From an uncultured Pirellulaceae bacterium (GTDB lineage: Bacteria > Planctomycetota > Planctomycetia > Pirellulales > Pirellulaceae), in assembly GCA_905480235.1 (NCBI GenBank), contig CAJQPP010000073.1, forward strand, positions 1 to 41,630: 41,630 nucleotides of DNA, given 5' to 3'. Both the position numbers and the translations under genes were made by a program. Of the stretch, positions 1 through 41,630 are shown one piece after another. The notes under the pieces were generated by a model. The model did no database searches. It was given only the letters and a program-made list of their open reading frames with translations, and was not told the DNA's origin. How positions within the stretch are numbered: the first letter of the stretch is position 1; every line of letters starts with the position of its first letter.

Positions 1-253
1 CGCTGACGATCTTTCCAAGATCGAAGGCATTGGCCCAGCAATTCAAGGTCATTTGAACGCCGCAGGAATCGTCAGCTTTGCTCAGTTGGCCAGCACGCCC
101 GTCGATGATATTCGCGGTTTGTTGGAAGCTGCAGGCGGCGCCTTTACCGGACACGACCCAACCACCTGGCCACAACAAGCGGCTATGGCGGCAGAAGGTC
201 GCTGGGAAGAATTGCAAGCTTGGCAAATCGAATTGAATGGCGGTCGCATGTAG
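1..253 (+). CDS. C-terminal end of a helix-hairpin-helix protein (partial)
   Basis: This is the 3' end of a gene that enters the window from the left; the reading frame starts at base 2 and stops at TAG 251-253. The visible 83 residues begin with DDLSKIEGIGPAI, a helix-hairpin-helix motif (IEGIGPxI) that in other proteins binds DNA or mediates assembly. A second helical part follows with a TWPQQAAMAAEGRW segment and the ending ELNGGRM. From general knowledge, tails of this kind are appended to otherwise unrelated bacterial proteins, including some ribosomal L21 proteins and membrane proteins, so the tail alone does not identify the product. A clear terminator follows 25 bases after the stop, so the gene ends its transcription unit. 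Confidence 0.75.
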   Translation, partial: ADDLSKIEGIGPAIQGHLNAAGIVSFAQLASTPVDDIRGLLEAAGGAFTGHDPTTWPQQAAMAAEGRWEELQAWQIELNGGRM

Positions 254-277
254 ACCTGCGTTCATCAGGAGTTAATG

Positions 278-312
278 AAACGCCGTTCGGAGATTCCGGG
301 CGGCGTTTTTTC
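278..312 (+). terminator. Rho-independent terminator
   Basis: A perfect 8-bp stem (278-285 AAACGCCG with 301-308 CGGCGTTT) closes a 15-base loop that can pair further inside (CGG/CCG). A T-run follows. It lies directly after the helix-hairpin-helix gene and matches its direction. Confidence 0.85.
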
Positions 313-505
313 GTTCCGGAAACGCGTCGCAAATACAACTGTCCTCTGCCTGCAGTGAGATGGACCGCAGGCAAGCGGTCGCCCCCTAATTTCCGTAAAG
401 GTTTGACATTCGTTTTTTACAGCGGCTGGCGTGGATAGCGGGGAAGCTCTGAAACGTCCTATCGCGCCGTTGGGTGGTTAGAGAGAACTAGAAGATTCAT
501 GGGTT

Positions 506-637
506 TCAGCGAAGAATCTCCAGCATTCGCACGGTCACCAGCACGATTAGGGCAGCGGGCCCCAGAATCGTCCAATTTAGCCCATTGGTGTATTGTTTTC
601 CGCTAAACAGCTGTTGAATCTCTGGTAAGTCAACCAC
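506..637 (-). CDS. Possible small single-TM protein
   Basis: A short minus-strand ORF starts at GTG 637 (or TTG 649) and ends at TGA 506-508. It encodes about 43 residues: a polar N-terminal half (VDLPEIQQLFSGKQYTNGLN) followed by one hydrophobic helix (WTILGPAALIVLVTV) and a charged RMLEILR end. This polar-then-membrane layout resembles real small bitopic proteins more than random sequence. Against it, there is no ATG, no visible Shine-Dalgarno sequence, and a stop lies just upstream. It could also be a decayed gene end. I cannot assign a function. Confidence 0.25.
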   Translation of the reverse strand: MVDLPEIQQLFSGKQYTNGLNWTILGPAALIVLVTVRMLEILR

Positions 638-661
638 AACAGGGCACAAGCAATTTTAAGA

Positions 662-691
662 CTGGCATTTTTCAATCTTATTCGCGATAAT
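662..691 (+). promoter_or_regulatory. Candidate feo promoter with Fur-like inverted repeat
   Basis: A -35-like CTGGCA (662-667) and a -10-like GATAAT (686-691) are separated by 18 bases, about 45 bases upstream of the first FeoA start. The inverted repeat TTAT-TCGCG-ATAA (678-690) overlaps the -10. Its AT-rich GATAAT half resembles Fur boxes. Iron-dependent repression would fit the operon, but the match to the 19-bp Fur consensus is weak, so this is an inference. Confidence 0.35.
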
Positions 692-736
692 CCAACTAAC
701 GAGTTCTTATGTTTTGCTGTCCCTAGGTATCCTGCT

Positions 737-988
737 ATGCCGGAAATCATTCCGTTAAAATTGCTTCGCCCCGGCAGTAAGGCTGCGATCGATACGATTG
801 ATGGCCAACCTGATGAGGTGCAGCGTATGGAAGAACTCGGGCTTCAACAGGGTAGTGAGATCGAAGTGCTGCAGCACGGCTGTCCCTGTATCGTGCGTTG
901 TCGAGGTGTTAAGTACTGTCTTCGTGGCAACGACTGTCATTGCGTTTGGGTGCGAGTGAACACTTATCATGACGCTGGATCAAATTGA
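737..988 (+). CDS. feoA: FeoA-like ferrous iron transport accessory protein, Cys-rich
   Basis: This 83-residue protein has the FeoA SH3-like layout: a first strand region (IIPLKLLRPGSKAAI), the RMEELGLQQGSEIEVLQ segment that is the family hallmark, and C-terminal beta strands. FeoA proteins are cytoplasmic and act with the GTPase-permease FeoB in Fe(II) uptake. It is odd in carrying six cysteines in its C-terminal third (GCPC, RC, YC, DC, HC), where ordinary FeoA has few or none; this suggests a metal or iron-sulfur site but is not proven. It is the first gene of the feo operon and overlaps the second FeoA by 20 bases. Confidence 0.85.
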   Translation: MPEIIPLKLLRPGSKAAIDTIDGQPDEVQRMEELGLQQGSEIEVLQHGCPCIVRCRGVKYCLRGNDCHCVWVRVNTYHDAGSN

Positions 989-1196
989 ACCGGGTGGAAG
1001 TGGCACCGTAACCGCTGTATCAGGAGAAGATGCGTTAACGACCCGGATTTTGGAGATGGGCGTGACACCAGGCTGCTCCTTTGCGGTCTTGGGAACAGCT
1101 CCTTTGGGCGATCCTATCGAAATAGAAGTGCGTGGCTATCGCTTGAGCTTGCGCAAATCAGAAGCAGCCCTCGTCACCGTGGAGGCGAATAAATAA
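969..1196 (+). CDS. feoA: FeoA family protein (second copy)
   Basis: This 75-residue protein is a canonical FeoA: MTLDQIEPGGSGTVTAV, then TRILEMGVTPGCSFAVLGTAPLGDPIEIEVRGYRLSLRK, with the typical L-E-M-G-(V/L)-x-P-G motif and the GDP(I/L)-x-(I/V)-x-(V/L)-R-G strand. The ATG at 969 lies inside the end of the preceding FeoA gene (20-base overlap), which suggests translational coupling. The feoB start follows 78 bases after its stop. It probably serves as the usual FeoA partner of FeoB, leaving the Cys-rich first copy for a regulatory or sensing role (inference). Confidence 0.92.
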   Translation: MTLDQIEPGGSGTVTAVSGEDALTTRILEMGVTPGCSFAVLGTAPLGDPIEIEVRGYRLSLRKSEAALVTVEANK

Positions 1197-1274
1197 CCTG
1201 CTGGCCCAAAGCGAAAAACGGGAATTCCCGAATCGGATACAACTTTCTTTCTCGCGAAATTCTCAAACAAAACG

Positions 1275-3455
1275 ATGCTGACAAATCAGACGGACACCGA
1301 AATAACGGTCGCCTTGGTGGGAAATCCCAACACGGGCAAGTCGACATTGTTTAACGCATTAAGCGGACAGAACCAACGCACCGGAAATTATCCCGGTGTG
1401 ACCGTGGAAAAGAAAATTGGCCATTACAAAATCGAGGACCAGCAATTTCAGGTCATTGATTTACCAGGCACCTACAGCTTAGGCCCCAAAAGTCCGGATG
1501 AGACGATTGCTTTGAAAGTCCTTTTGGGTCGTCAGAGTGACGTGCCCGAACCAGACGTTATTATTTGCGTGGCCGACGCCAACAATCTGGAACGCAATCT
1601 TTTTCTGGTCTCTCAGGTCACGGATCTTGGCGCCACCGTCATTCTGGCTTTGAACATGGTGGACGTTGCCACGCGAAATGGCATTCAAGTAGATGCGGAA
1701 CGCCTAGCCGAACGGCTGGATATCCCGGTCGTTCCCATTCAAGCCAATAAAAAAGTTGGTATCGAGCAACTCAAAACAGAAATCAACCGCGTAATCACCT
1801 CAGGCGCGGTATCCACAGGCCACTCATTTCCGGAGCAGGTCGAACAGGAAATCGATACCGTCAAGCAGGCGATTGATCCGGTGGGATGCAATCCTCGTTC
1901 CCGCTTTCTGGCACAGCGATTGTTGTTGGACGGCAGTGGCATGGTCAGCAAAATCGTGGGTCCCAATGCTGCATTGGAAGGCGTCGTGAATGCCTCGCGT
2001 CAGCGACTTGCTGATTCCGGAGTTCAACTGGCGGCGATCGAGTCGATGTCGCGATACCGAATTATCAGCGAATTAACCGAACAAGCCATTCGGCGACCGA
2101 CCGAAAGAGCGACGACGCTAACGGACCGAATCGATCGCGTGTTAACCAATCGAATTTGGGGAGTGGTTGTTTTCATCGTGGTGATGGTGGCGATCTTTCA
2201 GGCAATTTTCGTTTGGTCGGTACCCTTAATGGATGGCATTGATGGCTCCGTCGGTTGGCTCGCGGATACGGTGGGAGGCTGGTTACCGGAGGGAGCATTT
2301 CGATCGCTCGTGACCGATGGCATGATCGCCGGTGTGGGCAGTGTGATTATCTTTTTGCCACAAATATTAATCCTGTTCCTGTTTATCGCGTTACTCGAAG
2401 ATTGCGGCTATATGGCTCGCGCAGCATACCTGATGGACAAAATGATGAGTCGGATTGGCCTGAGTGGTAAGTCCTTCATTCCATTGCTGTCGTCATTTGG
2501 TTGTGCGATTCCCGGCATCATGGCAACCCGCACGATTGATAACTGGCGTGATCGTTTGATCACCATGTTGGTAGCGCCACTGATGAGTTGCAGTGCTCGA
2601 TTACCCGTTTACATTCTGCTCATCGCAGCCTTTGTACCGGCAACGGGTTTGCTGAATGGTTGGATCAGTCTGCAGGGACTGGTCATGTTTTCCATGTACG
2701 TGATCGGAGTGGTTGTTGCGATGGCCATGGCTTGGTTATTGCGGATGACTCTTCTCAAAGGCGATACACCCCCATTCGTAATGGAATTACCCGAATATAA
2801 AATTCCCTCGATCGTCAACGCGCTCAAACGCATGTGGGAGCAAGCCGCCGCATTTTTGAAGCGCGCAGGTACATTAATTTTTGCCGTTTCCATTGTTGTC
2901 TGGGCACTTAGCTATTTCCCCCACCCGGCGAGCATTGAACAACAGGTTCAAGACCGCTACGCCGCGATGGATTTCCAGGGCACGGCCGAAGAATTCGAAG
3001 CCGCGGTTTACCGCGATACGTCCTCGACGTATCTTCAGCAGAGCTACCTCGCGCGGGTTGGTAAGACCATTGAACCCGTGGTGCGACCGCTCGGTTGGGA
3101 TTGGAAAGTTGCCAGCGCCGTGGTTGCCTCTTTCCCCGCTCGCGAGGTCGTGGTGGGGACCCTGGGAGTCCTCTATAACGTGGGCGATGAAGTTGATGCC
3201 GAATCGGATACGCTTCGTGACCGGCTCAAGAGTGCCACGTGGGATGGCTCAGATCGAAAAGTTTTTAACTTGCCGATGGCTTTGGGCTTGATGGTGTTTT
3301 TTGCGTTGTGCGCACAATGTATTTCAACTCTCGCCATCATGGTGCGAGAAACCGGTGGTTATCGCTGGCCGATCTTCACGTTTGTTTACATGACCGCGCT
3401 GGCATACGTGGGTGCCTTGGTGGTTTACCAGGTTGGTATGCGGATCAGCGGATAG
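1275..3455 (+). CDS. feoB: Ferrous iron transport protein B (FeoB)
   Basis: This 726-residue inner-membrane protein takes up Fe(II). Its N-terminal G domain shows G1 GNPNTGKST (16-24), a G2 region GNYPGVTVE (37-45), G3 DLPG (62-65) and G4 NMVD (about 126-129). A helical GDI-like spacer follows (about 160-280), then the membrane part from about residue 295. The two Gate motifs are visible: one around the conserved Cys in LSSFGCAIPGIMATRTI, and one around ASFPAREVVVGTLGVLYNVG near the C-terminus. The length matches typical FeoB. It is downstream of two feoA genes and is followed by a small FeoB-associated protein, so the operon looks complete. Confidence 0.97.
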   Translation: MLTNQTDTEITVALVGNPNTGKSTLFNALSGQNQRTGNYPGVTVEKKIGHYKIEDQQFQVIDLPGTYSLGPKSPDETIALKVLLGRQSDVPEPDVIICVADANNLERNLFLVSQVTDLGATVILALNMVDVATRNGIQVDAERLAERLDIPVVPIQANKKVGIEQLKTEINRVITSGAVSTGHSFPEQVEQEIDTVKQAIDPVGCNPRSRFLAQRLLLDGSGMVSKIVGPNAALEGVVNASRQRLADSGVQLAAIESMSRYRIISELTEQAIRRPTERATTLTDRIDRVLTNRIWGVVVFIVVMVAIFQAIFVWSVPLMDGIDGSVGWLADTVGGWLPEGAFRSLVTDGMIAGVGSVIIFLPQILILFLFIALLEDCGYMARAAYLMDKMMSRIGLSGKSFIPLLSSFGCAIPGIMATRTIDNWRDRLITMLVAPLMSCSARLPVYILLIAAFVPATGLLNGWISLQGLVMFSMYVIGVVVAMAMAWLLRMTLLKGDTPPFVMELPEYKIPSIVNALKRMWEQAAAFLKRAGTLIFAVSIVVWALSYFPHPASIEQQVQDRYAAMDFQGTAEEFEAAVYRDTSSTYLQQSYLARVGKTIEPVVRPLGWDWKVASAVVASFPAREVVVGTLGVLYNVGDEVDAESDTLRDRLKSATWDGSDRKVFNLPMALGLMVFFALCAQCISTLAIMVRETGGYRWPIFTFVYMTALAYVGALVVYQVGMRISG

Positions 3456-3605
3456 CCGCCGAGTATTGGGCGATCCTGGTTACACACGGCGGGACCGGGT
3501 CACAACGGCGATCGTGTATAATCCACAGTACCTCCGGCGGTTACTGGATTACTGAGTGCCGCGGAGCCGAAATTTTATACTTCAATTCCTTACCTCAATA
3601 ATCGG

Positions 3606-3794
3606 ATGGACACGCAACAGACGCTGACCATTTTGCTTGCTGTAGCGGCGAGCGGCTACTTGCTACGGCGAGGCTGGTTGAGTCTGCGCGGCAAAGGCAA
3701 CGGTTGTGGCGCCTGCTCGGAGTGTCCCGTCGAACCCTCCGAAGAAAACATGCCTGTGCGCAAGGAGTTGTACACATTAGGGAAGCCGAAATAA
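3606..3794 (+). CDS. Small FeoB-associated Cys-rich membrane protein
   Basis: This 62-residue protein has one N-terminal hydrophobic helix (LTILLAVAASGYLLRRGW) followed by a short cytoplasmic tail with the cluster GNGCGACSECPVE, a C-x2-C-x2-C pattern. Small proteins with one membrane helix and a C-terminal Cys cluster occur next to feoB in many bacteria (FeoB-associated Cys-rich membrane protein family) and are thought to assist FeoB. It lies 150 bases after feoB on the same strand. The Cys cluster may bind Fe(II) as it is released; this is inference from the family and position. Confidence 0.8.
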   Translation: MDTQQTLTILLAVAASGYLLRRGWLSLRGKGNGCGACSECPVEPSEENMPVRKELYTLGKPK

Positions 3795-3858
3795 GATTGT
3801 CTGCGGTCTCCTTTGCAGCAGCTCAGGTTTTTCACCAACCTCAAACCTAATCGTCATC

Positions 3859-5007
3859 ATGTTGTTAGTCATCGCTTTCCTATCGGCCGTTATGGCGATT
3901 CTCACCACCGCGATGTTGACCTTGGCGCAGTGGAAAATTCAACGGCTAAGCAGCATTCCGGTACCGGCTTCCGATTGGCAGGCACCGGCGGTATCCATTG
4001 TCGTCGCCGCGCGGAACGAATCCCGAGATATCGAGCAAGCCATGCGATCCTTGCTGCAGCTGGCCTACAAGCCTTTACAAATCACGGTCGTCAACGATCG
4101 TTCGATCGATGATACGGGCCAGATTCTTGACCGCCTGGCGGCCGAAAATCCTCGCTTAAACGTCGTTCATTTGGAACGATTGCCGGACGGCTGGCTGGGC
4201 AAAAATTACGCTCAGCACTTCGGGGCCCAGCGTTCCCAGGGGCAGTGGTTGCTGTTTACAGACGCAGATATTGTATTCCAGCCAACGGCGTTGCAGCGGG
4301 CGGTCTGGTTGGCCGAAGAGCAGGGTTTGGATCATCTCGCCGCCACACCCAAGGTCGCCGTACGAGGGTTTTTGTTGAATGCTATGGTGGCTACGTTTGC
4401 AGTGTTTTTCAAAGCTTACTTTCGGCCTTGGCGAGCGCGAAATCCGCGAAGCAAAGCGTTCATTGGTATCGGCGCATTTAATCTAGTGCGAGCGGAGGCC
4501 TACCAACAAATTGGCGGTCACGAACGTCTAAAAATGCGACCGGACGATGACGTGAAGCTTGGAAAGGTCCTTAAGCACTCCGGTTTTTCTCAGGATTTTG
4601 TGTTGGCGCCGGACATGATATCTGTGCGTTGGTATGGTTCCGTGGGCGAGTTGATTCGTGGCTTGGAAAAGAACTCCTTTGCGGGTGTGGAATACAATCC
4701 TTGGAAGGTCATCGCATCTACCGTCACGGTGCTGTTGTTTCATGTGGGACCGTTCATGGGAGTTTTTTTCACCACCGGTCTGGCCCAAATTTTATTCGCT
4801 ATTGCTGTCGGGCTGTGGTGGTTTTGTTGTGCTCAGGCATGCCGTGATTTCAAACAGTCGCCCTGGTACGGATTGGGGTATCCTGTGGCAGCCTTGCTGT
4901 TGGTGTACGTGCAATGGCGGACGATGTTTTTGAATTATTGGTTAGGAGGCATTCGTTGGCGTGATACGTTTTATTCGTTGGCTGAGCTCCGCGAAAATCG
5001 AGTTTGA
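3859..5007 (+). CDS. Family 2 glycosyltransferase, membrane-bound, HpnB/CrtQ-like
   Basis: This 382-residue protein starts with a membrane helix (residues 1-23), then a GT-A domain: SIVVAARNES, VNDRSIDDTG, the DAD metal-binding triad (135-137, FTDADIVF), GIGAFNLVRAEAYQQIGGH around 205, and the catalytic DDDVKLGK (about 229). Two or three C-terminal helices follow (KVIASTVTVLLFHVGPFMG, LAQILFAIAVGLWWF, AALLLVYVQ). The layout matches glycosyltransferases found with hopanoid and carotenoid genes, which glycosylate lipids at the cytoplasmic membrane. No hopanoid or carotenoid gene is present in the window, so the acceptor is unknown. It lies 64 bases after the small FeoB partner and may be a separate unit. 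Confidence 0.85.
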   Translation: MLLVIAFLSAVMAILTTAMLTLAQWKIQRLSSIPVPASDWQAPAVSIVVAARNESRDIEQAMRSLLQLAYKPLQITVVNDRSIDDTGQILDRLAAENPRLNVVHLERLPDGWLGKNYAQHFGAQRSQGQWLLFTDADIVFQPTALQRAVWLAEEQGLDHLAATPKVAVRGFLLNAMVATFAVFFKAYFRPWRARNPRSKAFIGIGAFNLVRAEAYQQIGGHERLKMRPDDDVKLGKVLKHSGFSQDFVLAPDMISVRWYGSVGELIRGLEKNSFAGVEYNPWKVIASTVTVLLFHVGPFMGVFFTTGLAQILFAIAVGLWWFCCAQACRDFKQSPWYGLGYPVAALLLVYVQWRTMFLNYWLGGIRWRDTFYSLAELRENRV

Positions 5008-5251
5008 CGACCTCTCTTAACAGCGCCGCGGTAGCATCCCATCCGCTGGCCAGAAAAAGTGATTCGCGGTTCTATACGTGGAAGCGCTCGCGTGGCTGAA
5101 TCGCTTCTTGTGAGCAGTCGGCAACCAACGTAATTCAAATCACATCGAGGGTCGTCGTCGCCTCCCGCAATCGCTTTTCTTTGCGTGCCAACCGAGGTAG
5201 TGCTAACCTGAAACGCGTCAGCTTCCATGTCTTATTTAGGAAATTGCATCG

Positions 5252-8200
5252 ATGCAACGTTTCTGGTTCCTAGCCGTAATCGGTTTATGTGTCGCCTTGG
5301 CGTTGAATGGCAGGCCAGTTGAAAACGGAGCAGGGACCTTGGGTCCTCTGCTCGGAGAGAAGGATCGAGGTGGTGATAGGCGCACGGGGGTGGCTTGGCG
5401 GGGCCATGAACTTGATTCCATCGCAACGACCGAATGTCTAACGCAAGTATCGAAAGTCGTCACCTTTCCACAAAACAGGGACCCAACGGTTTCGCCAGCC
5501 AGTGACGCGGCAACCGACGTACCGAGCCCCCAAGAAACGTTTAGCTTTGAGCAATCGCCGGCAGGAGAATTTACGAAACTTGCCACACCGATCGGTTTAT
5601 GGACGACCAGCGCAGGGGTGACCGCGGTGGATGATAAGCATGCTAAAACGGGTATGCGTTGTTTGCAGCTTAAAGGCGGCCAAAAAACGAGTGTCACTTT
5701 GCAACTGGCCGAGCACGTTGACACGTCTGGCGAACTGGTATTTTGGGCCGAGAGGTGGACAAGTCGAGCTCCCTTTGCTTTTCGCATTGAAAAAAATGAC
5801 GGCCAGCAATGGAAAGAAATCTTTAACGGAGATCGCTCAGTTCTGGTGGGGAGGGAGTTTCGCTCGCAAGTCAAAGTGCCCCTCGGCGACAGCAACATTC
5901 GAGCATTGCGGTTCACCGTAACCAGCCCAGCAAACACTGGCGTGTTAATTGACGATATTCGTTTTACCTCACCTGTGCCGCAACAGATCCTGAGCGTGGA
6001 TGTCGTCCCTATGACTTTGCCAGCATTGGTGGGTGCGGAGTTCAGTCCGTTGCTGCGATTAAAAATTGAGACTCAAGGAAGTCTCAGCCCGATTTCCTTG
6101 ACGGAGGTAAGCGGCAGTTTACTGGGCGCCGCTGGAATGTTTTCATTGCAAATCGATCGTGATGATCCGCATCAACAACAGGCCCTGACATTACCCTCGC
6201 CACCCAACCGAACCGAGGATTGGCAAATTGAGCCTTGGCAATTACGCGACGGTGACAACGTGATCACGATTGGGTGTCAGCTGAAAGAAAACGCGAATAT
6301 CGATTCGCGGGTGGGGATGAAACTGGACCACCTGAGGTTTTCCGATGGCCAGACTGTGAAACTGGAGGGGCCACCGACGGTGCAGCGGATGGGAGTGGCA
6401 TTGCGGAATGCCGGTGCCGATGGTGTCCATACCTATCGCATCCCAGGATTGGTAACCACTGAGGAAGGCACGTTGATCGCAGTTTATGATATTCGCCGGC
6501 GTTCCGGAGGTGATCTGCCCGGCGACATTGATGTTGGCATGTCGCGATCTCGGGACGGCGGTCAAACGTGGGAACCGATGCAGGTCATCATGGATATGGG
6601 AGATGACCCTGCTTGGCAATACGATGGCGTTGGTGATCCCGCGGTAATGGTCGACAGGAATACCGGCACCGTGTGGGTGGCAGCCACGTGGAGCCATGGT
6701 AACCGGTCATGGCGCGGTTCGGGCCCGGGTTTGGATCCGCAGCAAACCGGTCAGTTGATGTTGGTGAGGAGTGATGACGACGGGGTCACTTGGTCCCAGC
6801 CCATCAATATTACCGAACAGGTAAAGCGACCCGAGTGGAGTTTTATTCTGCAGGGACCGGGCAAGGGGATTACGATGCGCGATGGGACTCTCGTTTTCGC
6901 CGCACAATATCAGGACCCTCCCGACAAGCAGCGACTGCCGCACTCGACGATCATTTTCTCAAAGGACCACGGCAAGACATGGCAGGTGGGAACCGCCGCG
7001 TTCGATGATACCACCGAAGCTCAAGTGGTTGAGATTGAGCCTGGCGTTTTGATGTTGAATTGTCGTTACAACCGTAAGTCAACTCGCGTCGTTATGACCA
7101 CAAACGATATGGGCCAAACCTGGCAAAAGCACACCACGTCTGAACGAGCATTGATTGAGCCTCGCTCCTGCATGGCCAGCCTGATCGATGTGGATCAGGA
7201 AACCGGAAAGGATGGGGGAGGGTGGTTGTTATTTTCCAATCCCGATAGTACTCGCGGCCGAAATCATCTCACGATCAAGGCTTCACCGGATGGCGGTTTG
7301 ACTTGGCCCAAAGCACATCGTTTGTTGTTGGATGAGGGCAACAGCGCTGGTTACTCTTGTCTGTCGATGATCGATGAGAGAACGGTCGGCATTCTGTACG
7401 AGGGAAGTCGTGCTCATATGACATTCCAGCGGATTCCGTTAGGCGATCTGATAGCAAACGCGGCACCCCCGCTAGAAGACGAATTAGCACCCCAACAAGC
7501 GCTGGCGTTGCCGCAGGTCTTTGGCAATCACATGGTCTTACAAGCCAATTCGGAACTGCCGATTTGGGGTAATGCCCGTGCCGGTGATTGGGTGACGATC
7601 ACGTTGGGCGACGTGGTTCGAAAGGCCCATGCCGACGAAGCGGGCGAATGGTCGGTGCGTTTGCCATCACGGCCGGCTGACGCTGCTCCCCTGACACTGA
7701 CGATCCAATCGGGTGGCAAAGAAATTCAATTCGAAAATGTTTTGATTGGGGAGGTTTGGGTCTGCGCGGGGCAATCAAATATGGAATGGCCTTTGCGCAA
7801 ATCAGAAAACGCCAACGCGGTGTTGTCTTCAGCGAATCACCCATCGATACGGTTGTTGCATTTAGCCGGTGGCGCTGGGGGAAATGCCAGCCGTTACGAT
7901 GATCAACAGATAAAACGTCTAAGGCCCGAGGCTTTTTGCGAGGGTAAATGGGCCGTGGCCACCGCGGAATCCGCTCAAGACTTTTCGGCGGTGGCGTGGT
8001 ATTTCGGCAGGCACTTGCAGCAGAGGCTCGATGTGCCGGTGGGTTTAATTCATTTGGCAGTGGGTGGCACGCCCGCAGAAGCCTGGATTTCAAAAGCAGC
8101 AATACAAGCGGATGCGGATCTTGTCGGCATGGTGGCAGGTAACTGGTTAGACAATCCACGTTTGGGAGATTTTTGTCGAACGCGGGGGTTACAAAACTTG

Positions 8201-9010
8201 CTACCCGCCATCCAAGCGGGCGAGTATATTCCCGGCACAGTAGACGGACCCCATCACCCGTTCCAACCCGGTTTTATGTGGGATGCGGGAGTGGCACCTT
8301 TGATTCCTTACGCCATCCGGGGCGTCATTTGGTATCAAGGTGAGTCCAATGCGGAAACACTTGAGCGAGTTCGGCAGCATCGCAGATTGTTTCCCATGTT
8401 GATTTGCCACTGGCGAGCCGCCTGGCACCAAGGCGATTTTCCATTTTTGTATGTGCAATTACCGGCCATGAATCGACCCCAGTGGCCCGCCTTTCGCGAA
8501 ACTCAGCGGCGCGTCCTCGGGCAGCTTGAAAATGTCGGGATGGCGATCAGCATCGACCTTGGCGATGCCACCAACGTCCACCCGCCGGGCAAAGAACCGG
8601 TCGGTCAACGACTCGCGCGATGGGCGCTCGGTAACACGTACGGCATCAGCGAAACGATCGTGTCGGGCCCGCTGCTCGAAAAAGTGGTTCCAGATGGCCA
8701 GCAATTGGTTTTGACCTTTCAGCATTCCGGCGAGGGGTTGAGTTCCTCAGATGGAAAAGCTTGCCGTCACTTTGAAGTGTGCGGTGAAGATGGCATCTTT
8801 CGGTCGGCCACCGCGCGTGTGATAGGTCGCGACCGCATCACCGTTTCTTGCGGTGAATTGACCACCCCGCGTTATGTGCGGTACGCCTGGAGACCCTACC
8901 CGGAACCCGGGGTCAATTTGGTTAACAGCGAGGGTTTGCCTGCTTCGCCATTCTCCACGGAACCGGCGGATGAAATTTTCAGCATTGAAACTCGTGCCGA
9001 ACAACCATGA
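5252..9010 (+). CDS. Exported sialidase / sialate O-acetylesterase fusion
   Basis: This 1252-residue protein starts with a signal peptide (MQRFWFLAVIGLCVALALNG). Residues about 90-245 form a beta-rich, probably carbohydrate-binding domain, followed by an N-terminal sialidase-associated domain (about 250-375). The sialidase propeller (about 380-725) has the YRIPG arginine motif near 395 and five Asp-boxes (SRDGGQTW, SDDDGVTW, SKDHGKTW, TNDMGQTW, SPDGGLTW). From about 750 a second enzyme begins: a SASA-type sialate O-acetylesterase with the nucleophile motif GQSNMEW (about 839), HLAVGGTPAEAW, WYQGESN (about 1028) and a D-x5-HP ending (GDATNVHPPG, about 1103). Together they could remove O-acetyl groups and cleave sialic acids from glycoproteins. 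The start has AGGAAA upstream. No sialic acid uptake or catabolic genes are in the window. Confidence 0.92.
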   Translation: MQRFWFLAVIGLCVALALNGRPVENGAGTLGPLLGEKDRGGDRRTGVAWRGHELDSIATTECLTQVSKVVTFPQNRDPTVSPASDAATDVPSPQETFSFEQSPAGEFTKLATPIGLWTTSAGVTAVDDKHAKTGMRCLQLKGGQKTSVTLQLAEHVDTSGELVFWAERWTSRAPFAFRIEKNDGQQWKEIFNGDRSVLVGREFRSQVKVPLGDSNIRALRFTVTSPANTGVLIDDIRFTSPVPQQILSVDVVPMTLPALVGAEFSPLLRLKIETQGSLSPISLTEVSGSLLGAAGMFSLQIDRDDPHQQQALTLPSPPNRTEDWQIEPWQLRDGDNVITIGCQLKENANIDSRVGMKLDHLRFSDGQTVKLEGPPTVQRMGVALRNAGADGVHTYRIPGLVTTEEGTLIAVYDIRRRSGGDLPGDIDVGMSRSRDGGQTWEPMQVIMDMGDDPAWQYDGVGDPAVMVDRNTGTVWVAATWSHGNRSWRGSGPGLDPQQTGQLMLVRSDDDGVTWSQPINITEQVKRPEWSFILQGPGKGITMRDGTLVFAAQYQDPPDKQRLPHSTIIFSKDHGKTWQVGTAAFDDTTEAQVVEIEPGVLMLNCRYNRKSTRVVMTTNDMGQTWQKHTTSERALIEPRSCMASLIDVDQETGKDGGGWLLFSNPDSTRGRNHLTIKASPDGGLTWPKAHRLLLDEGNSAGYSCLSMIDERTVGILYEGSRAHMTFQRIPLGDLIANAAPPLEDELAPQQALALPQVFGNHMVLQANSELPIWGNARAGDWVTITLGDVVRKAHADEAGEWSVRLPSRPADAAPLTLTIQSGGKEIQFENVLIGEVWVCAGQSNMEWPLRKSENANAVLSSANHPSIRLLHLAGGAGGNASRYDDQQIKRLRPEAFCEGKWAVATAESAQDFSAVAWYFGRHLQQRLDVPVGLIHLAVGGTPAEAWISKAAIQADADLVGMVAGNWLDNPRLGDFCRTRGLQNLLPAIQAGEYIPGTVDGPHHPFQPGFMWDAGVAPLIPYAIRGVIWYQGESNAETLERVRQHRRLFPMLICHWRAAWHQGDFPFLYVQLPAMNRPQWPAFRETQRRVLGQLENVGMAISIDLGDATNVHPPGKEPVGQRLARWALGNTYGISETIVSGPLLEKVVPDGQQLVLTFQHSGEGLSSSDGKACRHFEVCGEDGIFRSATARVIGRDRITVSCGELTTPRYVRYAWRPYPEPGVNLVNSEGLPASPFSTEPADEIFSIETRAEQP

Positions 9011-9063
9011 GAGCCCTGTCATCAAGGGCCTGCGGGAGATCGCAGCCGTGTTTGGTGAAGCTT

Positions 9064-9114
9064 GCGGCGAGCCGTCATGGAGAGCTATTTGCGGCGATTC
9101 GCAGGGCTCGCCGC
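9064..9114. repeat. Perfect 10-bp inverted repeat upstream of the str genes
   Basis: GCGGCGAGCC (9064-9073) is complementary to GGCTCGCCGC (9105-9114) across a 31-base loop. There is no T-run, so a simple terminator is unlikely; it may end the sialidase transcript in a factor-dependent way or be a protein or RNA structure site. Its role is unknown. Confidence 0.5.
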
Positions 9115-9313
9115 GTCCCCTGGGCTTGGAAACGTGCAGGTTTTCAGGGGCGGCCTCCGCGGGTTGGTGCTGCTGAGAGCACAGGAGCCGTCGCGAAGTG
9201 GCTGTTTTAGGGGCGGGAACCCAAGAAAACGTGGATTTTTGGGGTGCGATGGTCCGATGAATCGAGATCTTACCTGCTGTCAGGAAAGCCCGGGAAATGT
9301 CGGGATTTTCCGG

Positions 9314-9341
9314 TTGACATCAAGGGTAAAAAGGATAACCT
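9314..9341 (+). promoter_or_regulatory. Candidate sigma-70 promoter of rpsL-rpsG
   Basis: A perfect -35 TTGACA (9314-9319) is followed after 16 bases by TAACCT (9336-9341), which keeps three of the six -10 consensus bases. It would give a leader of about 70 bases before the rpsL ATG. Confidence 0.5.
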
Positions 9342-9418
9342 TACTCGTTTCGAATCACGGCAAATTCCGGCTTGGCGTACGCGCCGGACCGCCAAAGACT
9401 GGCCAGAACTGGATCAAA

Positions 9419-9787
9419 ATGCCAACCATCAATCAACTCGTTCGCAAGAACCGAAAGCAAAAGCGCAAGTTTGCGAAATCTCCGGTCTTGGAGAAGTGCC
9501 CTCAGAAGCAGGGTGTTTGCTTGCAAGTGCGTACCATGACACCAAAGAAGCCGAACTCGGCTCTGCGGAAGATTACACGTGTACGTTTGAGTAATGGCAA
9601 GGAAGTGACCGTTTATATTCCTGGTGAAGGACACAATCTGCAGGAGCACTCGATTGTATTGGTTCGCGGCGGACGTGTCCGCGACCTGCCGGGTGTACGT
9701 TATCAAGTCGTTCGCGGCGCGCAAGACACACTGGGTGTGGAAGGCCGCAAGCAAAGTCGTAGTCGCTATGGACAAAAGAAAAGCTAG
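9419..9787 (+). CDS. rpsL: 30S ribosomal protein S12
   Basis: This 122-residue protein is S12 of the small ribosomal subunit decoding centre. It begins [17 protein letters not shown] and contains the invariant [11 protein letters not shown] loop near residues 40-50 and [16 protein letters not shown] near 85-100, the segments where streptomycin-resistance changes occur in other bacteria. The ATG at 9419 is chosen because it matches the family start; the frame remains open for 119 codons upstream, and automatic callers may add a false extension. It lies 21 bases upstream of rpsG, as in a standard str operon. Confidence 0.97.
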
Positions 9788-9808
9788 AAAGAAAAGAAAC
9801 AAAATCCG

Positions 9809-10279
9809 ATGGGAAGAATTACTGCTAGCCGAACTCAGTTGAAGGGCGATCCTGTTTACGATTCGCTCCTCGCCAGCAAGTTCATTAACTGCATGATGTG
9901 GGACGGTAAAAAGTCAGTCGCTCAGAAAATCTTTTATGATTGCCTCGGCGAAATTAAAAAACGTGTTCCCGAAAGGGAATCGATCGACGTCTTTACGGAC
10001 GCTATCGAAAACGTCAAACCGCAAATCGAAGTTCGCTCCAAGCGAGTCGGTGGTGCCTCTTACCAAGTGCCGATGCAAGTCAATCGGGCACGCCAACAAT
10101 CATTGGCGTTCCGCTGGATCTTGAATGCGGTTCGTGACAAGAAGGGTCGCCCGACTCACCTGAAACTGGCCGACGAATTAGTGGCCGCTTTCAACAAAGA
10201 GGGTGCCGCCATGACCAAGCGTGAAAACACGCACCGTATGGCCGAAGCGAATAAAGCATTCGCTCACTTCGCCTGGTAA
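9809..10279 (+). CDS. rpsG: 30S ribosomal protein S7
   Basis: This 156-residue protein is S7, which nucleates assembly of the 30S head and contacts tRNA in the E site. It shows the family signature [20 protein letters not shown] at the N-terminus, [17 protein letters not shown] in the middle, and the ending [22 protein letters not shown]. Length and ending match the bacterial family. It is the second gene of a two-gene unit with rpsL; a strong terminator follows 12 bases after its stop, so fusA is probably transcribed separately. Confidence 0.97.
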
Positions 10280-10291
10280 ACCAAAATCTCC

Positions 10292-10326
10292 AAGGCCGCA
10301 GCGGATCCATTCGTCGCGGCCTTTTG
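10292..10326 (+). terminator. Rho-independent terminator after rpsG
   Basis: A perfect 8-bp stem, AAGGCCGC (10292-10299) with GCGGCCTT (10316-10323), is followed by TTTT. It separates rpsL-rpsG from fusA, which are co-transcribed in the textbook str operon. Confidence 0.85.
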
Positions 10327-10428
10327 TATGCGCGAAAAGACGGCGTTGCGACCCATTGCCCAGGCATGCTTGCTTTTACGAAGTGCGTCCGACGCCGAAA
10401 TTAGCTGTCAAACTGACGGAATGAACCT

Positions 10429-12510
10429 ATGGCTCGGAAACTGGAAAATATTCGCAACATCGGCATCATCGCTCATATCGATGCTGGTAAGACCACGGTA
10501 ACCGAGCGCATGCTATTTGTCTCTGGAAACAAGCATCGCGTGGGTATGGTCGATAAGGGTACGACGGAAACCGATACCGACGAAGAGGAACAGAATCGCG
10601 GTATCACGATTTATTCGGCCTGTGTGACCTTTAAGTGGAAAGATGTCGATCTCAACTTGATCGACACACCTGGCCACGTCGATTTCACGGCTGAGGTCGA
10701 GCGCTCCCTTCGCGTACTGGACGGCGCAGTCACGGTGTTTAGCGCCCGGGAAGGTGTTGAAGCACAGAGCGAAACGGTGTGGCGGCAAGCGGATCGGTAT
10801 CAGGTACCACGGATCGCGTTTATCAATAAATTAGATCGCGAAGGTGCCGGGTTCGAGCGAGTCGTCGAGGAAGTTCGCCAAAGGCTGGGTGGTAATCCTC
10901 TGCCCATTCAAATGCCGATCGGCCTGGGACCCAAGCACGTGGATGATCCGTTCCGCGGTTTGATCGATCTCATCAAGATGAAAGTACAGACCTTCGACAG
11001 CGATGGAAAAGCACTGAAAGAGGGGCCCATTCCGGAAGACTTGCGAGACGAGGCAGAATTTGCACGGCAAGCGATGCTGGAGGAATTGTACAACTACAGC
11101 GATGAGATGACAGAGTTGGCACTGAGCGAAGAGGCGATCCCTAACGAGTTGATTCGCAAAGTCATTCGCAAGGCAACCTTGGCACAAATGATCCAACCGG
11201 TCGTTTGCGGATCGGCCCTTCATGGCATTGGGGTGCAGGGCGTGCTGGATAGCGTGAAGTACTATTTGCCAAGTCCTTTGGATCGCCCGCCTGTCGAAGG
11301 AACGAATCCGAAAAAGGAAGGTCTGACCGAGGTCCGCAAGCCGGACTCCAAAGAACCCTTTTGTGGGCTGGTCTTCAAAATACAACCAGAGCGGACCGGT
11401 GACTTTTATTGGATTCGTGTTTATTCAGGCGAGCTGACGGAAAATACCCGGGTACTCTGTCCCGGCAAAGACAAAAAAGAGAATGTAGCGCAGCTGTGGC
11501 AAATTCACGCTCAAAAGAAAGAGCGTGACGGAAAAGTGGCTTCTGTTTCGGCCGGTGACATTGTGGGCGTGATCGGTCCTCGGTTTGCAGTCACGGGCGA
11601 TACGCTTTGTGATTCCAAGGCGCCCATTCTCCTCGAAGAGATCGAATTTCCGGAAACGGTCATCGAAATGGCCATTGAGCCAGAATCTACCGCCGAGCGA
11701 AAGAAATTGGGCGATACGTTAGAGATGTTAAAACGGCAAGATCCTACGTTCCAGGCAATCGAGAATGAGGACACGGGACAGACGCTGATTTCCGGCATGG
11801 GTGAGTTGCACCTGGAGGTCATTAAAAACCGATTGCTGCGTGATTTCAATTTAAATGTGAAGGTCCACAAACCGCGCGTCTCGTACCGTGAGACGGTGGC
11901 ACAAAAAGTAGAAGTCACCGGTGAGTGCCATCGAATGGTGACGGGACAGCAGTTATTTGCCAAGTTGACGTTGATCCTTGAACCCGACGATAAGATCGAA
12001 GGTGTGCGAATCTTGCGAGGCGGGATCGCCGGTCAATTACCTCCCGATATGATGGAAGCGGTGATGGAGGAGCTTGAGTCACGCGGGCAAGGGGGCGGCG
12101 TGATTGGCAGTTTCCCGTTAACAGGATTGAAAATCACCCTCTCGGGTTGCGAAGTTAATCCTGAGCAATCCAATGCCATGGCATTCAGTATTGCCGCAGG
12201 AGAAGCCTTCGAGGCCGCCTTGAAGCGGGCAATCCCAGTGCTCTTGGAACCTGTCATGAAACTGAATATTACAACGCCCGATGATTACTACGGCGACTTT
12301 GTCAGCGATCTCGCGCAACGCCGAGCTCGAGTTGTTAACACAGACAGTCACGCGGGTATGACGTTCATTGAGGCCAATGCGCCGCTGGCGGAGTTGTTTG
12401 GCTACGCAGGAGCGATGCGATCTCTCAGTCAGGGTCGCGCGGGCTCCAGTATGGAACCTTTGCAATACGAACCGGCTCCGGATTCCGTCAAAGATAGTTT
12501 TGCTTTTTAA
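10429..12510 (+). CDS. fusA: Elongation factor G, divergent type
   Basis: This 693-residue translational GTPase has full EF-G length. G1 AHIDAGKTT (15-23), RGITI (about 58-62), DTPGH (about 79-83) and NKLD (about 132-135) are intact, and the C-terminal domain V ends normally (MRSLSQGRAGSSMEPLQYE). It is unusual elsewhere. The switch I region reads KGTTETDTDEEEQNRGITI. In domain IV the usual SGGRGQY/F-type motif is replaced by HRMVTGQQLFAKL, and the tip loop carrying the His of E. coli H583 is replaced by GCEVNPEQSNA. It may therefore be a specialised paralogue, with another EF-G elsewhere doing translocation (inference). It follows rpsG after a terminator, with no tuf gene behind it. Confidence 0.9.
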   Translation: MARKLENIRNIGIIAHIDAGKTTVTERMLFVSGNKHRVGMVDKGTTETDTDEEEQNRGITIYSACVTFKWKDVDLNLIDTPGHVDFTAEVERSLRVLDGAVTVFSAREGVEAQSETVWRQADRYQVPRIAFINKLDREGAGFERVVEEVRQRLGGNPLPIQMPIGLGPKHVDDPFRGLIDLIKMKVQTFDSDGKALKEGPIPEDLRDEAEFARQAMLEELYNYSDEMTELALSEEAIPNELIRKVIRKATLAQMIQPVVCGSALHGIGVQGVLDSVKYYLPSPLDRPPVEGTNPKKEGLTEVRKPDSKEPFCGLVFKIQPERTGDFYWIRVYSGELTENTRVLCPGKDKKENVAQLWQIHAQKKERDGKVASVSAGDIVGVIGPRFAVTGDTLCDSKAPILLEEIEFPETVIEMAIEPESTAERKKLGDTLEMLKRQDPTFQAIENEDTGQTLISGMGELHLEVIKNRLLRDFNLNVKVHKPRVSYRETVAQKVEVTGECHRMVTGQQLFAKLTLILEPDDKIEGVRILRGGIAGQLPPDMMEAVMEELESRGQGGGVIGSFPLTGLKITLSGCEVNPEQSNAMAFSIAAGEAFEAALKRAIPVLLEPVMKLNITTPDDYYGDFVSDLAQRRARVVNTDSHAGMTFIEANAPLAELFGYAGAMRSLSQGRAGSSMEPLQYEPAPDSVKDSFAF

Positions 12511-12617
12511 TGGCATGGTATCCCCGATGCAGCGGTTCGCCGATCGGGTCTCCGATCTTTAGCCTTGGGTGGCTAACTTAGTTCAGTAACTGCCAACTCA
12601 TCGAACGCACAATCGTC

Positions 12618-13247
12618 ATGGAACGACCGCGGCGTGAAGAAAACTTGAACGTGTTGACTCACGGGGTTGGTACGCTTTTGAGTGTGGTTGCCACCGCTCT
12701 GATGTTAGCGCGAGTCGATCGTCTTAACAACGGATTACTTTGGTTTGTCTGTGTGTTATACGGCATCACGTTGATCGGGGTCTATTTCAACTCAACCATG
12801 TCTCATGTGGCCACGACGCCCCCGTGGCGACGACGCTTTCGGCAACTGGACCAAGCTTTTATTTACTTGTTGATTGTTGCTACTTTCACGCCGTTTGCCA
12901 CGGTTTACTTAAAGACCACTTTTTGGCTCGTGCTTACCAGTGCCATGTGGCTGGTTGCCATTGGCGGTTTCGTCTCCAAGCTGTGGGCCGCTCATCGAGT
13001 CGATTCCGTGTCGGTCCTTGGATACGTGGGGCTAGGCTGGATGCCTTTGCTGGGAGGGACCTCGCTTTTTTACGGGGTGCCGCTGGGGGCGGTGGGAGGC
13101 ATCATTCTCGGTGGAGTCTTGTATACCTTGGGGACTCTTTTTTTAATGAACGACAAAAAGGTTTGGTACTTTCATGGCATCTGGCACCTGTTTGTGATTG
13201 CGGGTTCGGCGGTCCATTGGTGGACGACGATGCAATACGTGGTTTAA
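12618..13247 (+). CDS. Hemolysin III / PAQR family membrane protein
   Basis: This 209-residue protein has about seven membrane helices and the family motifs: LTHGVGT (His15), FNSTMSHV (His63), RRRFRQLDQAFIYLLIVATFTP with Asp78, and the C-terminal HGIWHLFVIAGSAVHW with His186, His190 and His200. In eukaryotic relatives these His and Asp residues hold a catalytic zinc in adiponectin-receptor-type ceramidases; bacterial members (YqfA/HlyIII) sit in the inner membrane, and their role is mostly unknown. The name hemolysin should not be taken as proof of toxicity. It stands 107 bases after fusA and is convergent with the helicase. Confidence 0.88.
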   Translation: MERPRREENLNVLTHGVGTLLSVVATALMLARVDRLNNGLLWFVCVLYGITLIGVYFNSTMSHVATTPPWRRRFRQLDQAFIYLLIVATFTPFATVYLKTTFWLVLTSAMWLVAIGGFVSKLWAAHRVDSVSVLGYVGLGWMPLLGGTSLFYGVPLGAVGGIILGGVLYTLGTLFLMNDKKVWYFHGIWHLFVIAGSAVHWWTTMQYVV

Positions 13248-13297
13248 GTCGCGTGTGGGTAGCTGCCCAGCGAGATCGGTCCGCGAGTGCGGTGAAC

Positions 13298-15190
13298 TTA
13301 CTCAATGTCCGCGATTTCCCATACGCTGCGATAGGCGTCGATGGATTGGACGTAATCGATCAGGTCGCTAAAGAAAGGATGCCCTCCAACGGTTGCACTG
13401 TCCCCGACCACGATCAGTTTTCGCCGCGCACGCGTCAGCGCGACGTTCATGCGTCGGGTCTCAGCCAAAAATCCAACCTCGCCCTTGGGGTTACTGCGGA
13501 CCAAAGAGATTAAGACGGCTTCTTTTTCGCGTCCTTGAAAGCCATCGACGGTATCGATCTCGAGATCTTGCAATGTGTTTTGACGCCGCAGGAAGCGGGC
13601 TTGCGCCGCGTAGGGCGCGATGACCGCAATTTGTTTTGGTGAAAGGCCTGCGGCCACCAGTTCCTGCGTGTATTTCAAGATAAGCTCAGCTTCTCGAACA
13701 TTCATGCGGCTGAGCCCCTCGGGTTCAATTTCTTCTTCCCATCCTGCACCGGCAGTATCGATAAACAACACGGGATTGCTCGTTAATTCGCTGGCGACGA
13801 CATCGGGTAAATCGCAGAGGAGATGGGAAATTACGCTGGCGTCGCCGACTAATTTCTCGTCGTAGAATTGTTGAGCCGAGAAATTCATGATGTGGTCGTG
13901 CATGCGGTATTGAACTTCCAGCATCCGTGTGACCTCGGAGCCGTAAAGATTGATGACGCGCTCCATGAGGCTTGTTTTCAGACCGGCCTCGGATGCTTCC
14001 CGGGAAAGAATGGTCGGAGGTAACTGACAATGATCACCTGCCAAAATAACGCGGTCGCAACGCAGCAAAGGTATCCAGCATCCCGGCTCAACGCTTTGGC
14101 AGGCTTCATCAATCACAACCAAGTCAAAACGGCGATCACCGATTAATGAGGGATTGAGTGTCGTGGTAGCGCAGATGACATCGGCCCGGTCGATAAAGTA
14201 ATCCATCGCGCGTTTTTCCATCAATTTAGCGTGCCCCAGCAATTGTCGCGCTTCTCGGCGAAGCTCCGCCTTTTCGCCCCGCGCGGGCTGAGCTCGCGTG
14301 TAGCGGTCCGCGCGACGGAACAAATCGTCGGCTTCTCGACGCATCGATTTGATCACGCCCATCTCTTCGCTTTGTTCGACCAAGCCGTCGAGGGTGTGAT
14401 CCTGTAGGGCTTGGCTGACACGGGCAGGATGACCCAGTCGCACCACATTTTGCTGGAGAGCAATCAAACGTTCTAACAGATTGTCGACCGCCGTATTGGT
14501 AGGAGCGCAGGCCAAGATTTTGCCGCCCCGCTCAACAGCCTGCGCAATTAATTCCGCCACCGTGGTTGTTTTTCCCGTTCCTGGCGGTCCGTGGATAATG
14601 CCGACATCGTAGGCCGATAACGCAAAGCGTACGGCGGCCTGTTGGGATGCGTTCAGCTCACTGCGAAAAGTGATTTCTGCCGCTTCACCAAATTCGGGCG
14701 GTCTCTCGCCCATTAAGGTCTTGCGGATCTCTGCCAAGCGACCGCGAGATTGCATGGCGGTATGAATGGCCGACATCATGCGCTGTCGCGTGACTTCATC
14801 GGCCGCCAAATCAACTCGAAAAATTTCCCAGTCCGGCCAGTGATCCAAAGCAACCTGTAACGAATCCGGTTTTCTGCGACTGACGACACCCGATAATGAT
14901 GCGCCGTCATCATCACCAAAATTGGAAACCACGACGGGGGAGCCTGCCGACAAGCGGTGCCAAGGCATGGGCGCTGTCCGATTTCGCTTTCCCAAGGTAA
15001 TCAAGTGACGCCCTCCCAGCCCTCGACCATGATCCAAAATCGTCAGGTCGAGAATGGATTCGCCACTGCGTTCCGCTTTGGCGGATCCGAACAGCTTTCG
15101 ACGCTCAGCCATCCGTTGCACTTCGGCTTCGGATTCCAGCGCAAGCCATTCCGCCATGTTGACGAAATGTTCATCGGAGTTGAAAGGCAT
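13298..15190 (-). CDS. Superfamily 1 helicase, IGHMBP2/Upf1-like
   Basis: This 630-residue protein has an N-terminal beta-rich region (to about 130), then a helicase core: Walker A GPPGTGKTT (about 201-209), motif Ia CAPTNTAVDNLLERL, the DEACQS Walker B (VVIDEACQSVEP, motif II), GDHCQLPPTI (motif III), QYRMHDHI (motif IV), IDTVDGFQGREKEAVLISLVRSN (motif V) and VALTRARRKLIVVGD (motif VI). This order identifies the SF1B Upf1/IGHMBP2 group, which unwinds DNA or RNA. Bacterial members are poorly characterised. The ATG at 15190 is preferred; a TTG at 15220 would add ten residues without improving the match. It is convergent with the hemolysin III gene. Confidence 0.9.
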   Translation of the reverse strand: MPFNSDEHFVNMAEWLALESEAEVQRMAERRKLFGSAKAERSGESILDLTILDHGRGLGGRHLITLGKRNRTAPMPWHRLSAGSPVVVSNFGDDDGASLSGVVSRRKPDSLQVALDHWPDWEIFRVDLAADEVTRQRMMSAIHTAMQSRGRLAEIRKTLMGERPPEFGEAAEITFRSELNASQQAAVRFALSAYDVGIIHGPPGTGKTTTVAELIAQAVERGGKILACAPTNTAVDNLLERLIALQQNVVRLGHPARVSQALQDHTLDGLVEQSEEMGVIKSMRREADDLFRRADRYTRAQPARGEKAELRREARQLLGHAKLMEKRAMDYFIDRADVICATTTLNPSLIGDRRFDLVVIDEACQSVEPGCWIPLLRCDRVILAGDHCQLPPTILSREASEAGLKTSLMERVINLYGSEVTRMLEVQYRMHDHIMNFSAQQFYDEKLVGDASVISHLLCDLPDVVASELTSNPVLFIDTAGAGWEEEIEPEGLSRMNVREAELILKYTQELVAAGLSPKQIAVIAPYAAQARFLRRQNTLQDLEIDTVDGFQGREKEAVLISLVRSNPKGEVGFLAETRRMNVALTRARRKLIVVGDSATVGGHPFFSDLIDYVQSIDAYRSVWEIADIE

Positions 15191-15553
15191 GGGGGCGTTT
15201 CGAGACACGCATTCGTCCAATCTAGAGTCAGAGGTTGTGAGATCAATTTGGCCGAAAGCAGTTTAGTGTAGTACGCCTTACCCTGCCAGAATCAGGCAAC
15301 CCTTAACAGCCGAGGATGACCTTGCGGTCTTTCATTTTCCGCGGTCGGTAAAGCTGAGGATGCCAAAAACGAGTGAGCGACTATTGGGCTGCGACTGTTA
15401 TAAAATTACCGGGGTGTGCCGCTTGCTTTCACAGTTTAGCGGATCTCTTTCTCTTAGAACACGTATGACCTCGTCATCAAACCAACAAAGCGATCAGTCC
15501 CCACGTTCCCATCCTTGGCGATTTCATAGCGCGTCCATTATTTCGAGCCTGAC

Positions 15554-15585
15554 GAAGGAAACCAAAAAAGAAGGAAACCAAAAAA
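15554..15585 (+). repeat. Two exact tandem copies of a 16-bp A-rich unit
   Basis: GAAGGAAACCAAAAAA occurs at 15554-15569 and again at 15570-15585. Each copy holds an AAGGAA element; the second sits 10 bases before an ATG (15586) that opens an 11-codon ORF. This may be slippage-type duplication with no function. Confidence 0.8.
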
Positions 15586-15823
15586 ATGAGTGCTCGCGGA
15601 TTTAAGTTGTTGAATGCTTAACGAGATTTGCAAAATCGTTCTTGCGACCTTGCATTGAAAGCGACGGTGTCATGAAGCTTCCAGCCGCGAAGTTTTAGTC
15701 GTGAACCGCGTGCGATTCCAACGAAGTTGGAACGGCTAGGGTCTGTGATCGAGATTTGTAATTAGAAAACAAGACATGACGCTGCAGTTTGGACCCGTGT
15801 GGTAGCGTGTTCGATTTTCAAAG

Positions 15824-15843
15824 TGATCTTCCGTAGTAGATCA
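15824..15843 (-). terminator. Hairpin downstream of the hydrolase gene, possible weak terminator
   Basis: TGATCT (15824-15829) pairs with AGATCA (15838-15843) over an 8-base loop. It lies 91 bases beyond the minus-strand hydrolase stop. Read on the minus strand it is followed by CTTTGAAAA, which is a poor T-run. Confidence 0.3.
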
Positions 15844-15934
15844 GATTTTCTGGAAAGCTACAGATGATGGCCAACCGTCTTCACCGCGATATGATCATTC
15901 GTGACGTGTGGCATGGCGATGGACCGGGGTGGGG

Positions 15935-16813
15935 TTACGACCCAAAGCACTGGCTGATAAACGACTTGAGTTTTGCACGGTACATCGATTGGCCGGTGTC
16001 CGGAAGCCTCGCGTGCGGTCCCTCCTCGATCAAAAGCATGTCTTTATCAGTCCCTGAAGTGGCAGAATAAAGTTGTTCGCACATAAAACAGGGCACTTTG
16101 GCGTCGGCGGTGCCATGAATAAAAAGAACCGGAGGTAGTTCATGGGTACGAACCTTTTCAAGTGACTCGAACCGGTGGCGTAGCAACAGGTCGAGGGGCA
16201 GCAAATTGGTTAGTGGCTCTCGCCAACGGGCAATGCTTTTAATAGAAGTAAATGTGCTCTCGGCGACCAACCCGCCAGCTTCGGGGTGGCGGGTTGCCAG
16301 TTCAATGGCGATTGCGCCGCCCAGCGAGTGTCCATAAATCAGAATGCGCTCAGGCGCGATGTGGCGAGTTTTTACGAGGTAGTCCCAAGCTGCTTCCGCG
16401 TCGTGATAAACGCTGGATTCCGTGGGTTCCAAGGCACCAAATGTTTCGCCAAACCCGCGATAATCAACCACGAGGACGTTGCAAGCGAGTTGCTGAAGGC
16501 ACTCGGCATGGTGCAGGTTCTTACCGACGTTTGCATTCTGCCCATGCAAGTAAAGAATCACGGGAGCTGCTGCGGTGGACGGTAACCAGAATCCATGAAC
16601 AGCCGATTCTTGGATAGGTATCTTGACGGTCTCGTAGGGAACGGCAGGCGCGCGTTCGATGGCCCTAAGCGGCCTGAAAATCATATTGTTCTGACCGCTC
16701 CAGAAATACAGCCCGACAGCTACGTAGCCGCCTATAAGCAGGCCTGCGAAAATATGCAGCGAAAGTTTTTTGCGTGAAATTCGTTGTTTCGTCTTGGTTG
16801 TGTGCGCAGTCAT
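15935..16813 (-). CDS. Membrane-anchored alpha/beta hydrolase
   Basis: This 292-residue protein has a positively charged N-terminus and one membrane helix (about 19-38, LHIFAGLLIGGYVAVGLYF), so it is anchored with the catalytic domain outside the cytoplasm. The alpha/beta-hydrolase fold shows the oxyanion HG (LYLHGQNANVG, about 90), the nucleophile in GHSLGG (Ser163), the acid in HGTADAKVP (Asp237) and the His in GPHARL (His267). This pattern resembles ABHD13/17-type and BEM46-like serine hydrolases. The substrate is unknown. It stands alone between large intergenic regions. Confidence 0.88.
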   Translation of the reverse strand: MTAHTTKTKQRISRKKLSLHIFAGLLIGGYVAVGLYFWSGQNNMIFRPLRAIERAPAVPYETVKIPIQESAVHGFWLPSTAAAPVILYLHGQNANVGKNLHHAECLQQLACNVLVVDYRGFGETFGALEPTESSVYHDAEAAWDYLVKTRHIAPERILIYGHSLGGAIAIELATRHPEAGGLVAESTFTSIKSIARWREPLTNLLPLDLLLRHRFESLEKVRTHELPPVLFIHGTADAKVPCFMCEQLYSATSGTDKDMLLIEEGPHARLPDTGQSMYRAKLKSFISQCFGS

Positions 16814-17113
16814 TAGAAAAAATTGGTTAGGTCAGAGGGCAACCATCTAAAATCAAAGGTTCACGGTGAGGTGTGGGGTGTGCCAGTGGTGGCGATTGTC
16901 GACCGACAAGGTGTTACCACGAGGACGACAGAGAAAATGAAAATGATCTCTAGTCACATAAAACTGCGTCGCCATTCAATGTTCGCCAAATCAGACCAGC
17001 GCCGGAGCCAGCATGAAAGACGTTTCGTTACGGAAACGGAATCGCCTCGGACAGGACTGTCAAAAACCGTAATCGAGCTCCGCGCTAATTCCTATAATCT
17101 TACTCGCAATAGA

Positions 17114-17145
17114 AAAGCTGCTCCCGCACTTAAAAAAGCAGCTTT
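17114..17145. terminator. Second hairpin, possibly a bidirectional terminator
   Basis: AAAGCTGC (17114-17121) pairs perfectly with GCAGCTTT (17138-17145) over a 16-base loop. On the minus strand the stem is followed by TCTA and on the plus strand by CC, so tails are weak. It may back up the terminator at 17266-17300. Confidence 0.35.
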
Positions 17146-17265
17146 CCAATGATTAGGAAGTGATATCGAAGTCTTCGACAAGGTTGCCAAGGAGGCGACT
17201 TAAAGAGCAGGGTTCGGTGTTATTTAATCGGGCAGACTGTGCGTCCGTGCACCGTATGTGCAAGC

Positions 17266-17300
17266 GCAAAAAAGAAACCATTACGCCATTCGCAATGGTT
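17266..17300 (-). terminator. Rho-independent terminator of the redoxin-cytochrome gene
   Basis: On the minus strand AACCATT pairs with AATGGTT (17294-17300 with 17276-17282), followed by TCTTTTTTG. It starts 38 bases after the stop of the gene at 17338-19134 and has the right direction. Confidence 0.75.
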
Positions 17301-17337
17301 CTGGTGACGAACGTGACAGATTACGCCTTGGCCAGCG

Positions 17338-19134
17338 TTAATCAGTATCCTTCGCAAGAGGAAGAGCCACATTGAAATAACCAATCATCATCTCTTCCCA
17401 AGTTTGATCACCCCAAGTGACGGTTTGACTAGGGTCGGGGTTGGCAAAATTTTCCTCCGAGTTATCGAATCTGGCGACGCAGTGGATGCGCGTACCCTTT
17501 GGCATGGGTTTTCGCTTCGTCAGCAGATAAGCGTTTTGCCAGTTGAAATCGTAGGTCGGCACATCCAAAAGAACCTCTTGATCCGCATCTGGATAATGGG
17601 CCGTGTAGCGAAACGCCTTGCCCCTTAAATGCATATGAGGGAAGAGCGAAAGTAATTCGGCATCTTGCTTGAACTTGAAGTTTGCCGTGACGCGATGATT
17701 GGAAGCGTTGGGCGGAATGCGGAAATCCGTATCCGCGGCTTTCTCGGTGTATACCCGATGCGTGACGTCTGAGGCATCGATAAATTTCAATCCTAGCGAA
17801 CTGATATCGGTGGTTGCGGTCCCATTCGGTGTGTAATGCATCTGGAATATCAATCGAGAACCTGCCGGAACCAATTTGGCGTAGCCAGCAGGCAGTTGCA
17901 TCGGAGGAGACCCGGGTGCGCTGGCGGCAATCCAATCCGATTGCACGTCAGATTGCCGAATCCTTCTTCCTCGCCTGCGACGAAACTGTCCTTCACCGGC
18001 AATACCGACAATGATGTGATGGATGACCGCTGGATTGCCGGGTCGGCATTCGGCCGCACAAACCCATTTGTCTTCTTTGAAGCCGGGGTCGACCACAAAA
18101 TATTCGTAATCCACGGTTCCGCTGGCCGGAACTCGATAGGGTTTGGTATCCATGGGAACCACCAGATCAGGTTCCTCCATTTGCCAACCTTTGGCATACA
18201 CAACGGGCTCCGGTAAATTAGCTTCGTTGCCCTTGGGTGCCCCTGCGTCAACCCATTGATTGATCAAGCGAATTTCGTCTTCGCTCAACCGGCAGTCGTT
18301 GCTGAACGAACCATGTTCTGGGTCGGCATGCCACGGTGGCATGCGTCCTTCATTAACGACCTCCTGAATCATGCCGGCCCAACCTGCGACTTCGTCGTAG
18401 TCCTTTAATGAAAAGGGACCAACTTCACCCGGTCGGTGGCAACTGGTGCAATTCTTCTGCAGAATCCGGCTGATCTGGTTACTGAAAGTAACGGCGTTTT
18501 GTGGGGACGCGTTGTTAACGGGCAGCAATCGACCGATGATGCAACCATCAGGCTCGACGTAGGGGGTATCGATCTTTTGTTTGGCAATCGCCTGTTGGAT
18601 GGCGTTTGTCAAAAACTCTTGCACAGGTTTATCGCGTTGTCGGCCATAGGTGAATTGGTCGTCGATCCGGCCTTGGTAAATGATGTTCTGTTCCGCGTCC
18701 AAAAGGAACGCTTCCGGTGTTCGTTGCGCGCCAAATTCGTCAGCTAATTCGTTGCCAACATCTTTAAGGATCGGAATTTCGAGTTCAAAATTTCGGGCAA
18801 AGTATTTCAATTCCTCGAGCGAGTCGTGTTGATTCGAATTGACGGCCAAAAAACGCACGCCCTGGTCAGCGAATTTGTTTTGTAAATCATTAAGCCGTGG
18901 CACATATTGTTTTACCAGTGGGCACTCCCAGCCCATAAAAATAACAACCGTGAAATCGGCATCGTCTGCGAAAACGGTTTGCGGAGTGCCATTCACATCT
19001 TTGATTTCGGTGTTCTTGATCGATCGACCAACGGAATGTTGGTTAGCAGTATCGGATTGCTGTCCCAGCAGGAAGCCCGCGGGAACACAAAACATTATGA
19101 AAAGTAGCGAATGCAATGGAGTGCGTCTCAACAT
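17338..19134 (-). CDS. Exported redoxin / c-type cytochrome / copper monooxygenase-like fusion
   Basis: This 598-residue protein has a signal peptide (LLFIMFCVPAGFLLG). Residues about 35-185 form a thioredoxin-fold redoxin domain (VVIFMGWECPLVKQY), with only one Cys (Cys71) where CxxC would be expected. Residues about 210-310 hold a heme-binding CTSCH (229-233) and PPWHADPEHG, which resembles planctomycete cytochrome domains. From about 320 the protein matches the type II copper, ascorbate-dependent monooxygenase layout: IHH (372-373), QMHYT (His433), FPHMHLRG (His500, His502) and a late Met-rich EEMMIGYF. These are plausible CuH and CuM ligands. The likely location is the periplasm. The substrate is unknown. 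The heme domain could deliver electrons to copper (inference). Confidence 0.88.
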   Translation of the reverse strand: MLRRTPLHSLLFIMFCVPAGFLLGQQSDTANQHSVGRSIKNTEIKDVNGTPQTVFADDADFTVVIFMGWECPLVKQYVPRLNDLQNKFADQGVRFLAVNSNQHDSLEELKYFARNFELEIPILKDVGNELADEFGAQRTPEAFLLDAEQNIIYQGRIDDQFTYGRQRDKPVQEFLTNAIQQAIAKQKIDTPYVEPDGCIIGRLLPVNNASPQNAVTFSNQISRILQKNCTSCHRPGEVGPFSLKDYDEVAGWAGMIQEVVNEGRMPPWHADPEHGSFSNDCRLSEDEIRLINQWVDAGAPKGNEANLPEPVVYAKGWQMEEPDLVVPMDTKPYRVPASGTVDYEYFVVDPGFKEDKWVCAAECRPGNPAVIHHIIVGIAGEGQFRRRRGRRIRQSDVQSDWIAASAPGSPPMQLPAGYAKLVPAGSRLIFQMHYTPNGTATTDISSLGLKFIDASDVTHRVYTEKAADTDFRIPPNASNHRVTANFKFKQDAELLSLFPHMHLRGKAFRYTAHYPDADQEVLLDVPTYDFNWQNAYLLTKRKPMPKGTRIHCVARFDNSEENFANPDPSQTVTWGDQTWEEMMIGYFNVALPLAKDTD

Positions 19135-19392
19135 GAATCAAATACCTGTTTTGCCTGATCGGAATTGGAAAGCGTGGTCTTACGTCGGCAGGATACTAAT
19201 TTAACTCGTCTGGGATTCGCCAGTTTCGCATTTTTTAAAAAAGCTCGCCAGCCATCCTTGGAAAGCGGCTGATCGGTGGCCGGCGATCGTAGAAAATCCG
19301 CTAAGCTGCTCGACGCGCAATCGCTGCGGCCGTGGGAGGAACGGATTCGTTTTGCCGTCCCGCCGACTTGCTATCGTTCCCAGGGTGGCTTA
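19135..19392. other. Spacer with no recognisable gene
   Basis: Between the start of the redoxin-cytochrome gene and the methyltransferase-like remnant I see no gene and no clear promoter. It would contain the promoter for the minus-strand redoxin-cytochrome gene. Confidence 0.5.
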
Positions 19393-19656
19393 CTAAAACC
19401 GCATGATCGGTTTGCCGTCGTTTTTTTGCGTGCCAAAGTATTTTTCGAGCATTACTCGCCAGAGCCAATTGAATTTTGAATGATGGCCGAGGCTCGCGGA
19501 TTCGGAATTCTCCAGCACCTCCAATTGTTTGACTGAAAAACCCTCCGCCGCGATAGCATTTTGTAATCCCGAAAGATGGAAAATAAAAACTTGCCGTGTT
19601 CCCGTCCTGATCGACGGTGGTACGGGGTAGCGCAAATGGATGGAGGACCATCGTCC
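19393..19656 (-). pseudogene. Possible C-terminal remnant of a SAM methyltransferase
   Basis: Directly behind the sulfatase stop a minus-strand frame stays open for 87 codons without an ATG. Its start reads GRWSSIHLRY and it continues with TRQVFIFHLSGLQNAIAAEGFSV, then RVMLEKYFGTQKNDGKPIMRF. The pattern aromatic-F-x3-L-x3-I-x2-EGF-x-V is typical of the C-terminal helix and strand of class I SAM-dependent methyltransferases (the usual FxxxxLxxLLExAGFxV). No upstream methyltransferase body exists, because the sulfatase gene is intact up to its own stop. I therefore read it as a gene end left by a deletion. An independent small gene from TTG 19635 is a less likely alternative. Confidence 0.35.
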
Positions 19657-21063
19657 TCATTGGGACTTGAACCCGGGATTCTGCAGCGTTGGCACCGGTG
19701 CGTTGACATCCGCCCGCCATGCTTTCAGTTGATCAGCTAGGCGTTGGGTGATTTCCGGATAATTTTGCGAAACATCTTGCGTCTCACCCAGATCATTTGC
19801 CAGATCAAACAACTGCACCTGCTGATCTTCAAAGGTCTCGACCAGTTTCCAATTTCCCTCCCGAATGATACTGAAGGGGCGTGCTCGAAAAAACGGATCC
19901 GGTGCCCCAGGGTAATTCTTGCCTTCTAAATACGCCGGGAAATGCCAGTACAGGGCACGATCTAATGACGCCACCTGACCGGTCATGAGCGGCAAAATAT
20001 CCACCCCATCCAAGGGTTGATTTTTGGGCGCGTCGGCATCGAGGAGTTCGCGAAACGTCTCAAAAAAATCGACGCCATGAATTGGCACATCGCATGTGGA
20101 GTTTGCCGCAATGTGTCCGGGCCAGCTGATCGCCAAGGGGACACGTATGCCGCCTTCGTACATCATGCCTTTGCCACCACGCAGTGGAGCGCTGTCGGTA
20201 ATTTTGCCGTGCCCGCCATTGTCGGAATAAAAAATCACCATCGTGTCGTCGGTTAATGATAATTCTGAGAGGGTTTGCACGATCCGACCTACCGATTCAT
20301 CGACGCTTTCGATCATGGCGGCATATTTGGCGTTGATACCTAAACGCTTGGCATTGCGTTGATATTTTTTGGTGATGGCTGGCTTCGCCTGGACTGGCGT
20401 GTGCACAGCGTAATGAGACAGAAACAGGAAGAAAGCGTCGTCTTTATTTTGCTTAACAAACTGGATGGCTTCGTCGGTCAGGCGGTCGGTTAAATACTCG
20501 GGTCCTTGGGGATCTGGAAGTTGAGGGTTTTTATAAGGTGCATGATGCCCGCCTTTGGGGGTGCCTGTTTTGTTGCCACCGATGTTGATATCGAATCCCT
20601 GTTCACAAGGGCCGTCCTTTCCAGGTGAACCCAAGTGCCATTTTCCCATATAGGCAGTTTGATAATCGGCCGACTGAAATAACTCACCCAACGTGGTTAC
20701 GGATGCGGGTAACGTGGTACGATTCTTTTCCGGTACCAAACGTCGCAGTTCAGATTTCCCGCGTTGCGAACTCCCGACCGTATAGATGCCATGCCGTGGT
20801 GAATATTGACCACTCATCAAGCAGGCTCGTGAGGGTGCGCAATTGGGAGCTGCCGCGTAGGCATTGGTGAAAGTCATGCCGCTGGCGGCGAGTTGGTCAA
20901 TTTTCGGTGTTTGATAATGGGGAGCTCCCATAAAACCCACGTCGCTGTAACCAAGATCGTCAATGTAAATTAGAACGACGTTAGGAGTGTCGGCGTGGGC
21001 CGAAGCGAAGGCCAGGCATAAGTAAAAGCCGGCAAACCATGCCATACCAATAGCGCGCATCAT
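19657..21063 (-). CDS. Exported arylsulfatase-type sulfatase
   Basis: This 468-residue protein starts with a signal peptide (MMRAIGMAWFAGFYLCLAFASAHA), which is why the start at 21063 is preferred over an upstream one at 21114. It is an S1-type sulfatase: metal-binding DD at 35-36 (LIYIDDLGYSDVG), the formylglycine motif C-A-P-S-R at 75-79 (NCAPSRACLMSGQ), GKWHLG, FLFLSHYAVHTP, and SDNGGHG. The Cys needs conversion by a formylglycine-generating enzyme, which is not in the window. Such enzymes are very numerous in marine planctomycetes and act on sulfated polysaccharides; the precise substrate is unknown. Confidence 0.95.
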   Translation of the reverse strand: MMRAIGMAWFAGFYLCLAFASAHADTPNVVLIYIDDLGYSDVGFMGAPHYQTPKIDQLAASGMTFTNAYAAAPNCAPSRACLMSGQYSPRHGIYTVGSSQRGKSELRRLVPEKNRTTLPASVTTLGELFQSADYQTAYMGKWHLGSPGKDGPCEQGFDINIGGNKTGTPKGGHHAPYKNPQLPDPQGPEYLTDRLTDEAIQFVKQNKDDAFFLFLSHYAVHTPVQAKPAITKKYQRNAKRLGINAKYAAMIESVDESVGRIVQTLSELSLTDDTMVIFYSDNGGHGKITDSAPLRGGKGMMYEGGIRVPLAISWPGHIAANSTCDVPIHGVDFFETFRELLDADAPKNQPLDGVDILPLMTGQVASLDRALYWHFPAYLEGKNYPGAPDPFFRARPFSIIREGNWKLVETFEDQQVQLFDLANDLGETQDVSQNYPEITQRLADQLKAWRADVNAPVPTLQNPGFKSQ

Positions 21064-21518
21064 TAAATATCTTTCGGCAAAAGGGCAGGGGGGTGGTGAT
21101 GCCATCCAAGGCACAACGATTATCGTGCCATGCCCATTTGATTTTCGCTACCTGCCGCAGGTTATCGGTGCGCATGAATTGGCAAAAAACTCCGGATCTG
21201 GAGCCGGGTAACGGCGGTCTTGTGAGTGTCCAGCTCTGTGGGTATGAGGAAATTCGCCTGACGATTCGGTCGACAAATTCGGGGGAGGCGAATTCCCTGC
21301 TTAGAGGGTGAGCATTATGGAGTCGGTCGGACTGCGCAATTTTTCGGTTGGTTCGGGTTGCGGTGCCGCACGGGTTGGCTCCAAATCGGGCTAGTCAGCG
21401 GGTCGGACACCATCATGGGGGACCCCCGTAGGGCCAGAAGGGGCCGCGAGAAAAAGGGGGAATCGCAGCAGGTGAAGCATGGCTTTCTAGCTTCGTGGAT
21501 TTTGGCATTACCATGGCG

Positions 21519-21524
21519 TATAAT
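21519..21524 (+). promoter_or_regulatory. Candidate -10 element upstream of the thioredoxin gene
   Basis: A perfect TATAAT lies 183 bases before the ATG. The -35 position 17 bases upstream reads TGGATT, which is weak. If used, it gives a leader of about 175 bases. Confidence 0.35.
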
Positions 21525-21562
21525 CCTCAAGTTACCCGTGCTCGCTACCGATGGTTGGGAAT

Positions 21563-21587
21563 GGTGATGACCTCTCGAGGGGTCACC
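21563..21587 (+). promoter_or_regulatory. Hairpin in the putative thioredoxin leader
   Basis: GGTGA (21563-21567) pairs with TCACC (21583-21587), and the inside can continue with CCTC/GAGG. No T-run follows, so it is a leader structure and not a terminator; any regulatory role is inference. Confidence 0.3.
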
Positions 21588-21706
21588 GATAAATCCTGCT
21601 CTCGCCGCTGAATTGGTAGCGCGACCGCCAAAGAGCGGGAACAAACAAGAGGTTTCATGAGGTGGAAACTTCGACAGCACCTATCCATTTGCAAACAGTG
21701 AGAAAT

Positions 21707-22030
21707 ATGGCTCTTGAATTGAATGAAGATACCTTTGATGGGGAAGTGCTCGAGTCGAGCACGCCGGTACTGGTGGACTTTTGGGCGCCTACGTGAGGTC
21801 CCTGCCGAAAACTGGGTCCAGTTATCGATGAACTTTCTAACGTCAACGAAGGCAAAGCCAAAGTCGCCAAAGTCGATGTTAATCAGAATATGCCCTTGGC
21901 AGCCAAGTACGGTGTTTCCATGTTGCCAACCATTCTTGTTTTCAAGAATGGAGAGGTTGTAGAAACACAGGTCGGATTAGTTCCCGGCCCGAAACTGCAA
22001 GAGATGATCGACGCTCATGTGAGTGCTTAG
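21707..22030 (+). CDS. trxA: Thioredoxin with in-frame TGA at the active site (probable selenoprotein)
   Basis: Read through one TGA, this is a complete 107-residue thioredoxin: MALELNEDTFDGEVL, VLVDFWAPT, then TGA, GPCRKLGPVIDELS, KVAKVDVNQN, the cis-proline segment VSMLPTILVFKNGEVV, and VGLVPGPKLQEMIDAHVSA. TGA 21794-21796 is codon 30 and falls exactly on the first cysteine of W-C-G-P-C; Cys33 remains. No other stop or frameshift interrupts the gene. The hairpin at 21806-21827 has the form and spacing of a bacterial SECIS. Selenocysteine would make the nucleophile more reactive in disulfide reduction in the cytoplasm. The alternative is a pseudogene with a TGC/TGT-to-TGA change, but the position and hairpin argue against it. 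The Sec machinery (selA, selB, selC, selD) must lie outside this window. Confidence 0.85.
21806..21827 (+). promoter_or_regulatory. Predicted bacterial SECIS element
   Basis: The stem CGA-a-AACTG (21806-21814) pairs with CAGTT-a-TCG (21819-21827), eight pairs with one A-A mismatch, closing a GGTC tetraloop (21815-21818). The loop GGT is nucleotides 22-24 counted from the T of the TGA. The E. coli fdhF SECIS, as I know it, has a GGUC loop at the same distance. SelB binds this loop to deliver Sec-tRNA. Confidence 0.75.
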
Positions 22031-22081
22031 GCACAACCGTCGCCAAGAAATTTCGCTACCGCGCGAACAAAAATACTACGC

Positions 22082-22123
22082 CAGCCGTAATCTCCGAATC
22101 GGGGTTTACGGCTGTTTTCTTTT
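22082..22123 (+). terminator. Rho-independent terminator after the thioredoxin gene
   Basis: A perfect 9-bp stem (CAGCCGTAA 22082-22090 with TTACGGCTG 22106-22114) is followed by TTTTCTTTTT. It lies 52 bases after the stop, so the thioredoxin is probably a single-gene unit. Confidence 0.9.
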
Positions 22124-22225
22124 TACAGCAAAATAGATCTCATCGGTTCAAGAACGCGTGCGCTGGAGACCGAGCCTGCGTTGGGTGTTGGATTTAGCGG
22201 CAAGGAAATATGGGATGTTGGAAAG

Positions 22226-22849
22226 ATGAAATTATTAGCCAAACAATGGGTGTGGATGGGGCTTTGGGGAATACTAATGGCAGGTGCATTGCAGGCGGCA
22301 CCACTCGTGGCTCAAAATAACCTGAAAGAAGTTGCGGTGATCACCACCGACCATGGAGAAATGCTCATCGAGATGTGGCCTGAGGTGGCGCCAAAAACGG
22401 TAGCCAATTTTAAGAAATTGGCGAAGGCCGGCTTTTACGACGGCCAATGTTTCCATCGCATTATTGATGGCTTCATGATTCAGGGAGGCGATCCTCTAAC
22501 AAAAAACGAAAAGGAAAAAGCGAATTACGGGACGGGAGGACCCGGCTATCACATCGCTGCCGAATTCAATAACCGAAAACACGTTCGCGGCGTGATTTCC
22601 ATGGCACGTGGCAGTGATCCCAATTCGGCCGGCTCGCAATTTTTTATCTGTCTCGGTAATACTCCTCAACTGGATGGCAAGTATACGGCCTTCGGGAATT
22701 TGGTTTTGGGAGATGGTGTGCTGGAAAAATTGGGCAAGGAAAAGGTCAGTTTTAACGCTCGAGGAAATGAAAAAAGCGTGCCCTTAAGTCGCGTCAATAT
22801 TGAGTCGATTCGCTTTCAGGAACGCCCCATCTCGACGAATGGCAAATAG
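22226..22849 (+). CDS. Exported cyclophilin-type peptidyl-prolyl isomerase
   Basis: This 207-residue protein begins with a signal peptide (MKLLAKQWVWMGLWGILMAGALQA), which sets the start at 22226; the longer frame from 22181 would bury the signal. The cyclophilin domain shows VAPKTVANFKKLAKAGFYDG, the FHRIIDGFMIQGGD motif (about 75-88), VRGVISMARGSDPNSAGSQFFI and LDGKYTAFGNLVLG. These include the catalytic Arg in FHR and the Gln and Phe of GSQFFI. It should catalyse cis-trans proline isomerisation of exported proteins in the periplasm. It is convergent with the PTS enzyme I gene. Confidence 0.93.
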   Translation: MKLLAKQWVWMGLWGILMAGALQAAPLVAQNNLKEVAVITTDHGEMLIEMWPEVAPKTVANFKKLAKAGFYDGQCFHRIIDGFMIQGGDPLTKNEKEKANYGTGGPGYHIAAEFNNRKHVRGVISMARGSDPNSAGSQFFICLGNTPQLDGKYTAFGNLVLGDGVLEKLGKEKVSFNARGNEKSVPLSRVNIESIRFQERPISTNGK

Positions 22850-22885
22850 TGATCGCGAGGTACCTGAATTTCGAACGGCACCGGC

Positions 22886-24652
22886 TTAAGTCGAGGTGTC
22901 GAGAATGGCCAGGTCGGGGGCGATTTCTTGAACCCTATCGGTCATGAATCGCCTTACTTGGCCGGTCGTTTTGAACTTGGCCACTTTGCGGAAGATGGCT
23001 TCCGTTTCGGCAATGGTGACGCGGCTGGCCAATTGTTTGATAGAAGGTACAAAGGCAGGGCTCATACTGAAATTTCGCAGACCCATCCCTAACAACAATA
23101 AAAATGATTTGGGCTGTCCTGCCATTTCTCCGCAGACGGTCACGGGTTTACCGGCGTCATTGCAGGCCGTGATGACCGAATGCAAAACATGTACGACGGC
23201 AGGCGACAGAGGTTGGCAGAGATGACTGACCTTGGGGTTATCGCGGTCGGCAGCCATCAGGTATTGAACCAGGTCATTCGAGCCGATGGACACAAAATCG
23301 ACGATGTCCAGCATGCTGCGAATGGTGACCGCGGCGGCGGGAACTTCCAACATCATGCCCATCGGTACGCGGGTGGTTGGCAAGCCCTGTTCTTCCAGCG
23401 ATTTGTAAGCGCGTCGCACCATGCCTCGTAGACGTCTTATTTCCTCGACGGTGGTTACCATGGGAAACATCATTCGCACCTGACTGTCAGGCGAATCAGA
23501 CGCAGCTCGAATGATGGCGCGGATTTGGGTGTTGAAAAATTCAGGATGTTCAAACGACAGACGAATACTACGCCATCCCATAAACGGGTTGGCTTCCTGG
23601 TGATGATGGCCCAGATAAGGAACGGTTTTATCACCACCGATATCTAGCGTACGGATGGTGATATTTTGATCCGGGCTGGACTTGATGATGGATTTATAGG
23701 TTTCGTACTGCTCGTGTTCATCGGGTACATCGGGGTGGGTCAAATAGAGGTATTCGGTCCGATAGAGTCCGACCCCGGCAGCGCCCATGGCCACGGATGC
23801 TACGGCATCTGGCTGGCCGTTAATATTGGCGTGGAGATACAATAACTGGCCATCCGAGGTGACTGCGGGTTGATCGTGATTTTCGGCGAGTTGATCTTTG
23901 AGATCAAAGAATTCCCGTTCCAATTTTCGGAAAGCGGACAGGGCTTCGGCATCAGGATTGATGACCACATGACCGGCACGACCATCAACAATGATGGTGT
24001 CGCCTGTTTTTACCAAACGCATTAAGCGGGAGACGCCGCAGATGGCGGGGATACCTCGAGATCTCGCAATGATGGCGGCATGGCTGGTCTGGCTACCCGC
24101 TTGGGTAGCGATCCCTTGCACCTCGATATCGCCCAGTGCAACAACCTGACTGGGCAGCAATTCATCGGCGATAACGATTAATGGTCCCTTGAGTACCTCT
24201 TGCGATTTCTCCGGACGCAGCACATCGGACATGTGCCCGCTGAGACGGATGACGACATCCCGAACGTCGTTTAATCGCTCGCGCAGATAGGCGTCGTTGG
24301 TACGCGAGAATAATTCGGTGTATTCACCCAATAGCCGATGCAGGGCGGCGGCTGCGGTCAGTCGCTCGTCCACAATCCAAGTGCGTATTTTTTGAGTGAA
24401 TGCCGCGTCTCGAAGAATGGACCGATGCACGGCAAAAATAGAGGCCTCTTCATGGCCCACTTGGGCATCGACCTTGCGCTCCAGTGCGCGCAGATCGGCT
24501 GCCGAGCGATCACGAGCTGTCTCGTATCGCGCCAGTTCTGCCGTTACTTCTGAGTCTTCCAGGAGCTTGGTGTCGGGATTCACGAAGATTTCGTGAATCA
24601 CGTACGCGGTACCTATGGCCACTCCTGGCGAGACAGCAATACCTTTTCGCAT
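22886..24652 (-). CDS. ptsI: Phosphoenolpyruvate-protein phosphotransferase (enzyme I)
   Basis: This 588-residue cytoplasmic enzyme transfers phosphate from PEP to HPr. The N-terminal half carries the HPr-binding helical domain and the phosphorylated His191 in GSQTSHAAIIARSRGIPAICG. The C-terminal PEP-binding barrel has GLYRTEYL, TIRTLDIGGDK, NPFMGWRSIR, MFPMVTTVEE, GMMLEVPAA, IGSNDLVQYLMAADR and the catalytic Cys in CGEMAGQP. Length and motif order are standard. No ptsH or sugar-specific EII component is nearby; in bacteria with few sugar permeases EI often feeds a regulatory phosphorelay, which is an inference here. Confidence 0.95.
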   Translation of the reverse strand: MRKGIAVSPGVAIGTAYVIHEIFVNPDTKLLEDSEVTAELARYETARDRSAADLRALERKVDAQVGHEEASIFAVHRSILRDAAFTQKIRTWIVDERLTAAAALHRLLGEYTELFSRTNDAYLRERLNDVRDVVIRLSGHMSDVLRPEKSQEVLKGPLIVIADELLPSQVVALGDIEVQGIATQAGSQTSHAAIIARSRGIPAICGVSRLMRLVKTGDTIIVDGRAGHVVINPDAEALSAFRKLEREFFDLKDQLAENHDQPAVTSDGQLLYLHANINGQPDAVASVAMGAAGVGLYRTEYLYLTHPDVPDEHEQYETYKSIIKSSPDQNITIRTLDIGGDKTVPYLGHHHQEANPFMGWRSIRLSFEHPEFFNTQIRAIIRAASDSPDSQVRMMFPMVTTVEEIRRLRGMVRRAYKSLEEQGLPTTRVPMGMMLEVPAAAVTIRSMLDIVDFVSIGSNDLVQYLMAADRDNPKVSHLCQPLSPAVVHVLHSVITACNDAGKPVTVCGEMAGQPKSFLLLLGMGLRNFSMSPAFVPSIKQLASRVTIAETEAIFRKVAKFKTTGQVRRFMTDRVQEIAPDLAILDTST

Positions 24653-24936
24653 GGCCAGAATTTAGCACCGCCGCCCCCTGATTTCAAACCACCACGTGGA
24701 ATCCAGCGGCGAAGATATACGAAACGCTGCAATTTATAGGCTAAAGTGCGCATTGAGCGGTTTTCTAGGGGCTGTTATATTAGGCAACTTGAATTGGTCG
24801 GCGGACTCGAAAGCCCTTGTCGCAGGCACTTTGCGCCGTGCCTTGGCCTCGACCAAAACCGATGTTTTGTCCTAACTCCCCCTTTTTCTGCGGGGAATCA
24901 AGAACCTTTTAGATCCTGTCGAAGAGAAGAGCTGGA

Positions 24937-25461
24937 ATGCAATTTTGCCAACTGGACCGTATCACAGAGCTGGTACCCGGTGAAAAACTGGTTGCTGTCA
25001 AGAATCTCAGCCTCTCTGAGGACTATCTGCAGGACCATTTTCCCCGCTTCCCGGTCATGCCGGGGGTTTTGATGATGGAAGCGATGTTCCAAGCGGGCAT
25101 GTATTTGGTTTATGCAACCCAGAACTTTGAACATTCATCGGTGGTTCTCAGGGAATCGAAACAGGTCAAATTTGGCGATTTTGTGGAACCGGGATCGCAA
25201 TTGACCGTGATTGCGGAATGGAATAAAACCGAAGAAAATCAGATATTAATGCTGACGAAGGGCCTAACCAACGGAAATGTGGCTGTGAAAGGGAAGCTCT
25301 TGCTTGAGTATTTCAACCTTGCGGCCCGCGGGCTGGGCACGGCGGCATCCGATGAATTTCTGATTCAAGAGCGAATCAAGCAGTTTCGCCGTTTGCAAGA
25401 TCCCAGAAACCCCTACAATTCAGCTTTAATTGATGGCACAGTTGCCAGCTCAAACGGCTAA
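24937..25461 (+). CDS. FabZ-like beta-hydroxyacyl-ACP dehydratase
   Basis: This 174-residue hotdog-fold protein has the full FabZ active-site motif DHFPRFPVMPGVLMMEAMFQAG, with catalytic His34 and Glu48. It would dehydrate beta-hydroxyacyl-ACP to the trans-2-enoyl form in fatty-acid elongation, in the cytoplasm. It is longer than housekeeping FabZ (about 145-150 residues) because of a C-terminal extension from about residue 135 (AASDEFLIQERIKQFRRLQDPRNPY). It is the first of four same-strand genes (dehydratase, ACP, dehydratase-like, ketosynthase), so it probably works with the dedicated ACP and not only with the primary pathway. Confidence 0.88.
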   Translation: MQFCQLDRITELVPGEKLVAVKNLSLSEDYLQDHFPRFPVMPGVLMMEAMFQAGMYLVYATQNFEHSSVVLRESKQVKFGDFVEPGSQLTVIAEWNKTEENQILMLTKGLTNGNVAVKGKLLLEYFNLAARGLGTAASDEFLIQERIKQFRRLQDPRNPYNSALIDGTVASSNG

Positions 25462-25563
25462 ATTAGGCGAGTTCGCGACCCATCGCGACCTGCCGTTTTA
25501 ACGAATATTTGATCGTCCGCATGGACGAGTGCAATACAAACCTACAAAACTGGAGATTGATTC

Positions 25564-25953
25564 ATGCCAACTAAAGATGAGGTTTTCGAGAAAGTTCGCG
25601 AGGCTTTGGTCGACGCGTTGGGAGTCGACGATGATGAAGTAACGCCTCAAGCGACCATGGTCGGAGATCTTGGAGCAGAATCAATCGACTTTCTCGATAT
25701 CGTTTTCAAACTGGAAAAGGGATTTGATATCCAAATCCCTCGCGACGAATTATTCCCGGATGACATTCTTACGAATGCCGAATTTGTGCATGACGGAAAA
25801 GTCACGCCGGACGGACTCGTTAAGTTAAAAGACCGTATGCCATTTGCTGACCTCAGCAAATTCGAGCAAAACCCACTGGTACAGGATTTTGGAAATCTAC
25901 TAACCGTGCAGGACCTTTGCAATTATGTCAGCACCAAAGTGGGAGCGGCTTAG
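25564..25953 (+). CDS. Acyl carrier protein with an extended loop
   Basis: This 129-residue protein has the phosphopantetheine attachment motif DLGAESIDFLDI (Ser40). ACPs are usually about 78 residues; here the region after helix 2 carries an extra stretch (about 58-105, including ELFPDDILTNAEFVHDGKVTPDGLVKLKDRMPFADLSKF) before the last helix LLTVQDLCNYVSTKV. GGAG lies at a good distance before the ATG. The insertion indicates a specialised carrier. It sits between two dehydratase-type genes and is followed by a terminator. Confidence 0.9.
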   Translation: MPTKDEVFEKVREALVDALGVDDDEVTPQATMVGDLGAESIDFLDIVFKLEKGFDIQIPRDELFPDDILTNAEFVHDGKVTPDGLVKLKDRMPFADLSKFEQNPLVQDFGNLLTVQDLCNYVSTKVGAA

Positions 25954-26022
25954 TCGTTCCCCGATCGTTGATGCGACCTACTTTGAATAACTGACTTGCG
26001 TCTCAATCACGCAGCTATGGAC

Positions 26023-26058
26023 AGCGACCTGTTACCAATTGGTAAGTGGTCGCTTTTC
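26023..26058 (+). terminator. Rho-independent terminator inside the fatty-acid cluster
   Basis: AGCGACC (26023-26029) pairs with GGTCGCT (26048-26054). The inside is the perfect palindrome TTACCAATTGGTAA (26032-26045), and TTTT follows. It lies between the ACP gene and the second dehydratase-like gene, so expression of the downstream pair needs read-through or its own promoter. Confidence 0.85.
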
Positions 26059-26114
26059 GTTTCCCGTTATCAGTAAATTGAGAATTATCAGGATCGGATT
26101 ACAGGTACCCTTGA

Positions 26115-26666
26115 ATGCGTTGGTTTTGGATTGATCGATTTGAAGAGTTTGTATGCGGCCAGTACGCGGTGGCGGTTAAGTGCGTCAGTCTCTCGGAAAA
26201 ACCCGTAGACGACTACAACCCCGGGAGTCCTTATTATCCTGCGTCATTGATTGTGGAGGGGATGGCCCAAACGGGTGGGTTGCTGATTCAACAGCAAAGT
26301 GATTTCATCAACCGGGTCGTGCTTGCCAAGGTCACGCGGAGTAAATTTCATTTCCAAGCGGTACCGGGTGACAAGCTCAGGTTTCGAGCTGACATTGAAA
26401 ATATGTCAGGCGGTGGGATCGCCACAGGGACCGTTCATGTGGGCGAACGCCTGTTATGCGAAGCCTCTTTGACCTTCGCTTTCCTTGACGAACGTTTCAA
26501 AGGGGTCGAGTTGTTTGAGCCCGATCGTTTCTGCCGCATGCTGAGATGCCTGAAACTGTTCCAAGTCGGAGTTTATCCCGACGGGACACCAATCGAAGTG
26601 CCTCAATATATGCTGGACGCTGAACGGGCGAACGGGATTTCTCCGAACGTAACCGTTGATACTTAA
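26115..26666 (+). CDS. FabZ-like protein lacking the catalytic His
   Basis: This 183-residue hotdog-fold protein aligns without gaps to the first dehydratase over the active site: DYNPGSPYYPASLIVEGMAQTGG against DHFPRFPVMPGVLMMEAMFQAG. Pro36, Pro39, Pro42, Leu45 and Glu48 are kept, but the catalytic His34 is Tyr34. It may be a non-catalytic partner of the first dehydratase, or an enzyme with another reaction. The start MRWFWIDRF is well defined by the alignment. It lies 30 bases before the ketosynthase gene, so these two are probably co-transcribed. Confidence 0.85.
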   Translation: MRWFWIDRFEEFVCGQYAVAVKCVSLSEKPVDDYNPGSPYYPASLIVEGMAQTGGLLIQQQSDFINRVVLAKVTRSKFHFQAVPGDKLRFRADIENMSGGGIATGTVHVGERLLCEASLTFAFLDERFKGVELFEPDRFCRMLRCLKLFQVGVYPDGTPIEVPQYMLDAERANGISPNVTVDT

Positions 26667-26695
26667 TCTAATTCCTTGACAAGAGAGCAATCTGG

Positions 26696-27994
26696 ATGAG
26701 CGAACATGGATCTCGTCGACGTGTCGTGATAACGGGTATCGGGGTCATTAACCCGTTGGGTAATGACGTGGAAACCGTTTGGAATCAGCTCAAGGAAGGC
26801 AATAGCGGCGTTGGCTACACAACCATCTTTGATGCGAGTCGGTTCCCCACCAAAATCTCGGCAGAGATAAAAAATTGGGACATCACCGATACCGGCGAAG
26901 ACAGTGCGCTTTGGAAAAATCGCGGACGTCATACTCGCTTCGCCGGTGGCGCCGCGAAACAGGCGATGGCCAGTTCGGGCGTCTTGGACGCCATCCAGGA
27001 TCCGCGAAGATTCGGTGTCTACATGGGAAGCGGTGAAGGGAATCAAGACTTCCTGAGTTTCGCCACGATGATGGCGGCCGGGCTCGGCGAAGAAGGTGAT
27101 TTGGACATCGTTAAGTTCATGAACAAAGGGCTAGAGTTCTTGGACCCCGCGTTTGAATTGGAACAGGAACCCAATATGCCTGTCGGTCATATGGCGGCCA
27201 TGTTTAATGCGCAAGGGCCGAATGCCAATTGTTTGACCGCGTGTGCCGCCAGCAGCCAAGCGATTGGCGAGGCTACCGAGATAATTCGCCGTGGTGAAGC
27301 AGACGTCATGTTGTCCGGAGGCACGCACAGCATGATCCACCCATTCGGGGTTACGGGATTTAATTTGCTAACAGCGTTATCTACCAACAATGATAATCCC
27401 CAAGGCGCCTCTCGTCCCTTCGACGGACTGCGAGACGGATTTGTTTTGGGAGAAGGCAGCGCCATGGTGGTACTGGAAGAATACGAGTTTGCCAAAAAAC
27501 GGGGAGCTCATATTTATGGAGAGATCCTCGGATACGGCTCGACGGCAGATGCCTACCGTATCACCGATATTCACCCCGAAGGCCGCGGTGCCATCGCCTG
27601 CATGAACATGGCCATCTCGGATGCCAAGCTGAATCCGGACGATATTCACTACGTGAATGCTCATGGCACCAGCACCAAAGTTAACGACCGTGTCGAAACA
27701 CGCAGCTGCCGGGAGTTCTTTGGCGCCAATGCAATGAATGTCCCCGTTTCCAGCACAAAAAGCATGATGGGACATCTGATTGCGGCGGCGGGTGCGACCG
27801 AATTGATTGTCTGCCTTATGGCGATTCGCGATAACGTATTACCGCCCACGATCAATTACGAGAACCCAGATCCCGATTGCGATTTGGACTACATCCCGAA
27901 CGAAGCACGGGAAAAAGAATGCAACATTGCCTTGAACAACAGCTTCGGTTTCGGGGGCCAGAATATTACGCTGGTCGTAGGGCAATGTGCGTAG
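26696..27994 (+). CDS. Beta-ketoacyl-ACP synthase, FabF-like
   Basis: This 432-residue condensing enzyme extends an acyl chain using malonyl-ACP. The Cys-His-His triad is intact: Cys183 in TACAASSQAIG, His323 in NAHGTST and His360 in SMMGHLIAAAG. The N-terminus RRVVITGIGVINPLG and the C-terminal NNSFGFGGQN are typical of KAS I/II. It is longer than E. coli FabF by about 20 residues, mainly around 115-160. As the last gene of the cluster with a dedicated ACP and two dehydratase-type proteins, it probably makes a special acyl chain, for example for membrane lipids or lipid A (inference). Confidence 0.92.
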   Translation: MSEHGSRRRVVITGIGVINPLGNDVETVWNQLKEGNSGVGYTTIFDASRFPTKISAEIKNWDITDTGEDSALWKNRGRHTRFAGGAAKQAMASSGVLDAIQDPRRFGVYMGSGEGNQDFLSFATMMAAGLGEEGDLDIVKFMNKGLEFLDPAFELEQEPNMPVGHMAAMFNAQGPNANCLTACAASSQAIGEATEIIRRGEADVMLSGGTHSMIHPFGVTGFNLLTALSTNNDNPQGASRPFDGLRDGFVLGEGSAMVVLEEYEFAKKRGAHIYGEILGYGSTADAYRITDIHPEGRGAIACMNMAISDAKLNPDDIHYVNAHGTSTKVNDRVETRSCREFFGANAMNVPVSSTKSMMGHLIAAAGATELIVCLMAIRDNVLPPTINYENPDPDCDLDYIPNEAREKECNIALNNSFGFGGQNITLVVGQCA

Positions 27995-28052
27995 ACGCTT
28001 GAGAGATCCGGTGAACGCCATCTCTGATAGTTCGGCTGCGCCGCTGGCGGTC

Positions 28053-29069
28053 TCAGTCTGTTGCTAGTTTGCCCAACCCGGTAACACTCGGCGCCAATAC
28101 GATGTCACCTTGGTGTGCGCCAGGTGCGATGCCGCCCCAGTCGTTTTCATAGATGGCATCGCCATTGATTTTTGGTTGGGGCAGAAAATCAATGTGCCCG
28201 TCTTCGAAAAAAACGTTTTGTCCTTGCCCGCCATGATTGCTACTGGCCCTGCCAGCGAGTGTCGCATTGGGTGTGTCAGCGAGCAAAATAAAGTCGTTGC
28301 GACTGAGATTTTCACCGGGATGATAACGCCCATCTTTCCACTGGCCCATGGAATAAGCGAAATCACCGCCAGCTCTTTTTTGATAGGTGCGGAGCAATGT
28401 CGGTTCGGCTTCACGCAATTGCTTTAGGCTGGGGATGCCTTGTTTTCTGGTATCACCAACGCCAGCGCAGGTGAATAGATTGTCGTTGTCGACAAAACCC
28501 TGATCCAGTAATTGCGGCGCGTAAACACCGGCAAAGGAGAGCTTACCCTCGGCGGGAAGGGGCATATGCGTTCCACCGCGATTGTCCGCGTAATGTAATA
28601 ATCCCATGCCAACGGTGCGAAGATTATTTTGGCACGCGAGTAACTGACTTGACTGGCGGCTGCTATTCAAGGCCGGCAAAGTGATCCCAGCGAGGGCCAC
28701 AAAAATCGCGACCACGACGCACAGGTCGGTCAAAGCGGTTCGTCGAAAACCCTGCTGAGGCCCGAGGGTTTCCAAAGCAGCCGAAGATCCTGCGGATTGT
28801 CTTGTTGAGTGGCTTGCTCCAGACCGGCGCCCGTGACGATCACCGGCCATGCGATTGGCAACCAGCTCACAAGTCCGTCGAGCCAGTCCCGCAGGTGGCA
28901 GCCCTGCCGGATTCAAGTCCTCCAGCGGGGCGATTTGAGTTTGTAACGCTTGCAGTTCTTCCTTGAGGTGAGGTTCTTGGAAGACTTTTTCTTCGATCCG
29001 TTGGTGTTCTTCAGGCTCATGCGCCTGCAGTGCGAACCCCAGTAAATCCTCGGAAGATGCGTCAGTCAC
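28053..29069 (-). CDS. Membrane protein, putative anti-sigma partner with pseudopilin-like part
   Basis: This 338-residue protein begins at GTG 29069, 7 bases after the sigma factor stop. Residues 1-70 are cytoplasmic and helical (EEHQRIEEKVFQEPHLKEELQAL), resembling the N-terminal parts of anti-sigma factors. A membrane helix follows at about 113-133 (LTDLCVVVAIFVALAGITLPAL), then NSSRQSSQLLACQNNLRTVGMGLLHYADNR, which resembles the pseudopilin-like start of planctomycete DUF1559 proteins. The C-terminal part includes FFEDGHIDFL, similar to the H-x9-DG box of that family. Position and topology suggest it holds the sigma factor at the membrane and senses something outside. This is inference. 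Confidence 0.75.
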   Translation of the reverse strand: MTDASSEDLLGFALQAHEPEEHQRIEEKVFQEPHLKEELQALQTQIAPLEDLNPAGLPPAGLARRTCELVANRMAGDRHGRRSGASHSTRQSAGSSAALETLGPQQGFRRTALTDLCVVVAIFVALAGITLPALNSSRQSSQLLACQNNLRTVGMGLLHYADNRGGTHMPLPAEGKLSFAGVYAPQLLDQGFVDNDNLFTCAGVGDTRKQGIPSLKQLREAEPTLLRTYQKRAGGDFAYSMGQWKDGRYHPGENLSRNDFILLADTPNATLAGRASSNHGGQGQNVFFEDGHIDFLPQPKINGDAIYENDWGGIAPGAHQGDIVLAPSVTGLGKLATD

Positions 29070-29076
29070 GATTTGT

Positions 29077-29730
29077 TCACTCGACTTTGTTTTGTTGGCT
29101 CCACACGTCCGTCAACCGTAGGATGGCTGCGTGCAGGCGGCTTTTAACGGTGCCGACGGGAATATCCAGCACCTCAGCTGCTTCACGATATTTCATCCCT
29201 TGGTAATAAACCAACTGGATAACGGCGTGCATCGATTCGGGTAATCCATCGAGAGTGTTGCGGACTCGGACATTCCGTTCGCTGTTAACGGCGGCGGCCT
29301 CGGGACCCGTTTCATCACTCTCCAGCAAATTCACCAAACGTTTTACCTCATCGCCTGTATCGTCATTACCCGTGCCATCTAACGAGACCATGCGATGCCG
29401 CTTATTACGGCGTCGGAGGTCAATCGCCTGGTTGGTCGCGATGGTGTATAGCCAAGGACGAAAACGTCGACCCTTTTGAAACTGCTCGCATTTTAAATGC
29501 ACCTGCAGGAACGCACCTTGAAAAGCATCTTCTGCCATTTCGGAGCTGCCCATGTAGCGGCGCAAATACGAATACAATTCCCGCTCATACCGATAGACCA
29601 ACTGCGCAAATAATTCACGATCGCCAGTTTGGCGATAACGCAACAATAGTTGCTCGTCGGTCAAAGGATTTACCTTGGCATTAAGCTGACGTCGGACGTT
29701 GTAGTGCAAATCGTTAACGGTGGCTTGCAT
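29077..29730 (-). CDS. ECF-type RNA polymerase sigma factor
   Basis: This protein of about 217 residues has region 2 (FAQLVYRYERELYSYLRRYMGSSEMAEDAFQGAFLQVHLKC, with RFRPWLYTIATNQAIDLRRRNKR) and region 4 (LPESMHAVIQLVYYQGMKYREAAEVLDIPVGTVKSRLHAAILRL), the DNA-binding helix-turn-helix. The linker of about 45 residues is longer than in many ECF factors. The ATG at 29730 is preferred; TTG 29757 would add nine residues. It is followed after 7 bases by a membrane protein that probably acts as its anti-sigma partner. The target regulon cannot be read from this window. Confidence 0.9.
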   Translation of the reverse strand: MQATVNDLHYNVRRQLNAKVNPLTDEQLLLRYRQTGDRELFAQLVYRYERELYSYLRRYMGSSEMAEDAFQGAFLQVHLKCEQFQKGRRFRPWLYTIATNQAIDLRRRNKRHRMVSLDGTGNDDTGDEVKRLVNLLESDETGPEAAAVNSERNVRVRNTLDGLPESMHAVIQLVYYQGMKYREAAEVLDIPVGTVKSRLHAAILRLTDVWSQQNKVE

Positions 29731-30362
29731 TGTTTTATACGCACGAGTTGCCAGCAAAGTTTGGCATTTCTGCCAAAAGGTCGCCGTTTTTCAAAAAACG
29801 ACTTTGACGGATCGCTGACTTCTCTGTGCAACTCCTTTTGTAAAACCCTAAAATCAATGATGGGGAGGCCCTTTCCCGGGTCCGCAACAGTCGCAGTTCC
29901 TCCTCTAGGAGGTTAAATCGCAGGTTGCCGGACAAGTCTGGTCGGTATCCTGAAATTTTTTGAATTCACGACATGAAGCCAAAACAGGTAAATGCAAAGC
30001 TCGTGCCGGTGCCGGGGAAATGTCGGTCAAAATGCCGAGGTGCGGGCAAGAACTGGGAAAAGAGCCGGCTTTTCGGTCTGCTATCGGATCTCAGCCACTT
30101 GCTGAAAGGCCTAAAAAAACCGGCGGATTGTAGAAATTGCACCGGGTTTTGAAAGGGACGCTATCTCCCAAGGCGTAAGCCGGGGTCGATTACGTTGCGG
30201 AATACGACCACCCACGCGTGAGCATCACCGCATGCAGTAGAGATCCCTAAAAAATGGGATGACTCAGCTTAGGGACGGGTGTCCCCTCGTTTGACACCAC
30301 AAATGTGCCCTCTTAAACTCCCGTTTCCGATTACCGGTTCAGGAATTACAGAGGGGATTGTC
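29731..30362. other. Intergenic region between the ECF gene and the permease operon
   Basis: Within these 632 bases are two hairpins upstream of the sigma gene (TTTGGCA-TTTC-TGCCAAA at 29760-29777 and CGTTTT/AAAACG near 29785-29800), a possible 59-codon gene at 29973-30152, and a hairpin ATCCC/GGGAT at 30243-30260. The hairpins may belong to an autoregulated sigma promoter (inference). Confidence 0.5.
29973..30152 (+). CDS. Possible small basic protein with two Cys pairs
   Basis: An ATG at 29973 opens a 59-codon frame ending with TGA 30150-30152, one residue below a common 60-residue cut-off. The protein is basic, with CRSKC (17-21) and CRNC near the end (53-56), flanking an amphipathic stretch SRLFGLLSDLSHLLKGLKK. 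Paired CxxxC and CxxC at the two ends suggest a small zinc-binding protein. No Shine-Dalgarno sequence is visible. It stands alone 210 bases upstream of the permease operon. I recognise no family; the Cys arrangement is the only argument for a real gene. Confidence 0.4.
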   Translation: MKPKQVNAKLVPVPGKCRSKCRGAGKNWEKSRLFGLLSDLSHLLKGLKKPADCRNCTGF

Positions 30363-32033
30363 TTGGCGAAATATCGTTATCAATGGGCTGCGCCGGGCGA
30401 CATCAATGCGTTCTTTGGCTTGATGTTGGACAATATAGCCGGCTTGGTTCTGACGGTTTCCATGTTGTTCGCAATTTTTGAATTCCCGGTCGATTTTACC
30501 CTGCGATATATGATCCCCGGCACCGCGATCGGCGTGCTGGTTGGTGACCTGATCTATTTTTGGATGGCCTTTCGGTTGGCTGATAAGGACAAGCGATCCG
30601 ATGTGTGTGCGATGCCTCTAGGGTTGGATACACCCAGCACGATCGGCATGGTTTTGTTCGTGCTTGGGCCTGCTTTTTTGGGTGCGAAAGCATCTGGGAT
30701 GGGCGAGGAGCAAGCCGCCATGCACGCTTGGCACATCGGAATTTGTGCGATCATCATTACGGGTCTAGTCAAAGCGGTGTTGGCGGTGGGTTCTGGCTGG
30801 ATTCGCAACGTCTTTCCTCGGGCCGGTCTGCTGGGTTCACTGTTGGCGATTGCTTTGGTGTTGATTGCCTTCATCCAGCTTGAAAAGCTGAGCCTCAACC
30901 CGATTGTCGGTTTCGCTTCTTTGGTAATTGTTTTTGCGACACTAATTTCCCGCGGCAAGTTACCATTCAAAATCCCTGGCGCATTGGGGGCAGTCTTGGT
31001 GGGTTGTGTGATTTGGTACGTGCTGCTGGAAGTCGATTCGTTGGCCGGCACTTCGCTTGTTCAGCAATCCGAAACCGGGAGCGATGTGGTGTGGTTCCCC
31101 ACGGAGTGGTTGAGTGTTTTTAGCTTTCAGTGGACAGGTGCCTTTACTGAGGCATTAGGCTATTTGCCCTACATCATCCCATTTGCAATCGCCACCGTGA
31201 TTGGCGGCATCGATTGCACCGAAAGTGCTGCGTCGGCGGGAGATGAATATCGCACCAGCCGGATCATTGGTACCGAGGCTTTTGCCACATTGGTTGCGGG
31301 ACTCTGCGGCGGCGTGATTCAGACGACGCCCTACATCGGGCACCCGGCCTATAAAGCTATGGGCGGGCGAGCCGCGTACACGCTTGCTACGGCGGCTTTT
31401 GTAGGGGGAGCAGGTTTGATCGGTTATTTCAGCTTTTTGTTTCAATGGATTCCGGAAGCTGCCGTGTTACCGATTCTAATTTTTATCGGCATTGAAATCA
31501 CCGCCCAAAGCTTTCAGGCGACACCCAAACGCCATTACGCCGCGCTGGCGGTTGCTTGTTTGCCGGCATTGGCCAAATTGGTCACGGTTTATCTGGGGCA
31601 ATTCGGAGGCGCGATCAACTGGGACCAAGTCTCACCCAACGAGGCGGCAAATTTGCAAAGTTTAACTTTGCATCTACAAATACTGGCCGGCGGTTTTATT
31701 ATTACCAGCCTGATTTGGGGTTCGGCTGTGGCGAGAATAATTGACCGTCGCTTCTTCAGCGCGGCGATCTATTGGACCGCTGGTGGGATCATGGTGCTGT
31801 TCGGTGTTATGCACTCGCCTCTCAACGGCGATAAAATGTTCTTGCCAGGGGAAATTGGTATGGTCACCGAGTTTGATGGCACGGTGGTGTTTAAGCCAGA
31901 AGTTCAGCAAGCCGTTTTGCAGTTTTCCATCGCTTATTTTGTGATGGCGGGATTGATGGTCGCGCTGGGTTTGATGTTGAAACAAGAGCCAATTAACAGT
32001 GATGAAGAGTTCGAGCAGTATCATGACCATTGA
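30363..32033 (+). CDS. NCS2/AzgA-like membrane permease
   Basis: This protein of about 556 residues has at least twelve membrane helices. The beginning (KYRYQWAAPGDINAFFGLMLDNIAGLVLTV) and central IPFAIATVIGGIDCTESAASAGDEYRTSRIIGTEAFATLVAGLCGGVIQTTPYIGHPAYKAMGGR resemble the nucleobase/ascorbate transporter (UraA/UapA/AzgA) fold, where the ESA segment binds substrate. TTG at 30363 is the preferred start because GAGGGG lies six bases upstream; the longer frame from GTG 30279 has no such site. The substrate cannot be read from sequence. Its last bases overlap the methyltransferase start by 11 bases, and a PII gene follows, forming a tight operon. Confidence 0.85.
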   Translation: MAKYRYQWAAPGDINAFFGLMLDNIAGLVLTVSMLFAIFEFPVDFTLRYMIPGTAIGVLVGDLIYFWMAFRLADKDKRSDVCAMPLGLDTPSTIGMVLFVLGPAFLGAKASGMGEEQAAMHAWHIGICAIIITGLVKAVLAVGSGWIRNVFPRAGLLGSLLAIALVLIAFIQLEKLSLNPIVGFASLVIVFATLISRGKLPFKIPGALGAVLVGCVIWYVLLEVDSLAGTSLVQQSETGSDVVWFPTEWLSVFSFQWTGAFTEALGYLPYIIPFAIATVIGGIDCTESAASAGDEYRTSRIIGTEAFATLVAGLCGGVIQTTPYIGHPAYKAMGGRAAYTLATAAFVGGAGLIGYFSFLFQWIPEAAVLPILIFIGIEITAQSFQATPKRHYAALAVACLPALAKLVTVYLGQFGGAINWDQVSPNEAANLQSLTLHLQILAGGFIITSLIWGSAVARIIDRRFFSAAIYWTAGGIMVLFGVMHSPLNGDKMFLPGEIGMVTEFDGTVVFKPEVQQAVLQFSIAYFVMAGLMVALGLMLKQEPINSDEEFEQYHDH

Positions 32034-32682
32034 GCGAGTGTTGGAACCCGAAGTTATGGACTCGCCGGAAGAGGCGCGTGACTACGACCGCATGGATCAC
32101 TCGGAGGTGAACCGGGCCTTCGTCGATGAATTCCTCGCTGCGATCGAGAACCCGCAGGACGTGCTGGATTTAGGCACCGGAACGGCGCAGATTCCCATCG
32201 AGCTATGCCGCCGCAGCCAAGCGTGCCGTGTGATGGCCGTAGATGCCTCGGTGAACATGCTGGATATCGCGCGTGGGAATATTGATATCGCCGGGCTGTT
32301 AGAGAGAATTCAATTGCAAAAGGACGATGCGAAAGCGATGGGGTTCTCCGACGGGATGTTTGATGCCGTCATTTCGAACAGTATCATTCACCATATCCCC
32401 GAACCGATGCAGTGTTTAAGGGAAGCCCAAAGAGTGACCCGAGAAGGCGGGCTGCTTTTCTTTCGGGACCTGCTTCGACCCGATAGCCAGCAAGCCTTAG
32501 AACATCTGGTCAGAACCTACACGGGGAACGAGTCTGAGCACGCTCAGAAGATGTTTGGTGAGTCCCTGCACGCCGCTCTCTCGTTGGAAGAGATTGGGGA
32601 TTTGGTGCAAACGCTAGGCTTTGACAGAAATACGGTCACGCAAAATTCAGATCGGCATTGGACCTGGATCGCCTGTAAATGA
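32023..32682 (+). CDS. Class I SAM-dependent methyltransferase
   Basis: This 219-residue protein has motif I VLDLGTGTAQIPIEL, the acidic motif MAVDASVNMLDIAR, the DGMFDAVISNSIIHHIPEP region and REGGLLFFRDLLRP, the standard order of a Rossmann-fold methyltransferase. The ATG at 32023 is chosen because the upstream permease ends at 32033 and the protein matches best from MTIERVLEPE. It overlaps the permease gene by 11 bases and the PII gene by four (ATGA), so the three are translationally coupled. The substrate is unknown; it may modify something carried by, or made with, the permease cargo. Confidence 0.88.
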   Translation: MTIERVLEPEVMDSPEEARDYDRMDHSEVNRAFVDEFLAAIENPQDVLDLGTGTAQIPIELCRRSQACRVMAVDASVNMLDIARGNIDIAGLLERIQLQKDDAKAMGFSDGMFDAVISNSIIHHIPEPMQCLREAQRVTREGGLLFFRDLLRPDSQQALEHLVRTYTGNESEHAQKMFGESLHAALSLEEIGDLVQTLGFDRNTVTQNSDRHWTWIACK

Positions 32683-33005
32683 AACAAATAATTGCCATTT
32701 TGAAACCGTTTACTGCTGAGCGAGTTCTGCACGCTTTAGGTAAAGCAGGGCATACGGAAATTACCATTCGTGAAGTTCATGGCTACGGCCGGCAAAAAAG
32801 CTATTTGTCTGAGTATCAGCGCAATGAATATTCGGTCGTATTTCTGCCGAAAATTGAGGTTTGCATTTGGGCAGAGGATGCTGACGTAGACGAGGTAACG
32901 CAGATTATCTGCACCATCGCGCGAACCGGCCGCATGGGAGATGGCAAAGTGTTTTGTGTCGACGTCCCTGATGGGTTGGTAGATTCGGGTCCTTTGCCGT
33001 TTTAG
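32679..33005 (+). CDS. PII family nitrogen-type signalling protein
   Basis: This 108-residue protein is a GlnB/GlnK relative. It keeps the family landmarks in register: Gln39 (GYGRQK), the T-loop with Tyr46 and Tyr51 (SEYQRNEYSVVFLPKIE), and the ATP-binding ARTGRMGDGKVF. Tyr51 is the uridylylation site in E. coli GlnB. The T-loop is otherwise unusual (SYLSEYQRNEY in place of GHTELYRGAEY). PII proteins bind ATP/ADP and 2-oxoglutarate and often gate membrane transporters. Here the transporter in the same operon is a nucleobase-type permease, not AmtB; the start ATG overlaps the methyltransferase stop. A likely terminator follows. Confidence 0.92.
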   Translation: MKQIIAILKPFTAERVLHALGKAGHTEITIREVHGYGRQKSYLSEYQRNEYSVVFLPKIEVCIWAEDADVDEVTQIICTIARTGRMGDGKVFCVDVPDGLVDSGPLPF

Positions 33006-33008
33006 GTG

Positions 33009-33046
33009 ACGCCCGAAACCAGAAGGGATACGGGTGTGAGCGTTTT
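33009..33046 (+). terminator. Probable terminator of the permease-methyltransferase-PII operon
   Basis: ACGCCCG (33009-33015) pairs with CGGGTGT (33031-33037), including one G-U pair, and GTTTTT follows a few bases later. It lies 3 bases after the PII stop. Confidence 0.45.
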
Positions 33047-33125
33047 TACTGCTTGAATCGCTGATTGCGTTTTGCCATAGTAAAGAGGTACTGAGTAACT
33101 CGAGATCTTTTGGCGAAAGTTTCTT

Positions 33126-34379
33126 ATGAATGCGGTTGGACGGCTTTCTCGCTTTGGCATTTTGGCTCTGATTTTGATGAGCTATTTTGGGTTGTCGCCG
33201 TCCATTTCGTCGTCGCCAAATTTGCAGGCTCAGGAGCCCAAAGTAGATTTTGCAACGCAGATCAAACCTCTTTTTGAACGACATTGCCTGCGTTGTCATG
33301 GACCGGAAGATCAGGACGGAGATTTTCGCATCGATGACCGCGAAAACGTTTTTAATTACGTCGAACCTTTTGATGCGGGCTTCAGTGAACTTCACGACTA
33401 TATCGTCTCGGAAGATGACTCGGAAATGATGCCCCCCCCCGGCGAAGGTGGGCCTTTACCGCCGGCCGAGATTCAGTTGGTGACGCGTTGGATTAATGAA
33501 GGGGCCGTTTGGCCCGAAGGCGTCGAATTGGTGCTCAATAAATCCGTGGTTGAAGAGGTTGAGCAAAAGGTGAAACAGCAAGCGAAGGTCAAGGACGCCG
33601 AAGCTGATAATTTTGAGTTGGTCACGCAAATCACAGGTTTGTTACACCCGCTGGTACTGCACTTTCCTGTGGCCCTTTTAATGGGCGGTGCTTTCTTTGC
33701 AGTATTGGGATTGCGTGGTGAATCTCCTCTCGCTGATGCCGCCTACTATTGCCTTTGGTTAGGTGCTTGGTCCGCCATTTTTGCCTGCATTACCGGGTGG
33801 TATTTTGCCGTGGACAAAAACATGTCCCAGTGGGAGGTGTGGCCCATCGAGAAAATGTTCGAATCCACCATCGACATGCACCGCTGGGGCGGCATTTTAG
33901 TGGCCGTGCTGGCCTTCATTCTGGCGATGATGGCGAGCAGTTCGCGAAAACGAGATCCCTACGGTGCCGGCTTACTCTGGAAGTTTGGCATGGTCGGGCT
34001 AGCGGTTGTGACGGGTTTTGTCGCCCACCAAGGCGGCAAGATGACGCATACTGGATTACACGATAAATTATTCGACAAAGGGAACCAGCTGTTCGAGAAT
34101 CTTAACGACGAAAAACCGAACGCGGTTCCACCCGTCGTGGAGAAGAAGGGTATGGTCGATTCCCCCGCCACACAAGAGAGTGGCGACACAAACGCGGAAC
34201 AAACGGCGTCCGGCAATACCTCGAAAGAGAGTGCCGAGAAGTCTGCGTCCGCAGACGAGAAGTCGGGGTCTGAAGTCGAGAAGTCGGGGTCCGGTGGTGC
34301 TGAGGAGTCGTCCGAAACCGAATCTGAAACGAAAGCCGGAGAACCCAAAAACGCGACCGAAACAACACGTGCGGGTTGA
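33126..34379 (+). CDS. Exported c-type cytochrome with membrane domain and acidic tail
   Basis: This 417-residue protein has a signal peptide, then a heme domain with CLRCHG (Cys54, Cys57, His58) and MMPPPGEGGPLPPAEIQLVTRWINEGAVWP, which is the planctomycete cytochrome type. Residues about 165-315 form a DUF2231-like membrane domain with several helices (LLHPLVLHFPVALLMGGAFFAVLGL, RWGGILVAVLAFILAMMASS). The last 80 residues are low-complexity, rich in Ser, Glu and Lys, with a repeated EKSGS unit. Such proteins are thought to take part in electron transfer at the membrane; the partner is unknown. It is convergent with the EVE gene seven bases away. Confidence 0.85.
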   Translation: MNAVGRLSRFGILALILMSYFGLSPSISSSPNLQAQEPKVDFATQIKPLFERHCLRCHGPEDQDGDFRIDDRENVFNYVEPFDAGFSELHDYIVSEDDSEMMPPPGEGGPLPPAEIQLVTRWINEGAVWPEGVELVLNKSVVEEVEQKVKQQAKVKDAEADNFELVTQITGLLHPLVLHFPVALLMGGAFFAVLGLRGESPLADAAYYCLWLGAWSAIFACITGWYFAVDKNMSQWEVWPIEKMFESTIDMHRWGGILVAVLAFILAMMASSSRKRDPYGAGLLWKFGMVGLAVVTGFVAHQGGKMTHTGLHDKLFDKGNQLFENLNDEKPNAVPPVVEKKGMVDSPATQESGDTNAEQTASGNTSKESAEKSASADEKSGSEVEKSGSGGAEESSETESETKAGEPKNATETTRAG

Positions 34380-34386
34380 ACGCTTG

Positions 34387-34863
34387 TTAGCGAGTACCCA
34401 GTTTTACGATCGTTTCATACTGCTTTTTGGTGACCGGTTGCACCGATAACCGTGATCCTTTTTGCAGCAGCACCATGCCTTCCAGTGACTTGACCAGCTT
34501 GAGATCATCGAGCGGTTGGAAGGTCTTAAATTTTTTCACAAGTTTGATATCGACCATGAACCAACGGGGGACTGCCAGCGTCGCCTTGGGATCAAAGTAC
34601 TTGCTTTGCTTGTCGAATTGCGTGTGGTCGGGGTAGGACTCGTTGGCAATTTCCGCGACACCTGCAACGCCCGGCGGTTTGGCATTGGAGTGGTAATAAA
34701 GAACGAGATCGCCCTTTTTCATTTCGTCCCGCATCAAGTTTCGCGCCTGGTAATTTCTGACGCCATCCCAGCAGGTGGTCTTGTTCTTTTCCTTTGCCAG
34801 GTCGTCGATGGAATAGACGTTGGGTTCAGATTTCATTAACCAGTAATGTTTTGCTCGTGCCAT
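34387..34863 (-). CDS. EVE domain protein
   Basis: This 158-residue protein is a PUA-like EVE domain: YWLMKSEPNVYSIDDL, TCWDGVRNYQARNLMRDEMKKGDLVLYYHSNAKPPGVAGVAEI and the YFDPKA segment are all typical. EVE domains bind modified bases in nucleic acids, and the human relative is THYN1. The start at 34863 is chosen because GAGGAAG lies just upstream; a longer frame from 34992 adds 43 unrelated residues. It sits seven bases from the cytochrome gene on the opposite strand, with no functional link visible. Confidence 0.92.
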   Translation of the reverse strand: MARAKHYWLMKSEPNVYSIDDLAKEKNKTTCWDGVRNYQARNLMRDEMKKGDLVLYYHSNAKPPGVAGVAEIANESYPDHTQFDKQSKYFDPKATLAVPRWFMVDIKLVKKFKTFQPLDDLKLVKSLEGMVLLQKGSRLSVQPVTKKQYETIVKLGTR

Positions 34864-35042
34864 TACTTCCTCGATTGGACCAAACGACCTGCTGAAAAAC
34901 CGCATCCTAATGAAATCCAAGCTTGGGATAAACGGGTTCCATTGCGAATGCCACAGGTGCTCCTGCAGCCATCCAAGGTAATCGTTTTCCAAGCGAGCGA
35001 TGGGCTCTAGAACCGGGCATTTCCGGTAGAGGGAGAGCGTTC

Positions 35043-36044
35043 CTAGATATCCTTACCACTGGCAGTCAGGTTGCCTTCGCGAAACGCTTCAGCCATTGCT
35101 TCTGGAACTTCGGATTCCGCCAATACCAGCGAAGCACGGTTCAGCACAACCCGAGCACGCATCTCCTGTTCTTCGGCAACTGCCTCGGCGCGGCGACGTT
35201 CTGCGTTCGCACGGGCCACGCGTGTATCCGCTTCTGCCTGGTCTGCCTGCAGTCGAGCTCCAATGTTTTCACCCACGTCGATATCGGCGATATCGATGGA
35301 AACGATTTCGAACGCGGTATGGGCGTCGAGTCCCCGCTCCAAAACAGCTTTGGATATTCGATCGGGATTTTCTAACACGTCTTGATGCTGACGACTGGAT
35401 CCGATGGAGGAAATGATACTCTCACCGACGCGGGCAATGATGGTCTCTTCCGTCGCACCACCAATTAGTTGTTCAAGGTTAGTGCGCACCGTAACCCGGG
35501 CACGAATTCTTAATTCGACACCGTCTTTGGCGATAGCGCTAAGCACATTTTTACCACTGCGTTGCGGATCGGGGCAATCGATTACTTTTGGGTAAACGCT
35601 TGTGCGAACCGCATCCATGACATCACGACCCGCCAAGTCGATTGCCGCAGCACGATCGAAATCCAAATCGATGCCCGCTCTTTGAGCGGCAATGATGGCG
35701 TTAATCACTCTCAGCACATCGCCGCCTGCGAGGTAGTGAGCCTCCAAACGTGATGTACTAATGCCGTTTCGACGGTTGATATTCAGGCCGGCCTGGGAGG
35801 CCATGATTTTCGCTTGCACGATAATCGAGGGTCTGACTTGTCGGAAATGCATACCAACGAGACCTAACATGCTGACGTCGGCACTCGACATGTAGGCCTG
35901 AAACCAGAGTTTGCCATAGGTGATAAATGCGAGGACCAATACCAATAGCAACAGACCACCAAAAATTCCGGCGGCGGAGAGAATGATGTTCCCGTATTGT
36001 TCAAAGAATGTTTGGGCAAGAGGCATGGATGCGAGCTTCCACAT
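35043..36044 (-). CDS. floA: Flotillin-like protein FloA
   Basis: This 333-residue SPFH-type protein has an N-terminal membrane helix (about 19-42) and the FloA core: ARLKI-type [115 protein letters not shown] and the Ala/Glu-rich coiled coil [30 protein letters not shown]. FloA organises membrane microdomains. The C-terminal tail after EAFREGN is shorter than in B. subtilis FloA. A start at ATG 36026 ([10 protein letters not shown]), with GGAAG upstream, is possible. It is monocistronic here. Confidence 0.93.
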
Positions 36045-36152
36045 AAATCAGGCTTTCCGTTCTAAAAAATAAGTGACTTCATCTTACCCCAACGGTATCC
36101 CCGAAGGTAGTGTTACTGGTCGCGGCTTTGGGGGCGGAACGTAGGCATGCCG

Positions 36153-36175
36153 CGGAAAAACGAACGTTTTTTCCG
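36153..36175 (-). terminator. Probable terminator after mnmA
   Basis: CGGAAAAACG (36153-36162) pairs with CGTTTTTTCCG (36165-36175) with one extra T. It begins 12 bases after the mnmA stop on the minus strand. The stem is strong but A/T-runs are inside it and no separate tail follows. Confidence 0.45.
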
Positions 36176-36186
36176 AACAAAGCGAG

Positions 36187-37317
36187 CTAAGAGTCGATCC
36201 AGCCGCCACCTAAAACTCGGTCATCATCGTAAAGCACAACCGCTTGCCCAGGGGCAACGCCGTTTTGTGGTTCGTCAAAAACCACTCGCAGTCCCTGTTC
36301 GGTACGCCAAGCAGTCGCCGGTTCCGCCAAGCTGTTGTAGCGAATTTGCGCTTGGCAACGAAACGCCGTGGATGGATCGACCAAGGAATCGCTCAGCCAA
36401 TTGGTATCGCTGGCGGTTAATTCCAGTCGACCGAGTTCCGCTTTTTTCCCCAACACGACGTCGTACGTTTGGGGATCAATTTTGACGACAAAATGGGGTT
36501 CACCCAGCGCAATACCCAAACCTTTTCTCTGGCCGATTGTGTAGGTTTCGATACCCGCATGCTGGCCGACCACGGTCCCGTCGGTGGTGACAAAATTTCC
36601 AGACGTATCGACGTCGTCTCTGCGGTCGCGGACAAATTGTCCGTGGTGCCCTTGGGTGACGAAGCAGATTTCTTGGCTGTCTTTTTTGTCGGCAACGTTC
36701 AAACCGATCTGCCCAGCGATTTCCCGGATCGTGGGTTTTTCAAAACCACCCACCGGTAATAGCATGCGTTTCAGGTACTCTCGCTGAATGCCAAACAGGA
36801 CGTAGGATTGATCCTTTGCCGCGTCGACCCCGCGGATAATGGCCGGTTCATCGGGAGTCCCATGATGGGTCAATTGAGCGTAGTGTCCGGTAGCGACGAA
36901 CTCGGCTCCGATGCTGTCGGCATAGTCAAATAACTTGCCGAATTTGATCCAGTTATTGCACTGTACGCAGGGGTTGGGAGTTCGCCCGCGAGTGTATTCA
37001 TCGACAAAGTAATCAATGATTTCGCGAAATTCAGATTCCAGATTCAGTGCGTAAAATGGGATTCCCAAGCGTTCCGCGACGCGTCGTCCATCCTCTGCGT
37101 CCAGCGCGCTGCAGCAACCCTGTTTGTGATCGGCTCTTTGGTTGAGGACAGGCAATAGTGGTGATGATGCGCGATCTCCATCGATCGAGCAGGCCGTGAC
37201 CGCTTTTTCACCATGCCGCATAAACACGCCGGTGACCTCATGACCGGCTTCCACCAACAGGTGTGCCGCAACACTTGAATCGACACCCCCGGACATTGCC
37301 AATACGACACGTGACAA
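36187..37317 (-). CDS. mnmA: tRNA-uridine 2-sulfurtransferase MnmA
   Basis: This 376-residue enzyme makes 2-thiouridine at the wobble position of certain tRNAs. It has the PP-loop MSGGVDSSVA (8-17), the segment GRTPNPCVQCNNWIKFGKL with one catalytic Cys, ATGHYAQ, DQSYVLFGI and SQEICFV with the second catalytic Cys, then the C-terminal PUA-like barrel. Between residues 35 and 80 an insertion with a GCCS motif is present that E. coli MnmA lacks. The start is TTG 37317, supported by GAGGA eight bases upstream. It stands upstream of floA on the same strand but is separated by a probable terminator. Confidence 0.95.
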   Translation of the reverse strand: MSRVVLAMSGGVDSSVAAHLLVEAGHEVTGVFMRHGEKAVTACSIDGDRASSPLLPVLNQRADHKQGCCSALDAEDGRRVAERLGIPFYALNLESEFREIIDYFVDEYTRGRTPNPCVQCNNWIKFGKLFDYADSIGAEFVATGHYAQLTHHGTPDEPAIIRGVDAAKDQSYVLFGIQREYLKRMLLPVGGFEKPTIREIAGQIGLNVADKKDSQEICFVTQGHHGQFVRDRRDDVDTSGNFVTTDGTVVGQHAGIETYTIGQRKGLGIALGEPHFVVKIDPQTYDVVLGKKAELGRLELTASDTNWLSDSLVDPSTAFRCQAQIRYNSLAEPATAWRTEQGLRVVFDEPQNGVAPGQAVVLYDDDRVLGGGWIDS

Positions 37318-37461
37318 AATTAAATCCTCATTTCATATTAATCGAGCGGTGGAAGAAAAGGCCTCTTTGCCAAGCCAGAGAGCCGCACCAATAAGTAAAA
37401 ACCTCAGGGTAGGAATCCGCCAAACTCGTGGCCGCAAATCTTTCCCCTGCTAATGTACCGC

Positions 37462-37493
37462 AAGTAATCCAGTCCATTTTTAATGGATTACTT
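37462..37493. repeat. Perfect 10-bp hairpin overlapping the esterase stop codon
   Basis: AAGTAATCCA (37462-37471) pairs with TGGATTACTT (37484-37493). The esterase stop (37488-37490, minus strand) lies inside one arm. There is no T-run after it on the minus strand, so it may protect the transcript end more than terminate it. Confidence 0.6.
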
Positions 37494-38999
37494 AGGTGGA
37501 TGATTTTTCCAGAATTGCTGGGACATTTCTCGCATGATACGAGCTTTCATTTGGCTGTTGAGCAAATTCATGTGATCTTTGCCCGGGAACATCTCCACGA
37601 CCGCATCACTTCCCAAGCCTTTTAATCGCTCGCCCAGCAACCGAGTGGCATTTTCCAGATAAAAGGTGTCTTCGTCACCCATGTAGACATGCAGTTTACC
37701 GGCGAGCTTTGGTTGTAGCTCGGACCAATTTTGCTGCAACTTGCGGCTGATATCGTACTGCGTCCAGTAATCGAGTATCTCAGGTCGAACTTTGCCGGTT
37801 TCACGGTCCCACATTTTGGCCGGTTTTCCGTCGTCACCGAGCGGCGAGAAAACAGCGTCAAAGCTGCGGATTTGTCCTCCGCGACCTAAGACATCGTCCA
37901 TTTGCGAGAAGTTTTGATAGTACACCAGGACACGACCATTATTTCGAGCCAGGGGACGCTTTTGACCGGCGGCATCAAAATAGACATTGGCTCCGTCCTC
38001 GTACAAATTCGTCCCTTGCCAATCACGAAAATCGACGGGATCGGGAGCCGTGCTCCATACGCCGCCAAACGCATCAGGGTAATTTACTTGCAACCAAAGT
38101 GAGCTCCAACCGCCGCTGGAGTGCCCGCCTACGAACCTGGCGGTCGGCTCGGCTACCGTGCGGAATTGTTGGTCGATTTGTGGGATCATTTCATTGACCA
38201 GCATGTCGCCTCGAGGACCATTGGTCGCGCTGTTGGCGTACACATGGTGTCCCCATTTGCATTGGCCTGTGAGGAAAACGCGAATGAACTCTGTTTGGTC
38301 TGCGGCGGGTTGCTTTTGCCCGTTCTGCCAACGGCCTTGTAATTGGGCCAGGGTCGCACCGAATCCGGTGACATCAAAATAAACGGGGTAACGCCGATTG
38401 GGTTCCTTGTAATAGCTGGGTGGCAGCACGACCATCGCCCGCTCTAAAACCTGGCGGTTGTGAAAATCGCCCAGCAGTTTGGATTCTAAAGTGACGAACT
38501 TTACAAATTCACTATCTTGATACGTTGCCGCTTGAACGCTTTGGTTTAACAACAATGAAAGGGGACCTTCCGAGGCGGCACGGTCTTTTTTCAGGTTTAG
38601 TTTCGCGGGTTCGCTGTAAAAATTACCCGGCCCATTATTATGGCTGGCAAAGTAAAAATCGTGATCCAGCACCGCTTGAACGGTGTACTGCCCGGCCGGC
38701 AATTCGGAAAGTGGTCCCATCAGGAAAGCGGCGGAGTCATCAACCGTGATGGTGCCACCCGGAGCTAGGTCGGTCACATCCATGGCGAAAAATGGTTCGG
38801 GACCGAACCACGAGGGGCCGTTCATCGGCTGCGCGGATCGTTGTGAAAAAAAGACATACAGGCGACCACTAATCGGTTGGTCGGCGATGCCTTTTTCCAA
38901 GGTGACTTGAACCGTCAATGGCGATTGCGCTGCAACTGATGACGTGACGGAAAACGTCCAGGCAACCAGTGTGGTGGCCAGCATAAATTGTTTGAACAT
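37488..38999 (-). CDS. Exported esterase-D-type hydrolase
   Basis: This 503-residue protein has a signal peptide (MFKQFMLATTLVAWTFSVTSSVAAQ), followed by a beta-rich N-terminal domain (about 30-210) and a putative esterase domain (PF00756-like): RAMVVLPPSYYKEPNRRYPVYFDVTGFG, the nucleophile motif GHSSGGWSS (Ser294), and the C-terminal EMFPGKDHMNLL with the likely catalytic His. The ATG at 38999 is chosen because GGAGAGGAA precedes it; the longer frame from 39263 is not coding in character. The substrate is unknown. It is divergent from the flavin reductase gene. Confidence 0.9.
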   Translation of the reverse strand: MFKQFMLATTLVAWTFSVTSSVAAQSPLTVQVTLEKGIADQPISGRLYVFFSQRSAQPMNGPSWFGPEPFFAMDVTDLAPGGTITVDDSAAFLMGPLSELPAGQYTVQAVLDHDFYFASHNNGPGNFYSEPAKLNLKKDRAASEGPLSLLLNQSVQAATYQDSEFVKFVTLESKLLGDFHNRQVLERAMVVLPPSYYKEPNRRYPVYFDVTGFGATLAQLQGRWQNGQKQPAADQTEFIRVFLTGQCKWGHHVYANSATNGPRGDMLVNEMIPQIDQQFRTVAEPTARFVGGHSSGGWSSLWLQVNYPDAFGGVWSTAPDPVDFRDWQGTNLYEDGANVYFDAAGQKRPLARNNGRVLVYYQNFSQMDDVLGRGGQIRSFDAVFSPLGDDGKPAKMWDRETGKVRPEILDYWTQYDISRKLQQNWSELQPKLAGKLHVYMGDEDTFYLENATRLLGERLKGLGSDAVVEMFPGKDHMNLLNSQMKARIMREMSQQFWKNHPPK

Positions 39000-39170
39000 G
39001 GATTCCTCTCCTGAAATTTCGGCCGTTAGTATAACCAAACTTCCCCGACTCTCAGATATGCCTGAATTCGATAAGTTTCCAAGGCGTTCAGGATGCGGAA
39101 TATGGCCTCCCCATCGCGGTTTTTCCCCGCTATGATCGATGCGGCAATTTCCTTGATCTACGGACCGTGC

Positions 39171-39698
39171 ATGTATCTCGTTTTCTCCACCAGTCTCCAT
39201 CCCCACAGCCGCAGTCGTGTGTTGGCCAATGCGGCTTTTCAGCAAATGCAGGAGACGGGGCAACCCTGTGAGTTGTTGGATTTAGCCGCTCTCGCTCCTT
39301 TGCCTCCCTGCAATGGTCACGACTGTTACGGCGACCCCCTGGTGGGCCAGCTTTCCGGAAAAATCGCGGCCGCAAGCGGAATTCTTATTGCAACGCCGGT
39401 TTACAACTACGACGTTTCTGCCAGTTGCAAAAACCTCATCGAACTCACCGGCAGTGCATGGAATGACAAAGTGATCGGTCTGTTATGTGCCGCGGGAGGG
39501 CAGGGCAGTTACATGGCTCCGATGAGCTTGTTTAACAGCCTGATGCTGGATTTTCGTTGTCTGATCCTGCCCAAATTTGTTTACGCCTTGGAAGGATGTT
39601 TTACAGATGGCCAACTCAGCGACGAAAATATTTGCGGTCGGGTCGATGAATTAGTCAAGCAACTGGTTCGCTTGGGCGAGTTTTGGAAAACCGACTGA
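39171..39698 (+). CDS. NADPH-dependent FMN reductase-like flavoprotein
   Basis: This 175-residue protein has the flavodoxin-like fold of NAD(P)H-dependent FMN reductases: VFSTSLHPHSRSRVLANAAF (FMN-phosphate binding), SGILIATPVYNYDVSASCKNLIELTGSAWNDKVIGLLCAAGGQGSYMAPMSLFNSL. It probably transfers electrons between NAD(P)H and a flavin or quinone in the cytoplasm. The start at 39171 gives the usual N-terminus MYLVFSTS; ATG 39132 is a possible longer start. No Shine-Dalgarno sequence is visible. The gene stands alone between two minus-strand genes. Confidence 0.85.
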   Translation: MYLVFSTSLHPHSRSRVLANAAFQQMQETGQPCELLDLAALAPLPPCNGHDCYGDPLVGQLSGKIAAASGILIATPVYNYDVSASCKNLIELTGSAWNDKVIGLLCAAGGQGSYMAPMSLFNSLMLDFRCLILPKFVYALEGCFTDGQLSDENICGRVDELVKQLVRLGEFWKTD

Positions 39699-39726
39699 AT
39701 TCGCCGTGTCGTCTAATCAACGTCAC

Positions 39727-41106
39727 TCAAGAACCATTCTCCAGACAATACAAGTGTTTCTTGCCCCGCAAGAACATCTGCTTTCCTGCCAACGCTGGCG
39801 TCGCGTCGATGGCATCGTCGAGTTGATTCTCGGCCAATACTTGAAAGCGATCAGAGTCTCGTAAAACAACGGCACTCCCATCGCGTCCGACCACGATAAC
39901 CTTGCCATCGGCTGCTACGATGGAGGCGTACACGCCGCGTATCCCGGGAAGCCGTTTGGAGTAGAGCTCGTCACCGGTTTCGGCATTCAGGCAATACAAA
40001 ATATTGGTACTACCCTTCATGTGATAAACCCGACCATGGGACACCATCATGCTAGGCACGTCGGGGGCGGCGGAATCCGTGCTCCATTTTATGCCTCCGC
40101 TGTCATTCAGATTTCCTTGGCCGTTGAGATCGAGTGCACTTAAGTAAAACCCTTGCCGGCTGCTTGCCAGTAGCACTAAGTCTTGATGAACCACCGGAGA
40201 AGAAATGGGGCGGGAGGTGAATCCTGAAGAACGCCAAATTTCTTTGCCTGTTGCCAAGTCGTATCCTCGAGCAAAGTTTTCCCCACCGGTTACCACGATC
40301 TCCTTACCCTGTCGTTGCAGTACCACGGGAGTGACCCAATTGGAGGGCTCGTCGCGTTCTTGCTTCCACTTCGTTTCACCGGTCGAGGCATCGATGGCCA
40401 TGACCCACGACTGACCTTCATGATCCCAGGGAACAATGAGCACATCCTCGTACAGGAACGGAGAGCTGCCTTCTCCAAACCCGCTTCGTGTCATCATTTG
40501 TCCAAAATCATCGCGCTTCCACTGCAGCGATCCATCCATGTCGTAGCAATAAAGTCCGCGTGATCCAAAATGAGAATAAATGCGTTTGCCATCGGTGATC
40601 GGCGAAGCGGAGGCGAAACTGTGATCCGAGTGAGTGCCCTGATGGGGCGTCGATTCGACGGCGACTTGTTCCCATTTTTTTTTCCCGCTTTGGCGGTCAA
40701 AGCAAATCGTTACGAACTTGGTGGGCGTTTGTGGAGCGCGGTTTCGCCCGCGCCCGCGACCTCGTCGGCTACCACGATTCTTGGGGGCCTGCTTCGTCTC
40801 AGATTCCGCCGGACTAGCAGACGGACTGGGAATCGCATCGAGAATGATCACTTGATCGCCCCAGACGATGGGAGAGCTGTTGTTGCCGGCACCCGGCAAC
40901 TCGATCTTCCACTTCAGATTTTGGTTTTCGGCCCATTCTGTGGGTGGTGTAGCGGTGTCGGAGGTCCCGTTAAACGTCGGTCCCCGGAAATTCGGCCAGT
41001 TGGTGGCCATCGGGGTTTGCGCCAACAGGCCATTTACCGGTAACGATACCGCCACAAAAACCAGATAAACGGCTGGATAAAACCAGTTCTTTGCAGATGT
41101 CATCAT
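39727..41106 (-). CDS. Exported PQQ-like beta-propeller protein
   Basis: This 459-residue protein starts with MMTSAKNW and a hydrophobic signal sequence (AVYLVFVAVSLPVNGLLA). It continues with NWPNFRGPTFNG, a typical opening of planctomycete PQQ-like proteins, and then repeated blades with the W-x4-(A/G) signature: LKWKIELPGAG, GKKKWEQVAVES, GSLQWKRDDF, GETKWKQERDE, GKEIWRSSG, GDELYSKRLPG. A low-complexity Arg/Gly insert (NRGSRRGRGRGRNRAP) interrupts blade two. GAGGAAA precedes the start. The family has no known enzymatic function without the other quinoprotein residues; it may act as an assembly or outer-membrane BamB-like factor (inference). Confidence 0.88.
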   Translation of the reverse strand: MMTSAKNWFYPAVYLVFVAVSLPVNGLLAQTPMATNWPNFRGPTFNGTSDTATPPTEWAENQNLKWKIELPGAGNNSSPIVWGDQVIILDAIPSPSASPAESETKQAPKNRGSRRGRGRGRNRAPQTPTKFVTICFDRQSGKKKWEQVAVESTPHQGTHSDHSFASASPITDGKRIYSHFGSRGLYCYDMDGSLQWKRDDFGQMMTRSGFGEGSSPFLYEDVLIVPWDHEGQSWVMAIDASTGETKWKQERDEPSNWVTPVVLQRQGKEIVVTGGENFARGYDLATGKEIWRSSGFTSRPISSPVVHQDLVLLASSRQGFYLSALDLNGQGNLNDSGGIKWSTDSAAPDVPSMMVSHGRVYHMKGSTNILYCLNAETGDELYSKRLPGIRGVYASIVAADGKVIVVGRDGSAVVLRDSDRFQVLAENQLDDAIDATPALAGKQMFLRGKKHLYCLENGS

Positions 41107-41375
41107 TTTTTCCTCAAAGTATATGAGTGGCGGCAAAATCAGCCGAAAATTGGTTGGCGGTCTGTTTTGGAAATACAGCGTCAAACTTTCCGTTTGGCAT
41201 TGTATCGATGGGGTAATTGCGGCAAAACAAGAACCCCGACGGCTGGCAATCAATCTAACCCGAATTACGCTAAAACGATTCGGTGCGGACATGTTTTTCT
41301 TGCGAAATTCGCCAATCCAATCGTCCTTATTGCCGTCGCCCCGTTCCAGCTATCCCTTCATCGGAGTACGAACCG

Positions 41376-41630
41376 TTGTCAAGCCAAAGAGATGACTTGC
41401 GAAATATCGTGATCATTGCCCATGTTGATCATGGCAAAACGACGTTGGTGGATTGTTTACTCCGACAAAGCGGCCAGTTCCGCGACACCCAACTGCAGGG
41501 CGAACGAATTCTCGATTCGGGCGATTTGGAGAAAGAACGTGGTATCACGATTCTCGCCAAAAATATCGCTCTACCTTACAAAAACACGAAGATTAATATC
41601 ATCGATACCCCGGGTCACGCTGATTTTGGT
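41376..41630 (+). CDS. typA: GTP-binding protein TypA/BipA (partial)
   Basis: The first 85 codons of a translational GTPase run off the right edge. They show [28 protein letters not shown] (G1), [13 protein letters not shown] (G2) and [11 protein letters not shown] (G3). The [12 protein letters not shown] and the [20 protein letters not shown] segments identify TypA/BipA, a ribosome-binding GTPase in stress response. The start appears to be TTG 41376 with GGAG about 10 bases upstream. It is divergent from the PQQ-like gene. Confidence 0.93.

What the first reader, a model, noticed from the sequence alone, without database searches (positions are those of the whole stretch)
21794..21796. TGA replaces the first catalytic Cys of an otherwise intact thioredoxin
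The gene 21707-22030 translates as one full-length thioredoxin with a single in-frame TGA at codon 30. The residues around it are WAPT-(TGA)-GPC, so the stop lies exactly on the nucleophilic Cys of CGPC. Downstream, 77 codons stay open and keep the cis-Pro segment. A decayed gene would not be expected to lose one codon only, and at that codon. Selenocysteine at this place is chemically sensible and would make a UGPC thioredoxin. Sec-containing thioredoxins and thioredoxin-like proteins are known from bacterial selenoproteome surveys, but gene callers would miss this copy.
Basis: partly seen in the sequence, partly recalled or inferred. Interest (0 to 1): 0.93.

Follow-up and report, generated by a model that had tools for sequence, protein, structure and literature searches.

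The report
Selenocysteine thioredoxin of a planctomycete
This planctomycete bacterium carries a complete thioredoxin gene whose catalytic cysteine codon is a TGA "stop" codon; the same genome holds the genes for inserting selenocysteine and a hairpin-forming stretch follows the TGA, so the stop is very likely read as selenocysteine, which would give a selenium-based form of a basic redox protein.

Summary
In detail: window 21707-22030 encodes a 107-aa thioredoxin (PF00085, TIGR01068) with one in-frame TGA, on the first Cys of CGPC (WAPT-TGA-GPC). The same genome has full-length selA, selB and selD and a tRNA-Sec (anticodon UCA); its selD also holds an in-frame TGA. A congener (G002) keeps the TGA and the next 98 nt unchanged (gene dN 0.012, dS 0.27). 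A hairpin with a GGUC loop starts 18 nt after the TGA, inside the published 16-37 nt range; 0.2% of 4000 synonymous recodings fold as stably, though pair counts alone are less striking (3-7%). The closest full-length database homologue (83% identical) has Cys here. Six more genomes of the family carry TGA at this codon. Sec-thioredoxin (UxxC) is a known, experimentally verified family, so this is a new member of a known kind. Unusual: in this group, which lacks the Trp before the nucleophile, Sec and Cys are scattered so that at least six exchanges are needed on my tree (four on well-supported branches), whereas a 2026 review calls Sec-to-Cys change rare outside FdhA and SelD. No protein evidence exists.

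The parts
21707..22030 (+). Thioredoxin gene, 107 codons with one in-frame TGA, predicted Sec-thioredoxin (WAPT-U-GPC)
   Evidence: conserved in G002
21794..21796 (+). TGA at codon 30, on the N-terminal (nucleophilic) Cys of the CGPC site; predicted Sec codon
   Evidence: alignment to solved thioredoxins; Cys in P0001 (83% identical)
21803..21805 (+). Second active-site Cys (codon 33) of U/CGPC
21806..21827 (+). Predicted bacterial SECIS hairpin (nt 13-34 counting U of UGA as 1): 5 contiguous pairs, one A.A mismatch, 3 more pairs, loop GGUC at nt 22-25
   Evidence: same loop with a changed but still paired stem in G187 and G164
22082..22124 (+). Probable intrinsic terminator downstream of the gene: 14-pair hairpin (22082-22114) followed by TTTTCTTTTT; also present in G002
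   Evidence: fold (-21.8 kcal/mol, z -5.6, 0 of 200 shuffles as good); G002 sequence; not listed by the simple scan
22181..22849 (+). Cyclophilin-type peptidyl-prolyl isomerase, next gene; conserved neighbour in G002, and next to ptsI in G001
19657..21114 (-). Sulfatase, divergent neighbour; a 64% identical sulfatase lies divergent from the Cys thioredoxin of congener G001
22886..24652 (-). PEP-utilising enzyme (PtsI-like), downstream neighbour; in six genomes of genus g94 it lies 0.2-1.6 kb from a Cys thioredoxin, in nine other ptsI loci examined no thioredoxin was found within the 1.5 kb held

Best explanation
The gene at 21707-22030 is a full-length thioredoxin gene with a single in-frame TGA at the codon of its nucleophilic cysteine, and it is predicted to make a selenocysteine thioredoxin with a UGPC active site. 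Likely steps: SelB carrying Sec-tRNA(UCA) would bind the GGUC-loop hairpin that starts 18 nt after the UGA and insert Sec at codon 30 in place of termination (inferred). The selenol would attack substrate disulfides, the selenenylsulfide would be resolved by Cys33, and a TrxB-type reductase, whose gene is present in the genome, would recycle the protein (inferred from known thioredoxin chemistry). Shown by the calls: the TGA and its place, its presence in eight genomes, Cys in close homologues, the complete set of Sec genes, the hairpin-forming stretch, and purifying selection. Not shown: Sec in the protein, and its activity.
For: Position and intact frame. Sec genes in the same genome: selA 576 bits, selB 382 bits, selD 359 bits with its own in-frame TGA, tRNA-Sec 74 bits with anticodon tca. 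Same TGA in G002 with the next 98 nt identical, and dN 0.012 / dS 0.272 over the gene without the TGA codon (14 synonymous and 2 non-synonymous codons). TGA at the same codon in six more genomes, five of six with selA over the cut-off. Hairpin nt 13-34: 0.2% of 4000 synonymous recodings as stable; none of the 15 Cys rows tested reaches its energy or its 5 contiguous pairs; identical GGUC loop at the same distance in G187 and G164 with an A-U to G-C pair change. selD of G000, G001 and G002 also has a downstream hairpin with GGU in or at the loop. Homologues with Cys at this codon: P0001 83% identical, P0121 70%. TGA is an ordinary stop of 3 of 9 Pfam-matched window genes. TrxB-type reductase.
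Against: No protein, mass-spectrometric or 75Se evidence. Folding of the four 50-91 nt stretches tried around the UGA is no better than shuffles (z 0.5 to 0.8). The hairpin test was designed after the hairpin was seen, and by pair counts it is weaker: 7.3% of 20000 recodings have as many contiguous pairs and 3.0% as many pairs in all. Of the other TGA copies, the three UPPC genes G184, G186 and G188 have weak hairpins (about 25% of recodings as stable for the two tested) and G180 has none in that register. Rfam finds no RNA family in the window at the gathering threshold. selA was not over the cut-off in G188 (89% complete) and selB not in G001 (84% complete).
Confidence: 0.95

Rival explanations
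1. Pseudogene or assembly error: a plain nonsense change at codon 30 of a dying or mis-sequenced gene.
For: The window is from a draft genome in 167 contigs, 86.67% complete; a single-base change could make TGC or TGG into TGA.
Against: Same TGA in the separate genome G002 and in six more genomes; dN/dS about 0.05 between G000 and G002; no second stop; Sec machinery present.
Confidence: 0.02
2. UGA is read as Trp (genetic code 4) or by a near-cognate suppressor, so that residue 30 is Trp and the protein is a WGPC variant.
For: Five database homologues show W at this position (P0004, P0005, P0161, P0165, P0175).
Against: Those W residues are most simply gene-caller output under code 4 (inferred; their DNA was not seen). 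3 of 9 Pfam-matched genes of the window end in TGA, the sulfatase one with the next stop 88 codons on. A Trp here would remove the nucleophile. Full Sec machinery is present.
Confidence: 0.015
3. Regulated termination: the UGA mainly stops translation, and a short 29-residue peptide or an internally started 72-residue fragment is the product, Sec read-through being minor.
For: A database gene call (P0003) starts downstream of the TGA; Sec insertion in bacteria competes with termination (recalled).
Against: The 29 codons before the TGA are conserved as thioredoxin sequence in P0001 and other Cys homologues; a fragment without the nucleophile would not work as a thioredoxin.
Confidence: 0.015

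Closest known systems
Sec-containing thioredoxin (Trx, UxxC), for example the verified WP_010956703.1 listed in PMC13188914 (table, passages seen); seven genes in PMC1794560 (passages) and eleven in the Sargasso Sea set PMC1088965 (passages)
   Same: Thioredoxin family PF00085, Sec predicted at the N-terminal position of CxxC, bacterial Sec genes, hairpin right after UGA.
   Different: Different lineage (Pirellulaceae-type planctomycetes); Thr replaces the Trp before the nucleophile; closest relatives are Cys forms of the same subgroup. I did not fetch the verified protein or align with it.
Canonical Cys thioredoxin (WCGPC) of the same family of planctomycetes
   Same: Up to 61% identity, same length, same cis-Pro region; in congener G001 the Cys gene has a divergent sulfatase neighbour as in the window.
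   Different: Cys at codon 30 and Trp before it. In the family search the only matches with TGA at this codon are the eight without that Trp; all 180 database proteins with Trp there have Cys, though gene callers would tend to drop TGA copies.
UGPC TlpA/Redoxin-like proteins of Planctomycetota
   Same: W-A-x-x-TGA-G-P-C active site in a thioredoxin fold.
   Different: Longer proteins; five of the ten given to Pfam also match Redoxin and AhpC-TSA models; not the 107-aa type.

Membership tests
Sec-containing thioredoxin (UxxC) | Member of the thioredoxin family | tested here: met
   PF00085 97.6 bits vs 23.5; TIGR01068 107.7 vs 96.8; best solved chain 4ba7_A E 6.2e-35
Sec-containing thioredoxin (UxxC) | In-frame UGA at the first Cys of CxxC, frame open on both sides | tested here: met
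Sec-containing thioredoxin (UxxC) | SECIS-like hairpin with apical loop 16-37 nt after UGA and a G in the loop (criteria from PMC10778597 and PMC4607533, passages) | tested here: met
   loop GGUC 18 nt after UGA, 5 contiguous pairs plus 3; 0.2% of 4000 recodings as stable, 7.3% and 3.0% by pair counts. Whole-region folding not significant. SelB binding not testable here
Sec-containing thioredoxin (UxxC) | Genome encodes SelA, SelB, SelD and tRNA-Sec | tested here: met
Sec-containing thioredoxin (UxxC) | Cys homologues at the UGA position | tested here: met
   P0001, P0002, P0121-P0123, P0008; of the 231 listed proteins 225 have C, 5 have W, 1 (P0003) is the truncated call
Sec-containing thioredoxin (UxxC) | Sec shown in the protein, and thioredoxin activity | not testable with these tools
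   needs 75Se labelling or mass spectrometry
Pseudogene | Relaxed selection or further disabling changes | tested here: not met
   dN 0.012, dS 0.272; one internal stop only
Genetic code 4 (UGA = Trp) | TGA not used as a stop | tested here: not met
   3 of 9 Pfam-matched window genes end in TGA

The most novel reading that the evidence does not exclude
Pirellulaceae-type planctomycetes hold a thioredoxin lineage in which the catalytic chalcogen itself is evolutionarily switchable: after losing the Trp before the nucleophile, the gene has flipped between Cys and Sec at least six times, in UGPC and UPPC forms, and in the window's lineage the Sec form sits at the trxA locus with no close Cys TrxA left, making the cell's main thioredoxin selenium-dependent.
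Probability: 0.35. Interest if true: 0.72.

Novelty: new member of a known kind. Interest (0 to 1): 0.5.

Why it matters
It corrects a gene that a database call truncates and adds a Sec form of a core redox protein in planctomycetes. The wider value is comparative: pairs such as G188 (TGA) and P0128 (Cys), 91% identical, or the window gene and P0001, 83% identical, differ at the catalytic atom and in little else. They would let one measure directly what selenium buys a thioredoxin, and why bacteria gain and drop it. A 2026 review states that Sec-to-Cys change is rare and mainly known for FdhA and SelD (PMC13188914, passage); this group could be a counter-example if the direction of the switches can be resolved, which I could not do.

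Tried and rejected
Whole-region RNA folding around the UGA gave nothing better than shuffles; only the local hairpin test with synonymous recoding was informative. Rfam scan of the window at the gathering threshold: no hit; no tRNA in the window.

The first codon comparison with G002 was wrong because the minus-strand loci were not turned; it was redone and one search is not used. I first thought of an in-place Cys-to-Sec change of the canonical trxA, because the sulfatase, cyclophilin and ptsI neighbours resemble those of G001 and because ptsI lies 0.2-1.6 kb from a Cys thioredoxin in six genomes of genus g94. Against that, of the 12 ptsI loci only those of G000 and G002 have a thioredoxin within the 1.5 kb held (the G001 contig ends near there and G186 is cut). 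The trees do not favour it either: the window gene groups with a Trp-less subgroup (82/94, 77/82, the latter marked weak), and with its own WxPT relatives (95/90), where the unrooted tree leaves the place of the canonical rows open. Holding it with G001 gives p-AU 0.034, with G001, G029 and G172 0.105. Gene conversion, replacement, or an old subgroup copy at that locus are all open. One single clade for the 8 Sec rows alone is rejected (p-AU 0.003). These groups were named after the tree was seen. For one search I chose 62 rows; for I dropped 13 of them (long branches, other phyla, distant paralogues); one search used 50 chosen rows of the subgroup and of canonical Cys genes.

G031 (TGA reported) and G215 (TAG reported) were read: in both the active site has Cys and the stop lies at the C-terminal end; they are not counted. 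The simple terminator scan missed the hairpin that folds. Paper searches on this; one search was for SECIS geometry. PMC5094351 (biochemistry of a Sec-thioredoxin) is not held and was not read.

Full report
What was claimed and what is there. The window region 21707-22030 (+) translates as one thioredoxin with a single internal TGA at 21794-21796, codon 30, in the context WAPT-TGA-GPC. Under TGA = Sec the 107-aa product matches Pfam Thioredoxin with 97.6 bits and the NCBIfam thioredoxin model TIGR01068 with 107.7 bits against a cut-off of 96.8. In the alignments with solved thioredoxins the TGA falls on the first Cys of CGPC.

Where it is. The window is contig C73 of a 4.83-Mb draft genome in 167 contigs, 86.67% complete. 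The nearest genome, G002, holds the gene on a 20,507-base contig; the public record JAAEPL010000053.1, MAG Planctomycetaceae bacterium isolate Cli_10, has the same length and the same gene. A family member, G106, has the same thioredoxin sequence as the database protein P0149, named for Bremerella alba, so the family is probably Pirellulaceae (placement of Bremerella recalled).

Sec machinery. In this genome one search finds full-length selA (576 bits), selB (382 bits), selD (359 bits) and tRNA-Sec (74 bits), which ARAGORN reads as tRNA-SeC with anticodon tca. Of the 79 genomes pass the selA cut-off, 60 the tRNA-Sec cut-off (the weaker of these, near 47-53 bits, are probably other tRNAs; inferred) and 42 the selB cut-off. 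selD of G000, G001 and G002 itself carries one in-frame TGA, in the context SCAG-U-AGKL. The genome therefore shows two genes with a TGA at a classical Sec position.

Conservation and selection. G002 has the same TGA. The two genes differ by 14 synonymous and 2 non-synonymous codons; dN is 0.012 and dS 0.272 without the TGA codon. One difference lies in the 87 nt before the TGA and 19 in the 231 nt after it; the first 98 nt after the TGA are identical. Codons 20 to 62 are unchanged, more than a hairpin alone would explain. The third genome of the genus, G001, has a partial thioredoxin at a contig end with Cys, WAQWCGPC.

More TGA copies. A search of 241 genomes of the family matched 106 at E <= 1e-30; weaker copies would be missed. 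Besides G000 and G002, six genomes have TGA at this codon when read: G187 and G164 (YSES-U-GPC, YSDS-U-GPC), G184, G186 and G188 (WADG-U-PPC) and G180 (WSEG-U-PPC). G186 and G188 also carry a Cys copy with WCGPC. Two other reported stops (G215 TAG, G031 TGA) are not at this codon. selA passes the cut-off in 5 of these 6 genomes; the miss is G188, 89% complete. It also passes in all 9 other genomes of that genus that I gave to the search, so selA is expected but does not discriminate here.

The hairpin. Counting the U of UGA as 1, nt 13-34 can fold as CGA-A-AACUG-[GGUC]-CAGUU-A-UCG: five contiguous pairs, one A.A mismatch, three more pairs, loop at nt 22-25. The loop starts 18 nt after the UGA; the published range is 16-37 nt (PMC10778597, passage), and a 5/6-bp hairpin with an invariant loop G is described as close to the minimal E. 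coli element (PMC4607533, passages). That the register equals that of E. coli fdhF is recalled, not tested. Among 4000 random synonymous recodings of the same peptide with codon use from eleven window ORFs, 0.2% are as stable; for G187 and G164 about 0.5%. By pair counts the window hairpin is less striking: 7.3% of 20000 recodings have as many contiguous pairs and 3.0% as many pairs in all. None of the 15 Cys rows of the same call reaches its energy (-6.1; best Cys row -4.6) or five contiguous pairs. G187 and G164 share the GGUC loop at the same distance, with one stem pair changed from A-U to G-C. Against this: G184 and G186 are weak (about 25% of recodings as stable), G188 has the same energy as these, G180 shows no such hairpin, and unrestricted folding of 50-91 nt was no better than shuffles. 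The selD genes have a hairpin with GGU in or at the loop further downstream (AGGUC in G000 and G001, AGGUU in G002), so the motif recurs in the same genomes.

Cys partners. The protein search gave 1589 proteins at E <= 1e-25, the best 120 listed. The best, P0001, is 83% identical and has WAPT-C-GPCRKLGPVID. P0003 is the window's gene as called: 72 aa, starting after the TGA. A profile search scored 8000 candidates and listed the best 120 of 3384. Over the 231 different proteins of the two lists, 225 have C at the position, 5 have W and 1 is P0003. In the 230 with the motif, the residue before the nucleophile is W in 180, all of them C; it is T, G, S or H in the other 50, of which 45 are C and 5 are W. 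The W residues are most simply TGA translated under code 4 by a metagenome gene caller; this is inferred, as their DNA was not seen. Gene callers would tend to drop TGA copies, so these counts under-represent them. The eight TGA copies read from DNA also lack that Trp. Other phyla do not follow the rule: Verrucomicrobiota Sec candidates keep WAPWUGPC.

Evolution. In a tree of 50 chosen rows the eight TGA copies need at least six changes of state against Cys (eight with the five W rows counted as TGA); well-supported branches alone force four. G188 (TGA) and P0128 (Cys) are 91% identical over 102 residues and are sisters with support 98/83. Direction cannot be read from the tree, and 107 columns for 50 rows leave 16 of 47 forks open. 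The 2026 review says that Sec-to-Cys change is rare and mainly documented for FdhA and SelD (PMC13188914, passage).

Locus. In the window the order is sulfatase (divergent), thioredoxin, cyclophilin, ptsI-like (convergent); G002 agrees. G001 has the sulfatase divergent from its Cys thioredoxin on one contig and cyclophilin next to ptsI on another. Six genomes of genus g94 have a Cys thioredoxin 0.2-1.6 kb from ptsI, but in eight complete ptsI loci of other genomes (G029, G164, G170, G180, G183, G184, G187, G188) no thioredoxin was found within the 1.5 kb held. The Sec gene of G000 and G002 thus lies where some relatives have a Cys trxA; whether by conversion, replacement or descent is open, because the trees do not put it with G001. 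No close Cys TrxA was found in G000 or G002; G000 does have a distant thioredoxin-like gene with WCGPC (C89, 39-42% identity), so the cell is not shown to depend on the Sec form. Both drafts are incomplete. A thioredoxin reductase gene is present in G000 and G002.

Known or new. Sec-thioredoxin with UxxC is listed as experimentally verified, with reference 84, in PMC13188914 (passages), and was in surveys of 2005 and 2006 (PMC1088965, PMC1794560; passages with tables). Planctomycete Sec genes and selenoproteins were described in PMC4807772 (passages; its one mention of thioredoxin is in a reference title). My searches listed no paper on a planctomycete Sec-thioredoxin, but the supplement that might list one was out of reach, and most subscription papers are not held. 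Verdict: a new member of a known kind, with an unusual Sec/Cys switching group around it.

What the check changed. The unchanged stretch after the TGA is 98 nt, not 101; the pair-count nulls, the Cys-row control, the ptsI loci without a thioredoxin and the distant WCGPC gene of G000 were added; the last of these lowered the probability of the novel case from 0.40 to 0.35.

Noticed in passing
Ten given to Pfam all match PF00085, five of them also Redoxin and AhpC-TSA. UGPC thioredoxin-fold selenoprotein candidates seem frequent in planctomycetes.
   Followed up: partly
L069, L088, L146, L161 (Verrucomicrobiota); L072, L074, L111 (Chloroflexota); L177 (Planctomycetota): Thioredoxin-like UGPC genes outside the window's group. 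In the Chloroflexota ones the frame runs 203 codons past the TGA; in the piece of L072 given to Pfam only the thioredoxin domain, residues 29-131 of 209, matched.
   Followed up: partly
L058, L059, L060: selD of all three genomes of the genus has an in-frame TGA (SCAG-U-AGKL); G001 holds a second selD-like gene without a stop (G001:C71, 258.6 bits).
   Followed up: partly
G184, G186, G188 (TGA) and G182 (Cys), loci L217, L220, L221, L226: The UPPC/CPPC thioredoxin lies next to a gene whose product looks like a glutamate synthase small subunit (name recalled from the sequence), 84-94% identical among the four.
   Followed up: no
window 17338-19134 (-): Protein with an AhpC-TSA/Redoxin domain followed by a weak cytochrome c-like stretch, upstream of the sulfatase and thioredoxin.
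   Followed up: no
window 21707-22027 against G002: Codons 20-62 are identical at the DNA level between G000 and G002 while 13 of 14 synonymous changes lie in codons 63-104; a hairpin would account for only part of this stretch.
   Followed up: no
P0005: The C-terminal tail of this database protein looks like a translated sequencing adapter (recalled pattern).
   Followed up: no
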